From NCBI RefSeq assembly GCF_004364315.1, contig NZ_SOBR01000005.1, forward strand, positions 62,001 through 126,000: a stretch of DNA of 64,000 nt. The letters run 5' to 3'. The position numbers were made by a program, and so were the translations under genes. A model generated the notes under the pieces. It was given only the letters and a program-made list of their open reading frames with translations, was not told the DNA's origin and did not search any database. Below, one piece after another: positions 1-64,000 of this stretch. The stretch is from Chromohalobacter marismortui (lineage in GTDB: Bacteria; Pseudomonadota; Gammaproteobacteria; Pseudomonadales; Halomonadaceae). Position 1 is the stretch's first letter, and each line of letters begins with the position of its first letter.

Positions 1-861
1 CAGTAGTTGCGCACCACTGTCATGTATGGTTTCGACATATTGATGGGAGGCATCATCCAACGGGCGCTCGCGCAGTAGCTCCGTCATGCCCAGTACGCCG
101 TTGAGCGGCGTGCGTATTTCATGGCTGACGGTGGCGAGGAAATCCGATTTGGCCTGGTTGGCGGACTCGGCATGACGCGCGGTTTCCTTGAGCTCCTGGC
201 TCAAGTGCTCCAAGGCGCGTCGCGCCGCGATATTCTCGCCCGCCTCCTGGAACAGAAAGCGAACCACCAACACGGTGGCGACGCACATCAGCAGGATCAA
301 TGTCAGCAAGGCGGCATAGAGTGCCAGCTGCACCTCACGCTCACGCGTCTTGGACTCGGCGAGGTAGGCATTGACCGCCACGACCAGACGCTCGCTGAGA
401 GCACTCAACGCCTGCAGACGTTCTTCCACAGAGGCAAGGTCTGGAGAGACGGTGGACATCCGTGACAAGGCGGCATCGAGCGCGTCGCTGCGCGACAAAA
501 TCTCCGGCAACAAGGCACGCGCCTCGGGGAGTGACTGGAACAGCTCGGCGATTTCGCCGTGGCGCAACAGGTTGATGCGGCTGTACAGCAATTCGAAGCG
601 CATGCGCACGTCATCGAGCTCGCCTGGACTCCGTTCGGCCTCCAAGACGGCATTGCGCATCTGGATGGTCTCCCGATCCAGCTTGTAGGCCGCCCAAGCC
701 GCGTCACCGGCGACACTCTTGGCCAGGACCTCTTGTCGCCAGATGATCAGACTGACCACCACCAGGGCCGCGACGAAAAACAAGGTCGCCGCACTGGCTC
801 CCAGCTTGAGCCTCAACGGCAAACGCGACACGAGGTGGATGCGGGAACGCCAATCCATCAT
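1..861 (-). CDS. Sensor histidine kinase, N-terminal part (runs off the left edge)
   Basis: The frame is open from an ATG at 861 to base 1, giving 287 residues of a membrane histidine kinase. Two transmembrane segments (about residues 18-42 and 175-200) flank a periplasmic, mostly helical sensor region of about 130 residues. A short linker leads to the dimerisation/phosphoacceptor domain with the H-box [14 protein letters not shown]; the phosphorylated His is residue 247 (codon at 123-121). The catalytic ATPase domain and any receiver or Hpt domain lie outside the window. H-boxes of this type are common in hybrid kinases, so a hybrid is likely but unproven. The start overlaps the stop of the upstream gene by four bases (ATGA), so the two are translationally coupled, and the upstream periplasmic protein may belong to the sensing unit. 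The signal is unknown. Confidence 0.88.
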
Positions 862-1406
862 TTTTCTACGACGATACGCGCCACCTGCCAGACCGACCTA
901 AAACGCACCTCCTCGGTCTGCAGTTCAGGATGGTCATCGAACGGGTAGAGCACGAACAAAGGACCGTATTCACGCACCGGCATCGGCTCGCCGTCACGCC
1001 GCATGGCCAGAATCACGCCATACTCCTTGGCTTCGGCCAGCGGTACGTCGGCGGCGAAGTTATTGAGCGCGACGATATGCAGCGAATCACCTTGTGCCCC
1101 GACCGCCTCGGCGATCGCGTCCAAGCGTGGCCCGTCGAAGCACGACGCGCCCTCTGTCCAGGGGGTGTGCGTGACGATGGTGCCCTGCGGCAGCGCTTGC
1201 AGCATAGCGCGGTCGAAGCGGGCCACGCCGTCACCGTTGGTATGTGAAATGGCCCCCTCCACGGTCAACAAGACGTCCCCCTCGGGAGCCGACAAGGGAT
1301 GAGCATGTACCGTCGAGGCACCGACCAAGAGCAGGAAAAAAGCCAGCCCGGCCGATGTCATGGCCCGGCATCCCAGGCATTGCGTCAGCGTCATCAGACC
1401 CCTCAT
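858..1406 (-). CDS. Secreted molybdopterin-oxidoreductase-fold protein coupled to a sensor kinase
   Basis: 182 residues. An N-terminal signal peptide (hydrophobic stretch about residues 17-32, then Ala-His-Ala) points to the periplasm. The rest resembles the small stand-alone version of the sulfite-oxidase molybdopterin-binding fold (about 150 residues), with motifs such as [16 protein letters not shown] and a C-terminal [12 protein letters not shown]. Full sulfite oxidases are far longer, so cofactor binding is uncertain. This small family is often found immediately before sensor kinases or GGDEF proteins, as here. Its stop overlaps the kinase start by four bases. A role as a periplasmic ligand or redox sensor subunit is an inference. 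A second possible start is the Met at 1394, preceded by AGGGG. Confidence 0.75.
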
Positions 1407-1527
1407 GATTTATCATCCCCATTCACATGCAAGCCAAAACGTCACCTCACCATCACCGACCCTATCACCACGATGGGGGGCTTGCATGTCATGTGCAGAG
1501 GTCATGTATCGATGCCATCTTTCTGCC

Positions 1528-2319
1528 TTACGCCAGCACCTCGAGGCGATCATGGCGGGTGATGCGACCTTCGTTTTCAGCGATCAGATTCTGACCGAAA
1601 TACACCTTGCCGCCTTCACCGCGTCGGTAACCGGCCAGTGTACGCAAGGGTTCGCGAGCGTCCTTGAAAGTGCCCGTGGCAGGATCGACGCTGACCATCG
1701 CGCAACGAGAACAAGGCTTGTCGACGCGGAACACGACCTCGCCCAGACGGATGCGTCGCCACTCATCCTCGGCATAGGCCGAGGTATCGGCGATCACCAG
1801 ATTGGGACGAAACTGCGCCATGACATGTTGCTCGCGGGTGCGCGTGTTGAGATCGGCCAGCGAGGCCTCGGAAATCAATAGCAGCGGGTATCCGTCGGCG
1901 AAGCTGACGCGCTGTTCGATGGAACGGCGATAGCGCGGAGAGCGCTCGCCCAGCCACAGTAGCCGCGCAGGCTCGCCCGCCGCCTCGCTGAACCAGGCAT
2001 CGAGCTGCGCATGGGTGGTCAGGGCCTCGAAATCATCGGCCCATACCGTGGTGGCGAAGGTCGCCAGACCGAAAGTCCCCACCGCCATTTCCAGCGCTGA
2101 CAGGTCAGGGTGCCGCACACTCAGCGTGTGACCGTCGAATGTTGCGGTCACGCGCTGTAACTGGGGATGCGTACGGGCAGTGAGGAAGGTGCCATCGGGC
2201 TTGGTGACCATGAATCTCCGGTCGCCCATCAACCCCTCCATGCCGACCCAGGCCGACTCCTGCGCACGCCCCGCAGTGGATTTGATGGGATACAGGTGAA
2301 TCGAGGATAACGTCGCCAT
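1528..2319 (-). CDS. MOSC domain protein (YcbX-like, short form)
   Basis: 263 residues from the ATG at 2319, which has a good ribosome-binding site (AAGAGG); an upstream in-frame ATG at 2364 has none. The N-terminal part (MATLSSIHLYPIKS...) is the MOSC beta-barrel domain and the C-terminal half is the MOSC domain proper, with the conserved cysteine motif PCSRCAMVSVDPATGTF that is expected to handle sulfur or molybdenum cofactor. E. coli YcbX also carries a C-terminal 2Fe-2S ferredoxin domain, which is absent here: the protein stops just after the MOSC domain. Family members take part in reduction of N-hydroxylated compounds or in sulfur transfer to the molybdenum cofactor. The gene stands alone between the kinase pair and the TRAP operon. 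Confidence 0.85.
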   Translation of the reverse strand: MATLSSIHLYPIKSTAGRAQESAWVGMEGLMGDRRFMVTKPDGTFLTARTHPQLQRVTATFDGHTLSVRHPDLSALEMAVGTFGLATFATTVWADDFEALTTHAQLDAWFSEAAGEPARLLWLGERSPRYRRSIEQRVSFADGYPLLLISEASLADLNTRTREQHVMAQFRPNLVIADTSAYAEDEWRRIRLGEVVFRVDKPCSRCAMVSVDPATGTFKDAREPLRTLAGYRRGEGGKVYFGQNLIAENEGRITRHDRLEVLA

Positions 2320-2420
2320 GGCGGCCTCTTGAGGTGATGGAGAGAAGCGATCTGCGCACCGCATTATCGCAAAAAATACCGACTACCGCCTCGCTTGTGG
2401 CATGCCGTCCCCCTTGAACG

Positions 2421-2448
2421 AAAAACGCCCGCCTCTGTAGAGGCGGGC
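2421..2448 (-). terminator. Rho-independent terminator of the TRAP operon
   Basis: A perfect 9-bp stem (GCCCGCCTC / GAGGCGGGC, loop of four) followed on the minus strand by CGTTTTT, 25 bases beyond the stop of the permease gene. Confidence 0.88.
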
Positions 2449-2472
2449 GCCGGATACCGGCAATGCGTCCGT

Positions 2473-5070
2473 TTACGCCGTGGCGTCGGCGTGCCGGCTC
2501 GACACGGGGCGTCTGCGGCGTTGCAGCCACACGACAAGAGCGAACACACCCAATGCCGGGATCCACATCCACTCTTTCGGCCAGCGATCGACGGGCGCGC
2601 GGATCGAGACGATCTGTTGATCGAACTCGAAGCCCAACTCTTTCGCTTGGCTGCCGAAGGCCGTCATGTCGACCAGCGTCTTGCCATCTTCCTGGAACAG
2701 CGTCAGCCCCAGGTTCTGCATGCGCTCGGCCCCTGTCTCGCCCTCCGGGGCCGGCACGAGAATCACGAAACTGGTTGGCCGACCATAAGCATCGAGGCCG
2801 TCGATCCTGACCCGTAGGTTGCTATCGCTGTCGATGGCGCCCAACGCCTGTTCGAACTGTGCGGGCGGAATATCGCGATACGGATCGTGAATCGTGTCCA
2901 TCCAGAATCCCGGGCGGAACAAGGTGAATGCCACCAGCAAGAGCAGCAGACTCTCGTACCAGCGACTTTTCACCAGCAAGTAGCCTTGCGTCGCGGCGGC
3001 GAAGATCAACATCGCCACCGTCGCCACCACGAAGATCAGTATGCCATGCCACCAGGTCACGTCGATCAACAGCAAATCGGTGTTGAAGATGAACAAGAAC
3101 GGCAAGGCGGCAGTGCGCAGGCTGTAGTAAAACGCCTGGAAACCGGTACGGATGGGGTCGGCCCCGGAGATCGCCGCCGCCGCGAACGACGCCAGCCCCA
3201 CCGGCGGCGTCACATCGGCCATGATGCCGAAATAGAACACGAACAAGTGGACGGCGATCAGCGGTACGATCAAGCCGTTCTGCTGTCCCAACTGGACGAT
3301 GACCGGCGCCAGCAATGCGGATACCACGATGTAATTGGCCGTGGTCGGCAAGCCCATGCCCAGAATCAAGCTCAGCACCGCCGTCAGCATGAGCATCAGC
3401 AACAGATTGCCCATCGACAGCGTCTCGACCAAGCCCGCCAGTACCAGGCCCACCCCGGTCTGGGACACGGCGCCAACGATGATGCCCGCCGCCGCCGTGG
3501 CGATGCCGATGCCGATCATGTTACGCGCACCATCGATCAGGCCTTCCCAGAGATCGACGACGCCACGCTTGGCTTCATTGCCTAGCGCGCCGCGCCCACG
3601 GAAGAAGGCCTCCAGCGGACGTTGGGTCAGAATGATGACGATCATGAGCACGGTCGCCCAGAACGCCGACAGTCCTGGCGATAGGCGCTCCACCATCAGG
3701 CACCATACCAGCACTACCACGGGCAGCAGGAAATAGAGTCCCACCATCACCGTGGGCCGGGTTTGCGGCAAAACGGTGATATCGCTGTTGGCATCGTCTT
3801 CTTCGAGCTCGGGATAGCGTGACCCCAGCTTGAGCAGCGCCACGTAGATCACCGCCAGTCCCACGGCGGACACCCACGGCATGGCCTCGCCCAGCACCGG
3901 CTTCAGCCACCCCAGCCCGTAGTACACCACCAGCGCCAGCGCCATGATACCGACCAGCCCGGTCAAGAAGCCGACGATTTTCTGCAGCCATGGACGCACG
4001 GGGTTGCTGCTCTCGAGCCCCTGCATGTTGGCCTTGAGCGCCTCGAGGTGAACGATGTAGATCAGGGCGATATAGGAAATGACTGCCGGCAGAAAGGCAT
4101 GCTTGATGACATCGACATAGGAGATACCCACATACTCGACCATCAGAAAGGCCGCAGCCCCCATCACCGGCGGCATGATCTGCCCGTTGACCGACGACGA
4201 GACTTCGACCGCACCGGCCTTGGTCGAACTGAATCCGACGCGCTTCATCATGGGGATGGTAAAGGTACCGGTGGTCACGGTATTGGCAATCGAGGAGCCC
4301 GAAATAAGGCCGGTCATGCCCGAAGCGACGACCGCCGCCTTGGCAGGGCCGCCACGATAGTGCCCCAACATCGAAAACGCCATCTTGATGAAGTAATTGC
4401 CTGCCCCGGCCTTGTCCAGCAAGGCACCGAACAACACGAACAAGAAGACGAAACTGGTCGATACCCCCAGGGCGATGCCGAACACCCCTTGCGAGGTCAG
4501 CCACTGGTGGTTGACGAGGCTGTAGAGACTGACACCACGATGTGCCAGCATCCCGGGCATATAAGGCCCGGCCAGCGAATAGACGATGAACACGATGGCC
4601 ACGATCATCAACGGCGGCCCTAGCGCGCGACGCGTGGCTTCCAGCAACAGCAGCAGCCCGATCACACCGATGATCACATCCTGGAGTATCGGTGCCCCAG
4701 GCCGCTCGGCCAGTTGCTCATAGAAAAAATAAAGATAGGACGCCGCGAAGGCTCCCACCAGGGCCAACCCCCAATCCAGCAACGGCACGCGATGCCGCGG
4801 AGAGCGCTTGAACGCCGGATAGGCCATGAAGGCTAGAAAGATGGCGAACGCCAGATGGATGGAACGTGCTTCCGTGGCACTGAATATGCCAAACCCGAAT
4901 ACGAAAGGTAAGGGCGAGGCAATCCACAACTGGAAAAGCGACCAGGCCGCCGCAACGCACAGCAGCAGCTTGCCGACCGGGCCGTCGGGCTTGCGCGATC
5001 CCGATTCATTGGCAGTCAGTTCTTCAAGCTCGGCCTCACGTGTGTGTGCCGTCGACTTGTCGTCTTGCAT
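2473..5070 (-). CDS. TRAP-TAXI transporter fused permease (4TM/12TM) with DUF3394 tail
   Basis: 865 residues. This is the fused small plus large membrane subunit of a tripartite ATP-independent periplasmic transporter of the TAXI class, which imports an organic anion or amino acid-like substrate with an ion gradient. The first 170 residues hold the DctQ-like helices. The large DctM-like part follows, with typical motifs GLISGSSIANTVTTGTFTIP, NGQIMPPVMGAAAFLM and GMGLPTTANY. After the last core helices a soluble segment of about 110 residues (from about residue 745, DPYRDIPPAQFEQAL...) precedes one more helix and an RRRR cytoplasmic end; this matches the DUF3394 extension of some TAXI permeases. 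The start at 5070 is chosen for its GGGA site; an ATG at 5103 lacks one. It is co-transcribed with the TAXI binding protein gene. Substrate unknown. Confidence 0.93.
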   Translation of the reverse strand: MQDDKSTAHTREAELEELTANESGSRKPDGPVGKLLLCVAAAWSLFQLWIASPLPFVFGFGIFSATEARSIHLAFAIFLAFMAYPAFKRSPRHRVPLLDWGLALVGAFAASYLYFFYEQLAERPGAPILQDVIIGVIGLLLLLEATRRALGPPLMIVAIVFIVYSLAGPYMPGMLAHRGVSLYSLVNHQWLTSQGVFGIALGVSTSFVFLFVLFGALLDKAGAGNYFIKMAFSMLGHYRGGPAKAAVVASGMTGLISGSSIANTVTTGTFTIPMMKRVGFSSTKAGAVEVSSSVNGQIMPPVMGAAAFLMVEYVGISYVDVIKHAFLPAVISYIALIYIVHLEALKANMQGLESSNPVRPWLQKIVGFLTGLVGIMALALVVYYGLGWLKPVLGEAMPWVSAVGLAVIYVALLKLGSRYPELEEDDANSDITVLPQTRPTVMVGLYFLLPVVVLVWCLMVERLSPGLSAFWATVLMIVIILTQRPLEAFFRGRGALGNEAKRGVVDLWEGLIDGARNMIGIGIATAAAGIIVGAVSQTGVGLVLAGLVETLSMGNLLLMLMLTAVLSLILGMGLPTTANYIVVSALLAPVIVQLGQQNGLIVPLIAVHLFVFYFGIMADVTPPVGLASFAAAAISGADPIRTGFQAFYYSLRTAALPFLFIFNTDLLLIDVTWWHGILIFVVATVAMLIFAAATQGYLLVKSRWYESLLLLLVAFTLFRPGFWMDTIHDPYRDIPPAQFEQALGAIDSDSNLRVRIDGLDAYGRPTSFVILVPAPEGETGAERMQNLGLTLFQEDGKTLVDMTAFGSQAKELGFEFDQQIVSIRAPVDRWPKEWMWIPALGVFALVVWLQRRRRPVSSRHADATA

Positions 5071-5175
5071 ACATGTATCCCGATGATACCGAACGATCGC
5101 CATCGATCACGCGGACTTGCCTGTTCATGAACGTAGCGCGAATCGATGTCCTGCTCGGCGTCGCATGGCCAGAAT

Positions 5176-5212
5176 CAACGATGCGCGGCCACCGTGGTGC
5201 CGCGCATCGTTG
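5176..5212 (-). other. Intercistronic stem-loop between TAXI binding protein and permease
   Basis: Perfect 14-bp inverted repeat CAACGATGCGCGGC / GCCGCGCATCGTTG with a 9-base loop, between the stop of the binding protein gene (5234) and the permease start (5070). There is no T-run after it on the minus strand, so it is more likely an mRNA-stabilising or attenuating hairpin than a full terminator. Such hairpins commonly let the binding protein be made in excess over the permease. Confidence 0.8.
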
Positions 5213-5233
5213 CGTGCAGTATCGAGCTGATGC

Positions 5234-6211
5234 TTACAACCAGCCACGCTCTTGATAATAACGCTTGGCGCCCTCGTGCAGCGGCGCGGAGAGGCCGGCG
5301 GAGATCATCTCTTGCGGCTGCAGATCGGCAAATGCCGGGTGCAGACGCTTGAAGCGGTCGAAGTTGTCGAACACCGCCTTGACGACCTGATAGACGACAT
5401 CTTCAGGGACCTTCGAGGAGGTCACGAACGTGGCCTTGACACCGAAGGTTTCGACATCCTTTTCGTTGCCCTTGTACATGCCACCGGGAATCACCGACTT
5501 GGCATAGTAGGGGTATTTCTCGACCAGGCCGTCCACTGCCGCGTCATTCAACGGCACGAGATTGGCATCCACGGTCGTGGTCGCTTCCTGGATGGCGCCA
5601 TTGGGATGGCCGACCACATAGGCCATGGCATCGATATTGTTGTCCGCCAGTGCCGAGGCCATTTCGGCAGCCCCCAGTTCGGAGGTCAAGGAGAACACGT
5701 CAGTCGTCCATCCTTCGGCGTCCAGCAGCACTTCCATGGTGGCACGCTGGCCGGAGCCCGGGTTACCGATATTGACGCGCTTGCCCTTGAGATCTTCGAT
5801 GCTGTGAATGTCGGCATCTTTGCGCGCCAGCACGGTCAACGGCTCACCGTGAACGGAAAAGACCGAACGCAGGTCCTCCATGGGTTGCTCGAAGTCACCC
5901 TCGCCATTGAAGGCGCGGTACTGTACGTCCGACTGTGCCACGCCCATGCTCAGCGCCCCGGACTTGATGCCGTTGATATTAGCCACGGAGCCGCCGGTAG
6001 ACGGCGCATTGCAGCGAATGTTGGTCTCGTCGGCATTGCGGTTGACCAGACGACAGATCGATTGGCCGACCACATAGTAGACCCCGGTCTGCCCGCCGGT
6101 ACCGATGGTGACGAAGCGTTGCTCATCCTGCGCCATCGCCGGCGTGGATAGCGCCGCGGCGCCCATCAGAACTCCGGAAATCAATGCTGCGGTTAAACCA
6201 TGACGTTTCAT
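5234..6211 (-). CDS. TAXI-family TRAP transporter substrate-binding protein
   Basis: 325 residues with a classical signal peptide (MKRHGLTAALISGVLMGAAALSTPAMA, cleaved before QDEQR). The mature start FVTIGTGGQTGVYYVVGQSIC is the hallmark of the TAXI family, in which a G-x-Y/V pocket loop binds the ligand. The protein is periplasmic and delivers substrate to the fused permease encoded 160 bases downstream. The ribosome-binding site is strong (AAGAGG). The 279 bases before the gene (6212-6490) hold its promoter region; no convincing operator was seen there. Characterised TAXI proteins bind glutamate or similar small acids, but the sequence alone does not tell the ligand here. Confidence 0.94.
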   Translation of the reverse strand: MKRHGLTAALISGVLMGAAALSTPAMAQDEQRFVTIGTGGQTGVYYVVGQSICRLVNRNADETNIRCNAPSTGGSVANINGIKSGALSMGVAQSDVQYRAFNGEGDFEQPMEDLRSVFSVHGEPLTVLARKDADIHSIEDLKGKRVNIGNPGSGQRATMEVLLDAEGWTTDVFSLTSELGAAEMASALADNNIDAMAYVVGHPNGAIQEATTTVDANLVPLNDAAVDGLVEKYPYYAKSVIPGGMYKGNEKDVETFGVKATFVTSSKVPEDVVYQVVKAVFDNFDRFKRLHPAFADLQPQEMISAGLSAPLHEGAKRYYQERGWL

Positions 6212-6490
6212 GCATGCACCTCTTGGACTTTATTTTGACGTACCGACGACCGGCATGCGGCCCACGTCGGTATCAGGGGAGCGGTCCGAAGCCTCGCTCG
6301 CGCGGCGCTTTCGAATCCTTTCGGGTCCCTTGCCATCAGCGTAGGCAATATATGCCGACGCCGATAGCCGGCGGCATGATAACCGGCCGGTGCCCCAATC
6401 GGAACAGGCGTTTGCCATATCCAAGCCGGATACGACCAAGGTCTAAGTCACTCTCGTTGTTCTCGGCAGGGATGATGCTCCCGCGAGAGA

Positions 6491-7297
6491 CTATCCAGAC
6501 AAGACGGTGACCACCATCTTCACCGACAGTGCCATCAATACGAAAGCGAAGATGCGCTTGAGCATGCCCACCGGCAGGCGATGAGCCAAGCGAGCTCCCA
6601 GCGGGGCGGTCAAGAAGCTCACCGCCGACATCAATACCACCGCCGGCCAATAGACGAAGCCCAGCGTCCTCGCGGGCAGATCCGTTACTCCCCAGCCATT
6701 GATCAAATACCCCAGCGCGCCCGACAGCGCGATCGGCAACCCCACCGCCGCAGACGTGCCGATCGCACGGCGCAGGGCCACGTTGCACCAGGTGAGAAAC
6801 GGCACCGTCAGCGAACCGCCCCCGATCGCCACCAAGGCGGAAATCCCGCCGATGCCCAGCCCCACGCCCGATATGCCCCACGCCCCGGGCAACGTCCGCG
6901 TCGGCGCGGGCTTGAGGTTGATCAGCATCTGCATCGAGACGAAGGCCATGAAGCAGGCGAAGAAGATCGCCAGCCCCGTGGTCGGAACGTGCGCGGCGAG
7001 AAAGGTCCCCAGGAAAGTGCCGATCAAGATACCCGGCGTAATGAAACGCACCACCGGCCATGCCACGCCATCCCGCCGATGGTGCGCCCGCAGGCTCGCC
7101 AGCGAGGTGGGCACGATGGCGGCCATCGAGGTCCCCAGTGCCACATGTACCAGGGTGTCATGCGGAAATCCCTGAAGCGCAAACAGCGACGTCAGTATCG
7201 GCACCATGATGCCGCCGCCGCCCACCCCCAGCAGGCCGGCGAAGATACCCACGACACCGCCCAGGGCCAGATAGGCCAACCACCATGTCGGATCCAA
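6491..7297 (-). CDS. TauE/SafE family sulfite or anion exporter
   Basis: 268 residues, about eight transmembrane segments, with the typical glycine-rich opening GIFAGLLGVGGGGIMVPIL repeated in weaker form in the second half (GIGGISALVAIGGGSLTVPFL). The family exports sulfite, sulfoacetate or other sulfur or carboxylate anions across the inner membrane. The only start with a ribosome-binding site (AGGAG) is TTG at 7297; no ATG lies near it in frame. The gene is on the same strand as the TAXI operon (279-base gap) and the DUF192 gene, but there is no tight coupling to either. Confidence 0.88.
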   Translation of the reverse strand: MDPTWWLAYLALGGVVGIFAGLLGVGGGGIMVPILTSLFALQGFPHDTLVHVALGTSMAAIVPTSLASLRAHHRRDGVAWPVVRFITPGILIGTFLGTFLAAHVPTTGLAIFFACFMAFVSMQMLINLKPAPTRTLPGAWGISGVGLGIGGISALVAIGGGSLTVPFLTWCNVALRRAIGTSAAVGLPIALSGALGYLINGWGVTDLPARTLGFVYWPAVVLMSAVSFLTAPLGARLAHRLPVGMLKRIFAFVLMALSVKMVVTVLSG

Positions 7298-7354
7298 ATC
7301 ACTTACTCCTGCATTACATCTTCAGCGCCGGGTCAGTGCCGACATTCAGTACGC

Positions 7355-7834
7355 CTAGCGCGGCGAAAGCAATGGCGCGATCGGCAGACGATCGCCGACC
7401 TCGATCCCGTGACGGGCGAAGTAACCGGTATTGACTTCCAAGGCCGCGCGAAACGGTGCCCCAGCCGAATAGCTGCGACATGCGGCGCTGGAAACGGCTT
7501 GGCACGGCTGCATGTGCCGGATGGCACGCACCTCACCGTCCGCGCCTAGAAAGGCGATATCCAGCGGGATACGCGTGCGATACATCCAGAACACCGCCTC
7601 GGGGGGTTGCTGACGAGGGTAGACGAAGAGCATACCGGCATCGGAAGCGAGCGCATCGCGCTCCATCAACCCCCGGGCACGATCATCGGCTTGCCTGGCC
7701 ACCTCGACCGACAGCGTTTCTCCGGCGACCTCAAGGGTGGCGCGCTCAAGCCTCGAACGCGGCGCAGCGAACGCCAACGTCAGCACCAGCATACCCAATG
7801 CCCCCCATCCCGACACGTACAACACCCTCTTCAT
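7355..7834 (-). CDS. DUF192 family secreted protein
   Basis: 159 residues. The N-terminal hydrophobic segment (about residues 5-24) is a signal peptide or anchor. The rest is the DUF192 domain with the conserved core GLMERDALASDAGMLFVYP, FWMYRTRIPLDIAFLGADGEV and FALEVNTG-like end (FRAALEVNTGYFARHGIEVGD). Members are small extracytoplasmic beta-rich proteins; no biochemical activity is established. The start lies in the leader of the oppositely oriented EamA gene, so the two share a promoter region of about 70 bases. It may be co-transcribed with the TauE gene 57 bases downstream. Confidence 0.85.
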   Translation of the reverse strand: MKRVLYVSGWGALGMLVLTLAFAAPRSRLERATLEVAGETLSVEVARQADDRARGLMERDALASDAGMLFVYPRQQPPEAVFWMYRTRIPLDIAFLGADGEVRAIRHMQPCQAVSSAACRSYSAGAPFRAALEVNTGYFARHGIEVGDRLPIAPLLSPR

Positions 7835-7904
7835 GCGCTATCCTCTTGCCTTCTATCGCCAAACGCGAATGATGCCTCACCCTACGCAGCCACAAGGACA
7901 TACC

Positions 7905-8768
7905 GTGCCACTTCGCGATCTTCTGATCGGCCTTCTGGTCATCGTCATCTGGGCCTTCAATATCATCGTCATCAAGGTCGGGGTCGACGACCTGCCCCCC
8001 TTGATGCTGATGACACTACGCTTCACGCTGGTCGCCGCGCTGGTCGTGCCCTTCACCCGCGTGACTCGTCGGCAACTCCCGTGGCTACTGGTGCTCTCGG
8101 TGACCTTCGGCGGCCTGCACTTTCCGCTGCTGTTTTTAGGCCTGCAACAGGCGGAGGCCGGCACCGGGGCCCTGCTGGTGCAGATGGGCACGCCCTTCGC
8201 CACCCTGCTCGCCGCCCTATTCCTCAAGGAGCGCCTCGACGCCCGCCGCCTGCTCGGTTTGTTGCTGGCCTTCGCCGGCGCCGTGGTACTCGCCGGCGGG
8301 CCGGCGCTGCCCAATGCCACCGCCACCCTGACGCTCTTGTGCAGCGCCCTGGCCTGGGCGGTGTCGACGTTGATCATCAAGCGCGCACCGGCCATCTCAC
8401 CACTGACATTGGCCGGGTGGATCGCGCTGTTCGCGATTCCCCAGGTCGCGCTGGGCAGTTGGCTTTTCGAGACTCAGCACCTGCAAGCGCTTCGCCATGC
8501 CGGCTGGATCGGCTGGGGCGCGGTGTTCTACACGGCCGTGATGTCGTCGATCATCGCCTATGGCTTGTGGTATGCGTTACTGCGCCGCCATCCGATCAAT
8601 CGGGTCGTTCCTCTGACCCTGCTGATGCCGGTCATCGCCGTTTTCCTCGGTGTCTGGCTGCTCGGCGACGCTCTGGACGGCCACAAATTGCTCGGCGGGG
8701 CGTTGGTCATCGCCGGCCTGGCGGTCATCAATCTCCCTGGAAGACGACAGCCACGCGACGCGTCCTGA
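7905..8768 (+). CDS. EamA/DMT family transporter
   Basis: 287 residues with ten predicted transmembrane helices in two EamA repeats (first begins DLLIGLLVIVIWAFNIIVIKVG, second around the AWAVSTLIIKRAPAISPLTLAGW segment). The family includes exporters of amino acids and metabolites. The GTG at 7905 is preferred because it has AAGGA six bases upstream and gives the usual family N-terminus (PLRDLL); ATGs at 7869/7872 and 7833 are in frame but lack a ribosome-binding site. It is divergent from the DUF192 gene and ends six bases before the convergent modC stop. Substrate unknown. Confidence 0.88.
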   Translation: MPLRDLLIGLLVIVIWAFNIIVIKVGVDDLPPLMLMTLRFTLVAALVVPFTRVTRRQLPWLLVLSVTFGGLHFPLLFLGLQQAEAGTGALLVQMGTPFATLLAALFLKERLDARRLLGLLLAFAGAVVLAGGPALPNATATLTLLCSALAWAVSTLIIKRAPAISPLTLAGWIALFAIPQVALGSWLFETQHLQALRHAGWIGWGAVFYTAVMSSIIAYGLWYALLRRHPINRVVPLTLLMPVIAVFLGVWLLGDALDGHKLLGGALVIAGLAVINLPGRRQPRDAS

Positions 8769-8774
8769 ACGCCC

Positions 8775-9872
8775 TTACGTCACGACGACCATATCATGGC
8801 GGGAAACCGTCACGCTGCGCAGTCGCGCCTGCAACGCGTGCCCGACCTGCAGCTCCATTTGCGCGATGGCGTCACGACTGAGGCGCGCTCGCAGCGCCTG
8901 TCCGCCGACGTCCAGCATCACCTCGACGAAGGGGCTGTGAGCTTCATCCCCCATTTCGCGCAACGTCGCCGGGATGCAGGCCACATCCGGCAAAGGCGGC
9001 GCCCCTGAAGGGGCGACCCCGACATCGCGCGCCCGCAGGCGCAAACGCACCGCATCTCCCACCGCGCCCTCGAGACGCGCGACGCTCAGCGCCTCACCCG
9101 CCTCCATGCCCGGCAATGCCAGACGCGTCAGGCACAGCGCCTGGTCATGGGCAAGGATGCGTGCCTCGATCAACGACGACGCCTCGAAACGTCCCGTGCG
9201 CGGGCCCAGATCGAGGCGCGCGAACATCTCGTCCACCGGTCCGCTGGCCATGACCCGGCCTTCTTCGATCAACGCCACGCGATCAGCCAGCGCACCGATT
9301 TCACGCGTGTCGTGACTGACGAAGAGAATCGGCACGCCGGTGTCGCGCGCGAGGCGCCGGATATAGTGCAAGAGTTCCTGCTTGCGCGCCCCATCCAATC
9401 CGGTGAGCGGCTCATCCATCAGCAGCATGCGTGGACATGACAACAGAGCACGTCCTATCGCCACGCGCCGCGCCTCGCCCCCCGACAACCGCCCCGGCGT
9501 ACGCGCCAACAAATGGCCGATCCCCAACAGGTCGACAAGATCATCGAACGCGTCGCGCGATGCACGCGGCATGCCGTAGCGTAGATTGCCACGCACCGAG
9601 TAATGCGGAAACAGCCGCGCCTCCTGGAACACGACGCCCAATTGACGCCGATGCGGCGGCACCCAGCGACGCCGCCGGGTATCCACCAGCCATGTATCAC
9701 CCAACCGAATGGTGCCGACCTCTGGCATCCCCAATCCGGCGATCAGCCGGATCAGGCTGCTCTTGCCGCTCCCCGAGCGCCCGAACAGGGCGGTAACGCC
9801 TTCCGCCGGCACCGCAAGTGAGGTATCGAGGGTGAAGTCGCCCAGCCGCTGAAAGACCTGCGCGTCAAGCAT
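8775..9872 (-). CDS. modC: Molybdate ABC transporter ATP-binding protein
   Basis: 365 residues. The ATPase domain (1-230) shows Walker A GRSGSGKSSLIRL, the Q-loop, the ABC signature LSGGEARRVAIGRAL, Walker B MLLMDEPLTGLD and the switch His in FVSHDTREI. The C-terminal 130 residues form the TOBE/MOP-type molybdate-binding domain that senses cytoplasmic oxyanion. It powers molybdate import through ModB. Its start overlaps the end of modB by eight bases, so it is the last gene of the modABC operon on the minus strand. Confidence 0.95.
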   Translation of the reverse strand: MLDAQVFQRLGDFTLDTSLAVPAEGVTALFGRSGSGKSSLIRLIAGLGMPEVGTIRLGDTWLVDTRRRRWVPPHRRQLGVVFQEARLFPHYSVRGNLRYGMPRASRDAFDDLVDLLGIGHLLARTPGRLSGGEARRVAIGRALLSCPRMLLMDEPLTGLDGARKQELLHYIRRLARDTGVPILFVSHDTREIGALADRVALIEEGRVMASGPVDEMFARLDLGPRTGRFEASSLIEARILAHDQALCLTRLALPGMEAGEALSVARLEGAVGDAVRLRLRARDVGVAPSGAPPLPDVACIPATLREMGDEAHSPFVEVMLDVGGQALRARLSRDAIAQMELQVGHALQARLRSVTVSRHDMVVVT

Positions 9873-10563
9873 GTCGGCCCTCCAGACGATGGCGCGCGCG
9901 TCGCGCCAGCCATTCCGATGTCACCAGCGCGACCAATGCCACCACCACCGAGATCACGCACAACCGTGCGGCGGCGGCTTCCTTGCCAGGCGTCTGTACC
10001 AGGCTGTAGAGCGCCAGCGGCAGCGTACGCGTTTCGCCGGGAATGTTGGCGGCGAAGGTGATCGTCGCCCCGAACTCGGATAGCGATCGCGCGAAGGCCA
10101 GCACGCCGCCGGTCAGAATCCCCGGCAGGGTCAATGGCAGCGTGATCGTCATGAAGGTCTTGAGCCGTCCCGCTCCCAGCGTTCGTGCAGCGTCCTCCAG
10201 CTTGCGATCGACCGCCTCCAGCGATAACCGCACGGCGCGCACCAGCAAGGGAAACGCCATCACCGCCCCGGCGAGTGCCGCGCCTTGCCAGGTAAAGGGA
10301 AGACTCACGTCGAACGTTTCATGCAGCCATTGGCCCAGCGGGCTTTGTCGCCCCAGCGACACTAGCAGCAGATACCCCACCACGACCGGCGGCAGCACCA
10401 ACGGCAAATGCACAACGCCATCAAGGAGTGTTTTTCCCGGGAAATCGAAACGCGCCAAAATGTAGGCCAAGGCGATCCCCGGCAACAAGATGGCCGCCAC
10501 CGCGATACCGGAAACACGCAAGCTCAGGGCCAGCGCCTCCCATTCCAGCGGCGTCAACATCAC
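9865..10563 (-). CDS. modB: Molybdate ABC transporter permease
   Basis: 232 residues with five to six transmembrane helices and the EAA loop (LEAVDRKLEDAARTLGAGRLKTFMTITLPLTLPGILTG, with the conserved E-A-A-R-T-L-G core) that docks on ModC. It forms the channel for molybdate in the inner membrane. It is coupled at both ends: a four-base overlap (ATGA) with modA upstream and an eight-base overlap with modC downstream. Confidence 0.95.
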   Translation of the reverse strand: MMLTPLEWEALALSLRVSGIAVAAILLPGIALAYILARFDFPGKTLLDGVVHLPLVLPPVVVGYLLLVSLGRQSPLGQWLHETFDVSLPFTWQGAALAGAVMAFPLLVRAVRLSLEAVDRKLEDAARTLGAGRLKTFMTITLPLTLPGILTGGVLAFARSLSEFGATITFAANIPGETRTLPLALYSLVQTPGKEAAAARLCVISVVVALVALVTSEWLARRARHRLEGRHA

Positions 10564-11357
10564 CTATCCCCGTCACCCAGCGTCGTAAAGCCGAAACGCT
10601 GGAAGATGGCGCTGGCCTCGTCGCCTTCCAGCCACCTGGCCAACTCGGCGGCTGCCTCGCTGGGCGACGCGCCCACCAGGGCGACGGGATAGACGATCGG
10701 TTCATGAGAAGCCTCGGGGAAGGTGCCCAGCGTCTTGACCTTGTCGCTGGCCTGGGCATCGCTGGCATAGACGATGCCCAACGGGGCTTCGCCGCGTTCG
10801 ACCAAGGCCAGGGCGGTGCGCACGTTACTCGCAGGCGCCAGACGCGCGCGCAGTGTTCGCCACTGCCCGATTCCCTGCAGGGCTTGCTTGGCATAGATAC
10901 CTGCGGGTACATGCTCCGGGTTGCCGAGTGCCAGGCGCCCGTCTCCCAGTCGTTCGGCAATCGAGGCGCTGCCCTCCGGGGTAAACCGATCCAGCGCGCT
11001 GTCCCGAGGCGCAATCAGCGCCAGGCGATTGCCCAGCACATCGTGGCGATGCGACAACGCGACGCCATCTTGCTTGCCCAACCAGTCCATCCATTGTTCG
11101 TTGGCCGAGAGATAAATGTCCGCCGGTGCGCCATTGGCGATCTGGCGGGCCAGGGTCGACGACGCGGCGTAGACGGGTACGATCTCGATATCGTGATCGC
11201 GCTCATACGCGTCGGCCAGTGCATTGACGGCATCGGTCAGCGAGGCCGCCGCAAAGACCTTGACGCGCTCAGCGGCCAACGCCGACAGACTTGCCATGCC
11301 CAGCGACAATGCCAGGGCATGCACGATCCACATACGCACCAGTGAACGACGTGACAT
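10560..11357 (-). CDS. modA: Molybdate-binding periplasmic protein
   Basis: 265 residues. A signal peptide ends at SLSALAA; the mature protein begins ERVKVFAAASLTDAVNALADAYE, which carries the Ser residues that bind molybdate in ModA, followed later by VPVYAASSTLARQIANGAPADIYLSAN, the second half of the binding site. It captures molybdate (or tungstate) for ModBC. The ATG at 11357 is chosen because GGAG lies eight bases upstream; a GTG at 11366 overlaps that site. No modE gene is in the window; a dyad at 11403-11425 is a weak candidate operator. Confidence 0.95.
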   Translation of the reverse strand: MSRRSLVRMWIVHALALSLGMASLSALAAERVKVFAAASLTDAVNALADAYERDHDIEIVPVYAASSTLARQIANGAPADIYLSANEQWMDWLGKQDGVALSHRHDVLGNRLALIAPRDSALDRFTPEGSASIAERLGDGRLALGNPEHVPAGIYAKQALQGIGQWRTLRARLAPASNVRTALALVERGEAPLGIVYASDAQASDKVKTLGTFPEASHEPIVYPVALVGASPSEAAAELARWLEGDEASAIFQRFGFTTLGDGDR

Positions 11358-11402
11358 AAAAAACACTCCAGACCGTTCAGCGGCCTTGATGAGAATGACG
11401 GC

Positions 11403-11425
11403 GCTATCAGCTTATCGAAAATAGC
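11403..11425 (-). promoter_or_regulatory. Weak ModE-like dyad upstream of modA
   Basis: GCTAT-N13-ATAGC lies 46 bases before the modA start. E. coli ModE sites have the half-sites spaced by 12 rather than 13 bases between the corresponding positions, so this is close to but not a clean match. Confidence 0.25.
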
Positions 11426-11477
11426 ACGCACGATGGCAACAACCCAGACGCCTTCCAAGAGGCCGGGCCGAACGCAG

Positions 11478-11500
11478 AAGGGAGGCCAGACGCCTCCCTT
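11478..11500 (-). terminator. Terminator-like hairpin after the TonB receptor gene
   Basis: Perfect 9-bp stem AAGGGAGGC / GCCTCCCTT with a five-base loop, 25 bases past the receptor stop on the minus strand and before the modA promoter region. No strong T-run follows, so termination strength is uncertain. Confidence 0.6.
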
Positions 11501-11524
11501 GAGATGCCAACATCCGACCGGCGC

Positions 11525-13504
11525 TTAAAAGTCGAGGCTCGCCCCCACCCAATAACGACGCCCATCGTTCACATAACCGTATTCTTCGTAGCCGACGTCT
11601 TCGTCGAAGAGGTTATAGACACCGACCATGAGCTTGGCCTTGTCGGTCAACTGCCACGCCCCACCACTGTCTACGTAAGTGTAGGAAGGGGCTTGGATGC
11701 TACTGGAGGACGGTCCCTCGACGGGCTGACTTTCCTTGCCTCGATAGGTCAACCGCACCCAGGCATTGAGCCGCGCCATCGGCGTCCAGTCCAGCGTGCT
11801 GCGGAATTGGTGCTTGGGCAATTGGGTCAACGGTTGGCCTTCGTATTCGCCGCTTTTCTGCTCGGAATCGGTATAGGTATAACTCGTCGACACGCTCAGC
11901 GTCTCGGTCAACGGCGACGATAGTGAGAGTTCCACGCCCCGTGTCACGGCCTCGTCGACATTGATGCGGGTATTAGTGAGAAGATTGCCGTTGTCGTCGA
12001 TATCGTACTGAGTCACCGGAGGGCATGCCGTGGCCGACCCGCAACGTACCCGCGTGATCTTGTCTTCGAAGTCATTGTGAAACAGCGTTACGCTGGCATT
12101 CAGTCCCCGCGGGGCGCTGTACAGCAAGGCAAGTTCCTTGTTGAGCGATGTCTCGGGCTCGAGAGCCGGGTTCCCGTAGGTAGTGCCACCTCGACTAATG
12201 GCCCCCCAGTCAGCCGTCACTTCACGTAAGCCAGGGGCGCGATACCCGGTGGAAACACCACCTTTCAATGTCCAGCGCGGTGCCGCCTGCCATACACCAT
12301 ACAAGCGTGGGCTGACATGGCTGCCATAATTTTCGTTGTCATCCAGTCGTACTCCGCCGGTCAGCGAAAAGTCCCGCGTCAGCATCCATTCGTCCTCGGC
12401 GAATAGCGCCCACTGGTCGTTGCTGACCTGGGTCCGGTCGGAAATCTGATTGGTGTTCTGGTCGTTGAGTTCTTCTTTCTCATAGTTGGCACCCAGCGTC
12501 ACGATATGGCGCGACAACGGGAGCACCCACTGGGTGTTCGCCACCGTATTGGTAATTTCAATATCGCGTGACTTATTGTCGGTGGACTCGCGTTGTATGT
12601 AACTGTCGGAGGTGGCAAATCCCCAGCGCCCGGTATGGGTCAGCGCATAATGTTCACGGTCATGCGCCGAGTAGCTATCGCTACAACCGCCGCGGCAGCC
12701 TTCCGCCGGGACAGACTTGCCGACATGAGCCGCACGCTCCTGCGTTTCCTTACCCACTTCCAGGCCTATATCGTGATGCTCGCTCGGCGTCAGCGAAAAC
12801 TTGGCGGTCAGACTCTGCAGATCCTTGTCTTCGTATCCTTCCTCGATGTCGTCTTCCTCGCGCTTCTGGTACTGACCATAGACTTGCACACCAAGCAGAT
12901 CGTCGGCTAAGGGGCCCGACACATAAAGCTGGCCCTGATTGGCATTCCCCGAATCGCTGTCTTCCTGAAGCGTCGCCTCGGCACGCACGTTGCCGTGCCA
13001 GTCATCGGCCACTTTGCGCGTGATGACGTTGATGACCCCGCCGATGGCATCCGAGCCATAAAGCGTCGACATCGGCCCACGAATGACCTCGATACGTTCG
13101 ATGGCCTGCAGTGGCGGCAACCAGTCCTGTTCAAATCCAGCACTGCCATTGGGACGTGATTCGCGTGATGACTGACGGCGACCATCGACGAGTATCAACG
13201 TGTACTTGGCCGGCATGCCACGCATGCTGATGTCGACTCCGTTATCGCCACCTCCGCCCCCTGTGACGATCACTCCTGGCACCCCCCGCAAAGCGTCGGT
13301 GATATCACGATAGGCCTTGTTCTCGAGCTGCTCGCGCGAAATGACACTGATCGATGCCGGAGCATCCTGTAACGGCTGGGCATACCCGGCGGCGGTCACG
13401 ACGACATCGTTGAGTTGAACATCTTTAGCGTCGGCATAGGCCAGTGGCGTGACCAGCGTCGTGATGGCGAGCGTCAGCGCGGACGGACCAACGTAATGAG
13501 ACAT
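11525..13504 (-). CDS. TonB-dependent outer-membrane receptor (catecholate siderophore/colicin I receptor type)
   Basis: 659 residues. After a signal peptide (cut after AYA) comes a TonB-box-like segment (DVVVTAAG), the plug domain (about residues 40-150, with LRGVPGVIVTGGGG, ISMRGMPAKYTLILVDGRR and IERIEVIRGPMSTLYGSDAIGGVINVITRK) and a 22-strand barrel ending in the aromatic signature ...WVGASLDF. A loop around residue 270 has a Cys pair (EGCRGGCSDS). Plug motifs are those of CirA/IrgA/FepA-type siderophore receptors; the exact ligand cannot be read from sequence. A Fur box 71 bases upstream supports iron repression. Divergent from a LysR gene. An ABC siderophore importer with its own Fur-like site lies at 38 kb. 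Confidence 0.93.
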   Translation of the reverse strand: MSHYVGPSALTLAITTLVTPLAYADAKDVQLNDVVVTAAGYAQPLQDAPASISVISREQLENKAYRDITDALRGVPGVIVTGGGGGDNGVDISMRGMPAKYTLILVDGRRQSSRESRPNGSAGFEQDWLPPLQAIERIEVIRGPMSTLYGSDAIGGVINVITRKVADDWHGNVRAEATLQEDSDSGNANQGQLYVSGPLADDLLGVQVYGQYQKREEDDIEEGYEDKDLQSLTAKFSLTPSEHHDIGLEVGKETQERAAHVGKSVPAEGCRGGCSDSYSAHDREHYALTHTGRWGFATSDSYIQRESTDNKSRDIEITNTVANTQWVLPLSRHIVTLGANYEKEELNDQNTNQISDRTQVSNDQWALFAEDEWMLTRDFSLTGGVRLDDNENYGSHVSPRLYGVWQAAPRWTLKGGVSTGYRAPGLREVTADWGAISRGGTTYGNPALEPETSLNKELALLYSAPRGLNASVTLFHNDFEDKITRVRCGSATACPPVTQYDIDDNGNLLTNTRINVDEAVTRGVELSLSSPLTETLSVSTSYTYTDSEQKSGEYEGQPLTQLPKHQFRSTLDWTPMARLNAWVRLTYRGKESQPVEGPSSSSIQAPSYTYVDSGGAWQLTDKAKLMVGVYNLFDEDVGYEEYGYVNDGRRYWVGASLDF

Positions 13505-13574
13505 GGTGCGTTGTTCTCCCTGATGAATCCCGCTCCAGGGTCGGCTGGAGCATGTGCAAGATACCTTGATTTTT

Positions 13575-13593
13575 AATGCGAATTTTTATCATT
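13575..13593 (-). promoter_or_regulatory. Fur box of the TonB receptor gene
   Basis: On the minus strand the site reads AATGATAAAAATTCGCATT, a 19-bp dyad matching the common gammaproteobacterial Fur consensus AATGATAATNATTATCATT at 15 of 18 defined positions. It sits in an AT-rich stretch 71 bases upstream of the receptor start. Confidence 0.75.
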
Positions 13594-13753
13594 TAGATTC
13601 TTTCACAGAGAACACAACAGGTCACGGGACAGGGCGTTTCGCAATCCGCAACGCACGAGATAGCGTCACAAACGTGAATGATTTTCAAAAACGTCGTGCC
13701 ATATGCCAAAATGCCCATCCACTCCACACACCATGCTGACGATGGCCCATGGC

Positions 13754-14686
13754 ATGCACGATCTCGATGAACTGACCGCGTTCACCTCGGTCATGGCGTC
13801 CGGCAGCCTGACTGCCAGCGCCCGCGAACTAGGACTCGCAAAGTCGACCCTCAGTCGGCGTATCAGTCAGTTGGAGGAACGGCTGGGACAGCCGCTGTTG
13901 CGACGCCAAGCCAACCGCCTGCTTCCCACCGAAGCCGGTACGCTGTTTCTCGCCTACAGCCAGCAGATACTGCACCTCGCCGAGCAAGGCCATCAGGCGC
14001 TCGACGACTTGCGCGCGGAAGTGAGCGGCGAATTGACCGTCGAGGTTCATAATGCCTTCGCGCGGGGATGGTTCAGCCAGCAGATGGAAGATTTCGTGGC
14101 GCGCCATCCGGGCATGCGCCTGAACCTGCATACCCGTCTGATGCCGCCCACAGGACCTGAGGACGAAACCCTGTGCGTATGGCTGGGCGACGTCGCCGAC
14201 TGTGGTCTGCGCCAGGAAACGCTCGGCTACATGCGTCGTGGGGTCTACGCGCATCCCGACTATTTCCGTCGCCACGGAACACCTCGACACCCCCGCGAAC
14301 TCACTCAACACGCGTGGGTCGACCTGCTTGGTACCAGCGAACAAGGCATGACCTTGCATCATGCCCGCGAAGGGGAAACGCGAATCACCCTGCCACCCTC
14401 ACGCCTGCACGTGGATCAATACGTCTTGCATATCGACGCCATCGCGCGGGGACGCGGGCTTGGCCTGCTTCCCCACTGGATGGCCGAGAAACGCCTCCAA
14501 CATCATCCCGGTAGCCTGGCCCCTTGCCTCGAAGAATGGGCGCCCTCGTCGCTTCCCATCACCCTGCTCTACCCGTTCGGACGCTTACCTCGCAAAAGCG
14601 TCACGCTTCTCGAGCAGATTCGCCAGACCGTGCCGGAGAGCTGGCGCTTGCATGCGCCGGTCCCCCAGCCCTCGATTTCACGCTAG
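13754..14686 (+). CDS. LysR family transcriptional regulator
   Basis: 310 residues from the ATG at 13754, which gives the usual LysR N-terminus (MHDLDELTAFTSVMASGSLTASARELGLAKSTLSRRISQLEERLG); upstream in-frame ATGs at 13733 and 13703 also exist and none has a clear ribosome-binding site. The winged HTH occupies residues 1-60 and the effector domain the rest. It is divergent from the TonB receptor and lies 108 bases before the aaeXAB-like efflux operon on the same strand. In E. coli the aae operon is controlled by a neighbouring LysR protein (AaeR), so that role is the best guess here, but control of the receptor cannot be excluded. Confidence 0.88.
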   Translation: MHDLDELTAFTSVMASGSLTASARELGLAKSTLSRRISQLEERLGQPLLRRQANRLLPTEAGTLFLAYSQQILHLAEQGHQALDDLRAEVSGELTVEVHNAFARGWFSQQMEDFVARHPGMRLNLHTRLMPPTGPEDETLCVWLGDVADCGLRQETLGYMRRGVYAHPDYFRRHGTPRHPRELTQHAWVDLLGTSEQGMTLHHAREGETRITLPPSRLHVDQYVLHIDAIARGRGLGLLPHWMAEKRLQHHPGSLAPCLEEWAPSSLPITLLYPFGRLPRKSVTLLEQIRQTVPESWRLHAPVPQPSISR

Positions 14687-14731
14687 ACTGACAGCCGCGA
14701 CGGGACGTGCCACCACGGCAGCCGGTCACAC

Positions 14732-14761
14732 AGATAGCGCGCCAAATAGATAGCGTGCTAA
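14732..14761 (+). promoter_or_regulatory. Tandem direct repeats before the aaeXAB-like operon
   Basis: AGATAGCGCGCCAA (14732-14745) and AGATAGCGTGCTAA (14748-14761) are 14-base direct repeats with two differences, 16 bases apart start to start, 34 bases before the first gene of the efflux operon. They are a candidate binding site, possibly for the adjacent LysR protein. Confidence 0.4.
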
Positions 14762-14794
14762 CATAGTCGCTTGCCTTGGCGAACGGGAGAGGGA

Positions 14795-15013
14795 ATGGGC
14801 CTCAAGGAAATCGCGATCGGCGGCATTTATGTCAGCCCGCTGCTGCTCTACGCCCTGTTGGGGTTCATCGGTGCTCTCATCGTGCGTACGCTGCTGCACA
14901 AGATCGTCGGACAGCACACCCCCTGGTTCGAAGCGTGGTTCGATGCCGCCCTGTTCGTCATCATCACGGCCACCGTCGCCTTTGTCTTTTCGCCCATTGC
15001 CGGAATCGTCTAA
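14795..15013 (+). CDS. aaeX: DUF1656 small membrane protein (AaeX-like)
   Basis: 72 residues with two transmembrane helices (PLLLYALLGFIGALIVRTLL and the AALFVIITATVAFVFSPIAG region). This is the DUF1656/AaeX family, which is always found before an HlyD-type adaptor and a FUSC pump. The start at 14795 has an excellent GGGAGAGGGA site; the in-frame ATG at 14771 does not. The stop codon abuts the start of the adaptor gene. The role in the aromatic-acid efflux complex is known only by association. Confidence 0.85.
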   Translation: MGLKEIAIGGIYVSPLLLYALLGFIGALIVRTLLHKIVGQHTPWFEAWFDAALFVIITATVAFVFSPIAGIV

Positions 15014-15883
15014 ATGCGCACTTCGCTACGCATGCTCACTACACTCGTCATCGTGGCACTGGCCATAGCCGCCGGGGTCTGGCTGTGGCATTACTATCTT
15101 TATACGCCATGGACCCGCGATGGGCGCGTGCGCGCCGAGGTCATCACCATCGCCCCCGATGTCTCCGGCTGGGTCCACCAGTTATCGGTGAACAACACAC
15201 AGCACGTCGAGAAAGGCGACACGCTGTTCAAGATCAACCAGGCGCGTTACCAGACCGCCGTCGACAAGGCCGAGGCCGTCGTCGCTCTGAACCAGGCACA
15301 GCTGGAACTCAAGCGACACGAGGAGCAACGGCGTAATCGGTTGAGCAATCAAGCCATCAGCGGCGAAGATCTGGAAATCGCACGCATCAACACCCGCGTG
15401 GCGAAAGCCAATCTCGCCGAAGCCAAGGCCAACCTGGCAAGCGCTCAGTTGGATCTCAAACGCACCGTGGTCGAGGCCCCCGCCGCTGGGCATATCCTCA
15501 ACCTGCATCTCAGCGAGGGCAATTACGTCACGGCAGGCAATCCCGTCATGGCCCTGGTAAAAGACGCTTCCTATTACGTGACCGGGTATTTCGAAGAGAC
15601 CAAGATATCGCGCATCGAGGTGGGCGATCCCGCCAAGGTGACGCTGATGAGCGGCGACACCGAACTGCGGGGCCGTGTCGCCGGTATCGGGCGCGGCATT
15701 GCCAACACCAACACCTCGCTGAACAGTCAGCTACTTCCCCAGGTCGAGCCCACCTTCAATTGGGTCAGGCTGGCACAACGGATTCCCGTGCGCATAGAGC
15801 TCGCTCAGATCCCGAAGGATACGCTGCTCAGCGCGGGCATGACCGCCACCATCCATATCGTCGACGCGTCGGATACGGACTGA
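15014..15883 (+). CDS. aaeA: HlyD-family efflux adaptor (AaeA-like)
   Basis: 289 residues. One N-terminal transmembrane helix (about 8-27) anchors the protein; the AaeA/EmrA signature YTPWTRDGRVRAEV and APDVSGWV follow, then a lipoyl half-motif, a coiled-coil hairpin (about residues 80-155, rich in Ala, Glu, Lys) and a second lipoyl/beta-barrel part. It links the inner-membrane FUSC pump to an outer-membrane channel. It begins directly after the AaeX stop and is followed seven bases later by the pump gene, so the three are one operon. Confidence 0.9.
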   Translation: MRTSLRMLTTLVIVALAIAAGVWLWHYYLYTPWTRDGRVRAEVITIAPDVSGWVHQLSVNNTQHVEKGDTLFKINQARYQTAVDKAEAVVALNQAQLELKRHEEQRRNRLSNQAISGEDLEIARINTRVAKANLAEAKANLASAQLDLKRTVVEAPAAGHILNLHLSEGNYVTAGNPVMALVKDASYYVTGYFEETKISRIEVGDPAKVTLMSGDTELRGRVAGIGRGIANTNTSLNSQLLPQVEPTFNWVRLAQRIPVRIELAQIPKDTLLSAGMTATIHIVDASDTD

Positions 15884-15890
15884 GTCGCCC

Positions 15891-17936
15891 ATGTCGCCCT
15901 GGCTGGAAACCTACCTCACTCCCTCGAAGTCATCCTTGCAATTCGCCGCCAAGACCACCCTGGCGATGCTGCTGGCGCTTTACATCGCCTTGTGGTGCGA
16001 TCTCGACCGCCCCTACTGGGCGCTGATCTCGGCGGCGTTCCTGCAGATTCGACCGATGAGCGGTATGGTCGTCGAAAAGGGCATCTGCCAGATCGGCGGC
16101 ACCCTCATCGGTGCACTGGTGGGGATCGTCATCATGGCCTTCTTCGCCCAGGCGCGCGTGCCCGCCCTGGTGGCACTGACGCTGTGGATCATGTTTTGTA
16201 CCTACGGCAGCTCGCTGTTGCGTAACAATTTTTCCTACGGCTGCATCATGGGCGCCGTCACGGCCATGTTGATCGTCGTCATCGCCGCCGGTCAGCCCGG
16301 CAGCATCTTCGACATTGCCGTCGCGCGACTCTCCGAACTGGGGCTCGGTGCGCTCTGCGCCACCCTGGTCAGTGCCTTGCTGTGGCCCACGCGCGTCAAG
16401 GATCACTTGGCCAATCAAGCCGACGCGGTGATCAACCAGGCTTTCACCCACGCCGGGCAGCGCCTCGAGGCAGGCGAGGATCTGGCCGCCATGCAGCAGT
16501 CGCTGACCGCCAGTCTCGAGCCGTTGACGATGCTCGAAACCGACAGCCAGGCGGCGCGCTACGAGGGCCCCGACGGTGCCGGCCGAATTCGCGTCACGCA
16601 CGTACTCACTCGCCGCACGCTGCGCTTCTTCGCCACCCTGGGGGCGCTTTATCAGTTGCTGCACGACCATCGCGAGCGTATCAGCGCCCCGCTGCAACAA
16701 TTGGCCAGCGAAGTCGCCGACGGCTTTCGCAACGCCGAACACGTGACGGGCGTCCCGGCGGCACGCCAACAGCTGCAGGCACTACGCAAGCGAGCGCATA
16801 CCTACGCCGATACCCAGCTCGATCCCTTGCAGCGCCGTGTCATCCTGGCGCTGCGCGAGGTGCTCGGGCATGCCATGATCATGCTCGATGCCCGCGAGGC
16901 CATCGCCCACCCGGGGCGTAAACAGCTACGCGGCGGCTCGCTGTCGTGGCACCGCGATCATCTGGTGGCGCTGCTCAATGCCGGTCGCGCGGGGCTTGTC
17001 TTCTCGTGCCTGGCCGTATTCTGGCTGCAGACCCATTGGAGCAACGGCCAGGTCGCGATGCTGCTCGGCACCCTGTTCTCAGCGTTTTTCGCCACGCGCG
17101 ACAACCCTGTCACGATCTGCATGATGTTCTTCAAGGGCATGCTGGCGGCGTTGCCCAGTGCCTTCCTGTTCGGGCATGTGCTGCTCTCGCAGGCCAACGG
17201 TTTTCCCATGCTCGCCATGCTCTTCGTCACGCCGCTGTTTTTGGGGCTGCTCGGCGCCTCCAACCCGCGCTTGATGGGGTACTGCCTGGCGTTCACCATC
17301 TTCAATATCCTGCTGACCATGCCGGGCAACGGCATGGATTTTTCCTTCGACAGTTTCGCCAACCGCGCCATTGCCGTGATCGTCGGGTTGAGCGCCGTGG
17401 TCATGGGCTTTCGCCTGATCCCGGGTCTCGGAGCGCCGATTCGGCGCCGCCGCCTGATCGGCGCCATCAGCCATGACCTGCGGCATATCGATGAACAGCC
17501 CTTGCATGAAGCCGAAAGCCGGTTCAGTGGCCGCATGGCCGATCGCCTGTTACAACTCGCGCGGCACGACGACATGCTGCCCGAGGACCACCGCCATCTG
17601 TTCATGATCGGCCTCAACGGTCTCGACCTGGGACGCTCATGCCTGCGTTTGCGCCACCGTTTGGACGCTGCCGCGACGCCCGTGCGTGACGCCATGCGGC
17701 ACTTGCTGGCGACCCTTGCCGCCGCATTCGAGGACAGCGCCCATGGTCGCGCGCCACGCGGTATTCAGGCGGCGGGGCAAGCGCTGGACGACGCCATCGC
17801 ACGCCATGGCGGCCTCGAGGAAGACGCACGCGCGCTCATCGAGGGGCTGGTCGAGCGACTCGACTTGGTGCTGGAACGTCAAGCCAAGGTCATGGCCGAA
17901 CGGTTGACGCCGACGCCCGCCGCGCGCCCCGCCTGA
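15891..17936 (+). CDS. aaeB: FUSC-family inner membrane efflux pump (AaeB-like)
   Basis: 681 residues in the duplicated FUSC architecture: six transmembrane helices at about 20-165, a long cytoplasmic segment, a second set of helices at about 355-510, and a cytoplasmic C-terminus. The motif LDRPYWALISAAFLQIRPMSGMVVEKG in the first repeat and the related TRDNPVTICMMFFKG in the second are typical. E. coli AaeB exports hydroxylated aromatic carboxylic acids such as p-hydroxybenzoate, so this operon is a plausible exporter of aromatic acids, though the substrate here is an inference. Confidence 0.92.
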   Translation: MSPWLETYLTPSKSSLQFAAKTTLAMLLALYIALWCDLDRPYWALISAAFLQIRPMSGMVVEKGICQIGGTLIGALVGIVIMAFFAQARVPALVALTLWIMFCTYGSSLLRNNFSYGCIMGAVTAMLIVVIAAGQPGSIFDIAVARLSELGLGALCATLVSALLWPTRVKDHLANQADAVINQAFTHAGQRLEAGEDLAAMQQSLTASLEPLTMLETDSQAARYEGPDGAGRIRVTHVLTRRTLRFFATLGALYQLLHDHRERISAPLQQLASEVADGFRNAEHVTGVPAARQQLQALRKRAHTYADTQLDPLQRRVILALREVLGHAMIMLDAREAIAHPGRKQLRGGSLSWHRDHLVALLNAGRAGLVFSCLAVFWLQTHWSNGQVAMLLGTLFSAFFATRDNPVTICMMFFKGMLAALPSAFLFGHVLLSQANGFPMLAMLFVTPLFLGLLGASNPRLMGYCLAFTIFNILLTMPGNGMDFSFDSFANRAIAVIVGLSAVVMGFRLIPGLGAPIRRRRLIGAISHDLRHIDEQPLHEAESRFSGRMADRLLQLARHDDMLPEDHRHLFMIGLNGLDLGRSCLRLRHRLDAAATPVRDAMRHLLATLAAAFEDSAHGRAPRGIQAAGQALDDAIARHGGLEEDARALIEGLVERLDLVLERQAKVMAERLTPTPAARPA

Positions 17937-17967
17937 GAGTGACAACGAGACAGATGCGAGGAGAATC

Positions 17968-18388
17968 ATGCAAATCCGCCCTTTTCAACCCGCCGATGAA
18001 GAGAGCGTCATTGCGCTCTGGGAGCGCTGCGGCCTGACACGCCCATGGAAATGACCCGCGCCGCGACATTGCACGCAAGCTTGCGGAAGATCCCAGCCTG
18101 TTTCTGGTCGGCGTGACAGCGGACAGCGTGATCGCCAGCGCCATGGCGGGCTACGACGGGCATCGCGGCTGGGTGCATTACCTCGCCATCCACCCCGGTC
18201 ATCAGGGGCAAGGGCTCGGCACGTCTCTGCTCACCGCAGTGGAGCGCGCCTTGCAGGCCCGGGGCTGCCCGAAGCTGATGCTGATGGTCCGCAACGAACA
18301 CCCCGAGCTCGTCGAGTATTACCGCCGCCAAGGGTACGAAAGCGGCGAGTTCGTGACCCTCGGCAAGCGACTGATCGCCGACGACTGA
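17968..18388 (+). pseudogene. GNAT acetyltransferase, YpeA type, broken by a one-base insertion
   Basis: A start with a GAGGAG site at 17968 opens MQIRPFQPADEESVIALWERCGLTRPWK and stops at 18052-18054. The rest of the protein (ITADSV... to ...VTLGKRLIADD) continues in another frame to 18388. Deleting one A from the AAA at 18049-18051 restores LTRPWNDPRRDIARKLAEDPSLFLVGV and a 139-residue protein, the normal length of the YpeA family, with the acetyl-CoA loop HQGQGLGTSLL intact. No in-frame restart lies at the break. It may be a recent pseudogene, a strain variant or a sequencing error in a short A run; programmed slippage is less likely because the run is only three bases. It follows aaeB by 31 bases. 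Confidence 0.85.
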
Positions 18389-18389
18389 C

Positions 18390-19151
<762 letters not shown>

Positions 19152-19213
19152 TCACTCCTTATTGACATAGGCCTTGTCCATAGACGTGACCACTCGTGAC
19201 ACACGATGCTCCA

Positions 19214-19924
19214 TCAGCCGGGATAACCGCCCTCGATATCGACGATACGCGTGGCATGGCGCCCCACGCCGCCATGTACATCCAGCATGCGTTCGATCCA
19301 GGCATAGACCGGATCGGCATTGGAGACAAGATCCGCCGCCGAGACACACCGTGCCCACATGAAATGGCCGAAGACCATGTAGTCGGCACCGCCAGGCGCT
19401 TCACCATCGAGGAAGTCAGCCTCCTCGAGACGCCCCCGCAGCGGCTCGAGGGCCGCATCGAGGGCCGATAGCCCTTTACTGGGCGCATGCATTTCCTCGA
19501 GGCTGCGACCTAACGCCTTTTCGCGCGTTTCGCGAAAGTACGCCTGATCGTCGGGATGCACGACATTGAAAAGATCCATGACGATGGTGCGTAGAATCCC
19601 CGGTGCCAGCGCCCGCTCACTGTAGAACTTGAAAAAGCGCGCCCGTGACTCGGCTGTATCGTCGCCCAGCAACGGCTTGCCGGGATACGAACGATCGAGA
19701 TAGCGGAAGATCTCGTAACTATCGGTGACCGTGGTCTCGCCATCGACGAGTACCGGCACCTTGCCTTGCCCCGAAAACGCGATCGCCTCTTTCTGAGTAA
19801 AGCGCCACGGGATGAAATCACATTCCAGGCCTTTGTGTGCCAGCGCATAGCGCACACGCCAGCAATAGGGAGAAAACCGCAGCCGCTCGTCGCGTCCGCT
19901 CAACTCATACATCTGCAACGCCAT
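19214..19924 (-). CDS. Glutathione S-transferase family protein
   Basis: 236 residues. The thioredoxin-like N-terminal domain (1-85) contains FSPYCWRVRYALAHKG and the conserved cis-Pro/Ser segment GKVPVLVDGETTVTDSYEIFRYLD; an all-helical C-terminal domain follows. The start at 19924 is set by the AAGGAG site; an upstream ATG at 19945 overlaps that site. It may be co-transcribed with the dehydrogenase gene 65 bases downstream. Glutathione conjugation or reduction is the family role; the substrate is unknown. Confidence 0.85.
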   Translation of the reverse strand: MALQMYELSGRDERLRFSPYCWRVRYALAHKGLECDFIPWRFTQKEAIAFSGQGKVPVLVDGETTVTDSYEIFRYLDRSYPGKPLLGDDTAESRARFFKFYSERALAPGILRTIVMDLFNVVHPDDQAYFRETREKALGRSLEEMHAPSKGLSALDAALEPLRGRLEEADFLDGEAPGGADYMVFGHFMWARCVSAADLVSNADPVYAWIERMLDVHGGVGRHATRIVDIEGGYPG

Positions 19925-20314
19925 ATCATTGCTCCTTCTCGACATGCATCGCGTGGGGAAGCGCCCACGCCCAGGAAGTCGACGCTACCACACGCTGCGT
20001 GAATGCGCCTACGACCCGCGCCCTGACACCCCTGTGAACCTTGAAACGTCTCGTCTATTAGTCGAATCAAAATGCCGTCGAGCGCTGCCAAAGCGCCTTG
20101 CAGGCCTCCGACCAAGGTAGGAAGGCTAACTCCAACCTCATGATTGCCCTTTATTTTTTGAGTTCATGGGCACACTAACCATATTGGTATTACCAATTAT
20201 CCAAGGATTGGCCTAGCGGAGTTTGACGGTTATCTTTCGCTCGACGACGCACATCAGCCGCTGAACCCAGCCAAGCGTCTTGCACTGTACAACGACACCA
20301 TCAGGGGCACTTCC
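19925..20314. other. Divergent intergenic region between GST and lactate/glycolate permease
   Basis: 390 bases without a credible gene. It holds the GST leader on the left and, on the right, the operator at 20182-20198. A possible promoter (TTGAGT at 20158-20163 with CATATT 16 bases later) would place the operator over the -10 region. Nothing else recognisable is seen. Confidence 0.6.
20182..20198 (+). promoter_or_regulatory. LldR/GlcC-type operator before the permease gene
   Basis: TATTGGTATTACCAATT, a near-perfect dyad fitting the FadR-subfamily GntR consensus AATTGGTnnnACCAATT reported for LldR/PdhR-like regulators. The identical 17 bases recur at 22076-22092 before glcD. No GntR gene adjoins it in this window. 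Confidence 0.75.
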
Positions 20315-22009
20315 ATGAATCAAACGCTGCTCTCGCTACTCGCCTTCACGCCATTGGTACTGGCCGGCGTATTGCTGATTGGCTTCCGAATCCAGGCCAA
20401 GACCGCCATGCCCGTGGTGTTTCTGGTCACGGCAATGATCGCCCTGCTGGCCTGGGACATGACCTTCACGCGTGTGCTGGCCTCGACCTTTCAGGGCTTG
20501 ATCCTGACCGTGGCGATCCTGTGGATCATCTTCGGCGCCATCCTGTTGCTCAATACCTTGAAACGATCGGGTGGCATTGCCGCCATTCGCAACGGCTTCT
20601 CGGGTATCAGCCCCGACCGCCGTGTCCAGGCGATCATCGTGGCCTGGCTGTTCGGTTGCTTCATCGAAGGCGCCTCCGGGTTCGGCACCCCCGCCGCCGT
20701 CGCCGCGCCGCTGATGGTGGCGCTCGGCTTCCCCGCCTTGGCCGCGGTGGTGGTGGGCATGATGATCCAGTCCACCCCGGTGTCTTTCGGTGCCGTAGGC
20801 ACGCCCATCGTGGTCGGCGTCAGCGGCGGGCTCGACAAAGCCGGCATCAGCGACACGCTCACCGCGAATGGCGCCGGCTGGGACGCCTACTTTCAGCTGA
20901 TCACCTCCGAAGTCGCCATTACCCATGCCATCGTGGGCCTACTGATGCCACTGATCATGGTCACCGTGATGGCACGCTTCTTTGGTGAACGACGCTCCTG
21001 GCGCGATGGCCTGGAAATCGCCCCTTTCGCACTCTTCGCGGGCATCAGCTTCGTCGTGCCCTATGCACTGGCCGGCGTCCTGCTGGGACCGGAATTTCCC
21101 TCCATGATCGGTGCCATGGTGGGACTGGCCATCGTCGTACCCGCCGCCAAGAAAGGCTTCCTGCTGCCCAAGACCACCTGGGATTTTCCGGATGCCACCT
21201 CCTGGCCGAAGGAATGGATCGGCAACCTCGACATCAAGTTCGATGACGTGGCCGGTCGCGCGCCGATGTCGGTCTTCATGGGCTGGCTGCCTTACGTCCT
21301 GCTGGCTGTGCTGCTGGTCATCTCGCGCACTGTCGAACCCGTCAAAGAAGCGCTCGTGTCGCTGAGCATCGGCTGGCGCAGCATACTCGGCGAGAGCGAT
21401 ATCGCCGGCAGCCTCGAGCCACTCTATCTGCCCGGTGGAATCCTCGTCATCGTGGTCCTGATCACGGTACTGCTGCACCGCATGCGTGGTCAGCAGGTCA
21501 AGGAGGCGTTCTCCGAATCGACGCGCACGCTTTTGGGTGCCGGCTTCGTACTGCTGTTCACCATTCCCATGGTGCGCATCCTGATCAACTCCGGCGTCAA
21601 TGGTGCCGACCTGGCGTCGATGCCGGTGGCCATGGCACAACTGGTGGCTGATGGGGTCGGCCATGTCTATCCATTCTTCGCGCCCGCCGTCGGGGCACTG
21701 GGCGCCTTCATCGCCGGCTCCAACACGGTGTCCAACCTGATGCTGTCGGACTTCCAGTTCAGCGTCGCCGAGGCCTTGGGCGTCTCCACCGCCATGATGG
21801 TGGCACTGCAGGCCGTGGGGGCCGCCGCCGGCAACATGATCGCCATTCACAACGTGGTCGCTGCCTCCGCCACCGTGGGACTGCTGGGCCGCGAAGGCAC
21901 CACGCTGCGCAAGACGATCCTCCCCACGCTGTACTATGTGGCCTTCACCGGCCTCCTCGGATTGATTGCCTTCTATGTGATCGGCGTAAGCGACCCTCTC
22001 ATAGGCTAG
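20315..22009 (+). CDS. L-lactate/glycolate permease (LctP family)
   Basis: 564 residues, about 13-14 transmembrane helices, full length for the LctP/LldP/GlcA family. Conserved motifs include [37 protein letters not shown] and the C-terminal [14 protein letters not shown] with [19 protein letters not shown]. It imports 2-hydroxy-monocarboxylates (lactate, glycolate) with protons. Because glcDEFG follow and share its operator, glycolate uptake (GlcA role) is at least as likely as lactate. The start has AGGGG upstream. A strong terminator follows, so it is transcribed separately from glcD. Confidence 0.92.
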
Positions 22010-22044
22010 ACCGCCACCGCATCCTGCATTTCTCACGCCCACCG

Positions 22045-22078
22045 CCCCGCCTCGGCCATGCCGAGGCGGGGTCTCTAT
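22045..22078 (+). terminator. Rho-independent terminator of the permease gene
   Basis: Perfect 12-bp stem CCCCGCCTCGGC / GCCGAGGCGGGG with loop CAT and the T-rich tail TCTCTATT, 35 bases after the permease stop. The tail runs straight into the second operator. Confidence 0.9.
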
Positions 22079-22092
22079 TGGTATTACCAATT
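22076..22092 (+). promoter_or_regulatory. LldR/GlcC-type operator before glcD
   Basis: TATTGGTATTACCAATT, identical over 17 bases to the site before the permease gene, placed between the permease terminator and glcD. It suggests that one GntR-family regulator controls both transcription units. Confidence 0.75.
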
Positions 22093-22144
22093 TCCCATCG
22101 ATTAGGCTTTCGGCTAATAGGCACGACCGCATGTCATAAGAGAA

Positions 22145-22163
22145 TATGGAAACACTTTCCATA
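22145..22163 (+). promoter_or_regulatory. Second dyad in the glcD leader
   Basis: TATGGAAA-CAC-TTTCCATA, a perfect 8-bp inverted repeat with three central bases, 64 bases before the glcD start. It could be an operator for another regulator. No family was recognised. Confidence 0.4.
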
Positions 22164-22226
22164 AGCGGCGAGGCCATGCACCGAACGTCCCCGCCCATGC
22201 GTGGCGGCATTGCCCAAGGAGCCCCC

Positions 22227-23726
22227 ATGAACATCCTCTTTGACGAACGCCTGGATGGCACGCTGCCGGCGATCGACAAGGATGCCCTTGTCGCGCACAT
22301 GACCGCGCACCTCCCCGGCATGACACTGCTGCATCGCGAGGAGGACCTGCGCCCCTTCGAGTGCGACGGCCTCTCGGCATACCGCGTGCTGCCGATGCTG
22401 GTGGCATTGCCCGATACGCTGGAGCAGGTAGAAGCCCTTCTCGGCATCTGTCACGCTCAAGGCGTTCCGGTGGTCACGCGCGGTGCGGGGACCGGCCTCT
22501 CCGGCGGCGCCTTGCCCCTCGAGAGAGGCGTATTGCTGGTCATGTCACGCTTCAGCCGCATTCTCGACGTCGATCCCGATGCCCGCACCGCACGTGTGCA
22601 ACCCGGTGTGCGCAACCTGGCGATTTCCGAGGCGGCGGCGCCGCATGGCCTGTATTACGCGCCCGATCCCTCGTCGCAGATCGCTTGCTCGATCGGCGGC
22701 AACGTCGCCGAGAACGCCGGGGGCGTGCATTGCCTCAAGTACGGGCTGACCGTGCACAACGTGCTCGCGGTGAACATCCTGACCATCGAGGGTGAACACA
22801 TCACGCTCGGCAGCGAGGCGCTGGATACGCCAGGCTTCGACCTGCTGGCACTGTTCACCGGCTCCGAAGGCATGCTCGGCGTGATCACCGAGATCACCGT
22901 CAAACTGTTACCTCAACCGGAAAGCGCCAAGGTGTTGATGGCCAGCTTCGACGACGTCGAGAAGGCCGGCAAGGCAGTGGGCGATATCATCGCCGCCGGC
23001 ATCATCCCCGGCGGTCTGGAGATGATGGATAAACTGGCCATCCAGGCTGCCGAGGACTTCGTCAAGGCCGGTTATCCGGTGGAGGCCGAAGCCATCCTCT
23101 TGTGCGAGCTGGATGGCGTGGAGGCCGACGTTCACGACGACTGCGACACGGTGCGTGGCGTTCTCGAGGCGGTCGGTGCCACCGATATCCGCCTGGCACG
23201 GGACGACGCCGAGCGCGCCACCTTCTGGGCCGGGCGCAAGAACGCCTTCCCCGCGGTGGGACGCATGTCCCCCGATTACTACTGCATGGACGGCACCATT
23301 CCCCGGCGTGAGCTGCCGCGCGTGCTCAAGGGCATCGCCGACCTCTCGGCGACCCACGGCCTGAGCGTGGCCAATGTCTTCCATGCCGGCGACGGCAACA
23401 TGCACCCGCTGATCCTGTTCGATGCCAATGCGCCGGGCGAGCTGGCACTGGCCGAGGAAGTCGGCGGCAAGATCCTCGAACTCTGCGTCGAAGTCGGTGG
23501 CAGCATCACCGGGGAGCATGGCGTGGGACGCGAGAAGATCAACCAGATGTGCGCCCAGTTCAACGCCGACGAGATTACGATCTTTCATGCCGTCAAGGCC
23601 GCCTTCGATCCGCACGGGCTGCTCAACCCGGGCAAGAACATTCCGACGCTGGCACGCTGCGCCGAATTCGGTGCCATGCACGTGCATCACGGCAATCTGC
23701 CCCACCCCGAATTGCCGCGTTTCTAA
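22227..23726 (+). CDS. glcD: Glycolate oxidase FAD subunit
   Basis: 499 residues. The PCMH-type FAD-binding domain spans about 45-230 (VPVVTRGAGTGLSGGALP; PDPSSQIACSIGGNVAENAGGVHCLKYG); the C-terminal oxidase domain ends with the conserved MHPLILFD and GEHGVGREKI motifs. It oxidises glycolate (and D-lactate) to glyoxylate (pyruvate), passing electrons to GlcF. The start at 22227 has AAGGAG six bases upstream; the in-frame ATG at 22146 lies inside a dyad. First gene of glcDEFG. Confidence 0.95.
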   Translation: MNILFDERLDGTLPAIDKDALVAHMTAHLPGMTLLHREEDLRPFECDGLSAYRVLPMLVALPDTLEQVEALLGICHAQGVPVVTRGAGTGLSGGALPLERGVLLVMSRFSRILDVDPDARTARVQPGVRNLAISEAAAPHGLYYAPDPSSQIACSIGGNVAENAGGVHCLKYGLTVHNVLAVNILTIEGEHITLGSEALDTPGFDLLALFTGSEGMLGVITEITVKLLPQPESAKVLMASFDDVEKAGKAVGDIIAAGIIPGGLEMMDKLAIQAAEDFVKAGYPVEAEAILLCELDGVEADVHDDCDTVRGVLEAVGATDIRLARDDAERATFWAGRKNAFPAVGRMSPDYYCMDGTIPRRELPRVLKGIADLSATHGLSVANVFHAGDGNMHPLILFDANAPGELALAEEVGGKILELCVEVGGSITGEHGVGREKINQMCAQFNADEITIFHAVKAAFDPHGLLNPGKNIPTLARCAEFGAMHVHHGNLPHPELPRF

Positions 23727-23750
23727 CGGCATGCGTGCGAAGGAGAGAAC

Positions 23751-24875
23751 ATGATGCATCCACAGGACCAACATCCGCCACAGGACGCACGCACCTTGCC
23801 GGCGCGCGATCACGATGCCAGCGAGGCTCTGCTCGAAGGCGTGCGCCAAGCCGCGGCGACCGGCACGGCGCTGCGCCTTGTCGGGGGTGGCAGCAAAGGG
23901 TTCTATGGTCGACCGGTCGTCGGCGAAACGCTCTCGCTGGCCGAACACACCGGTATCGTCAACTACGACCCCGTCGAACTGGTGGTCACGGTACGCGCCG
24001 GCACCCGCCTGGCCGATCTGCAAGCCGCATTGGCTCAAGAGGGCCAGCAACTGGCCTTCGAGCCCCCTCATTTCGGCGAAAATGCGACGGTTGGCGGCAC
24101 CGTGGCCTGCGGACTTTCCGGTCCACGCCGTCCATGGGCCGGCAGCGTGCGCGATTTCGTGCTCGGCACACGCATGATCACCCATGACGGCAAGCGGCTG
24201 CATTTCGGTGGCGAGGTCATGAAGAACGTCGCCGGTTACGATCTCTCGCGACTCATGGTCGGCGCCCAGGGCACGCTGGGGGTGATCGACGAGGTCTCGT
24301 TCAAAGTCCTGCCGCGCCCCGCCGCCAGTGCTACGCTACGCCTGGAAATGTCCCGCGACACCGCCATGGCGCGCCTTGCCGAGTGGGGACGCGAGCCACT
24401 GCCCATCACCGGTGCCGCCCACGACGGCGAGGCACTGCATATTCGCCTGGAAGGCGGTGCCAGCTCGGTTAGCAACACGCAGACGCGGCTCGGCGGCGAG
24501 CCGGACGACGCCGATTTCTGGCAACGACTGCGCGAGCTCGAACTGGCGTTCTTCTCGCGTCGGCACGACGAGCGCCCGCTCTGGCGGCTATCGCTACCGC
24601 ATCGCGCGCCGCCCCTGGCACTCGACGGCGACACGCTCGTCGACTGGGCCGGTGCCCAACGTTGGCTGCGCAGCGAGCTGCCTGCCGGGACGATTCGTCA
24701 GCACGCCGCTCAGGCCGGCGGCCATGCCACCCTTGTCGACCGTAACCAAGCGCACGGCGTCGACGCGCCGTTCACACCGCTTTCCGTGGTGATGGACAAA
24801 TATCATCGCCAGCTCAAGGCCAAGCTCGACCCAAGGGGAATCTTCAATCCCGGGCGACTCTACGAGGGGCTATAG
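23751..24875 (+). CDS. glcE: Glycolate oxidase FAD-binding subunit
   Basis: 374 residues with a second PCMH FAD-binding domain at about 20-200 ([64 protein letters not shown]) and a shortened C-terminal domain ending [15 protein letters not shown]. It is required with GlcD and GlcF for membrane glycolate oxidase activity. It begins 24 bases after glcD and ends two bases before the glcF start. Confidence 0.95.
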
Positions 24876-24877
24876 CC

Positions 24878-26152
24878 ATGCAGACGAATTTTTCCGACGA
24901 GGCGCTGCGCCAACCGCACATCCGCGAGGCCGACCGCGTCCTGCGATCGTGCGTGCACTGCGGCTTCTGCAACGCCACCTGCCCGACCTATCAGCTGCTG
25001 GGCGACGAGCGCGATGGCCCACGCGGGCGCATCTATCTGATGAAGGAATTGCTGGAAAGCCGCGATGACGACGATCAGGTCACTCACGAAACGCAGACCC
25101 ACCTCGACCGCTGCCTGAGCTGTCGCAACTGCGAAACCACCTGCCCCTCGGGCGTCGAGTACCATAAGCTGCTCGACATCGGACGCGCCGAGGTCGAGCG
25201 TCGCGTCGGGCGCTCTGCCAAGGAGCGGGCCTTGCGCTACGGCCTACGCAAGGCACTGGTCGAGCCGCGGCGGTTTCAAGCATTGCTCGCGTTGGGACAG
25301 ACCTTTCGCCCCCTGGCGCCGGGACCGCTCAAGGACAAGATTCCCCCTCGTGCAGTCAACGTGGGGCGGGCCACCCCCGCACGCCATCCCCGACACATGC
25401 TGGTGCTCGAGGGTTGCGTACAGCCGGGGCTAGCGCCCAACACCAACGCCGCCGCGACCCGCGTTCTCGACCGGCTGGGCATCGCCCTGAAAGCGGCCCC
25501 GGCGGCAGGCTGTTGCGGTGCCATCGACTACCATCTCAATGCCCAGGAGGACGGCCGCGACCGCATGCGGGCCAATATCGACGCCTGGTGGCCGCACATC
25601 GACGCCGGTGTCGAAGCCATCGTGCAGACCGCCAGCGGCTGTGGCGCCTTCGTCAAGGAATACGGCGACATGCTCGCCGACGACCCGCACTACGCCGACA
25701 AGGCAAAACGCATCAGCGCCCTGACCAAGGACCTGGTGGAGATTCTGCGCGAAGAAGACTTGGAAGCATTGACGCTTCACGGCGACGCGCGGCTCGCCTT
25801 CCACTGCCCTTGCACGCTGCAGCACGCCCAGAAACTGGGCGGCGCCGTGGAAAGCGTGCTCGGTCGACTGGGCTTCTCGCTCTCCCCCGTACGCGATCCC
25901 CATCTATGCTGTGGGTCGGCGGGGACCTACTCCATCACGCAGCCGGCCTTGGCGACACAATTGCGCAACGACAAACTCGATGCGCTCGAGGCCGGGCAAC
26001 CCGAGCAGATCGTCACCGCCAACATTGGCTGTCAGACCCACCTGGCAGGCGCAGGCCGCACCCCCGTCCGGCACTGGATCGAAGTCGTCGACGAGGCGCT
26101 GACATCGACAGCGGGCGACGACACGCAGACAGCATCGACACCTAGCCCGTAG
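24878..26152 (+). CDS. glcF: Glycolate oxidase iron-sulfur subunit
   Basis: 424 residues. Two [4Fe-4S] motifs are visible: Cys25, 28, 31, 35 ([12 protein letters not shown]) and Cys79, 82, 85, 89 ([12 protein letters not shown]). Two CCG domains follow ([35 protein letters not shown]), as in quinone-linked GlcF/LldE-type proteins. It carries electrons from the GlcD/GlcE flavins to the respiratory quinone pool. The C-terminal 20 residues are a low-complexity Thr/Ser/Asp extension. Confidence 0.95.
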
Positions 26153-26177
26153 CTCACATTCTCACCAGGAGATCTAC

Positions 26178-26579
26178 ATGAAAACTCAAGCCGTACTCGA
26201 ACTCAGTGACGTCAATCAATTGCTCGACGCCGGGCAACGAGAAGCCGAAGCCAATGGTTGGGCGGTGACCATCGCCGTGGCCGATGCCGGCGGCCATCTG
26301 CTCGGCCTGCGTCGCTTGGATGGCGCCGCCCCGTTCAGCGCCGGCATTGCCACCGAAAAGGCCCGCAACGCCGCCATCGGGCGCAAGGAAACCCAGGCCT
26401 TCGAGGACATGATCAATAACGGTCGCACCGCCTTCGTCAGCGCACCGATGCAAGCGCTGCTCGCTGGTGGTGTGCCACTGATCATCGACGGCGAGGTCGT
26501 CGCCAGCGTGGGGATTTCCGGCGTCAAGCCCGATCAGGACGTGCACGTGGCCAAGGCCGCCGTGGCGGCATTGTCTTGA
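26178..26579 (+). CDS. glcG: GlcG/HbpS family protein
   Basis: 133 residues of the GlcG (DUF336) family: TIAVADAGGHLLGLRRLDGA, a Lys/Arg-rich ARNAAIGRK stretch and GGVPLIIDGEVVASVGISG at the end. It is the usual small partner encoded after glcF. Some relatives bind haem or corrinoids, but its part in glycolate metabolism is not established. The ribosome-binding site is AGGAGA. Last gene of the operon; glcB (malate synthase) is not adjacent. Confidence 0.9.
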   Translation: MKTQAVLELSDVNQLLDAGQREAEANGWAVTIAVADAGGHLLGLRRLDGAAPFSAGIATEKARNAAIGRKETQAFEDMINNGRTAFVSAPMQALLAGGVPLIIDGEVVASVGISGVKPDQDVHVAKAAVAALS

Positions 26580-26629
26580 CGGTCCTGGCAGGCACATCCT
26601 GACACTCACACCCTGACGAACGCAGCCCG

Positions 26630-26655
26630 GCGAGGCACGCACCGGCGTGCCTCGC
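26630..26655 (+). terminator. Terminator after glcDEFG
   Basis: Perfect 11-bp stem GCGAGGCACGC / GCGTGCCTCGC with loop ACCG, 50 bases past glcG. Only a weak T-containing tail (TATACC) follows. Confidence 0.65.
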
Positions 26656-26820
26656 TATACCGTTCGGCATGGTCCGACAGCCGGTGCTTCCTCCCCGCCT
26701 GCCTCCTTTTCTATTCCTCTGCCGTCTTACGCCAATCGCGGGCTCGGTCGCCGCCACCTGCAAAATCCCGCATTCCTTGCCATACTCATCATCACGTATT
26801 CACTAGCCACCATACGATAA

Positions 26821-26847
26821 GCCCGCGACACATCTAGTGGCGCGGGC
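26821..26847 (+). other. Small hairpin in the leader of the YdeP-like gene
   Basis: GCCCGCG / CGCGGGC arms with 13 bases between them, ending 23 bases before the start codon, next to the AAGAGG ribosome-binding site. It could modulate translation, but no known riboswitch is recognised. Confidence 0.3.
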
Positions 26848-26870
26848 GCGATACCCAAGAGGCGACGGTC

Positions 26871-29222
26871 ATGGCACACCCACTCAAGGATGACGAACTG
26901 CACGGCAAGCAGGGCAAACACGATGCACCCGGCGGCGGCTGGCAGTCGATCCGGGCCACCGAGACGCATTTCCTGCGCGAGAAAGTGCCCTTCAAGGGCA
27001 ACGCCTTGATGCTCAAGATCAATCAGCCCAAGGGCGGGTTCGAGTGCCCGAGTTGCGCCTGGCCCAATCCGGCCAAACCCGGCCCGGCGGAGTTCTGCGA
27101 GAACGGTGCCAAGGCAGTGGCGTGGGAAGCCACGGCGGCACGCACCACGCCGGAGTTCTTCGCCAGCCACACGGTTTCCGAGTTGCTCGACTGGTCGGAT
27201 CATGCCCTCGAGAAGCAGGGCCGCCTGACCCACCCGATGCGCTACAACGCCACCACGGACAAATACGACCCCATCGACTGGGAAACCGCCTATCGCGAGA
27301 TCGGCGAGCGCGTCGCGTCCTTTGACCCGACGCGCGTCGAACTCTACACCTCGGGACGCACCTCCAACGAGGCCGCCTTTCTATGGCAGCTCTACGGGCG
27401 GATGATCGGCACCCACAACTTCCCCGACTGCTCCAACATGTGCCACGAGACCACCACCGTGGCGCTGCCGCAGAGTATCGGCGTGGGCAAGGCGACCACC
27501 ACGCTGGAGGACTTCGAACACGCCGACTGCATCTTCCTGTTCGGCCAGAACGCCGGCACCAACAGTCCGCGCATGATGGGCCTGCTCCACGAGGCGCGCC
27601 TGCGTGGCGCCGAGGTCATCACCTTCAACCCGCTGCGCGAGCGGGCACTGGTCAAGTTCGCCAACCCCCAGACGCCCAGGGACATGCTCACCAATCACGG
27701 CGTGCCGATCAGCTCGCAGTATCATCAGGTGCGCATCGGCGGCGACATCGCCGCGATCCAGGGCATCTGCAAGCGCATCCTCGAGGTCGACGACGAAGCC
27801 CGCGACAAAGACGGTGAGCGCGTCATCGATCATGACTTCATCGATATGCACACCGAGGGCTTCGCGAGGTTTGCCGATCACTGCCGCAACCTGCCGTGGG
27901 AGCGTATCGAGCGCCACAGCGGTCTCGAACGAGCGGCGCTCGAGCAAGCCGCCGCGGCCTGGATGAAGGCCGAGCGGGTGATCTGCTGCTGGGGCATGGG
28001 CATCACCCAGCACATGCGTGGCGGCGACAATGTCCACCAGCTTCTCAACCTGCTGCTGATGGGTGGCCATATCGGCCGGCGCGGCGCCGGCGCCTGCCCG
28101 GTGCGCGGCCATTCCAACGTCCAGGGGGACCGTACCGTGGGCATCTTCCACAAGTCCGGCGAGGCGTTCCTGGCGAAGATGGACGAGATCTTCGGCATCG
28201 ACTGCCGTCGCGAACACGGCCACGACGTGGCGCTCTGCTGCGAGGCCATCCTGCGCGACGAGGTGGACGCCTTCCTCGGCATGGGCGGGAACTTCTTCCG
28301 CGCAATTTCGGATCAGGCCCGCGTCGCCGCCCGCGTCAAGCACATTCCGCTCACCGTGCAGATCGCCACCAAGCTCAACCGCAGCCACCTGATCCACGGC
28401 AAGGCGGCCTACCTGCTGCCGGCGCTGGCCCGCACCGAGAGGGACATTCAGGCCGGCGTCGAGCAGACCATCACCATCGAAGATGGCATGTGCAACGTGC
28501 AAGCCTCGACCGGCGCACTGGCGCCGGCGTCACCGCATTTACGGTCGGAAGTCGCCATCGTCGCCGGGCTAGCGCGTGCCACACTCACGCCCAATCCCAA
28601 GGTCGACTGGGAATGGCTCGCCGAAGATTACGCCCGCATCCGCGACAAGATCGAAGCGACCCAGCCGGACACCTTCTACGACTTCAATGCCCGGCTCGCC
28701 GCGACCGGGGTGTTCCATCTCGATATCGCCGCCCGCGATCGAATCTGGAACACCGATTCCGGCAAGGCGCACTTTCTTTTCCCCGAAGAGCACTTGACCG
28801 AGGATGAGTCCACGCCCGATGACACGCATTTTCAGTTGCTCTCGATCCGCGGCCATGACCAGTACAACACCACCGTGTATTCGTACGACGATCGCTACCG
28901 GGACATTTACGGCACCCGCATGGTGCTGATGATGAACCCCGCCGACATCGAGAAGCACCGTTTCGAGGCCGGCAACAAGGTCACGCTGAAAGCGGTGAGC
29001 GACGATGGCATCGAACGTCGGGTCTCGGGCTTCAAGATCATCGCCTATGACCTGCCGCAGAACTGCCTCGGTGCCTACTACCCTGAGGTCAACGATCTCA
29101 TCCCCGTCGGCAACCGGGACCAGCAGAGCAACACCATCGCCGGCAAGTCGATCCCGGTGACGCTCGCGTTGATGAGCACGCAGGAAGTGGAAGCGGAAAC
29201 CGGCCTGCTCGCCACAGGCTGA
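26871..29222 (+). CDS. FdhF/YdeP-family molybdopterin oxidoreductase
   Basis: 783 residues, the usual size for this family. Near the N-terminus the pair Cys59/Cys62 (ECPSCAWP) replaces the four-Cys iron-sulfur motif of true formate dehydrogenases. Cys191 in NMCHETTTVAL sits where formate dehydrogenases carry the Mo-ligating Cys or selenocysteine. bis-MGD binding motifs follow (FLFGQNAGTNSPRMM; GGHIGRRGAGACPVRGHSNVQGDRTVG) and the C-terminal molybdopterin dinucleotide domain begins near residue 650 (FQLLSIRGHDQYNTTVYSYDDRYR). E. coli YdeP is linked to acid resistance, but its reaction is unknown. It stands alone, between two terminators. Confidence 0.9.
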   Translation: MAHPLKDDELHGKQGKHDAPGGGWQSIRATETHFLREKVPFKGNALMLKINQPKGGFECPSCAWPNPAKPGPAEFCENGAKAVAWEATAARTTPEFFASHTVSELLDWSDHALEKQGRLTHPMRYNATTDKYDPIDWETAYREIGERVASFDPTRVELYTSGRTSNEAAFLWQLYGRMIGTHNFPDCSNMCHETTTVALPQSIGVGKATTTLEDFEHADCIFLFGQNAGTNSPRMMGLLHEARLRGAEVITFNPLRERALVKFANPQTPRDMLTNHGVPISSQYHQVRIGGDIAAIQGICKRILEVDDEARDKDGERVIDHDFIDMHTEGFARFADHCRNLPWERIERHSGLERAALEQAAAAWMKAERVICCWGMGITQHMRGGDNVHQLLNLLLMGGHIGRRGAGACPVRGHSNVQGDRTVGIFHKSGEAFLAKMDEIFGIDCRREHGHDVALCCEAILRDEVDAFLGMGGNFFRAISDQARVAARVKHIPLTVQIATKLNRSHLIHGKAAYLLPALARTERDIQAGVEQTITIEDGMCNVQASTGALAPASPHLRSEVAIVAGLARATLTPNPKVDWEWLAEDYARIRDKIEATQPDTFYDFNARLAATGVFHLDIAARDRIWNTDSGKAHFLFPEEHLTEDESTPDDTHFQLLSIRGHDQYNTTVYSYDDRYRDIYGTRMVLMMNPADIEKHRFEAGNKVTLKAVSDDGIERRVSGFKIIAYDLPQNCLGAYYPEVNDLIPVGNRDQQSNTIAGKSIPVTLALMSTQEVEAETGLLATG

Positions 29223-29233
29223 GCGCACCTAGA

Positions 29234-29284
29234 CCGCCACGTTCGAGGTCGCGACACCCCTCGAGCGTGGCGGCATGACGTTTT
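29234..29284 (+). terminator. Terminator after the YdeP-like gene
   Basis: A 15-bp stem (CCGCCACGTTCGAGG / CCTCGAGCGTGGCGG, one T-G pair, ten-base loop) followed shortly by GTTTT at 29280-29284. Confidence 0.85.
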
Positions 29285-29414
29285 CCATCATGCCGAGTGC
29301 AGAAAATTCCTGCCTCTCGCGCATCTTTTTCATCGTGACCCGATGCTATTTTTAAAACACTAAAAATACACTTTAGATTAAATCTGCAACACATTAGAAC
29401 CAATATAATCATTA

Positions 29415-29443
29415 TTGACATAAACTCTCACACCCCCTTAAAT
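29415..29443 (+). promoter_or_regulatory. Probable sigma-70 promoter of the pabBC-pabA-aurF operon
   Basis: TTGACA at 29415-29420, a 17-base spacer, then TTAAAT at 29438-29443, within about 130 bases of AT-rich DNA that contrasts with the GC-rich surroundings. An 11-bp dyad AGATTAAATCT lies just upstream at 29375-29385 and is a possible operator. Confidence 0.6.
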
Positions 29444-29475
29444 AAAAATATAATTAAATTCCAAGGGGCAGGGCG

Positions 29476-31365
29476 ATGCAGCAACTCAAAGAGCAACAAG
29501 ACGACAATGTATTCATACTTCTCGAAAACACGCGTTGCTCGAGCGGCCATCGTGCTTCGTTATTGTTCGAACGCCCTGAATACGAAGTCATCTGTTACCG
29601 CAACGACGCCCTGCAGGGTGCGCTGCGCGAGCTCGATGAGTTACGTGGGCAAGGCTATTATGTCTGCGGCTATCTCGCCTACGAAGCGGGTTACGCGCTT
29701 GCCGACAAGCCGGATTTCAAGTTTTGCAAGCGCGCCCATAGCGATACCCCACTCATGCATTTCTATGCGTTTCGCGATGTACGCCGCTTGTCGCAGCACC
29801 AGGCCAGCCGATTTCTCGAAGCGCACACACACGACACGACACCGGCGGCTCTTCGCCACCTGACTCTCAACGCACGACGCGAAGAATACCTCGATAATAT
29901 CGACAAGATAAAATCCTATATTCGCGAAGGCGATACTTACCAGGTCAATTACACACTTAAATATCGCTTCGAATACCAGGGTGCCCCCATCGCGCTGTAT
30001 CGCAAACTGCGCAGTCGCCAAAAAGTCGAGTTCGGCGGATTGCTCAATTTTCCCGAATACTCGGTACTCTCATTATCACCGGAACTCTTTCTGCGCAAGC
30101 AAGGCACGGCACTCGAATCCAAGCCCATGAAAGGCACCTTCCCGCGCGGCGCCTCGGTCGAAGAGGATACCGATATTCTCGACACGATGCGCCACGACAT
30201 GAAGACACGCTCCGAAAACGTGATGATCGTCGATTTGCTGCGCAACGACGTTAGCCGCGTCGCCTCGCCAGGCTCCGTGGCGGTCAAGAATCTGTTCGAG
30301 ATACAGACATTCGAGACACTGCATCAGATGATTTCCACGGTGACCGGCAGGATCGCTCCCGATGCCAGGATCGAGCATATCTTCCGCGAACTGTTTCCGT
30401 GCGGCTCGATTACCGGTGCGCCCAAGATACGTACGATGCAGATCATCGAAGAGCTGGAACGCGAACCGCGCGGCGTCTATACCGGCGCAATCGGCTACCT
30501 GACCCCTAACAACGATTTCTGTTTCAACGTGCCCATCCGCACCTGCATCGCATATGCCAACGGTCACGCGGAGATGGGCATTGGCGGCGGCGTGCTTCAT
30601 GAGTCCGACCCCGAGGCCGAATACGCGGAATGCCTGCTCAAGGCACGTTTCTTGAGCGGGCTCAATCAGGACCTGCAGCTCTTCGAAACGATGCGCTATT
30701 CCAACGCCGAGGCGCGCATCGAGCATCTCGAGAACCATCTGCAGCGTCTGACGCGCTCGGCGCACGATTTGCATTTCGCCTTCGAAGGGCCACGCGTGCG
30801 ACATGCGCTCGACGAGGCCATCGACGGACTCGGTCACGACACAAGGGTGCGCCTGTCCCTGGCCCATGATGGCCAGTTCGACATCGTCACCACGCCGCTA
30901 GGGCCCGAGAGCGAAGCGCCGTCGGCAGCGCAACTAGGCATGAGTACCCATATCATCGATCAGCATGCCTTCCTGCTGCATTACAAGACCAGCGCACGCG
31001 ATGTCTACGACAGCGAGTATCGGAGACATCAAGAGCAAGGCGATTACGACGTCGCCTTCCTCAATCGAGAAGGCCGCGTAACCGAAGCCAGCCGTCACAA
31101 CTTGTTCATCGAAAAGGATGGCATGCTGCTGACACCACCGCTCGACGAAGGCGTGCTTCCCGGCATCGCCCGCGAAACGCTCATCGCAGCGAGTTGCGAG
31201 CGCTGTTGCGAGCGCCCGATCACACCGCGGGATCTACTCGATGCCGACGCCATATGGCTCACCAACGCGGTGCGTGGCGTCGTTCCCGTCATGCTCAGCG
31301 AACAAGCCATACACACCCTGACTGCCTGGGTCGGCCAGGAGGCAACCTATGCTGTGTCTCATTGA
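29476..31365 (+). CDS. pabBC: Aminodeoxychorismate synthase I / aminodeoxychorismate lyase fusion (PabB-PabC)
   Basis: 629 residues in two parts. Residues 1 to about 395 are a chorismate-binding enzyme: DLLRNDVSRVASPGSVAV, LFPCGSITGAPKIRTMQIIEELE, and GGGVLHESDPEAEYAECLLKA. The motif SKPMKGTFPRG has Lys219 where aminodeoxychorismate synthases have Lys and anthranilate synthases have Ala, so the product is 4-amino-4-deoxychorismate. Residues from about 396 are a PLP-dependent lyase of the BCAT class IV fold, with the PLP Lys in HYKTSARDVYD and the GRVTEASRHNLF loop, releasing p-aminobenzoate and pyruvate. Such fusions are known in folate synthesis and in natural-product clusters. It starts a three-gene operon with pabA (17-base overlap) and an AurF-type oxygenase. 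Confidence 0.93.
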   Translation: MQQLKEQQDDNVFILLENTRCSSGHRASLLFERPEYEVICYRNDALQGALRELDELRGQGYYVCGYLAYEAGYALADKPDFKFCKRAHSDTPLMHFYAFRDVRRLSQHQASRFLEAHTHDTTPAALRHLTLNARREEYLDNIDKIKSYIREGDTYQVNYTLKYRFEYQGAPIALYRKLRSRQKVEFGGLLNFPEYSVLSLSPELFLRKQGTALESKPMKGTFPRGASVEEDTDILDTMRHDMKTRSENVMIVDLLRNDVSRVASPGSVAVKNLFEIQTFETLHQMISTVTGRIAPDARIEHIFRELFPCGSITGAPKIRTMQIIEELEREPRGVYTGAIGYLTPNNDFCFNVPIRTCIAYANGHAEMGIGGGVLHESDPEAEYAECLLKARFLSGLNQDLQLFETMRYSNAEARIEHLENHLQRLTRSAHDLHFAFEGPRVRHALDEAIDGLGHDTRVRLSLAHDGQFDIVTTPLGPESEAPSAAQLGMSTHIIDQHAFLLHYKTSARDVYDSEYRRHQEQGDYDVAFLNREGRVTEASRHNLFIEKDGMLLTPPLDEGVLPGIARETLIAASCERCCERPITPRDLLDADAIWLTNAVRGVVPVMLSEQAIHTLTAWVGQEATYAVSH

Positions 31366-31969
31366 TAACTACGATTCGTTTACTTACAACATCGTGTCCT
31401 ACCTCAACCAATTGGGTACTCAGCCCTGGATCGTCAAGAACGATGCGATGACGCTGGATGAGCTGGCAGACCACGCCATAGAGGGCATTCTGATCTCGCC
31501 GGGCCCCTGCACGCCATCGCAGTCCGGCATCACCCTCGAGGTCATCAAGGCCTACGCGGGCAAGGTCCCGATTCTGGGCATCTGTTTGGGCCATGAAGCG
31601 ATTGCCGAAGCATTCGGGGGACATATCGCACATGCACGCGAGGTCATGCACGGCAAGGTGTCACTCGTTAATCACGACGGCCGCGGCGTGTTCACCGGCG
31701 TCAGCCAACCGGTGCGCGTGACCCGCTACCACTCGCTGATCGTCACCCGCCAGTGCATGCCGGCCGACTTCGAGATCAGCGCCTGGACCTGTGACGCCGA
31801 GGGCAACATCGAGGACGTCATGGGCATTCGTCACCGCCACCTGGATATCGAAGGCGTGCAGTTTCATCCCGAGTCCATCCTCACCGAGCATGGCCATCTC
31901 ATGCTGGCGAACTTCCTCCGCCGACTCGAACGACATCACCCACCGCTAGAGCGAGTGGCTGGTTTCTAG
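31349..31969 (+). CDS. pabA: Glutamine amidotransferase subunit of aminodeoxychorismate synthase
   Basis: 206 residues of the class I glutamine amidotransferase fold: LIDNYDSFTYNIVSYL at the start, oxyanion region ISPGPCTPSQSG, nucleophile Cys79 in LGICLGHEAIAEAFGG, and the His-Glu pair in VQFHPESILTEHG. It supplies ammonia from glutamine to the PabB domain. PabA and TrpG are hard to separate by sequence; the partner gene decides for PabA. An AGGAGG site lies inside the end of pabBC, giving tight coupling. Confidence 0.93.
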   Translation: MLCLIDNYDSFTYNIVSYLNQLGTQPWIVKNDAMTLDELADHAIEGILISPGPCTPSQSGITLEVIKAYAGKVPILGICLGHEAIAEAFGGHIAHAREVMHGKVSLVNHDGRGVFTGVSQPVRVTRYHSLIVTRQCMPADFEISAWTCDAEGNIEDVMGIRHRHLDIEGVQFHPESILTEHGHLMLANFLRRLERHHPPLERVAGF

Positions 31970-31994
31970 ATAGCTCTTTCAAGGAAAGCGCCAC

Positions 31995-32930
31995 ATGTAC
32001 ACCACTACCGCCCACCCAACGAAGGCCAGCGAAAGCGAGATCCTCGCGCGCCTCACCGAGAGCTGGAACCAGCGCGTCGCGGTGCGCAAGACACGACTCG
32101 ATCTGAGCGAATATTACGACACCCGCGCGCCGGATTTTCCGCCATCGATGGTGCCCTTCTGGGACGATCCGCGTTTTCAGGCCATCGACGACGCCGACAA
32201 ACGCCGCATGCTGGCCGGCGCCTGGATCAACTACAACGAGAAGACGATCTTCGTCGAGGACAAGATCATCAACCCCATGTGCTCGCTGCTGCTGCAGGAT
32301 GCGTTGCCCGGCGTAGGCGATAGCGTCACCAAGAAGGCCATCGCCCAGACGCAGGTCGACGAGCAGTTCCATATCCTGATGTGTCTGGAAGTCTGCGACT
32401 GCGCGCGTCGCCAGCACCGCCTCCAGGACCTGCGCATTCCCACGCCGCTGCTCGAGCAACGCATGGAGACAGCGCTTTCCAAGGCGGACAACGAACGTGA
32501 GTTCGCACTGATCCGCATGGCCTACGCCACTGTGGCCGAGATGACCATTAACGTGTTTTTGAAACGTCTTTCACAGGATCGCAGCATCCAACCACTCAAC
32601 CGTCTGAACACCGAACTTCACCGCCAGGACGAAGCCTCGCATGCGGCCATTTTCGGTGAGCTCGCCCGTGCCGTTTACGAGCGTCTCGGGGCCGGACAGC
32701 AAGCCATCTTTCGGGCCCACTTGCTACGCGCCATCGACGACTTCATCGAACTCGACGTGGGATTCTGGCGCGCCATTCTCGACTACCTGGCGATTCCCGA
32801 ACGCGAGAGCATACTGCGCGACATGGCCTCGAAGAGCCGCACGAAGCGCTCACTTCGCGATTACAGCGCACTGGTCAAACTGTTGCGGCAGATCGGCATT
32901 CACGAGGGATCGAGCGTCGTTTTCCAATAA
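31995..32930 (+). CDS. AurF-like diiron arylamine N-oxygenase
   Basis: 311 residues, the length of the AurF family. All seven iron ligands of the Streptomyces p-aminobenzoate N-oxygenase AurF have counterparts with nearly the same spacing: Glu88, Glu123-x2-His126 (DEQFH), Glu182, His209, Glu213-x2-His216 (ELHRQDEASH). AurF and CmlI oxidise aryl amines to hydroxylamines, nitroso and nitro compounds with oxygen. Placed 25 bases after pabA, in an operon that makes p-aminobenzoate, the natural substrate is probably p-aminobenzoate, giving p-hydroxylamino- or p-nitrobenzoate. The ligand set is seen in the sequence, the family chemistry is established, and the substrate is inferred. The start has AAGGAAA. 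Convergent with cysI across a terminator. Confidence 0.88.
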   Translation: MYTTTAHPTKASESEILARLTESWNQRVAVRKTRLDLSEYYDTRAPDFPPSMVPFWDDPRFQAIDDADKRRMLAGAWINYNEKTIFVEDKIINPMCSLLLQDALPGVGDSVTKKAIAQTQVDEQFHILMCLEVCDCARRQHRLQDLRIPTPLLEQRMETALSKADNEREFALIRMAYATVAEMTINVFLKRLSQDRSIQPLNRLNTELHRQDEASHAAIFGELARAVYERLGAGQQAIFRAHLLRAIDDFIELDVGFWRAILDYLAIPERESILRDMASKSRTKRSLRDYSALVKLLRQIGIHEGSSVVFQ

Positions 32931-32952
32931 CACGGCACCCCGCGACAGGAGA

Positions 32953-32986
32953 CCATGCCTTGGCGCACCCAGGCGCCAAGGCATGG
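32953..32986. terminator. Bidirectional terminator between aurF-like gene and cysI
   Basis: Perfect 14-bp inverted repeat CCATGCCTTGGCGC / GCGCCAAGGCATGG with a six-base loop in the 94 bases separating the two convergent genes. No long T-run on either side. Confidence 0.7.
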
Positions 32987-33024
32987 TGGCTGACGACATA
33001 GTGGAAGCAAGGCTGAGCGCCGGC

Positions 33025-34755
33025 TCAGCGCGCGTGGAATTCTCGTCCGGCCAGGGTCGGGGCGATCACGCCTGCACGCACCACGAAGTCGCCGAAGGGC
33101 TCGCCCGCCTCGCGTTCGGTGGCGTAACGCTGGATCAATGGCGTGAGCTCCTCGAGAATGGTCGCCTCGTCGATGTTCTCGCGGTAGAGCTTGTTGAGGC
33201 GCTCACCGGCGAAACCGCCCCCTAGATAGAGGTTGTAACGTCCCAGGGTCTTGCCCACGAAGCCGATTTCCGCCAGATAAGGCCGTGCGCAGCCGTTGGG
33301 GCAACCCGTCATGCGCACCACGATGGCGTCGTCGTCGAGTCCCGCGTCATGCATGATCGCGTCCAGACGGTCGATCAGCGAGGGCAGGTAGCGTTCGCTT
33401 TCGGCCATCGCCAGACCGCAGGTGGGGAAGGCCACACAGGCCATCGCATGACGACGCAGCGGCGTCGCCTCGACCGTCATCCGGTAGCGATCCAACAGCT
33501 CGTCGATGATCTCGCACCGCGTCTCGGGAACCTGGGTGATGATCAGGTTCTGGTTGGTGGTCAGCACGATATCGCCATCGTGCGCCTGGGCGATCTCGCG
33601 CATGCCCGTCATGAGCTGCGGCCCGCCATCGACATCCGCCAGGCGTCCGTTCTGAACGAACAATCCGTAATGCCAGAGACCGTCATCGCCCTGATACCAG
33701 CCGAGTCGGTCGCCGTTATGGGTGAGCGGCAACTCGCGAGCCGGCGACAATGCTTCCTCCAGATACTCCTCGACGCGCTCGCGAAAGCCCTCGACACCCA
33801 GCGCTTCGACGGTATATTTGAGACGCGCCTGCTTGCGGTCTTGACGATTGCCGTGATCGCGCTGCACCAGCATGATCGCCTCCGACACGGCAGCCACACG
33901 ATCAGGCGTACAGTAGCCGACGATGTCGGAAAGCCGCGGGAAGGTCGCGGGCTCCCCATGCGTCATGCCCATGCCGCCCCCGATGCAGACATTGAACCCC
34001 TGTAGCTCGCCCGCCTGGACGTCGGCGATGAAGCCGACATCGTGGGCGAAGACATCGACATCGTTTTCAGGCGGAATCGCCAGCGCGACCTTGAACTTGC
34101 GCGGCAGATAATGCCGCGTATAGAGCGGCTCGACCTCGTCGTCGGTTTCCTGGGGGCCCCCCGCCACGCGCTCCTCGCCGAGGAAAATCTCGTGATACGC
34201 CCGAGTGCGCGGCAGCAGGCGAGTGCTGACCTCATGCGCGAGGTCATAGACCTGACGATGTACCGCAGAGCGGTGTGGGTTGGCGGTGCAGATCACATTG
34301 CGATTGACGTCGCCACAGGCGGCGATGGTGTCCATCATGGCCTTGTCCAGCGCCTGCAGGTGCCCGCGCAGGTGTTCCTTGAACACGCCGTGATACTGAA
34401 AGGTCTGACGCGTGGTGATGCGCAGCGTGCCATTGGCATAACGCTTGGCGTTATCGTCCAGCGTCAGCCACTGCTCAGGGGATACGCGCCCACCGGGCAG
34501 GCGCAGACGCACCATGAACGAATACAACGGTTCCAGCTTGCGATGGCGACGGTCGTCGCGTACATCGCGGTCATCCTGCTGATAGAAGCCATGGAACTTG
34601 GTCAGCTGCGTATCCGCCTCGTTGACCGCGCCGGTGGCGCGGTCCGCCAGGCTCTCTTCGAGAGTGCCGTAAAGATAGTGACTCTCGACCTTGAGTCGTT
34701 CATTGGGGTGCAGCTCGTCGAGCGACACGTCACGCATCTTGGCGATGATATCCAT
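33025..34755 (-). CDS. cysI: NADPH-sulfite reductase hemoprotein (beta subunit)
   Basis: 576 residues, standard length. The siroheme-[4Fe-4S] ligands are present as C-x5-C (CVAFPTC) and C-x3-C (CPNGC). Two ferredoxin-reductase-like repeats are visible, and DDRDVRDDRRHRKLEPLYSFMVR matches the CysI N-terminal region. With CysJ it reduces sulfite to sulfide in cysteine synthesis. The start at 34755 has GAGGAGG; the longer in-frame start at 34845 would run into cysJ. It follows cysJ by ten bases. Confidence 0.95.
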   Translation of the reverse strand: MDIIAKMRDVSLDELHPNERLKVESHYLYGTLEESLADRATGAVNEADTQLTKFHGFYQQDDRDVRDDRRHRKLEPLYSFMVRLRLPGGRVSPEQWLTLDDNAKRYANGTLRITTRQTFQYHGVFKEHLRGHLQALDKAMMDTIAACGDVNRNVICTANPHRSAVHRQVYDLAHEVSTRLLPRTRAYHEIFLGEERVAGGPQETDDEVEPLYTRHYLPRKFKVALAIPPENDVDVFAHDVGFIADVQAGELQGFNVCIGGGMGMTHGEPATFPRLSDIVGYCTPDRVAAVSEAIMLVQRDHGNRQDRKQARLKYTVEALGVEGFRERVEEYLEEALSPARELPLTHNGDRLGWYQGDDGLWHYGLFVQNGRLADVDGGPQLMTGMREIAQAHDGDIVLTTNQNLIITQVPETRCEIIDELLDRYRMTVEATPLRRHAMACVAFPTCGLAMAESERYLPSLIDRLDAIMHDAGLDDDAIVVRMTGCPNGCARPYLAEIGFVGKTLGRYNLYLGGGFAGERLNKLYRENIDEATILEELTPLIQRYATEREAGEPFGDFVVRAGVIAPTLAGREFHAR

Positions 34756-34765
34756 GTCGGCCTCC

Positions 34766-36556
34766 TCAATAGACGTCGCGCTGATAGCGCTTTTGCTGCT
34801 GCAAGTCACGCAGGTACTCGGCAGCGGCTTCTTCGTCATGCCCACCCTGCTCGCGAATCACATCGAGCAAGGCCTGGTGGACGTCCGGCGCCATGCGCTC
34901 GGCATCGCCGCACACGAAGACATAAGCCCCGGCCTGCAACCAATCATAGAGGGTGGCGGCCCGTTCGCGTAGACGATCCTGCACATAGACCTTGTCCTGC
35001 TGGTCGCGGGAAAACGCCACGTCGAGCCGTGTCAGCAATCCCATCTTGCGCCATTGCAGCCATTCGGCCTGATACAGGAAGTCGCTGCGCCGTCGCCGGT
35101 CGCCGAAGAACAGCCAGTTGTCGCCGCTCGCACCGCGCGCCTCGCGTTCCTGCAGAAAGGCCCTGAACGGTGCCACACCCGTGCCGGGGCCGATCATCAC
35201 GATGGGCGCTGCGTCATCGTCGGGTAGCTTGAAGTGCTTGTTGTGATCGATGTAGATCGGCACCTGATCGCCGGGACTGACACGGTCAGCGAGGTAGGTC
35301 GTCGCTACGCCGCCGCGCACGCGGCCATGGGTTTCATAGCGCACGACGGCCACCGTGAGATGCACTTCATCGGGCGACGCGGCCTGGCTCGAGGCAATCG
35401 AGTACAGGCGCGGCGGCAGCTTGCGCAATGCGCGGATGAAGGTATCCGCCTCCAAGCCTTCGACCGGAAACTGCTCCAGCACATCGATGATATGCCGTCC
35501 CTGCAACCACTCGCGCAATTCGTCGCGCGACTCTTCATCGAGCAGGCGGCGCAGCTCGGCATCGTCGCTGATCTCGGCCCAGTGGTTGAGAAAAGGGCGC
35601 GTCAGGGTGGTGACTTCGAAATCGTTGAGCAAGGCATCGCGCAGTTGGCGTCCTTCCTCGAACGGCGCCTCGCCATCCAGTCGCAAGGCGGCCAACAGTT
35701 CATCGACATAGGAAGGATCGTTCTGCGGCACGATGCCCACCGCATCGCCCGGCTGATATTCCAGCCCCGATTCTTCCAGCGAGAGCTCGACATGCAGCGT
35801 CTGCTTATCGGAATCCTCGGTGTTGAGCGGCTGCATCTCCAGCACTTCCGCCTGGAAAGGCGTCGAACGTGAATAGGTCGCGGCCGCCGTACCACCGGCA
35901 TCGGACGCCTGCGTCGGCGCCGCGCTCTCCGCGAGCGCGGCAAACGCCTCGAGCGTCGCGTCGACCCACTGGGTGGCGGTCTCTTCATAATCGACATCGG
36001 CATCGACCCGTGTGCATAGCCGCTGCGCTCCCAGGGCTTCGAGCCGCGAATCGAGCACCTTGCCGGACTCGCAGAAATACTCGTAGCTGGCATCGCCCAA
36101 CCCCAGCACAGCGAAGCGATGGTCGTCACTCAAACGTGGCGCCTTGCGACCCGCCAGCAGCTCGTAAAAACCCAAGGCGCTATCCGGTGGGTCACCGTCG
36201 CCCTGGGTACTGACCACCGCCATCAGCCGGGTGGCCTGCTTGAGGTCCTGCTTACCGAAGGACGCCATATCCTTCAGCTCGACCTCGAGTCCCCTGGCAC
36301 GCGCGCGCTCGGCCGCCTGTTCGGCCACACCTTCGGCATTGCCGGTTTGGCTGCCGAACAGCACGGTCAGCGGCTCACTGGGCGCCGAGGGCGGCGATTC
36401 AGCGACCACCGGCGCGTCGTGCGCATCCAGACCGGCCAGATAGCCCTGCAGCCAAGCACGCTGGCGGGCATCGAGATCGACCAGCGCATCATTGAGCCGT
36501 CGCGCCTGATCGGCGCTGAGGGGGCTGTTCGATTCGGACAAGCGTCCTTGCGACAT
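34766..36556 (-). CDS. cysJ: NADPH-sulfite reductase flavoprotein (alpha subunit)
   Basis: 596 residues: flavodoxin-like FMN domain (about 65-210, VLFGSQTGNAEGVAEQ), a connecting helical domain, and an FAD/NADPH reductase domain ending in the family signature (GTGVAPFRAFLQER, WLFFGDRRRRSDFLYQ, YLRDLQQQKRYQRDVY). It passes electrons from NADPH to CysI. The start at 36556 has GAGG; another ATG at 36568 has none. The 225-base region upstream is AT-rich (36610-36665) and holds a short dyad AGAAT-N5-ATTCT at 36620-36634; control by CysB is expected but no clear site can be asserted. Confidence 0.95.
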   Translation of the reverse strand: MSQGRLSESNSPLSADQARRLNDALVDLDARQRAWLQGYLAGLDAHDAPVVAESPPSAPSEPLTVLFGSQTGNAEGVAEQAAERARARGLEVELKDMASFGKQDLKQATRLMAVVSTQGDGDPPDSALGFYELLAGRKAPRLSDDHRFAVLGLGDASYEYFCESGKVLDSRLEALGAQRLCTRVDADVDYEETATQWVDATLEAFAALAESAAPTQASDAGGTAAATYSRSTPFQAEVLEMQPLNTEDSDKQTLHVELSLEESGLEYQPGDAVGIVPQNDPSYVDELLAALRLDGEAPFEEGRQLRDALLNDFEVTTLTRPFLNHWAEISDDAELRRLLDEESRDELREWLQGRHIIDVLEQFPVEGLEADTFIRALRKLPPRLYSIASSQAASPDEVHLTVAVVRYETHGRVRGGVATTYLADRVSPGDQVPIYIDHNKHFKLPDDDAAPIVMIGPGTGVAPFRAFLQEREARGASGDNWLFFGDRRRRSDFLYQAEWLQWRKMGLLTRLDVAFSRDQQDKVYVQDRLRERAATLYDWLQAGAYVFVCGDAERMAPDVHQALLDVIREQGGHDEEAAAEYLRDLQQQKRYQRDVY

Positions 36557-36781
36557 TGGACCTCTCATCGTTGCGTAAATGCTCGGAAAACCAAGGCTTC
36601 TAGCCTAGCAAGTCTGAAAAGAATGAAAAATTCTAAAACGCGATTTTTATATTCTTTAAACGACTAAAAGGCCTGACCACGGGACTGAACTATCGTTCGC
36701 CTGCAAACCTCCTGGCCTTCATAGTGCCAACTCTCTAGACTAGGTTCATATCTTGAATGCCTCACCACCCAAGGAGACACC

Positions 36782-37492
36782 ATGAGCGACTCTGCCGTCA
36801 CGACTCAATGGATCGATATCACTTCCCACGACGGTCAGACCTTCAAGGGTTACCTGGCCCTGCCACCTGCCGGCAAGGGCCCCGGTATCGTGCTGATTCA
36901 GGAAATCTTCGGCGTCAATGCCCACATTCGCAGCGTGGCCGAACAATACGCCCAGGACGGCTATGTGGTGCTCGCACCGGATGTGTTCTGGCGTCAGGAG
37001 CCGGGCGTCGAACTTGCCTATGAAGGTACCGACATGGACAAGGCCTTCAAGCTCGTCGGCGATATCGACTTCACGGTAGCCGTCAAGGACCTGGCCAGCA
37101 CCACCCAGGCCTTGCGACAGCGCGGCGAGTGCGACGGCGACGTCACTGCCATCGGCTACTGCATGGGCGGCATTCTCGCCTATCTCGCCGCCATCGAGTC
37201 GGGCGTCGACCGCGCGGCGAGTTTCTACCCCGGCGGCATTCACAAGCACCTGGACAAGGCGCCGCGCCTCGACGTGCCGGTACAGTTCCATTTCGCCGGT
37301 AACGACGGGCATATCCCCGCCGCGACCGTCGATCAGGTTCGCGCCACCTTCGCCGACCGCGACGACGTCACCATCCACGTCTACGACGGAGCCGACCACG
37401 GTTTCAACTGCTGGGCTCGCAGCGCCTACCACCGCCACGCCGCGGCACTCTCCCACGGCCGCACCCTGGTCTTCCTGGAAGGACAAGGCTGA
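36782..37492 (+). CDS. Dienelactone hydrolase family protein
   Basis: 236 residues, alpha/beta hydrolase fold. The nucleophile is Cys127 in IGYCMGG, as in carboxymethylenebutenolidase, with Asp in FHFAGNDGHIP and the catalytic His in GADHGFNCW. IVLIQEIFGVNAHIRSVAEQYAQDGYVVLAPD is the typical N-terminal half. Classical members hydrolyse dienelactones in chlorocatechol breakdown, but many stand-alone ones have other ester substrates; there are no aromatic-degradation genes next to it. The ribosome-binding site is AAGGAG. Divergent from cysJ. Confidence 0.88.
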   Translation: MSDSAVTTQWIDITSHDGQTFKGYLALPPAGKGPGIVLIQEIFGVNAHIRSVAEQYAQDGYVVLAPDVFWRQEPGVELAYEGTDMDKAFKLVGDIDFTVAVKDLASTTQALRQRGECDGDVTAIGYCMGGILAYLAAIESGVDRAASFYPGGIHKHLDKAPRLDVPVQFHFAGNDGHIPAATVDQVRATFADRDDVTIHVYDGADHGFNCWARSAYHRHAAALSHGRTLVFLEGQG

Positions 37493-38095
37493 CCGCTGCA
37501 CTCCCCCACGAGCGCGAGGCTCCTACGCCGTGGGCCTCGCTGACCCATGAGGGGTTATTCTCTGCGCAACGCCTACTCGCGCACCCCAGTATCGCTGACT
37601 GGATATCCCAGGGCATCGCCGAGCCCTGGGTCGACGAGCCCCATGAACAGGATTGCCGTCGCGGCCGGCGCGTCCTTGCAGATCGCCGCGCATAATCCCC
37701 CCTCCCGTACCGCTCACCGAGCGGTGCGGCCTTCCAGAGCGACTCGGTGATAGACGAACGCCTTGTTTCATCATCTAGAACACCCACATCTTCGCCGCCG
37801 CCTCGGACACGCCTACTTCGCCCCTTCTAATCCCAATATATAACTTTAAAAACAATAACTTAACACATTACGTCCCACGCCGAACATGACCTCGTGTAAC
37901 ACGAGGCCAATGAAGACATGCTCGCTCGGCATGGCGCCGCGCACCGGAACGTGGCCGGCAACATCATGAGATGACTTCTCATTTACATTTGTTCTCGTTT
38001 ACTATTCCACGCGTTTCAGTGAAAGACACCTTTGCGCGAGATCAAACCAGCACGGTAGTAACCACTAGTGCGGTATTTACCATTAGGAGCCTCTC
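37493..38095. other. 603-base region without a recognised gene
   Basis: No convincing gene on either strand. The first 200 bases are GC-rich; a plus-strand frame without a good start reads through to a stop at about 37696 and may be decayed coding DNA, but it was not recognised. From about 37800 the DNA turns AT-rich. A 7-bp hairpin (CCTCGTG-TAA-CACGAGG) lies at 37890-37906, and a Fur-like site at 37965-37983 precedes the siderophore ABC operon. Confidence 0.55.
37965..37983 (+). promoter_or_regulatory. Fur-like site before the siderophore ABC operon
   Basis: CATGAGATGACTTCTCATT, a dyad matching the 19-bp Fur consensus at about 12 of 18 positions, in AT-rich DNA 113 bases before the binding protein gene. 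Weaker than the site at 13575-13593. Confidence 0.5.
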
Positions 38096-39013
38096 ATGAC
38101 CTCTCTACGACGCCTTTGCATGGCGGCGGCCGGCATCGCCGCGCTATCCGCGACACTCCCGGCTAACGCCAACTCTTTGGAGACCGCGTTCGGTACGGTG
38201 GAGGTCGATGACGCCCCTTCACGTGTCGTCACGCTCTATACCAACGCGTTGGATACCGCACTGACGGCGGGCGTGGCCCCATTGGGAGCGGTCGCTACCC
38301 GAGGCGGTGACGGCGTCGCGCGTTACCTCACCGAGGAGGCCGGGGACATCGATATCGTCGGCACGCCGCGGGAAACCAATATCGAAGCCGTGGCGGCGCT
38401 CAAGCCAGATGTCATCCTGGCTTCGCCGCGACTGCCCGAGGCTCAGTACGAGCTGCTATCGCGCATCGCACCGACCGTGGTGCCGGATGTCGCCCCCTAT
38501 CAAATGGATAGCTGGGAGAATGAGGCACGAGTCTATGGCGAGGCACTCGGGCGCAGCGACGCCATCGATGACGCCATCGCCGAGGTCAATGCCAAGGCCG
38601 AGACGTTGAGCGAACGTCAGAACGGTTCTCCGACCGCCAGCCTGATTCGCTGGATGCCGCAAGGCGCCATCGTCATGGCACCGCAAATCTTCTCCAACAC
38701 ACTACTCAGCAAAAGCGGTTTTGCGGTCGACGATGGCGGTACCGTCAAGGATGGGCGCCCGCACAGCGATCCGTTGAGTCTCGAAAACCTCTCGCGGATC
38801 GACAACGACTATCTGTTCCTGGCCACGCTGAACGCCGAAGGTGATGAGGCGTACGCAGCCGCCAAGCAGTCGCCGGCCTTCGAACGCCTCGACGTCGTGC
38901 AACAGGACCACGTCATTACTGTCGACGGCCAGCTATGGACCAGCGCGTCCGGACCGATGGCGGCAAAGGCAATCCTCGACGATATCGCCTCCGCCATGGA
39001 TGCGGCCCAATGA
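38096..39013 (+). CDS. Iron-siderophore ABC transporter substrate-binding protein (FecB/FatB family)
   Basis: 305 residues. Signal peptide MTSLRRLCMAAAGIAALSATLPANA, then the type III periplasmic binding fold: VEVDDAPSRVVTLYTNALDTALTAGVAPLGAVA, IEAVAALKPDVILASPRLPEAQYELLSRIAPTV and the C-terminal lobe ending with WTSASGPMAAKAILDDIASAM. It delivers ferric siderophore to the two permeases encoded next. First gene of a four-gene importer operon (binding protein, permease, permease, ATPase). Iron control is suggested by the upstream Fur-like site. Confidence 0.92.
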   Translation: MTSLRRLCMAAAGIAALSATLPANANSLETAFGTVEVDDAPSRVVTLYTNALDTALTAGVAPLGAVATRGGDGVARYLTEEAGDIDIVGTPRETNIEAVAALKPDVILASPRLPEAQYELLSRIAPTVVPDVAPYQMDSWENEARVYGEALGRSDAIDDAIAEVNAKAETLSERQNGSPTASLIRWMPQGAIVMAPQIFSNTLLSKSGFAVDDGGTVKDGRPHSDPLSLENLSRIDNDYLFLATLNAEGDEAYAAAKQSPAFERLDVVQQDHVITVDGQLWTSASGPMAAKAILDDIASAMDAAQ

Positions 39014-39057
39014 TGGCGTCCACGGATGCCTAAGCACTTGATGATAACGATGACCTC

Positions 39058-40098
39058 ATGCGTGTCCTGACTCATTGTCTGTCATTCGGCAAGCCACGCT
39101 CATTGATCGGCCTGTGGCTCGGTCTGACCGGCTTGCTGACCGCCATCGCGCTGTTGAGCTTGCTGTACGGGGCCGGTGACGTCGGCCCTGCACGCGCCTG
39201 GCAGGCGCTGCAGAACTTAGGCACCGCCGCCTCATACGATAGCGAAGCCCGTTTCGTAACCGCCGAGCTACGCGCGCCCCGGCTGTGGATCGGCCTGGTG
39301 GTAGGCGCCGCCCTCGGCATCGCGGGGGCGTTGCTGCAGGCCGTGACGCGCAACCCGCTGGCGGAGCCCGGGCTGCTGGGCGTCAGCGCAGGGGCTGCCT
39401 TCGCCGTGACGTTGGCCATTTTGTGGGGAGCGGATGCCGCCACGCTTCGCGTCTCGGTCGCCCAACTTGGCGCATTGGGCGGATGCTTGTGCGTGCTGGC
39501 CGCCGCGCGACTGCAAGGCATCGGCAACGACCCTGTCCGCCTCATCCTCGCCGGGGCCATCCTGTCGGGCTTGTTGCACTCGCTGTCGTCGCTGATCCTG
39601 CTCTACGATCAATACACCGCAGACGAAATTCGCTTCTGGGTGGTGGGCAGCCTCGCCGGCCGCCAACTCGACGACCTGGTGCCACTATTCCCCAGTCTGG
39701 CAGTGGCCGCGTTGCTGACCGTCATTCTCGCGCGCCCGCTCGCGGCACTGGCACTCGGCGAGCACGTCGCCATCGGGCTGGGGCATCATCCTCGCATCGT
39801 GCGCCTGCTGGTGATCGTGGTCGTCGCCCTGCTGGTGGGCGGCGCTACTGCCGCGGCCGGCCCCATCGCCTTCGTGGGGCTGGTAGTGCCCTTCGCCGCG
39901 CGCGCGCTGGCCGGCCCCGACATTCGGCGCACGCTATGGCTGTGCTTGCCACTGGGCCCTATCGTGGTTGTCAGTGCGGATATCGTCTCGCGGCTCGTGG
40001 TGCCGCCTTCCGAACTCCCGCTGGGCGTGCTCACGGCGCTGATCGGCGCGCCCGTGCTGATCGGCGTGGTGCGTGGCCGCCGGCTGCCAACGCTATAG
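39058..40098 (+). CDS. FecCD-family siderophore ABC permease
   Basis: 346 residues with about nine to ten transmembrane helices. Typical motifs are RAPRLWIGLVVGAALGIAGALLQAVTRNPLAEPGLLGVSAGAAF and GPIAFVGLVVPFAARALAGPDIR. It forms half of the inner-membrane channel for ferric siderophore. Begins 44 bases after the binding protein gene. Confidence 0.92.
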   Translation: MRVLTHCLSFGKPRSLIGLWLGLTGLLTAIALLSLLYGAGDVGPARAWQALQNLGTAASYDSEARFVTAELRAPRLWIGLVVGAALGIAGALLQAVTRNPLAEPGLLGVSAGAAFAVTLAILWGADAATLRVSVAQLGALGGCLCVLAAARLQGIGNDPVRLILAGAILSGLLHSLSSLILLYDQYTADEIRFWVVGSLAGRQLDDLVPLFPSLAVAALLTVILARPLAALALGEHVAIGLGHHPRIVRLLVIVVVALLVGGATAAAGPIAFVGLVVPFAARALAGPDIRRTLWLCLPLGPIVVVSADIVSRLVVPPSELPLGVLTALIGAPVLIGVVRGRRLPTL

Positions 40099-40105
40099 GC
40101 CGCAC

Positions 40106-41230
40106 ATGTCCGACGCTTCATTCACGACACCTTCCGCAGGCCACGCCATGACGTCCCCCATCGACGCTCCGAGCTCTGTGCGACAGGACAAGTACTACCT
40201 CGCGTTGCCGCTGGGCCAGCGCTCCCCGCTGCGCGTGATCGTCGACAAGCGCAACCTGCTCGTCAACCTGCTGCTGTTAGGGCTCCTGATACTGCTGGCA
40301 GGCATCTCACTGAATACCGGCAGCGCCGCGTCGCTATCGCTGCCGGCGACGCTGCGCGCCTTGTTCGGAGAAGGCGATCCGCTCGACATCTTCGTGATCC
40401 GCGACCTGCGTCTGCCACGCGTGGTTGCCGGCATCGCCACCGGAGGCGCCTTTGCCCTGGCCGGCTGCCTGATGCAGACCGTCGCGCGCAACCGCCTGGC
40501 CACGCCAGGCATCGTCGGCCTCGATAATGGCGCCACCGCCTTCGCCGTAGCCTCCGTGGTGGGCACCGGCATCAGCCTGGCGCCACCGGCCATGGCCTTG
40601 ACCGGCGCCGCCGTCGCCGCGGCACTCACCTTCGGCTTGACGGGCCGCATCGGTGTGCGCGGGTATCGCTTTCTGGTCGCCGGCATCGGCGTCGGTGCCG
40701 TCTTTGGCGCCATCACCCAACTCATGCTGACGCGGGTCTCCATCGATGCCGCCAATGCGGCCTATCCATGGACGGTGGGCAGTCTCAATGCCCGCCCCGA
40801 TCACGCGGTGCTGAGCCTGTCGCTGGCCCTGCTGCCCGCGTTGCTGGCTGGCATATGGCTGACCCGCTCGCTCACCGTATTGCGACTTTCCGATGCCGTC
40901 GCCATCGGTCTGGGCATCGCGGCGGGACGCTGTCGGATGGCCGCCCTGAGCGTCGCGGTGATTCTCCCCGGGCTGGCCGTGGCGGTGGCGGGACCGGTGG
41001 GCATGGTGGCGTTGATCGGCCCGGAGTTTGCGCGTCAGCTCAGTGCCAGGAACACCGTTCCCGTGCTCGGCGCGACCCTCGCCGGGGCGGTGGTCATGGT
41101 GGCTGCCGACCTGCTCGGGCGCGTACTGCTCGCCCCCATCGAGATCCCGGTGGGCATCGTCACCGCGTTGATCGGCAGCCCATTGCTGCTGTGGATACTC
41201 TTGAACCCCAATGCCAGGACGACCCCATGA
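40106..41230 (+). CDS. FecCD-family siderophore ABC permease, second subunit
   Basis: 374 residues. An N-terminal cytoplasmic extension of about 50 residues precedes the helices; the core repeats the family motifs (RDLRLPRVVAGIATGGAFALAGCLMQTVARNRLATPGIVGLDNGA; GPVGMVALIGPEFARQL). The start at 40106 lies seven bases after the first permease; 40148 is another possible start. The stop overlaps the ATPase start by four bases (ATGA). Confidence 0.9.
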   Translation: MSDASFTTPSAGHAMTSPIDAPSSVRQDKYYLALPLGQRSPLRVIVDKRNLLVNLLLLGLLILLAGISLNTGSAASLSLPATLRALFGEGDPLDIFVIRDLRLPRVVAGIATGGAFALAGCLMQTVARNRLATPGIVGLDNGATAFAVASVVGTGISLAPPAMALTGAAVAAALTFGLTGRIGVRGYRFLVAGIGVGAVFGAITQLMLTRVSIDAANAAYPWTVGSLNARPDHAVLSLSLALLPALLAGIWLTRSLTVLRLSDAVAIGLGIAAGRCRMAALSVAVILPGLAVAVAGPVGMVALIGPEFARQLSARNTVPVLGATLAGAVVMVAADLLGRVLLAPIEIPVGIVTALIGSPLLLWILLNPNARTTP

Positions 41231-42078
41231 CCCAAGAGGCTTTCATTTCCACGTCCGCCGATCACGACAGCGCCCCGGACATCGCGACGCAGGGGCTATC
41301 GCTTGCCTATGGCAACGTATCCGTCATCGAGGAGCTGGAGCTACGCCTCCCTGGCGGGCAGGTCACGGCCATCGTGGGCCCCAACGGCTGTGGCAAGTCG
41401 ACCTTGCTGTCGGGGATGTCGCGCTTGCTCAAGCCGCGCGCGGGCACGGTCTTGCTCGATGGCGCGGACATTCAGCGCCTGCCGAGCCGCCAACTGGCCA
41501 AGCGCCTGGCGCTGCTGCCGCAACAGCCCCATGCCCCCGAGGCATTGACCGTCGCCGAACTGGTACGTTTCGGCCGACATCCGCATCAGAGCTGGCTGCG
41601 TCAATGGTCTCCCGAGGACAAACGTGGCGTCGACGAAGCGCTCGAGCTGACGGGGCTGACGACGCTTGCCGAGCGTCCGGTGGATGCGCTCTCAGGCGGT
41701 CAGCGCCAACGCGCATGGATCGCCATGGCCATCGCCCAGCAGACCTCGACGCTGTTGCTCGACGAGCCCACCTCGGCGCTCGACCTCGGCCATCAGGTCG
41801 AAGTCTACGAGCTCATCCGATCGCTTACCACGACGGGCAAGACCATCGTCATGGTCATCCACGACTTGATCGGCGCCTGTCGCTACGCCGATCACCTGAT
41901 TGCCATGCACCAAGGTCGAATTCTCGCCGAGGGGCCGCCGCACGAAACGGTCACGACCGATCTAGTACGACGGCTGTATGGTGTCGATTGCACACTGATG
42001 ACCGATCCCGCCACCGGCGCACCACTGCTCACCAACGTGCGCCGCACGCGAGACGCCCTCGACGGCAGCGCGACCTAG
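41227..42078 (+). CDS. Siderophore ABC transporter ATP-binding protein (FecE type)
   Basis: 283 residues. Walker A GPNGCGKSTLL, Q-loop LLPQQPHAPE, signature LSGGQRQRAWIAMA, Walker B TLLLDEPTSALDLGHQ and switch His in VIHDLIGACRYADHL are all intact. It energises ferric siderophore uptake. Last gene of the importer operon. Confidence 0.93.
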   Translation: MTQEAFISTSADHDSAPDIATQGLSLAYGNVSVIEELELRLPGGQVTAIVGPNGCGKSTLLSGMSRLLKPRAGTVLLDGADIQRLPSRQLAKRLALLPQQPHAPEALTVAELVRFGRHPHQSWLRQWSPEDKRGVDEALELTGLTTLAERPVDALSGGQRQRAWIAMAIAQQTSTLLLDEPTSALDLGHQVEVYELIRSLTTTGKTIVMVIHDLIGACRYADHLIAMHQGRILAEGPPHETVTTDLVRRLYGVDCTLMTDPATGAPLLTNVRRTRDALDGSAT

Positions 42079-42184
42079 CCGCCCCTATCGCCAGCGCACG
42101 TCTCTGGCTACCATCATCACGCCAGCGGTCCGCCCGGGTAATACGCCCGGCGCTGCACTCTTCATGATCAATCAGGAGCATGTC

Positions 42185-42805
42185 ATGCGCGATGGATTTC
42201 ACTTCTACGAGCCACGCCAGGGCCACGACCTGCCGCACGACCCCTTCAATGCCATCGTCGGGCCCCGCCCCATCGGCTGGATCTCTTCCCAGGACCGCGA
42301 CGGCCACTTGAACCTGGCGCCCTACAGTTTCTTCAATGCCTTCAATTACACGCCACCGATCGTGGGCTTCTCCAGCATCGGCTACAAGGACAGCGTGCGT
42401 AATATCGAGGCGACGGGCGAGTTCTGCTGGCACCTCGCAACCCGAGCACTCGCCGAGCAGATGAATGCAAGCTGCGCGGCCGTAGCGCCCGAGGTCGACG
42501 AATTCGCGCTGGCCGGCCTGACGCCGCGTTCCTCCCAAGTCGTCGGGGTCCCGCACGTCGCCGAAGCCCGCGTTGCCTTCGAGTGCCGGCTGAGCCAGGT
42601 GGTGCGCCTGCAGGCCGCCGACGGGACGTCGCTCGACACCTGGCTGGTGCTCGGCGAGGTCGTCGGCGTGCATATCGACAAGCAACTGCTTCGCGAAGGC
42701 GTTTACCAAACGGCCGCAGCCCACCCCATCCTGCGTGGCGGCGGTCCCGCCGACTACTTCGAGATCAGCGCCGAGCAGAACTTCAAGATGGCGCGCCCGA
42801 AATAA
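42185..42805 (+). CDS. Flavin reductase-like, FMN-binding split-barrel protein
   Basis: 206 residues of the flavin reductase-like domain: GPRPIGWISSQDRDGHLNLAPYSFFNAFNYTPPIVGFSSIG (flavin-binding) and VQTAAAHPILRGGG-like end (VYQTAAAHPILRGGGPADYFEI). Family members bind FMN and reduce flavins or act on small oxidised substrates. The gene lies 106 bases after the siderophore ABC operon on the same strand, so a role in ferric-siderophore reduction is conceivable but unproven. The start at 42185 has AGGAG; the ATG at 42164 precedes that site. Confidence 0.82.
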   Translation: MRDGFHFYEPRQGHDLPHDPFNAIVGPRPIGWISSQDRDGHLNLAPYSFFNAFNYTPPIVGFSSIGYKDSVRNIEATGEFCWHLATRALAEQMNASCAAVAPEVDEFALAGLTPRSSQVVGVPHVAEARVAFECRLSQVVRLQAADGTSLDTWLVLGEVVGVHIDKQLLREGVYQTAAAHPILRGGGPADYFEISAEQNFKMARPK

Positions 42806-42972
42806 CGATACCTTCGGCACCGGCGCGCGAATGCCAGCATGTATCGCCGCCCGTGTTGTCCCCTACTTGTTGTTCCATACTGTCAGCGTCCCCGACGTGA
42901 CATGGGCGACACGACGGGGCGCAGATGGCAACATCCCCGAAACACGACCGTTGACCCTGAAGGAGGCAGACC

Positions 42973-43239
42973 ATGGCAGGCGGATGGTCGAAAGACGGCG
43001 CCGTCCAGGAGCAGATCGACAGCACCATCGAGGACGCCCTGGAACGCGCGCGGAGCGAGCTCCCCAGCGGAGAGAGTCTCGCGTACTGCGAAGAATGCGG
43101 CGAGGCGATTCCCCAGGCGCGGCGCGAAGCGATAAAGGGCGTGCGCTTGTGCATCGCATGTCAGAGCGAGCGCGACAAGCAGCGCACCGCCGTCAATGGC
43201 TACAATCGACGCGGCAGCAAGGACAGTCAGCTGCGCTAG
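42973..43239 (+). CDS. DksA/TraR-type C4 zinc-finger protein (YbiI-like)
   Basis: 88 residues. A short helical N-terminus (SKDGAVQEQIDSTIEDALERARSELP) leads to a C4 zinc finger: CEEC ... CIAC separated by GEAIPQARREAIKGVRL. This matches the small YbiI group of the DksA/TraR family, which lack the long coiled coil of DksA. The ribosome-binding site is excellent (GAAGGAGG). Function unknown. Confidence 0.88.
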   Translation: MAGGWSKDGAVQEQIDSTIEDALERARSELPSGESLAYCEECGEAIPQARREAIKGVRLCIACQSERDKQRTAVNGYNRRGSKDSQLR

Positions 43240-43360
43240 CTACTGTCTGATGCTTCTCCGTCACGCCTGAACTTGCCCGCATGACATCCAGCGAGGCGTG
43301 ACACTCCACCTCCTGGCCGGGCGCGCGGCTATGTCAGTCCCACCGTTTTCCCTGCCCCCG

Positions 43361-43384
43361 GCCGGTGGCATTCCTCCGGCTTTT
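43361..43384 (+). terminator. Probable terminator upstream of the hydroxyproline cluster
   Basis: GCCGGTGG-CATT-CCTCCGGC (one T-T mismatch in the stem) followed directly by TTTT. Confidence 0.6.
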
Positions 43385-43522
43385 CCCGTTCAAGCGGTGT
43401 CTTGCTCGCCGCTCCGGCGCTGGCTGCCGCCTGCATGCGTCCACACCTCTTTCGATCTGTATCCCGGGCCGCCTCCTGCGGTGAGATTATCGTCGGCCAT
43501 GGCTTCACAAACCTCCTTGAAG

Positions 43523-43538
43523 ATTGTATAAAATATAA
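43523..43538 (+). promoter_or_regulatory. Operator over the epimerase promoter
   Basis: ATTGTATAAAATATAA overlaps the -10 element of a good promoter (TTCACA-N17-TATAAA). The same 16 bases occur in inverse orientation at 46680-46695, and a related site lies at 45713-45728. The likely ligand is the GntR protein encoded inside the cluster. Confidence 0.7.
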
Positions 43539-43567
43539 AACCTAACAAGATGGAATGAAGGTGGCTT

Positions 43568-44503
43568 ATGAAACGGGTGCATGTCATCGACTCCCACACG
43601 GCGGGAGAGCCGACACGGCTGGTCATGGAAGGCATGCCGGCGCTTTCCGGTCGTACCATCGCCGAGAAATGCGACGACTTCCGCGACAACCACGATGCAT
43701 GGCGGCGGGCCATCATGCTGGAACCGCGTGGGCACGACGTACTGGTCGGCGCGCTGTACTGCGCCCCCGAGTCCAGTGATGCCAGTTGCGGGGTCATCTT
43801 CTTCAACAATAACGGCTATCTCGGCATGTGCGGCCACGGCACCATCGGGCTGGTGGCATCACTGCATCATCTGGGGCAGTTGACGCCGGGCTGCCACAAG
43901 ATCGACACGCCAGCGGGCCCCGTCAGCGCCAAGCTTCACGACGATGGCGCCGTGACCGTGCGCAATGTCCTCTCTTACCGTTATCGCCGCCGGGTCCCCG
44001 TCGAGGTGCCGAGCTACGGCACCGTACACGGCGACATCGCCTGGGGCGGCAACTGGTTCTTCCTGGTCAGCGACCACGACATGTCCCTCGAACTCGACAA
44101 CGTCGAGGCTCTCACCGACTACACCTGGGCCATTCGTCAGGCGCTGGAGGCTCAGTCGATCACCGGGGAAAACGACAGCGTGATCGACCACATCGAACTC
44201 TTCTGCGACGACCGCGAGGCCGACAGCCGAAATTTCGTGCTCTGCCCCGGCAAGGCTTATGACCGCTCGCCATGCGGCACCGGCACCAGCGCCAAGCTCG
44301 CCTGTCTCGCCGCCGATGGCAAGCTGGCACCGGGGCAGATCTGGACACAGGCGAGCATCTGCGGCAGCCGCTTCGAGGCCTTCTACGAGCGGGAAGGCGA
44401 TGGCGTTCGTCCTTCGATCAAGGGGCGCGCCCATCTCAGCGCCGATGCCACCCTGCTCATCGATGAGCAGGACCCATTCGCCTGGGGCATCACGCGTCAG
44501 TAA
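43568..44503 (+). CDS. 4-hydroxyproline 2-epimerase (proline racemase family)
   Basis: 311 residues. The two catalytic cysteines are Cys88 (MCGHGTIG) and Cys236 ([12 protein letters not shown]), the pattern of proline racemase/hydroxyproline epimerase with both Cys kept; the related dehydratases have Thr in place of one. [15 protein letters not shown] is the conserved opening. It converts trans-4-hydroxy-L-proline to cis-4-hydroxy-D-proline. The downstream DapA-family gene, GntR regulator and FAD dehydrogenase fit the bacterial trans-4-hydroxyproline pathway and favour this over proline racemase. Confidence 0.9.
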
Positions 44504-44588
44504 CCCAACTTCTCTCGACGCTTCAGCGCCGGTCACCACGCTGCGCTGAGGCCACTACATGCAATGGACCAACCTCCGAGGAACAACG

Positions 44589-45536
44589 ATGAACGATGCC
44601 ATCTTTACCGGTTGCATTCCCGCACTGATGACGCCATGCACCGCCGACCGACAACCGGATTTCGACGCCTTGGTAGCCAAGGGCCGTGAACTGATCGAAC
44701 TGGGCATGAGCGGCGTGGTGTACTGCGGTTCCATGGGCGACTGGCCGCTGCTGAGCGAAGCGCAACGTCAGGAAGGCGTCGCACGTCTGGTCGAGGCGGG
44801 CATCCCGACCATCGTCGGCACCGGAGCGGTCAACTCCAAGGAAGCTGTTTCCCATGCGGCGCATGCGGCCAAGGTCGGCGCTCATGGACTGATGGTCATT
44901 CCCCGCGTGCTGTCTCGCGGCACGTCCGCCACCGCGCAGAAGGCGCACTTCTCGGCCATTCTGGATGCCGCGCCCGACCTTCCGGCGGTAATCTACAACA
45001 GTCCTCACTACGGCTTCGCCACCCGCGCCGACCTGTTCTTCGCATTGCGCGCCCAGCACGCGAATCTGATCGGTTTCAAGGAGTTCGGCGGCGCCGACGA
45101 CTTACGTTACGCGGCGGAACACATCACCTCACAGGACGCTGACGTCACCCTGATGGTCGGCGTCGACACCACCGTCTATCACGGCTTCGTCAACTGCGGC
45201 GCCACCGGCGCCATCACCGGTATCGGCAACGCCTTGCCCCGCGAAGTGCTGCATCTCGTGACCCTCAGCAAGCAAGCCGCCCAGGGGGATGTGGTCGCGC
45301 GCCGTCAGGCCAAGGAGCTCGAAGAAGCACTCGGCGTGCTGTCCTCCTTCGACGAGGGCGCCGACCTGGTCCTCTATTACAAGCACCTGATGGTACTCAA
45401 TGGCGAACACGAGTATACGCTGCATTTCAACGAGACCGATGCCCTCAGTGATGCCCAGCGACACTACATCGAAACCCAATACGAGCTATTCCGTACCTGG
45501 TACGCGAACTGGTCCGCCACCTTGAGCACCACCTGA
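44589..45536 (+). CDS. DapA-family lyase, probable pyrroline-4-hydroxy-2-carboxylate deaminase
   Basis: 315 residues of the class I aldolase/dihydrodipicolinate synthase fold. The Schiff-base lysine is Lys164 (GFKEFGGADDL); Tyr in VIYNSPHYGF is the partner residue. In hydroxyproline catabolism a DapA relative removes ammonia and water from 1-pyrroline-4-hydroxy-2-carboxylate to give alpha-ketoglutarate semialdehyde, and the neighbours support that role rather than lysine synthesis. The start at 44589 has GAGGA; the ATG at 44559 has none. Followed by a strong terminator. Confidence 0.85.
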   Translation: MNDAIFTGCIPALMTPCTADRQPDFDALVAKGRELIELGMSGVVYCGSMGDWPLLSEAQRQEGVARLVEAGIPTIVGTGAVNSKEAVSHAAHAAKVGAHGLMVIPRVLSRGTSATAQKAHFSAILDAAPDLPAVIYNSPHYGFATRADLFFALRAQHANLIGFKEFGGADDLRYAAEHITSQDADVTLMVGVDTTVYHGFVNCGATGAITGIGNALPREVLHLVTLSKQAAQGDVVARRQAKELEEALGVLSSFDEGADLVLYYKHLMVLNGEHEYTLHFNETDALSDAQRHYIETQYELFRTWYANWSATLSTT

Positions 45537-45600
45537 GGCAACTCCCTGCCTGATACGACGCACTGTCCAACGGCACCCTGGCAGATCGCGTCACTATCTA

Positions 45601-45631
45601 CCGGGAGGTCTGCGACCTCCCGGCTCCCTTT
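45601..45631 (+). terminator. Rho-independent terminator after the DapA-family gene
   Basis: Perfect 10-bp stem CCGGGAGGTC / GACCTCCCGG with a three-base loop and the tail CTCCCTTTT, 64 bases after the stop. Confidence 0.9.
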
Positions 45632-45712
45632 TCGGGTGCAGGAGCCTGCTGCTTCTCAGACGCATGAGATGGCGCCGGTGAGCTCATGTCTTCATCTTGG
45701 ACATTCACTGCA

Positions 45713-45728
45713 GTTTGTATACAGTATG
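45713..45728 (+). promoter_or_regulatory. Related operator before the GntR gene
   Basis: GTTTGTATACAGTATG shares TTGTATA-x-A-x-TAT with the two identical sites at 43523 and 46680, includes the palindrome GTATAC, and overlaps a possible -10 (TACAGT, 17 bases after TTGGAC). It suggests autoregulation. Confidence 0.5.
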
Positions 45729-45757
45729 CGAAATCCAATCTTCGGCAGAGGCCGACC

Positions 45758-46429
45758 ATGGCAACTTACAAGACACGCGCGCAATTCGTCGCGGATGACC
45801 TGCGCGGACGCATACTGGGCGGTGAGTTCAAGGGCGGTACTCAACTGCGACAAGATGCTTTGGCCAGAGATTACGACGTCAGCCGCATCCCCGTCCGTGA
45901 AGCCCTGCTGACCCTGGAATCCGAAGGGCTGGTCGAGTTTCATGCCCATCGGGGCGCCTTCACCACCGAGCTTTCCGTGGCCAAGATTCGCGAACTGTTC
46001 GATCTGCGCGTACTGCTCGAGACCTACGTTCTGCGCCATGCCATGAATGGCCTCACCGACGCGAATCTGAAAAAGGCCGAAGACATCCTGCTCAAGTACG
46101 ATGAAGCGCTGAATTCGGGCGGCGATATCGATAACTGGAGCGAGTACAACTTCGCCTTCCACCAGGCGCTGTACGCCCCGGCAGACTTGCCTGAAACGCT
46201 GTCGTTGATCAGCCAGTTGAATACCAAGTCCGATCGCTACATTCGTATGCAACTGGTCTATACGCAGGAAATCGAGAAAGCCGAACGAGAGCATCACGGC
46301 CTGCTCGAACTAGCCCGCCAACGCGATGCCGACAAGGCCTGCGAATTGTTGAAGACGCATATACAGGAAGCCTGCGAAGGCATCGTCGCGCTTCTGGACG
46401 AACGCGCGAAGCAGGCGGAGGCTCCCTAG
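45758..46429 (+). CDS. GntR family regulator with FCD domain
   Basis: 223 residues. The winged HTH spans 1-75 (VADDLRGRILGGEFKGGTQLRQDALARDYDVSRIPVREALLTLESEGLV) and the all-helical FCD ligand domain the rest, with its metal-binding His residues in FHQALY and EHHGLLELA. It sits between the hydroxyproline enzymes and is the probable local repressor acting at the three related sites in this cluster. The start at 45758 has AGAGG; the ATG at 45686 lies upstream of the promoter. Confidence 0.9.
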   Translation: MATYKTRAQFVADDLRGRILGGEFKGGTQLRQDALARDYDVSRIPVREALLTLESEGLVEFHAHRGAFTTELSVAKIRELFDLRVLLETYVLRHAMNGLTDANLKKAEDILLKYDEALNSGGDIDNWSEYNFAFHQALYAPADLPETLSLISQLNTKSDRYIRMQLVYTQEIEKAEREHHGLLELARQRDADKACELLKTHIQEACEGIVALLDERAKQAEAP

Positions 46430-46732
46430 CGCCGCAGCGCCTACTCTCTCTTCGACGAGCACGTTCATCCCCCGGGCCTCCCTAGGTCCTTGACCTGCCA
46501 GCGATGCACCTCCGGGCGCATCGATACTGACGTTCGCTGCTCCCCTCGCCTCCTCCCCAGACGGCCAGACACCCTGCATTTCCTCCTGGCTGTCATTGCG
46601 GCTCTCCACTGCCGGCATCGCATTCATGAATCGCGTCACGACTTTGGTCGACGGCTATTGAAGCCGGCATCGACATATCTTATATTTTATACAATCGACA
46701 AAGAAAAACACACCACCTGCGAGGAAATCTCC
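46430..46732. other. Intergenic region before the FAD dehydrogenase gene
   Basis: 303 bases; the first 250 hold nothing recognisable. A promoter (TTGAAG at 46658-46663, 17-base spacer, TATATT at 46681-46686) overlaps the operator at 46680-46695. Confidence 0.6.
46680..46695 (-). promoter_or_regulatory. Operator over the FAD dehydrogenase promoter
   Basis: TTATATTTTATACAAT is the exact reverse complement of the 16-base site at 43523-43538. It covers the -10 element of the promoter for the dehydrogenase and transporter genes. Confidence 0.7.
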
Positions 46733-48055
46733 ATGGGCTCACAGGATCAGGCCGTCCACGACAATGCCGAGCCGACAGACGTTACCGTCATCGGCGCCGG
46801 CGTGATCGGTATCGCCTGCGCCCTCGCGCTGAGTCGCCGAGGCTTGAACGTGATGGTGGTGGACAAGCAGGCACCCGGCATGGGGGCTTCCTTCGGCAAC
46901 GCGGGTCACATGGCCACCGAGCAGGTCTTTCCCATCGCCGATGCGTCGATCCTCAAACGCCTGCCTGGCATGCTGATGGACCCCATGGGGCCGCTGCGCC
47001 TGGACTGGCGCTACCTTCCCAAGGCGCTGCCCTGGTTCACCCGGTTGCTGTCGAATCTCCGTCCAACGCCCTACCAGGCCAGCACCAGCGGGCTACGGGC
47101 ACTCAACGAGGCGAGCCTCGATGCCTGGCGCCGGCTCCTCGACACGGTCGATGGCGCCCACCTGTTGAAGCAAGACGGCTCCTTCATGGTCTACGAGCGG
47201 GAAAGCTCCCTCACCGACCTGCAAACGCTGAAAGCCTGCATGGCAACGCAGGGCGTGCCGGTCGAATCCTGGTCGGGAAACGCCATCCGCAATGTGGCGC
47301 CACAACTGTCCGAGTCGATTCACGGCGGCCTGTTCTTTCCTGCGACCGGTCATGTCGTCGACCCGCTCGCAGTCGTCCAGCGTCTGGTGACGGCGGCCAA
47401 GTCGGAGGGCGTCACGTTCTGCCAGGACGAAGTCGTCTCCGGCCACGTTCATGCCCAGGGAGTCACGCTCGAGACGACTGCCCTGGGACGGCTCCACTGC
47501 CGTCAGGTGCTGGTGGCCTGCGGCGCGCACTCGGCGTCGCTCACCGCCCACCTCACCGGTAAACGAGTACCGCTGGATACCGAGCGCGGTTATCACCTGA
47601 TGCTACCCGGCGAGCAATCGCGTCTACCCATGGCGGTCACGTCGCTGGAGCGTCGCTTCATCATGACACCGATGTCGGATGGTCTGCGCCTGGCGGGTAC
47701 CGTCGAGTTCGCAGGTCTCAAGCGACCACCCAACATGGAAAGGGCCTGGCAACTGCATCGCTTGAGTCAGGGGCTTTTCAAGACGCCACTCGATACCACC
47801 GAGGCAACGCCCTGGATGGGCTTTCGTCCCTCGCTACCCGACTCATTGCCCGTCATTGATAGCGCGCAAGACAGTCGGGTGTTGCTGGCGTTCGGACACC
47901 ACCATCTGGGGCTGACCCAGGCCGCGGTAACAGCCGAGATGATCGCTGGGCTGGCAACGCCAGGAACGCCGGGCGCTGGTGCAACCCGGTGCGCTCCATC
48001 TACTCACAACCAAGCACTTCCCGAGTTGGCACCCTACCGGCTCGATCGCTTCTAA
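46733..48055 (+). CDS. FAD-dependent D-amino acid dehydrogenase, probable D-hydroxyproline dehydrogenase
   Basis: 440 residues of the DAO/DadA family. The FAD dinucleotide motif VTVIGAGVIGIACALALSRRG is at residues 17-37, and the C-terminal FAD-binding segment (GFRPSLPDSLPVIDSAQDSRVLLAFGHHHLGLTQAAVTAEMIAGL) is complete. In this cluster the expected reaction is oxidation of cis-4-hydroxy-D-proline to 1-pyrroline-4-hydroxy-2-carboxylate, between epimerase and deaminase. The start at 46733 has GAGGA; the longer frame to 46490 crosses the promoter. The family is certain; the substrate is inferred from neighbours. Confidence 0.87.
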   Translation: MGSQDQAVHDNAEPTDVTVIGAGVIGIACALALSRRGLNVMVVDKQAPGMGASFGNAGHMATEQVFPIADASILKRLPGMLMDPMGPLRLDWRYLPKALPWFTRLLSNLRPTPYQASTSGLRALNEASLDAWRRLLDTVDGAHLLKQDGSFMVYERESSLTDLQTLKACMATQGVPVESWSGNAIRNVAPQLSESIHGGLFFPATGHVVDPLAVVQRLVTAAKSEGVTFCQDEVVSGHVHAQGVTLETTALGRLHCRQVLVACGAHSASLTAHLTGKRVPLDTERGYHLMLPGEQSRLPMAVTSLERRFIMTPMSDGLRLAGTVEFAGLKRPPNMERAWQLHRLSQGLFKTPLDTTEATPWMGFRPSLPDSLPVIDSAQDSRVLLAFGHHHLGLTQAAVTAEMIAGLATPGTPGAGATRCAPSTHNQALPELAPYRLDRF

Positions 48056-48098
48056 ACGCAATCCCTTCAAGTCAGACAACAAGATCAAAGGAGATATC

Positions 48099-49541
48099 AT
48101 GTCCTCATCCAATGCCACTGCAAGGCTACCCAGCATGAGTGAGGTGTTGACGGTCATGGTGGGCTTCATCGCCATCATGTTCCTCAGCATCAATGTGCTC
48201 GGGCTGCCCATTCAGCTTGCGCTGTTCGCCTCCTGGTTCCTGGTCATGGCACTAGGCCTGAGGCTCAAGATGTCCTACACCGCCATGCAAGACGGCCTCA
48301 TCGACGGCATCCACAACGGCATGGAAGCCGTGTTGGTGCTCACCACCGTCGGCGCGCTGATCGGTACCTGGATCGCCGGGGGGATCGTGCCCAGCATCAT
48401 CTATTACGGGCTGACGGTGATGAACCCGCAGATCTTCCTGTTCGCCGCCTTCGTGATCTGCGCCCTGACCTCACTATCCACCGGTACTTCTTTCGGGACC
48501 GCAGGCACCGCCGGGGTGGCCATGATGGGTATCGGTCACAGCTTCGGCATTCCGCTCCCGCTGGTAGCCGGCGCGGTCATCTCCGGTGCTTACGTCGGCG
48601 ACAAGATGTCGCCGCTATCCGACACCACGGTGATGACCGCCTCGCTGTGCAAGGTCAACCTGATCGACCACATCCGTTCGATGATGACGGTCAGCGCGCT
48701 TGCCATACCAGTCGCATCAATTCTGTTTCTGGTCGTCGGGTTCTTCTATATCAACGTGGATATGGACACCTCGCGCGCCACCGTCGCCATGCAAGCGCTC
48801 GAGACCAACTTCACCATCACTCCTTGGCTACTGCTGCCGGCGGTCATCGTGATCGGACTGCTGACCCGCCGCTATCCGGCGATTCCAGTCATCACCTTCG
48901 GCGCGGTCCTGGGCAGCATCTGTGCCTGGTGGGCCCAAGGTGTCGGCCCCATCGATGCCATTCGCATCGCCTATGTGGGCAATGACATGCACTCCGAGGT
49001 GGAGTTTCTCAACACGCTGCTCAACCGCGGCGGTATCGAATCCATGCTCGGTGTCGTGGCACTGATTCTGTTTGCCTTGGGCCTCGGTGGCCTGATGAGC
49101 CAGGTGGGCATCCTCAAGACCATCAGCAATGGTTTTCTGCGCTGGGCCAGCAACCCGGGCCGCTTGACGGTATCGACCATGCTGGGTGGCTTTTTCGGTA
49201 ACTTCTTCGGCGGCGCAGCCTATGTGTCACTCATCACCGCCAGCACCATCACCGAGAAGAACTATGACGATCAGGGCGTGGATCGGCGAGTGCTCTCGCG
49301 CAATACCGAAGCCGGCGGCACCATCACCACCCCCATGGTGCCCTGGACCGACGGCGGTGTCTTCATGGCCACCACCCTCGGTGTCTCGACCATGGCCTAT
49401 CTTCCCTTCCTTTGGTACCACATGCTGGTGATCGCGATCTCGATATTCTATGGCTATGCCAACATCGCCATCTGGCGGACTCAGCCCCAGGCTGACAGTC
49501 AAGGCAGCGCCAACGCGCGGCAGAGCTTCCAAGCCTCCTAG
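48099..49541 (+). CDS. NhaC-family sodium-coupled antiporter
   Basis: 480 residues with about 11-12 transmembrane helices and the NhaC motifs ALTSLSTGTSFGTAGTAGVAMM and GAYVGDKMSPLSDTTVMTASL. Characterised members exchange Na+ for H+ or, as in malate/lactate antiporters, organic anions with Na+. The gene lies 43 bases after the FAD dehydrogenase and shares its promoter, so uptake of hydroxyproline or export of a product driven by sodium is a reasonable guess. The start has AAAGGAG. Confidence 0.88.
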   Translation: MSSSNATARLPSMSEVLTVMVGFIAIMFLSINVLGLPIQLALFASWFLVMALGLRLKMSYTAMQDGLIDGIHNGMEAVLVLTTVGALIGTWIAGGIVPSIIYYGLTVMNPQIFLFAAFVICALTSLSTGTSFGTAGTAGVAMMGIGHSFGIPLPLVAGAVISGAYVGDKMSPLSDTTVMTASLCKVNLIDHIRSMMTVSALAIPVASILFLVVGFFYINVDMDTSRATVAMQALETNFTITPWLLLPAVIVIGLLTRRYPAIPVITFGAVLGSICAWWAQGVGPIDAIRIAYVGNDMHSEVEFLNTLLNRGGIESMLGVVALILFALGLGGLMSQVGILKTISNGFLRWASNPGRLTVSTMLGGFFGNFFGGAAYVSLITASTITEKNYDDQGVDRRVLSRNTEAGGTITTPMVPWTDGGVFMATTLGVSTMAYLPFLWYHMLVIAISIFYGYANIAIWRTQPQADSQGSANARQSFQAS

Positions 49542-49569
49542 CACGGCACCGATAGTTCTCTCATCACCC

Positions 49570-49598
49570 GACAAGCCCTGCCCCGTGCAGGGCTTGTC
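49570..49598 (+). terminator. Terminator-like hairpin after the NhaC-family gene
   Basis: Perfect 12-bp stem GACAAGCCCTGC / GCAGGGCTTGTC with loop CCCGT, 28 bases after the stop; no T-run follows. Confidence 0.55.
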
Positions 49599-49699
49599 AG
49601 TCGCGTGGGGCTTTCCACTGCCCGATCGTTGGCTCATGGGCCACGCACCCTGCGTGATACACTGACGCCACTTTCGTATCCGCAACGCAGGACGCCCAC

Positions 49700-51271
49700 A
49701 TGTCCCTCGACGATCTTCACCTCAATCTTCGCAACCTGACGCCCGAGGACTATCCGCAGCTCAAGACGCTGATGGACCGCGTCTATCATGATATCGGCGG
49801 CGCGTGGCCAAAACGCACCATCGAGCGCTTGATCAGCGAGTTCCCCGACGGACAGATTGCCATCGAGGATGATCAAACCCTGGTCGGCGTGGCCTTGACC
49901 GCCCGCGTCGACTATGAAGAGTTTTCCAACCCGCACCGCTACGACGATCTGATGGACCAGCGGGAGATCATTCTCAACGCTCCCGAGGGCGACGCCATGT
50001 ATGGCCTGGACGTGTTGATCGATCCGGCCTATCGCGGTTATCGGCTCGGCCGGCGCCTCTACGAAGCCCGCAAGGATCTGTGTAAATCCTTGAATATGCG
50101 CGCCATCCTCGCCGGCGGACGGATTCCCAACTATCACCAGTACGCCAACGAAATGTCGCCGGCCGAGTACCTGGATCAGGTCTCGCGCAAGGAGATACAC
50201 GACCCCATCCTCTCCTTCCAGCTGGCCAACGACTTCCAGGTCAAGCGACTGCTGCGCAAGTATCTGCCGGAGGATGAAAAATCCCAGGGCTACGCGACCC
50301 TGCTCGAGTGGAACAACATCCTTTTCGAGCCTGCAGAGTCGGTACTCGACACGCGCAAGACCCAGGTGCGTGTGGGCGCGGTGCAGTGGCAAATGCGCGA
50401 GTTCTCCTCGGTGGAGGCGGTGCTGCAACAGGCCGAATACTTCATCGATGCACTGTCCGATTACCAAAGTGACTTCGCGGTCTTTCCGGAGCTCTTCAAC
50501 GCGCCACTGATGGGCCTGCAGGATCGTGCCGCGCAACAGGACCAGATCGCCGCCATTCGCTTTCTGGCCGGCTTCACCGAACATTTCAAGACCGAGCTGT
50601 CGCGCATGGCGGTGTCCTACAACATCAACATCATCGCCGGCTCGATGATCGAGGAACACGACGACGGGCATCTCTACAATATCTCCTATCTCTTCCACCG
50701 CGACGGCGACATCGAGGCCCAGGCCAAACTGCACATCACGCCTCAGGAGCGACGCGATTGGATCATCGAGGGCGGCGATGACCTACGCGTCTTCGACACC
50801 GATGCCGGGCGGATCGGCATTCTGATCTGCTACGACGTCGAGTTCCCGGAGCTCTCGCGGCTGCTCGCCGATCAGGACATGGACATTCTCTTCGTGCCGT
50901 TCTGGACCGATACCAAGAACGGCTACCTGCGCGTGCGCCATTGCTCTCAGGCCCGCGCCATCGAAAACGAATGCTATGTGGTGCTGTGCGGCAGCGTCGG
51001 TAACGTGCCGTCGATCGAGAACATGGAGATTCAGTACGCGCAGTCCTCGGTGTTCTCGCCTTCGGATTTCGCCTTCCCCCACGATGCGGTACTGGCCGAG
51101 ACCACCCCCAACACCGAGATGATCATGTTCTCGGATCTCGACCTGACCCGCCTCACGGTGGTGCGCAACGAAGGCTCGGTGACCAATCTGAAAGATCGCC
51201 GCCAGGACCTGTTCGACCTGCGCTGGCGCGACTGGTCGTGGAAATCGGGCTCGCGTCAGGACGACGCCTGA
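49700..51271 (+). CDS. GNAT acetyltransferase / carbon-nitrogen hydrolase fusion
   Basis: 523 residues in two domains. Residues 1 to about 200 are a GNAT acetyltransferase (acetyl-CoA loop DPAYRGYRLGRRLYEARKDL). Residues about 220-500 are a nitrilase-superfamily amidase with the full catalytic triad Glu264 (FPELFNAP), Lys343 (AKLHITPQERRDW) and Cys377 (LICYDVEFPEL). The same fusion occurs as a conserved protein in many bacteria, but its substrate is not known. The nitrilase part is closer to amidases and carbamoylases than to nitrile hydrolases. It is followed 40 bases later by mtfA. Confidence 0.9.
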   Translation: MSLDDLHLNLRNLTPEDYPQLKTLMDRVYHDIGGAWPKRTIERLISEFPDGQIAIEDDQTLVGVALTARVDYEEFSNPHRYDDLMDQREIILNAPEGDAMYGLDVLIDPAYRGYRLGRRLYEARKDLCKSLNMRAILAGGRIPNYHQYANEMSPAEYLDQVSRKEIHDPILSFQLANDFQVKRLLRKYLPEDEKSQGYATLLEWNNILFEPAESVLDTRKTQVRVGAVQWQMREFSSVEAVLQQAEYFIDALSDYQSDFAVFPELFNAPLMGLQDRAAQQDQIAAIRFLAGFTEHFKTELSRMAVSYNINIIAGSMIEEHDDGHLYNISYLFHRDGDIEAQAKLHITPQERRDWIIEGGDDLRVFDTDAGRIGILICYDVEFPELSRLLADQDMDILFVPFWTDTKNGYLRVRHCSQARAIENECYVVLCGSVGNVPSIENMEIQYAQSSVFSPSDFAFPHDAVLAETTPNTEMIMFSDLDLTRLTVVRNEGSVTNLKDRRQDLFDLRWRDWSWKSGSRQDDA

Positions 51272-51311
51272 GCCGAGACGCTGCCGGCAAACGGCGAGAA
51301 GGAGCCCAGTC

Positions 51312-52085
51312 ATGAAATGGTGGAACGCCTGGCGCAGCGAGCGTCATCCCTTCCCCGCCGAGGCCTGGGCCGAAGGTCTCGCGCGGGTGCCGCTGTTGCA
51401 GGCGCTTCCCGAGGAGGATGTCCGACGCCTCGGCGAACGCGCCTGGTCCTTTCTGCGTCGCAAGCGACTTGCGCTGTTCGACGACGAACTGTTCGACCTG
51501 CCCGCACGCCTGGCCCTGGTCGCCCAGGCGTGCCTGATGACGCTTCACTGGTCGGAAGACGAGGCCCGTGACGCCTTCGCCAACGTCCACGAGGTACGCG
51601 TGCTGCCGGAGGCCTTCCGCCGCAAGGTCGAGGAAATGGACGAGGCGGGCGTGATCCACGAATACGAGGACGAACGCGTCGGCGAGACCTGGCATCAGGG
51701 GCCCATCGTCCTGGCATTGTCGGACATTCAGGAAAGCGGCGACTGGGGCGGCTTCAACGTCATCATCCACGAGTTCGCCCACAAGCTGGACATGGGCAAC
51801 TCGCTGGACGCCGACGGCTTCCCGCCCTTGCCGCGCGCTATCGATGCCCGAGACTGGCACCGCGTCTTCACCGGCGTCTGGGACGACCTTCAGGCGCACC
51901 TGGCGCGCGGCGAGGCGCCGCCCATCGACGATTACGCCGCCAGCCATCCCGGCGAATGCTTCGCGGTCTGCTGCGAGTACTTCTTCACCGCACCGGACAT
52001 CCTCGACGCCGCCTATCCCGAGCTTTACGCACTGCTCGCGCGTTACTTCCGGCAGCAGCCGCTACAACGTTGCCCATCCCACTGA
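51312..52085 (+). CDS. mtfA: M90-family zinc peptidase MtfA
   Basis: 257 residues, normal length. The zinc-binding motif His153-Glu154-x2-His157 (IIHEFAHKLDM) and the downstream conserved PGECFAVCCEYFF, which supplies another Glu ligand, are intact. E. coli MtfA is a cytosolic aminopeptidase that binds the Mlc repressor and modulates glucose PTS expression; whether that link exists here is unknown. The ribosome-binding site is AGAAGGAG. Convergent with the DUF748 gene, four bases apart. Confidence 0.93.
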   Translation: MKWWNAWRSERHPFPAEAWAEGLARVPLLQALPEEDVRRLGERAWSFLRRKRLALFDDELFDLPARLALVAQACLMTLHWSEDEARDAFANVHEVRVLPEAFRRKVEEMDEAGVIHEYEDERVGETWHQGPIVLALSDIQESGDWGGFNVIIHEFAHKLDMGNSLDADGFPPLPRAIDARDWHRVFTGVWDDLQAHLARGEAPPIDDYAASHPGECFAVCCEYFFTAPDILDAAYPELYALLARYFRQQPLQRCPSH

Positions 52086-52089
52086 ATGC

Positions 52090-53862
52090 TTACTGAATGG
52101 TCCGGGCCCGCTCGTAAAGCGCTGGGCCCGCCTCGCTGCGTTTGTCGCTTTCGCCGCTGCCATCTTCCGTGCCGTTCTCGCGACGCTCACCATCGTCATC
52201 GACCACGGCGGAGAGCGTTTCCAACGGTGACGTCACCAAGTTTTCGAGCGCCTCGCGGATCGCCTGACCGATCACACTGCCAAAATCCACTGCGCTGGGC
52301 TCATCGAGGGGTAGGTGCATGGGAATATCGAGCTCGATCACCCCGTCTTCGCTCTTCAGTACGTCGAGCAGGGTCTTGAGCGGCAGGTCGGTGGCCGAGG
52401 CATTGACCTCCTCGCCGAGCTCGAGCCGATGCAGCACGACATGATTCTTGGCGATCAAGCGGCCTTGCACGAGCCGATAATCGAGATTCAGTGTCGCTTG
52501 GCCACCTTCGACAGCATACCCACCGAACTTGCGAAGATAGGGGGCAAAGGTTTCGAGATCGAGACGCTCGAAATGCAGATTCAGATTGCCGTTCAGGGCG
52601 TCGCTGAGAGGGTCGAAGGCCCCCTCGATACGCAGTGGCGAGCCGTCGGACACCTGTCCCTCGAGCAACAACTGGCCATCACCCGCTTGCGCGGAATTGA
52701 TCGCCTGCCACTTGCCATTGAGTGCCGAGAAATCGATCTCGAAGGGGCGTGGCAAGTGACGATCCGTGAAGGCCACCGCGCCACGTTCGATGATCAAGGT
52801 ATCGAACGTGTAGCGTATGCCGGTGCCTTCAGACCCACCGCCCGTTTGCTGCGGCGGGCGCCAGACATCGAGATTGGTGTCGAGTTGCTCGTCGATCGTC
52901 ACCTCAAGCCAAGGGGCCGCAAGCGATATTTGCTCGACGATGAGCTCAGGCTGTGCACTGGTGAACGTCAGCCCCGTGATGGAGACGCGCTCGGCGCGGG
53001 CGACCGGCTCATCCGTTGCAGGGTCACGCATCTCGAGTCCTGCAATCTCGCCCTGACCGTGGATACGCGTACCAGTGTCGCTGGCACGGCCCGCACGCAA
53101 TCGAATCTGCGCGCCTAGCGAACCCGCCGCCGGCGCGGCGCGAACGACCTGCGCCAGATAGCCCGACAGCGTCGTCAGCGGTACCTGGTCCGCGTCGAGC
53201 TCGATATCCAGCGTCCATGGCGCGAACCCCATCTCGCCGTTGCCTTTCAGAGTACCGCCATTCCATTTCGCCTGGCCTTGCAGGGTGAAGGGCCGATCAT
53301 CGCGATTGTCATAATCGCGTGCCTCCAGATCGAGACGTTGCAGGCTCAGCGTCAGCGGCTCGTCAAGGCGTCGATTGATCCAGTCCAGCCGGCCATCGCT
53401 GACGGTGAGCCGGGTGATGCGCAGCGGCATCGCTTCCCCACTGCCGGTGCCGCCGAAGAGCTTGACCAGATTCCATTCCCCGCTCGCGCGCCAGATCAGT
53501 TGTAGCCGCGGTGCTGTTAGATCGATCCGCTCGAAACGCCAGCCAGGCTCGAACAGCGAATGCCAGTCGAGGATCGCCACCACCCGGCGACTCGAGAATA
53601 CCGGCGTGTCGGCCTGACCGGCGATACGCAGTCCGTCGAGCGTCACTTGGTGGCGCCACGGCGTGAGGGTGACGTCATCGATGGTGACCTGGCGACCGCT
53701 ACGCTCGGTCAGTGCCTGACTGAGGCGCTGATCGATATACGCCGGCAACGCCCACAGCCAGGCGATCAGCAAGAGCAGCACCAGCGCCGCCAGCATACTC
53801 AGTGCTATGCCAAGGCGACGCTGGCGCGCCGAAGGTGCCGTGCTGCGATGGGAGTGCGGCAT
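52090..53862 (-). CDS. DUF748 / AsmA-like membrane-anchored protein
   Basis: 590 residues. One N-terminal transmembrane helix (about 18-42) is followed by a large periplasmic beta-rich region with AsmA-like repeats (DQRLSQALTERSGRQVTIDDVTLTPWRHQVTLDGLRIAG; FERLDLETFAPYLRKFGGYAVEGGQATLNLDYRLVQGRL). The C-terminal DUF748 segment includes DGVIELDIPMHLPLDEPSAVDFGSVIGQAI and an acidic, polar tail. Many DUF748 proteins exceed 900 residues, so this is a short version. The AsmA/TamB group bridges membranes and moves lipids; that role here is an inference. Confidence 0.85.
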   Translation of the reverse strand: MPHSHRSTAPSARQRRLGIALSMLAALVLLLLIAWLWALPAYIDQRLSQALTERSGRQVTIDDVTLTPWRHQVTLDGLRIAGQADTPVFSSRRVVAILDWHSLFEPGWRFERIDLTAPRLQLIWRASGEWNLVKLFGGTGSGEAMPLRITRLTVSDGRLDWINRRLDEPLTLSLQRLDLEARDYDNRDDRPFTLQGQAKWNGGTLKGNGEMGFAPWTLDIELDADQVPLTTLSGYLAQVVRAAPAAGSLGAQIRLRAGRASDTGTRIHGQGEIAGLEMRDPATDEPVARAERVSITGLTFTSAQPELIVEQISLAAPWLEVTIDEQLDTNLDVWRPPQQTGGGSEGTGIRYTFDTLIIERGAVAFTDRHLPRPFEIDFSALNGKWQAINSAQAGDGQLLLEGQVSDGSPLRIEGAFDPLSDALNGNLNLHFERLDLETFAPYLRKFGGYAVEGGQATLNLDYRLVQGRLIAKNHVVLHRLELGEEVNASATDLPLKTLLDVLKSEDGVIELDIPMHLPLDEPSAVDFGSVIGQAIREALENLVTSPLETLSAVVDDDGERRENGTEDGSGESDKRSEAGPALYERARTIQ

Positions 53863-53996
53863 ACCGTTTCCCGCTTTGTCGGATCATGGATGAAGGCGCA
53901 TCCAGACAGTCGAAAACGCCCCCCAGTCTGAGCACCTTCTCGACGGGTTGGCACGTGATTTCCGGCGTCAGGGTGGCTGAGCATATCTCGCCGAGA

Positions 53997-54677
53997 TCAT
54001 CTCACCAGGCGTTCGGCCAGTTCACCGATATCGCTCACCGTCATGTCGGGCTCATCGCCCCAAGGGTCGAAGGGCGCCTCCGCGCTGCGACGTACCCAGG
54101 CCGCGTGCAAGCCGGCATACTTGGCGCCGATGATGTCGAAGGAATTGCTGGAAATCAGCCAGGTATCGGCAGCGTGCGACTCGGTGCATTGGCGCAGGTA
54201 GGCGTACACGGCGGGGTCGGGCTTGAAGCGCTTGATGGCGTCGACGCTGACGATGGCGTCGAACCGCTCGCGCAGGCCCGCCTGGGTCAGCAAGCCGGTC
54301 ACCGCTTCCTGGGTACCATTGGAAAATGCCACGCAGCGCATGCCGGCATCGCTCAAGCGGGCCAACCCCGCCGCGACATCGGAAAACGCCGGCAAGCGCC
54401 CATAAAGCGCCATCAACCGATCCTTGGCGACCTCCGAAAGCTGGCTGCCCATGGCACGGTCGGTGAATTCCAACGCATCGCGCGTGCAATCGGCGAAGCT
54501 CGCATAGGCCCCCATCAGCGAACGGCGGAAGGCAAATTCGAGTTGTTTATCCCGCCAACGTTGCGAAAAAGGCAACGCCATGTCGGTATCGCCCAATTCC
54601 TTGTTCAAGGCTTCCACGACACCGTGGGTATCGATCAAGGTGCCGTAGACATCGAAAGCCAACACACGCTTATTCAT
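53997..54677 (-). CDS. Haloacid dehalogenase type II
   Basis: 226 residues of the HAD superfamily, L-2-haloacid dehalogenase branch. The nucleophile is Asp9 (AFDVYGTLID); CVAFSNGTQEAV carries motif II, Lys in IKRFKPDPAVY motif III, and LISSNSFDIIGAKYAGLHAAWVRR motif IV. It would hydrolyse short 2-haloalkanoates to hydroxy acids; glycolate made from chloroacetate could enter the glc pathway at 22-26 kb, although the genes are not adjacent. The start has AAGGAC. Confidence 0.88.
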   Translation of the reverse strand: MNKRVLAFDVYGTLIDTHGVVEALNKELGDTDMALPFSQRWRDKQLEFAFRRSLMGAYASFADCTRDALEFTDRAMGSQLSEVAKDRLMALYGRLPAFSDVAAGLARLSDAGMRCVAFSNGTQEAVTGLLTQAGLRERFDAIVSVDAIKRFKPDPAVYAYLRQCTESHAADTWLISSNSFDIIGAKYAGLHAAWVRRSAEAPFDPWGDEPDMTVSDIGELAERLVR

Positions 54678-54877
54678 ATGTCGTCCTTATCACGCTTCTC
54701 TCAGTGGGTGACGCAACATCCTGACTCCTCCCAGATTGGTCGTTTTTGCAAGCCACGACAAGCGGATTGACACCCGCAAACATGACAGCGCGGGCGCATC
54801 GACGCACAATGGAGGACGATACGCTGGCAGGCGCTGCCGGCATGCACGAATCCGGTCAACGAGGCGACGAATTTCCC

Positions 54878-55825
54878 ATGGCATTCAAGGTATACGTAGA
54901 CGGTCAGGAAGGCACCACGGGGCTGCGGCTGCTGGATTATCTCGAGGCACGCGAGGATATCGAACTGCTGCGCATCGATAGCGACAAGCGCAAGGATGCC
55001 ACCGAACGCGCACGCCTGCTCAACGCCGCCGATGTGGCCTTTCTGTGCCTGCCCGATGCCGCTTCTCGCGAGGCCGCGGCGCTGCTCGACAACCCAGACA
55101 CCTGCCTGATCGATGCCAGCACGGCCTTTCGCACCGATGCCGAGTGGACCTATGGGCTTCCCGAACTGACGCCGGGCCAGCGTGACGCCATTCGCGACAG
55201 CAAGCGCATCGCCAATCCGGGCTGCCATGCCAGTGCCTTCATCATGCTCACCCGGCCGCTGGTCGAGGCCGGCCTGTTGCCCACCGACACGCCGCTGACG
55301 GCCCATTCGATCACCGGTTACAGCGGCGGCGGCAAGAAGCTGATCGCCGAGTACGAGGCCGGTCATGACGACCGCCTGGCCGCCCCGCGCCCCTACGCCA
55401 TGGGGCTGACCCACAAGCACCTGCCGGAGATGCGCGTGCACGGTGGGCTCGAGCGCGCCCCGGTTTTCCTGCCGATCGTCGGCCCCTTCCTCAAGGGCCT
55501 CTCGGTGACGATTCCCCTGCATGTCGACCAGCTTAGCCCCGGCACCACGGCGGAGGCGCTGCGCAAGGCATACGCCGATCATTACGCGGGCGAGACCTTC
55601 GTCCGCGTCATGCCCCTCGAGGATCCGGCCAATCTCGATGGCGGCTTCTTCGAGGTGCAGGGCTGCAACGATACCAACCGGGTCGACCTGTTCGTGTTCG
55701 GCAACCATGAGCAGGTTTCACTCGTCGCTCGGCTGGACAACCTCGGCAAGGGCGCCGCCGGTGCCGCGGTGCAGAGCATGAACCTGCACCTGGGCCTAGA
55801 CGAGGCCAGCGGCCTCTCGGCATGA
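54878..55825 (+). CDS. argC: N-acetyl-gamma-glutamyl-phosphate reductase, type 2
   Basis: 315 residues, the length of the short (type 2) ArgC rather than the 340-residue form. The NADP-binding start [18 protein letters not shown], catalytic Cys116 in [11 protein letters not shown], and [14 protein letters not shown] are typical. It reduces N-acetylglutamyl phosphate in arginine synthesis. The start at 54878 gives the normal N-terminus; an open frame continues upstream to 54746 without a ribosome-binding site. It stands alone, not in an arg operon. Confidence 0.9.
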
Positions 55826-55878
55826 CCCCCTCGACTCAGTGCTCGGCGCGCGGGACACCGTGCGCCGCTCGCGCCGCC

Positions 55879-56568
55879 TTACATCGCATGCTTGATACCC
55901 CGGTCGATCAATAACCAGTTGGCCGGATAGGACGTCGCGAAGCCGATCAGCATGGCGATCTGCATCATGAACCAGAACGTCACCGAGAAAGCGTTCATCT
56001 CGCCCATCCAGCCATGAATGGCGATCAGCATCCAGACGTACATGCCGGCCTGAAAGGCGATCAGCGAGAGCGTATCCGCCTTGATGGCATCGATCAGGGC
56101 CTTGCGTGGGCCGCTATCGCTCATGCCCCGAATCGGCAAGTATTGGAATAAGATGCCGAAGAGATACGCCCCGATGAAGGCCAGCACGAAGTGGCCCAAC
56201 GTCGCCGACCCAAGCAGGGCGAACCCGGTCAGCGTCGCCAGCGGCGCAGTGACGACATCGCCTGCGGTGCAACCGCCCCCGCAGTGCGTGGCCGACACGA
56301 AAACGCCCTGCCACTTGGGCTTGTCACCATGATGGTGATGCGCATGACCATGGCCGTGACCATGATGCTCTTCATCGCCCGCCGAGGGTGCAGCGCGCCC
56401 CATTTTCGCATACGCCCACCAGCCTACGATCGGCATATACAGGCCGGTGACCGGCCACGTCACGTTCATGATCGTCATCGGCTGCGGACGTTTGGCCACA
56501 TCCAGTGCTATGGCCAATGCCGTGGCTACGCCCAGCGCGATGAATAGCCAGGAAACGAGGGTCAACAT
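55879..56568 (-). CDS. DUF4396 membrane protein with His-rich loop
   Basis: 229 residues with about six transmembrane helices. A cytoplasmic or periplasmic loop at about residues 58-75 is packed with histidines (DEEHHGHGHGHAHHHHGDK), and a second conserved feature is THCGGGCTAGD at about residue 85. Such clusters suggest binding of copper, zinc or nickel, but no function is established for DUF4396. The start at 56568 has AAGGAG; an in-frame ATG at 56670 would overlap the upstream transporter gene. Convergent with argC. Confidence 0.82.
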   Translation of the reverse strand: MLTLVSWLFIALGVATALAIALDVAKRPQPMTIMNVTWPVTGLYMPIVGWWAYAKMGRAAPSAGDEEHHGHGHGHAHHHHGDKPKWQGVFVSATHCGGGCTAGDVVTAPLATLTGFALLGSATLGHFVLAFIGAYLFGILFQYLPIRGMSDSGPRKALIDAIKADTLSLIAFQAGMYVWMLIAIHGWMGEMNAFSVTFWFMMQIAMLIGFATSYPANWLLIDRGIKHAM

Positions 56569-56636
56569 GCGACAACTCCTTGTCCGTGTTGAAATAAAAG
56601 CGTGCCCCCTAGGTATAGGGAATGATCGCGCCTGAC

Positions 56637-57632
56637 TCAACCTGATTCCCGCCCATAGGTTGGTGGGCAAGGCGCGATATCACGACTCGCTAGGGCGCTA
56701 TCCGCGTGTACGCGTCCCGCTCCGCAGCGCCAGACGAGACCACCCGCCAGCCCCACGCAAGCCATGCCCAGCACGGTGGGCATGTCGGGGGGCGCTTCGA
56801 ACAACCACCAGCTCCATCCCGCCGCAAAGACGAGATAGGCATAGTCGAACACGCCGATCAGCGCGGCCGGGGCTATTTGATAGGCCTTGGCCACCGTGCT
56901 GCTGGCCAGCACGAACAGCACCGCCAGGCCACCGAGCACTCCCCAGGTAGCGGGCGCCACGGATTGCCAGGGCAACGTCAGAAAGGACGTCGTGTGCACG
57001 GGGACTCCGGCGAACAACGTCACGCCAATACATCCTGCGACGCCCATGCCCAAAAACCCCACGTTCAAGGCCCCGGACAGCACCAGTGGCGCTTCGTCGC
57101 GACAATGAACACGCGTCACCACACAAGCCAGCGCATAACACACCGCCGCCAGCAGCGGCAGGACCACCGTGGGCGTGAAATGCGACGTCCCCGGGCGCAA
57201 TATCAACACCACGCCGGCAAATCCCAGGGCAATCCCCCACCAGCCCCCAGCCGACAAGCGTTCACCGGCCCACCAGGCAGCGAACAAGGCAATGAACAGC
57301 GGCGAGGTGTACAACGCCACCGCCGCCATGGAGAGCGTCAACGTTGGCAGCGCGGCATAGAAGGTCAACCACATGGCCATCAAAAGGCCGGTTCTGACCA
57401 GCACCCAACGGTGCCGCAGAGCTCGCCCCAGACGCATCACACCACGCCTTCCAAGCAACACCCCCAAAAGCGGCGACGCCAACAGCGCACGCAGCATGTA
57501 CAACTGCCAAACACCCACGTCATCGCTGATATACTTAACCAGTGCGTCGGCCATCGAGAGACAGAAGACCGAGACGACGATACAACCGAGGCCTTGCCAT
57601 TCTGAGGCTCGTGTCCCCATTATCGGCTTCAT
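56637..57632 (-). CDS. EamA/DMT family transporter
   Basis: 331 residues, ten transmembrane helices in two EamA repeats (GLGCIVVSVFCLSMADALVKYIS at the start; WGVLGGLAVLFVLASSTVAKAYQIAPAALIGVFDYAYLVFA in the second). Probably exports or imports a small metabolite. Divergent from a LysR gene with a 104-base shared promoter region, the classic layout for a LysR-controlled exporter. Confidence 0.88.
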   Translation of the reverse strand: MKPIMGTRASEWQGLGCIVVSVFCLSMADALVKYISDDVGVWQLYMLRALLASPLLGVLLGRRGVMRLGRALRHRWVLVRTGLLMAMWLTFYAALPTLTLSMAAVALYTSPLFIALFAAWWAGERLSAGGWWGIALGFAGVVLILRPGTSHFTPTVVLPLLAAVCYALACVVTRVHCRDEAPLVLSGALNVGFLGMGVAGCIGVTLFAGVPVHTTSFLTLPWQSVAPATWGVLGGLAVLFVLASSTVAKAYQIAPAALIGVFDYAYLVFAAGWSWWLFEAPPDMPTVLGMACVGLAGGLVWRCGAGRVHADSALASRDIAPCPPTYGRESG

Positions 57633-57736
57633 GGACGTTCTCCCTGAGCAAGAAGCCGCTCAAGGGTGCGCGTCCCAGGCATGCACGACAAACGAGTTAT
57701 ACGTCACTTTCCATGAGCTGTGGTTATGAATCGCAT

Positions 57737-58666
57737 ATGAACCGTCTAGGCAAGGCCTTGCCTCCACTCGCCAGCCTGATGCCCTTCGAGGCTGCTGCGC
57801 GTCTGGAAAGCTTCTCGCGTGCCGCCGATGAGCTGCATCTCACCCAGGCCGCCGTCAGCCGCCAGATTCGCGCGCTGGAGGAAAACCTCGGCGTAGCGTT
57901 ATTCGAGCGTCGCAACCGGGGTGTCTTCCTCACCGCCGCCGGTCGCGAATTCGGTCGCACGGTGAGTACCGCATTGGAGAGCGTCGCAACGCATGCCAAT
58001 ACCTTGCGAGAGGAAGTGCATGACGGTGTGGTGGTGCTCTTCTGCCAGCTCTGCGAGGCTTTCTACTGGGTCATGCCACGTCTCGCCGCGTTCAACCGGC
58101 AGCATCCGGACATCGAGGTACGTCTCGTCACCTCGACGCGCCCGGTAGTCGAGCATCACGATTATTTCGATGTCGCGCTACAGACCAGCGGGCGTCCCAG
58201 CGGCAGCCACGCGCTGTCCTTCACCGCCTCCGACGAGATCTTTCCGATTTGCAGCCCCGACTATTTCGCCGCACAGCCCGCTCCCATCACGCTGACGAAC
58301 CTCACCGAGCACCGTCTACTCCACCATCGGGCAGACACACCGGACTGGTTCGAGTGGGATAGTTGGCTACGCGCCATGGGGCACGCTGTCCCCATCCTGG
58401 GAAACGGCATGATCTTCAATAGTTATCCGCTCGTCCTCCAGGCGGCACTTGCCGGGCACGGTATCGCCCTGGGCTGGCGGCGCACGGCCGAGCGCCTGGT
58501 GCAAAACGGCCAACTCGTGCGCCCGATCGATGCCTCACTGCCGCTCAGCGACGCGCTCTCAGTGTATACACGACAAGGCGCGCGATCACGGGTGGAAACG
58601 CTGGCACTGCTGGACTGGCTGCAGCACGAGTTTCACGCCGATCATGGCGGTGAGAGCGCCTTCTAA
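57737..58666 (+). CDS. LysR family regulator (GcvA-like)
   Basis: 309 residues. HTH at about 15-75 (LMPFEAAARLESFSRAADELHLTQAAVSRQIRALEENLGVALFERRNRGVFLT) and an effector domain with the GcvA-type ending (GHGIALGWRRTAERLVQNGQLVRP). It likely regulates the divergent EamA transporter. The start at 57737 gives the normal family N-terminus; the open frame continues upstream to 57542. Confidence 0.9.
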   Translation: MNRLGKALPPLASLMPFEAAARLESFSRAADELHLTQAAVSRQIRALEENLGVALFERRNRGVFLTAAGREFGRTVSTALESVATHANTLREEVHDGVVVLFCQLCEAFYWVMPRLAAFNRQHPDIEVRLVTSTRPVVEHHDYFDVALQTSGRPSGSHALSFTASDEIFPICSPDYFAAQPAPITLTNLTEHRLLHHRADTPDWFEWDSWLRAMGHAVPILGNGMIFNSYPLVLQAALAGHGIALGWRRTAERLVQNGQLVRPIDASLPLSDALSVYTRQGARSRVETLALLDWLQHEFHADHGGESAF

Positions 58667-58676
58667 AGGTGGGGAA

Positions 58677-59279
58677 TTACAACAAGGTGTAAGCGACACC
58701 CCCCACCGTGCCGCCGGTGAGAATCAGCGCCAGCAGCGCCCAGAGACCATCGTTGGCCATCAGCGACAGGCCGAACATCATCAAGGCCAGCCCCGCGCCA
58801 TTGGCCGAAAAGGGCACCACTTCCATCAGTGGCATCGCCAGGGCGATGAGAAAGCAGACAATCGCGATGAGATAGGTCCCGGCACGCTGCGTCAACCAAG
58901 GCAAGCGCGGTTTCAACAAGCGGTCGATGGCCCGGGCCGGCTTACGCATCCAGGCCACCGCCTTGTCCAGCTTGGCTCGGGAAACCGAGCGCTTCAAAAG
59001 CCATTGCGGCAGCCAGAATGTACGACGTCCTATCAATAATTGCCCGGCCACCAGCAGGACTAGCAGCGCCATCAATGTCGGCACGCCGGGGATATCGCCC
59101 ACCAATGGGAATAGCGTGATCACCCCCGGCACCAGCAGCAAGGTACCAAACGACCCCTGCCCTACCGACGCCAACAAGTCACCGAGCTGAGCACGTCCAT
59201 TATCGCGCCGGGGCGCCTGCTCGATCCGCTCGAGCAAGTGAGCCAATCCCGCGAGTTCCTGATGTTCCCTTTCCGACAT
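58677..59279 (-). CDS. ExoD family membrane protein
   Basis: 200 residues with about four to five transmembrane helices; the ExoD motifs GSFGTLLLVPGVITLFPLVGDIPGVPTLMALLVLLVAGQLLIG and the RPARAIDRLLKPRL-like linker (KPARAIDRLLKPRLPWLT) are present. ExoD was first linked to exopolysaccharide production in rhizobia; its molecular role is unclear. Convergent with the LysR gene, ten bases apart. Confidence 0.87.
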   Translation of the reverse strand: MSEREHQELAGLAHLLERIEQAPRRDNGRAQLGDLLASVGQGSFGTLLLVPGVITLFPLVGDIPGVPTLMALLVLLVAGQLLIGRRTFWLPQWLLKRSVSRAKLDKAVAWMRKPARAIDRLLKPRLPWLTQRAGTYLIAIVCFLIALAMPLMEVVPFSANGAGLALMMFGLSLMANDGLWALLALILTGGTVGGVAYTLL

Positions 59280-59489
59280 GCACGCGCCCTGCCTTTCATG
59301 AACCGAGCTTGCAGCCTAGCAGGCCCGGTCCTCCATGCCGACATGCAGCAGACAAGTCCGTACTGGCCTTGGCGGTACGCCACCGAGACGCCGAAGGCAC
59401 GAAGTGCGCAATATCGTTCAAGCCCGCTCCCTCGTGACGCGCTAAAGTGGCGTTGTCATGGCTCGACCGGGACGTAAGGAGGACACCAC

Positions 59490-60320
59490 ATGCAATCCAC
59501 GAGTCGTTTCCGGTTCATGAAAAGCCGGCATGTGGCACGCATCACGGCATTGCATGCCACGATGAACGATTTCCAGTACGACCGCCATGCGCATGAAGAA
59601 TATGCACTGGGTGTCACATTGTCGGGACGTCAGGATTTCTTCAGCAACGGTGAGTTTCATCGCAGTCCGCCGGGTAGTGTGATCACCCTGCATCCCGATG
59701 AGGTGCATGACGGTCACGCCGGGGGCGGCGACGCTCTCGATTACGTCATGCTCTATATCCATCCCGACGAACTCGACCCGCTCATTGCCAATGCCATGGG
59801 CATGCAAGGCCTGCTGACCACTCGCCTGGCCCCGACGCTCATGAAAAATGTCCCCCTTCGTGACGAGATCATCGCCCTGTCGCGCATGATCGAGGAACAG
59901 GAGACGAGTCAGATCGAGCAAGAATATGCGCTGTATCGCATTGCGGCTCACTTGGCCGAGCGCGCCGGACGTTTTGCCCCCAACGAGCGGGCCAGACGGT
60001 CGGACTCGCTGCTCGAAAGGGCGAAGGACTACATCCATGAAAATGCCAGATATGACATCAGCCTGGATGACATCAGCCATTCCGCCAACATTTCCAAGTA
60101 TCACTTCCTGAGAACATTCAGGACACAGTACGGCATTACGCCGCACCAGTATGTATTGAACTGCAGGGTCAATGCCGCCCGACGTCACCTCGAAAACGGC
60201 GAGAGCGTCATGGAGGCTGCCTTATGCTGCGGCTTTTCTGACCTCAGTCATTTCAACCGCCGTTTCAAGCGTATTTACGGCATGACACCACGACAATACC
60301 AAGCCCATATTTTTACCTAG
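59490..60320 (+). CDS. AraC family regulator
   Basis: 276 residues. A cupin-like sensing domain (about 20-150, HAHEEYALGVTLSGRQDFFSNGE, PGSVITLHPDEVHDG) and a C-terminal double HTH (ISLDDISHSANISKYHFLRTFRTQYGITPHQYV ... AALCCGFSDLSHFNRRFKRIYGMTPRQYQ). It lies 17 bases before a LysE-type exporter gene on the same strand and probably controls it in response to an exported amino acid. The ribosome-binding site is AAGGAGG. Confidence 0.92.
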   Translation: MQSTSRFRFMKSRHVARITALHATMNDFQYDRHAHEEYALGVTLSGRQDFFSNGEFHRSPPGSVITLHPDEVHDGHAGGGDALDYVMLYIHPDELDPLIANAMGMQGLLTTRLAPTLMKNVPLRDEIIALSRMIEEQETSQIEQEYALYRIAAHLAERAGRFAPNERARRSDSLLERAKDYIHENARYDISLDDISHSANISKYHFLRTFRTQYGITPHQYVLNCRVNAARRHLENGESVMEAALCCGFSDLSHFNRRFKRIYGMTPRQYQAHIFT

Positions 60321-60337
60321 CAAGACAGGAAACCCTC

Positions 60338-60946
60338 ATGCTCGCGATGCTCGCCTATGCCATAAGCGTGATGTACACGCCCGGGCCGGTGAACCTGCTT
60401 GGCCTGAATGCCGGAATCAACGGCAAAGCCAAGGAATCGACAGGATTTTTCATCGGCGTCGGCACAGCAATGTGGCTGATGCTTCTGCTGTTTGGCTGGC
60501 TGGGAAGCGTATTCATCCAGGGAAAGACACTGCTGGTCATCAGTGCGCTCGGCACGTTTTACATTCTTTACCTGTCGATCAAGATAGCCCGATCCACTCC
60601 TCACAGGACCGAGGTGGATGCGATATCGCGTCCCTTGCGCTTCAAGGAAGGGGTGTTGATGCAATTACTCAACCCTAAAGGCATCGTCGCCACGTTACCC
60701 ATCGCGACCATCCAGCTACCCGCAATGCATATAGAAGGGCCAGACCTCATCATGGTGGCGCTACTCATCGGCGTGCTGGCAACTGGCGCACCTGGAAGCT
60801 ACGCATTACTGGGTAGCGTGATGGGAAAAGCCATTCGTGATCACTCCTTATTGCGGCTCATCAATATCATCCTGGCGCTTCTTTTGGCTCTGACGGGCTT
60901 GGTTATCGGGTATGAATACGTCGTCTTGCCGCTTCTCGGTTCATAG
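60338..60946 (+). CDS. LysE family amino-acid exporter
   Basis: 202 residues, about six transmembrane helices, with the LysE/RhtB opening (YAISVMYTPGPVNLLGLNAGINGKAKESTGFFIGVGTAMW) and QLLNPKGIVATLPIATI in the middle. Members export basic or neutral amino acids and their derivatives. Probably co-transcribed with the AraC gene. Substrate unknown. Confidence 0.88.
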   Translation: MLAMLAYAISVMYTPGPVNLLGLNAGINGKAKESTGFFIGVGTAMWLMLLLFGWLGSVFIQGKTLLVISALGTFYILYLSIKIARSTPHRTEVDAISRPLRFKEGVLMQLLNPKGIVATLPIATIQLPAMHIEGPDLIMVALLIGVLATGAPGSYALLGSVMGKAIRDHSLLRLINIILALLLALTGLVIGYEYVVLPLLGS

Positions 60947-61016
60947 CATCAGCCTGCCCATTCTCGGGCACCATTTCTTGAACGTAGCAATACGGGCATC
61001 TTGCCTCGATAGCGTA

Positions 61017-62567
61017 TTACGCCGTCTGCGGCGTCAGTTGCTGACGATGCAGCGTGTTGCCGGCGGCATCCATCAGACTCACCGTCAACGCTTCGCTCTC
61101 GCCGTCGAGGTCGACCTGGCCGAAGAATTGATAGCCTCGAGATGGCGGTAGGTTCGACTCGCCATCAGGCGGGGCTTTCTGGAAAACCACCTCCGGACCG
61201 AAGGTCGCGTCCAGCGCGCCGGGGCCGAAGGTGCCGGCATGCAGCGGGCCGCTGACGAACTCCCAGAAAGGCGTGAACTCCTGGAAACGGGCCCGCTCCG
61301 GCGAGTAGTGATGCGCCGCGGTGTAGTGAACGTCCGCCGTTAGCCACACCACGTTCTGGATCTTGTCGTCGCGAATCGACCGCAACAGCCTCGCGATCTC
61401 CAGCTCACGACCCAGGGGGGCGCCCGAATCACCATTGGCGATGGCCTCGTACGCCTCGCCATCGTTGACCACCAGACCGATGGGCATATCTGAAGCAATG
61501 ACCTTCCAGGTCGCCGTGGACGCTTTCAGAGAACGGTGCAGCCAGTCGAACTGATCTTCTCCCAGAAAGGCCGTTTGCGCGGAAGACTCGGTTTGTCGGT
61601 TGCGACTGTTGGCACCACGGTAGGTACGCATGTCGAGCATGAACACCTCCAGCGACGGCCCATACGCAAAGCGCCGATGGATACGTCCCGGCGCCGTCGG
61701 GCGCTGGCGCAGCGGCGTATGCTCGAGAAAGGCCTGACGCCCGCGCGCCGCCAGAAGCGACACGCTCTTTTCCGTGTAGCGCTCGTCCTCGAGCCACTCG
61801 CCGGGATACCAGTTGTTGGTCGTCTCATGATCGTCCCATTGCGCGAGCATGGGCACCTCGGCATTGAAGCGCCGCAGATTGGCATCGAGCAGGTTGTAGG
61901 TGTGCTGGCCACGAAACTCGTCCAGCGTTTCCGCCACCTTGCGCTTGGCCGGGGTGACCACGTTGCGCCAGGTTTCGCCGTTGGCAAGCGTCACGCTTTC
62001 TTCCAGGGGGCCGTCGGCGTAGACCGTATCGCCGGAGTGGATGAAAAAATCCGGACGCTGACGGCGCATGGTGTCGTAGATCGTCATGCCGCCACGCGAT
62101 TCATCGATGCCCCAGCCTTGCCCGACCGTGTCGCCGGACCACACGAAGCGCACGTCCCGCGCCCGGGACGGCGGCAGGCGCAGGCGCCCCTCGACCGGCT
62201 CGCTCAGGGCACGCGGGTCACCCAGGGCGGCAAAACGCACGCGGTAATGCAGGGTATCCAAGTCGCCGAGTCCCGCGACGTCCAGCTTGCCGACCAGGCC
62301 ATCGCTCGGCAGCACCTCGGGACCGCGCACCTGGCGGGCACTGCGAAAGGCAGGATTGTCGGCCAGCTCGACGAACATCCGCGCGGGACGATCAGTGCGC
62401 GACCAGAGCATCGCCCGGGCGTTCAGCATGTCACCGCTCATCACGCCCGAGGTCACCTGCGGACGCCGTGACTCGGCCAGCACGATCGACGGCGCCACCG
62501 ACACGGCCCCTAACGCCGCGCCAGCCTTGACGCCCCATCCCAATACATCACGGCGAGAATATCGCAT
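61017..62567 (-). CDS. phoD: PhoD-like alkaline phosphatase
   Basis: 516 residues. A Tat signal peptide (MRYSRRDVLGWGVKAGAALGAVSVAPSIVLA, twin Arg followed by DVL) sends it folded to the periplasm or outside. The PhoD metal-binding signatures are present: VWSGDTVGQGWG, FIHSGDTVYADGP, MLAQWDDHETTNNW and VWLTADVHYTAAHHY. It hydrolyses phosphodiesters and monoesters using Ca and Fe. The start at 62567 has GGAGAG and places the Tat motif at the N-terminus; the frame stays open to 62657. Convergent with the LysE gene. Confidence 0.92.
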   Translation of the reverse strand: MRYSRRDVLGWGVKAGAALGAVSVAPSIVLAESRRPQVTSGVMSGDMLNARAMLWSRTDRPARMFVELADNPAFRSARQVRGPEVLPSDGLVGKLDVAGLGDLDTLHYRVRFAALGDPRALSEPVEGRLRLPPSRARDVRFVWSGDTVGQGWGIDESRGGMTIYDTMRRQRPDFFIHSGDTVYADGPLEESVTLANGETWRNVVTPAKRKVAETLDEFRGQHTYNLLDANLRRFNAEVPMLAQWDDHETTNNWYPGEWLEDERYTEKSVSLLAARGRQAFLEHTPLRQRPTAPGRIHRRFAYGPSLEVFMLDMRTYRGANSRNRQTESSAQTAFLGEDQFDWLHRSLKASTATWKVIASDMPIGLVVNDGEAYEAIANGDSGAPLGRELEIARLLRSIRDDKIQNVVWLTADVHYTAAHHYSPERARFQEFTPFWEFVSGPLHAGTFGPGALDATFGPEVVFQKAPPDGESNLPPSRGYQFFGQVDLDGESEALTVSLMDAAGNTLHRQQLTPQTA

Positions 62568-62692
62568 CGCCAACTCTCCACTGAGTGTCCATGGTTCACT
62601 CAGTATCTCGAAAGGGGATGACGACGCCATGGCATCCCCATGACGATTGAGTGGCACGACATGTCAGGTCGGTCGCGCCAGCAGCTGGATTT

Positions 62693-63652
62693 TTAGGCTT
62701 CCAGCCGCTGCAGGGCGTAATCCGCGATGGCCGTGTCCTGCACGCCGGTGCCGGTGAGGTCGCACACGGTGATGCCGGCCTCCGAGAGGCGCAGCGTCAG
62801 CCCCCGGTCGATCACCTGGCCTAGCTCGAAGACCTTGAACGGCACGTTGGCCGCCGCTTCGCCGGGCTTGACGAAGGCCTTGAGCTCGCCGTTGTGCTCG
62901 CTTTGCGCGCGGGTATCGCAGACGAAGGCATCGGCGCGGGTCATCACGCTATCGTCCAGCTCGCGCTTGTCCGGGCTGTCGGACCCCATCGCCGTGACAT
63001 GCACGCCCTCGGGGAGATCGGCGGCCTCGAGAATCGGCCGTTGCGAAGGCGTCGCGGTGACGATGATATCCGCCTCACGACACGCCGCATGGATATCGTC
63101 GTGAACATTGACCGTCAGGCCGCGCTGACGCAGCCGTTCGGCATAGGACTCGGCGGCCTCGCGCCGACGCGCCCAGACATCGACGGTCTCGATGTCTCGC
63201 ACTAGACGCAGGGCATCGATCTGCAACTCAGCTTGTTCGCCGGCGCCGAGGACCGTCACGCGGCGGCTGTTCTCACGCGCCAGATACTGGGCGGAAAGCG
63301 CTCCCGCGAGAGCCGTGCGCACCGCCGTCAGATAGCCTTCGTCGAAGAGCACCGCATCTACCAGCCCGGTGCGGGCCGAGAATATCATCATCAGCCCGTT
63401 GAGGCTGGGCAACCCCTGTTTGGGATTGTCGAAGAACCCGGAACTCACCTTGATGGCGAAGCGTTCGAAACCGCGAATATGCGCAGTCTTGACGTCGACC
63501 TCGCCATTGGTCTCCTCGATGGCCATCGACAGGATCGGCGGCTGCACGGCCTCACCACGCCCCAGGGCCGCGAACCCCGCTTCGATGACGGTCAAGGCGT
63601 CCATGTCCAGTTGAACGGCGGCTTCGATGGCGTCGCGTTGATGGAGCTGCAT
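62693..63652 (-). CDS. eutC: Ectoine/hydroxyectoine utilisation protein EutC (ornithine cyclodeaminase family)
   Basis: 319 residues of the ornithine cyclodeaminase/mu-crystallin fold: VKTAHIRGFERFAIKVSSGFFDNPKQGLPSLNGLMMIF, the NAD motif VTVLGAGEQAELQIDAL and GSDSPDKRELDD. The gene follows an EutB-type gene by 61 bases, the standard eutBC pair of hydroxyectoine breakdown. Without that neighbour it could be taken for alanine or ornithine cyclodeaminase. The start at 63652 has GGAGGA; the frame is open to 63763. Confidence 0.82.
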   Translation of the reverse strand: MQLHQRDAIEAAVQLDMDALTVIEAGFAALGRGEAVQPPILSMAIEETNGEVDVKTAHIRGFERFAIKVSSGFFDNPKQGLPSLNGLMMIFSARTGLVDAVLFDEGYLTAVRTALAGALSAQYLARENSRRVTVLGAGEQAELQIDALRLVRDIETVDVWARRREAAESYAERLRQRGLTVNVHDDIHAACREADIIVTATPSQRPILEAADLPEGVHVTAMGSDSPDKRELDDSVMTRADAFVCDTRAQSEHNGELKAFVKPGEAAANVPFKVFELGQVIDRGLTLRLSEAGITVCDLTGTGVQDTAIADYALQRLEA

Positions 63653-63713
63653 GACGTCCTCCAGACGCAAAAGAGAAGAATGAAGAGAGGGAGTAAATAA
63701 GTAGGGAGCAGCA

Positions 63714-64000
63714 TCAGGCTCCCGCCAACGCCCGGGCACGGTCAAAGGTTTCCAATGCCACACCGTTGCCGGAAACGATCAATGCCACGCGCTGGCCACG
63801 AATGTCGAGACCATGTTCCTCGAGCGCCGCCAGCCCCACGGCCGCCGCTCCCTCGACCAGCATCTTCTCGGCATCGAGTAAGTCGACCATGGCACGTGCG
63901 ATGGCGGGTTCCGAGACCTGGTAGTGATCATCCATGACCTCGCGCACCAGCGCGAAGGTGTAACGGTTGTCCAACCCGATACCGCCGCCCAGCGAATCGC
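63714..64000 (-). CDS. eutB: Hydroxyectoine utilisation dehydratase EutB, C-terminal part (runs off the right edge)
   Basis: The frame is open to base 64000 and gives 95 C-terminal residues beginning SLGGGIGLDNRYTFALVREVMDDHYQVSE. This is the end of a fold-type II PLP enzyme of the threonine dehydratase family: VEGAAAVGLAALEEHG and VALIVSGNGVALETF (phosphate-loop and C-terminal strand) are typical. The pairing with the EutC-type gene identifies it as EutB rather than threonine dehydratase. The N-terminus and PLP lysine lie outside the window. Confidence 0.78.
   Translation of the reverse strand, partial: DSLGGGIGLDNRYTFALVREVMDDHYQVSEPAIARAMVDLLDAEKMLVEGAAAVGLAALEEHGLDIRGQRVALIVSGNGVALETFDRARALAGA

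Follow-up and report, generated by a model that had tools for sequence, protein, structure and literature searches.

A compact block of three genes in Chromohalobacter marismortui, lying within the 64,000-nucleotide stretch of DNA that was analysed as a whole (the window), probably encodes a dedicated route from chorismate to an N-oxygenated aminobenzoate. In coordinates of the window, the block and the region upstream of it comprise the following features:

29400..29443, + strand: conserved element CCAATATAATCA, then a likely sigma-70 promoter, TTGACA (29415), 17 nt, TTAAAT
29476..31365, + strand: pabBC, 629 aa, a fusion of aminodeoxychorismate synthase component I with aminodeoxychorismate lyase
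31349..31969, + strand: pabA, glutamine amidotransferase subunit, 206 aa
31995..32930, + strand: AurF-family diiron N-oxygenase gene, 311 aa

The pabBC and pabA frames overlap by 17 nt and a gap of 25 nt separates pabA from the oxygenase gene, which confirms the tight, self-contained operon at 29476-32930 described by a first-pass annotation of this DNA; the operon itself includes no transporter, regulator or reductase gene. In other species carrying the trio the overlap is again 17 nt (7 of 7 measured) and the gap 24-27 nt. All ten Chromohalobacter genomes searched carry the trio syntenically at one site, and the arrangement is therefore not a matter of chance. It is under purifying selection, with dN/dS of about 0.1 where measured (pabBC 0.10-0.12 and pabA 0.08-0.13, each over 7 pairs; oxygenase gene 0.08-0.18 over 8 pairs, C. 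israelensis being the highest). Upstream, CCAATATAA and TTGACA are invariant in all nine aligned regions, and the -10-like hexamer is TTAAAT in eight of these and TTCAAT in one. This conservation suggests that TTGACA-17 nt-TTAAAT may be used as the trio promoter; a consensus promoter scanner listed a different pair, at 29427-29454, leaving this one unlisted, and found no excess of promoter-like sites relative to shuffles (2 versus 1.5). Among 265 other Halomonadaceae genomes searched, one has a PF11583 (AurF) match over the cut-off, in a different gene context, and eight more have weak matches below it.

The first two proteins are assigned with strong scores. PabBC matches PF00425 (Chorismate_bind, E 2.8e-81) and PF01063 (Aminotran_4, E 1.6e-41) in Pfam, and exceeds the NCBIfam cut-off for TIGR00553 pabB (380 bits against 328); PabA matches PF00117 (GATase, E 1.1e-55) and exceeds that for TIGR00566 trpG_papA (234 bits against 121), and by its sequence is an ordinary PabA/TrpG-type amidotransferase. 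Lys219 of PabBC (PMKGT), taken at first pass as the mark of a PabB rather than a TrpE, aligns with the Lys of the same genome's folate PabB (PIKGT) and with the Ala of its TrpE (PIAGT). The lyase domain retains Lys504 (in LLHYKTS), which we take to be the PLP lysine, and PabA retains Cys79, His173 and Glu175, presumably the catalytic triad; together with the family scores, these residues uphold the earlier description of a PabB fused to a PLP lyase and served by an ammonia-supplying PabA. Since family membership is strong and the catalytic residues are intact, the PABA-forming steps would be expected to proceed with PabA releasing ammonia from glutamine, the PabB domain adding it to chorismate to give 4-amino-4-deoxychorismate, and the fused PabC domain eliminating pyruvate to yield p-aminobenzoate. 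From gene linkage and family, the diiron enzyme would then use O2 to convert the amine to p-hydroxylaminobenzoate, possibly continuing to the nitroso or nitro compound, and azoxybenzene-4,4'-dicarboxylate could arise by coupling of the nitroso and hydroxylamine forms, the way azoxymycin is formed.

Judged from its gene content, the genome holds the trio as an extra PABA-making set, because trpE with an adjacent trpG, a folate pabB and a pabC lie elsewhere, with TrpE, PabB and PabC each exceeding curated cut-offs; the second pab set for which the first-pass annotation had suggested a search thus exists away from the trio. Besides the trio, each of the ten Chromohalobacter genomes searched has a pabB of the folate type as well as a trpE-like frame, with families tested in the C. 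marismortui genome. A role in folate supply only was rejected as the main reading on the strength of these separate genes, though just two PabA/TrpG-type proteins are found in the genome at E 1e-15, and for that reason the trio PabA could also serve the folate PabB. In C. israelensis DSM 6768 an IS30-type element lies within the trio pabBC while the folate pabB remains open over 448 aa, and there the trio is therefore not the folate supply. These observations weigh against the idea that the operon merely raises PABA, for folate or another use, while some unrelated amine is the substrate of the oxygenase, as does the retention of the three genes together in three lineages. That idea draws on the diverse chemistry of PF11583, on a near relative of the oxygenase in B. 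stagnalis that sits in a cluster without pab genes, and on a genome (G366) with a tightly spaced pabBC-pabA pair and no AurF-like ORF within the 9 kb seen; we regard it as quite unlikely.

The third gene product is, by family score, ligands and predicted fold, an AurF-family diiron oxygenase. It matches PF11583 at E 1.9e-38 (132.7 bits, over a Pfam cut-off of 29.6), and finds CmlI and AurF by phmmer at 5e-47 and 4e-44, with 29% and 33% identity, respectively. All seven AurF iron ligands reported at first pass (E88, E123, H126, E182, H209, E213 and H216) occupy those positions and line up with the crystal chains of AurF and CmlI. An AlphaFold2 model built on a 19-row alignment (mean pLDDT 85) has nine structure matches at E <=0.001, all of them CmlI/AurF chains (E 2e-13 to 7e-17, query TM 0.80-0.84). 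Against NF045603, the exception model for AurF proper (4-aminobenzoate N-oxygenase), the protein scores 169 bits, far below the cut-off of 620. The earlier implication that the seven ligands point to p-aminobenzoate chemistry does not hold, and the ligands were set aside as proof of substrate, because DnfA, a hydroxylamine oxidase, carries the identical seven according to PMC9478400.

The oxygenase is about equally distant from the arylamine oxygenases (AurF/CmlI) and from DnfA/TsnB7-like enzymes, a group named from gene neighbours in comparisons that lacked the sequences of DnfA, TsnB7, BezJ and AzoC themselves. In a tree of 37 rows (AurF and CmlI as aligned parts only; frames opened at the Met or Val nearest downstream of a stop, which makes some N-termini over-long; L035 a very long branch; loci L039 and L061 identical), it forms a clade with the B. 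stagnalis and B. glumae proteins (support 99/97), which the Acidithiobacillus ferrivorans protein joins weakly (88/49), and lies outside a DnfA/TsnB7-like clade of 23 rows (100/100). The enzyme thus occupies a clade of its own. Group-specific columns, compared with B. stagnalis, L035, L137 and L138 omitted, are divided: three side with the AurF/CmlI group (Asn186, Ala181 and Met129, absent from the DnfA-like group), three with the DnfA-like group (Lys83, Cys96 and Arg203, not common to the AurF/CmlI group) and four with neither, and the ligand spacing also agrees with the DnfA-like group. Arg96 of AurF has a role in carboxylate binding; Lys83 was considered as a stand-in for it and dropped, the DnfA-like group having Lys there too.

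The mixed columns bear on a hydroxylamine relay, in which the oxygenase would make glutamine hydroxamate, as TsnB7 does, PabA would deliver NH2OH in place of NH3, and PabBC would build p-hydroxylaminobenzoate directly from chorismate. We know of no pathway in which hydroxylamine is the nucleophile of a chorismate-enzyme reaction. Partnership of oxygenase and amidotransferase is nonetheless a theme of the family, a DnfC-like amidotransferase gene following the oxygenase in 16 of 21 DnfA/TsnB7-like loci (15 of 20 counting the identical L039 and L061 once; L137, a partial match at a locus edge, and L138, a short locus with no match, omitted), and PMC13418202 and PMC11160463 describe TsnB6/7 as oxidising glutamine to the hydroxamate, TsnB9 as transferring it and DnfC as cleaving it. 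The trio enzyme shares the three residues and ligand spacing noted above with that group, but Asn186 is as in arylamine oxygenases, the protein falls outside the clade, the operon has no TsnB6/DnfB-type accessory subunit, and its PabA is of the ordinary type that PabB needs in any case; the relay seems to us very unlikely. More improbable again is that the third gene lies beside pab genes by accident and encodes a detoxifying enzyme or a hydroxylamine oxidase like DnfA: the shared seven ligands would allow it (PMC9478400), but operon spacing is conserved, the genes are under purifying selection, gene order is kept in three lineages, and the query is outside the DnfA-like clade, itself named from neighbours in a tree without DnfA.

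The same three-gene order, which the first pass had proposed seeking in other genomes, was found in A. ferrivorans and on a Burkholderia glumae plasmid. The A. ferrivorans trio (44/56/43% identity for pabBC, pabA and oxygenase) has a 17-nt overlap and is followed by an EamA-type transporter and an FMN-reductase-type gene; the species was the only other one with the trio in a scan of named genomes by two short patterns (104 stretches, 30 loci, 8 of them Chromohalobacter), a design under which more trios may exist. In B. glumae (42/55/45%; oxygenase on two plasmid records, neighbourhood from one) the trio lies immediately upstream of an NRPS-PKS, and the first of the adenylating domains there is FAAL-like. 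In B. stagnalis the relative (47%) belongs to a cluster of ACP/ketosynthase type that contains no pab gene within the 31 kb seen, and none of these three oxygenase loci has a DnfC-like amidotransferase. By these contexts, pabBC-pabA-aurF behaves as a reusable module, alone in Chromohalobacter, with transporter and reductase in A. ferrivorans, and before an assembly line in B. glumae; since three lineages retain the third gene beside pabBC-pabA, the oxygenase arguably works on their product. Assembly of the trio once, as a cassette, is unsupported: in a 30-row PabBC tree the trio proteins form no exclusive clade, and PabBC/PabB without aurF are interspersed (omitted were L104, with its fusion split across frames, L120 and L122, with internal stops, and L126-L132 and L134-L136, matching only the PabB part; the placement of the long branches L121 and L106 is doubtful). 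A mobile or viral origin was likewise rejected: two short patterns found no relative in viral contigs, none occurs in 50,697 phage records, and 11 of 72,556 plasmid records carry one at E 1e-10, the best at 47%.

The fate of the product is best read as p-hydroxylaminobenzoate, p-nitrobenzoate or the azoxy dimer, no gene of the operon indicating which oxidation state is reached. As reported at first pass, no NRPS or PKS was seen by eye near the trio, among ORFs of at least 80 aa over about 25-38 kb and of at least 300 aa in the rest of the window. With no assembly line after the trio, the Chromohalobacter product would most likely be a small, free acid that the cell secretes or uses elsewhere, and six of the ten genus genomes, in which neither an NRPS condensation domain nor a type I PKS marker exceeds its cut-off genome-wide, fit this. 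The earlier proposal of a free product thus stands in part; against it are the B. glumae block, which precedes an NRPS-PKS and so prevents the trio by itself from implying a free product, and an NRPS locus on another contig of the C. marismortui genome (C2), whose two genes lie, by eye, near a TonB-receptor-like gene. These same two loci, and the lack of a transporter in the operon, would suit an N-oxygenated aminobenzoate that is an intermediate, conjugated or degraded by enzymes encoded elsewhere (for example a hydroxylaminobenzoate lyase leading to protocatechuate, or the C2 NRPS). Condensation domains occur in three of the ten genus genomes and a type I PKS marker exceeds its cut-off in one, yet the trio is in all ten, and we hold an intermediate to be unlikely.

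To our knowledge, AurF-type N-oxygenases are known mainly as a single step within larger clusters. AurF (aureothin, Streptomyces thioluteus) and CmlI (chloramphenicol) have the fold, seven ligands and PF11583 in common with the trio enzyme; the substrate of AurF is free PABA, both clusters encode their own PABA-type synthase, and the product enters a PKS or amino-acid scaffold, whereas no such genes follow the Chromohalobacter trio. A Streptomyces celluloflavus locus (L049), presumably the Bez (benzastatin-type) cluster, resembles the trio in that its oxygenase adjoins a PabA-PabB gene, but its oxygenase is 32-34% identical and P450-, prenyltransferase- and acetyltransferase-like genes are present by eye. 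In PMC6783550, BezJ (benzastatin-type) is cited as converting the PABA amine to the hydroxylamine, and AzoC (azoxymycin) is a diiron N-oxygenase whose nitroso product couples to the azoxy compound without a further enzyme; AzoC, likened here by description and not by sequence, takes a different arylamine from a larger cluster. DnfA/DnfC (dirammox) and TsnB7/TsnB9 (trichostatin) likewise pair an oxygenase with a class I amidotransferase, but loci of this kind differ in amidotransferase type, have no pabB match and form a separate clade. Neither a stand-alone pab-aurF operon nor PABA N-oxidation in Chromohalobacter appears in the titles or abstract openings retrieved from the open-licence PMC literature. 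If the proposed route is correct, a very simple three-gene path leading to an aromatic acid with a hydroxylamino or nitro group has been kept through a halophilic genus, and the salt-loving bacterium may make an unrecognised small molecule with its spare PABA genes and a probable N-oxygenase; the trio would offer a module ready for use in producing compounds of this kind and a clean test of the split in the AurF family between arylamine and amide/hydroxylamine chemistry. The pabBC-pabA operons of the G366 type encode the same two proteins at tight spacing with no AurF-like ORF adjoining, whereas Chromohalobacter also has its separate folate set.

The first-pass annotation had described a pabBC-pabA-aurF operon at positions 29476-32930, and the description is borne out by three plus-strand open reading frames (ORFs) with family matches, intact catalytic residues, and an oxygenase model resembling the known diiron N-oxygenases CmlI (chloramphenicol) and AurF (aureothin).

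29476-31365, + strand: PabB-PabC fusion (pabBC), ORF and family matches
31349-31969, + strand: PabA, ORF and family matches
31995-32930, + strand: AurF-family oxygenase, ORF and family matches

Lys219 is present in the PabB domain, the equivalent site being Ala in the organism's own TrpE; Lys504 of the lyase domain and Cys79-His173-Glu175 of PabA are intact, and the oxygenase keeps all seven iron ligands. Its AlphaFold2 model (mean pLDDT 85.1) matched CmlI and AurF at query TM-scores of 0.80-0.84; the matches ranked after these, among the best 50 of 673, are mostly of the ribonucleotide reductase R2 type, at query TM of at most 0.53 and E above 0.001.

The trio is a real, conserved operon, and the dN/dS values available point to purifying selection. 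All eight named loci whose oxygenases are 84-92% identical to this one belong to Chromohalobacter (beijerinckii, moromii, sarecensis, nigrandesensis, canadensis, israelensis and two unnamed species). Among 275 family genomes, 19 match the AurF family PF11583 at E 0.001 and 11 exceed its cut-off: the 10 genus genomes plus a single further one, with a 30% identical oxygenase in a different gene context. In G237, a genome of the same family, an AurF-family gene sits among genes that by eye are PanB-like, aminotransferase-like and desaturase-like (L035:6062-11900), another unnamed cluster. The trio is flanked by hbpS-like and cysI-like genes (the latter named by eye) in all 10 genus genomes, nine counted from extracted loci and the tenth from the window. 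The pabBC/pabA overlap is 17 nt in 7/7 other species measured, with 24-27 nt before aurF, and dN/dS is 0.10-0.12 for pabBC and 0.08-0.13 for pabA (seven comparisons each) and 0.08-0.18 for aurF (eight, C. israelensis highest). Directly upstream, 26871-29222 encodes an FdhF/YdeP-family oxidoreductase (905 bits); a ydeP-like gene precedes the trio in six of the ten genus genomes and is missing at the site in four. The AT-rich gap at 29223-29475 (44% G+C) contains conserved blocks, and TTGACA plus a CCAATATAA block is invariant upstream of the trio in 9/9 regions. The G+C content of pabBC, 57.5% vs 63-67% in its neighbours, is perhaps a sign of acquisition.

That the trio might be the folate set of its genome (3.55 Mb in 23 contigs) was rejected, since trpE-trpG (contig C3), a 461-aa PabB (C17) and a PabC (C1, between fabF-like and mltG-like ORFs named by eye) sit elsewhere. 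These non-trio proteins score above their family cut-offs (trpE_most 559/518, pabB 372/328, pabC_Proteo 214/177), and the one remaining Aminotran_4 protein, the third, belongs to the branched-chain transaminases. Besides the trio, each of the 10 genus genomes searched carries a folate-type pabB (81-89% identical to that of C. marismortui) and a trpE-like frame. Of the second pab set that the first-pass annotation proposed looking for, pabB and pabC are present; because TrpG and trio PabA are the only two PabA/TrpG-type amidotransferases found at E 1e-15, trio PabA could help the folate PabB. The trio pabBC of C. israelensis DSM 6768 is split near codon 215 by an element carrying an IS30-family transposase gene (L047:4987-5991), while the strain's folate pabB stays open over 448 aa, the one stop flagged in the genome search lying at the end of that frame; by its sequence this is a natural trio-defective strain.

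Searching other genomes for the same gene order, as had been suggested, recovered the trio in Acidithiobacillus ferrivorans and Burkholderia glumae. The former, the sole non-Chromohalobacter species with a same-order trio among the 30 loci of the named-genome scan (44/56/43% identity; 17-nt overlap, 44-nt gap), continues on the same strand with an EamA transporter (after 92 nt) and an FMN-reductase-type protein (after 29 nt). A tyrosine-recombinase-like ORF (by eye; L048:2504-3700) lies ~1.7 kb upstream, and the trio there is possibly in a genomic island. The B. glumae plasmid trio (42/55/45% identity; 13-nt overlap, 9-nt gap) has insertion-element genes upstream and an NRPS-PKS directly downstream (L071:12485-30855). 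In this NRPS-PKS the first adenylating domain comes closest to FAAL-type ligases and the second to ordinary amino-acid NRPS domains. The closest other oxygenase (47%), from B. stagnalis, belongs to an ACP/ketosynthase cluster, and the stretch seen around it shows no pab gene; that plas2 cluster (L070:2697-20852) also holds an AMP-ligase and an iron-containing redox enzyme and has no annotated pab genes. Relatives are rare at E 1e-20 (2/369 class and 3/398 phylum genomes, the C. marismortui genome counted in both). PabBC relatedness does not establish a single origin of the trio: PabBC/PabB proteins from other genomes fall with the trio PabBCs in a 100/99 clade, and one of those genomes, G366, has pabA but shows no AurF-like ORF over the 9 kb covered.

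In a 37-row tree the Chromohalobacter, B. stagnalis and B. glumae oxygenases form a clade (99/97), joined by A. ferrivorans at 88/49, apart from AurF, CmlI and loci L049 and L072 and also from a second clade of 23 rows (100/100). A DnfC-like amidotransferase lies downstream in 16 of 21 scored rows of the latter (15/20, an identical pair counted once); because this is the arrangement of the DnfA (dirammox) and TsnB7 (trichostatin) systems (PMC11160463, PMC13418202), we infer that the clade is DnfA/TsnB7-like. DnfA-like oxygenases also occur in four Planctomycetota MAGs (L050, L055, L059, L066), with no DnfC-like match in the available stretches. In the rows compared, the C. marismortui enzyme shares ~27-33% identity with the AurF/CmlI side and with the DnfA-like side alike. 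Among the columns that separate these two sides by nearly invariant residues, three (129, 181, 186) in the C. marismortui, A. ferrivorans and B. glumae proteins are as in AurF/CmlI, three (83, 96, 203) as in the DnfA-like group and four as in neither. Because residues split both ways, ligand spacing follows the DnfA-like group, and DnfA has the same seven ligands with identical numbering (PMC9478400), the substrate cannot be read from the sequence by itself, and most of the case rests on the operon. The earlier AurF assignment holds for family, ligands and model, with PABA (p-aminobenzoate) a likely substrate.

PabA and PabBC would, by their family membership, almost certainly make PABA, which the oxygenase would likely N-oxygenate, as three lineages keep aurF together with the other two genes. 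A bolder alternative, a hydroxylamine relay through PabA, strikes us as very improbable. For arylamine N-oxygenation, related enzymes each end at a different oxidation state: AurF at nitro, BezJ at hydroxylamine, and AzoC at nitroso, its product then coupling spontaneously to azoxy (PMC6783550). The trio's product could therefore be at any of these oxidation states, its class, an N-oxygenated aminobenzoate, being likely. The enzyme families are known; what is new is their arrangement.

The first-pass annotation had also proposed a free product, no polyketide or peptide synthase being nearby. Neither condensation domain nor type I PKS marker exceeds the cut-off in six of the ten genus genomes, all with the trio, but condensation domains occur in three, including C. 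marismortui (contig C2); the PKS marker is over cut-off in one, and two more have weak matches containing stops. The C2 locus (51692-69055; L078, L079) has two large NRPS genes containing five condensation domains; genes that by eye are TonB-receptor-like and ABC-type lie close by, and the product is probably a siderophore. In the genome G008, a fourth partial chorismate-enzyme match (32%; C11:646781-647398) lies ~3 kb from the condensation-domain match.
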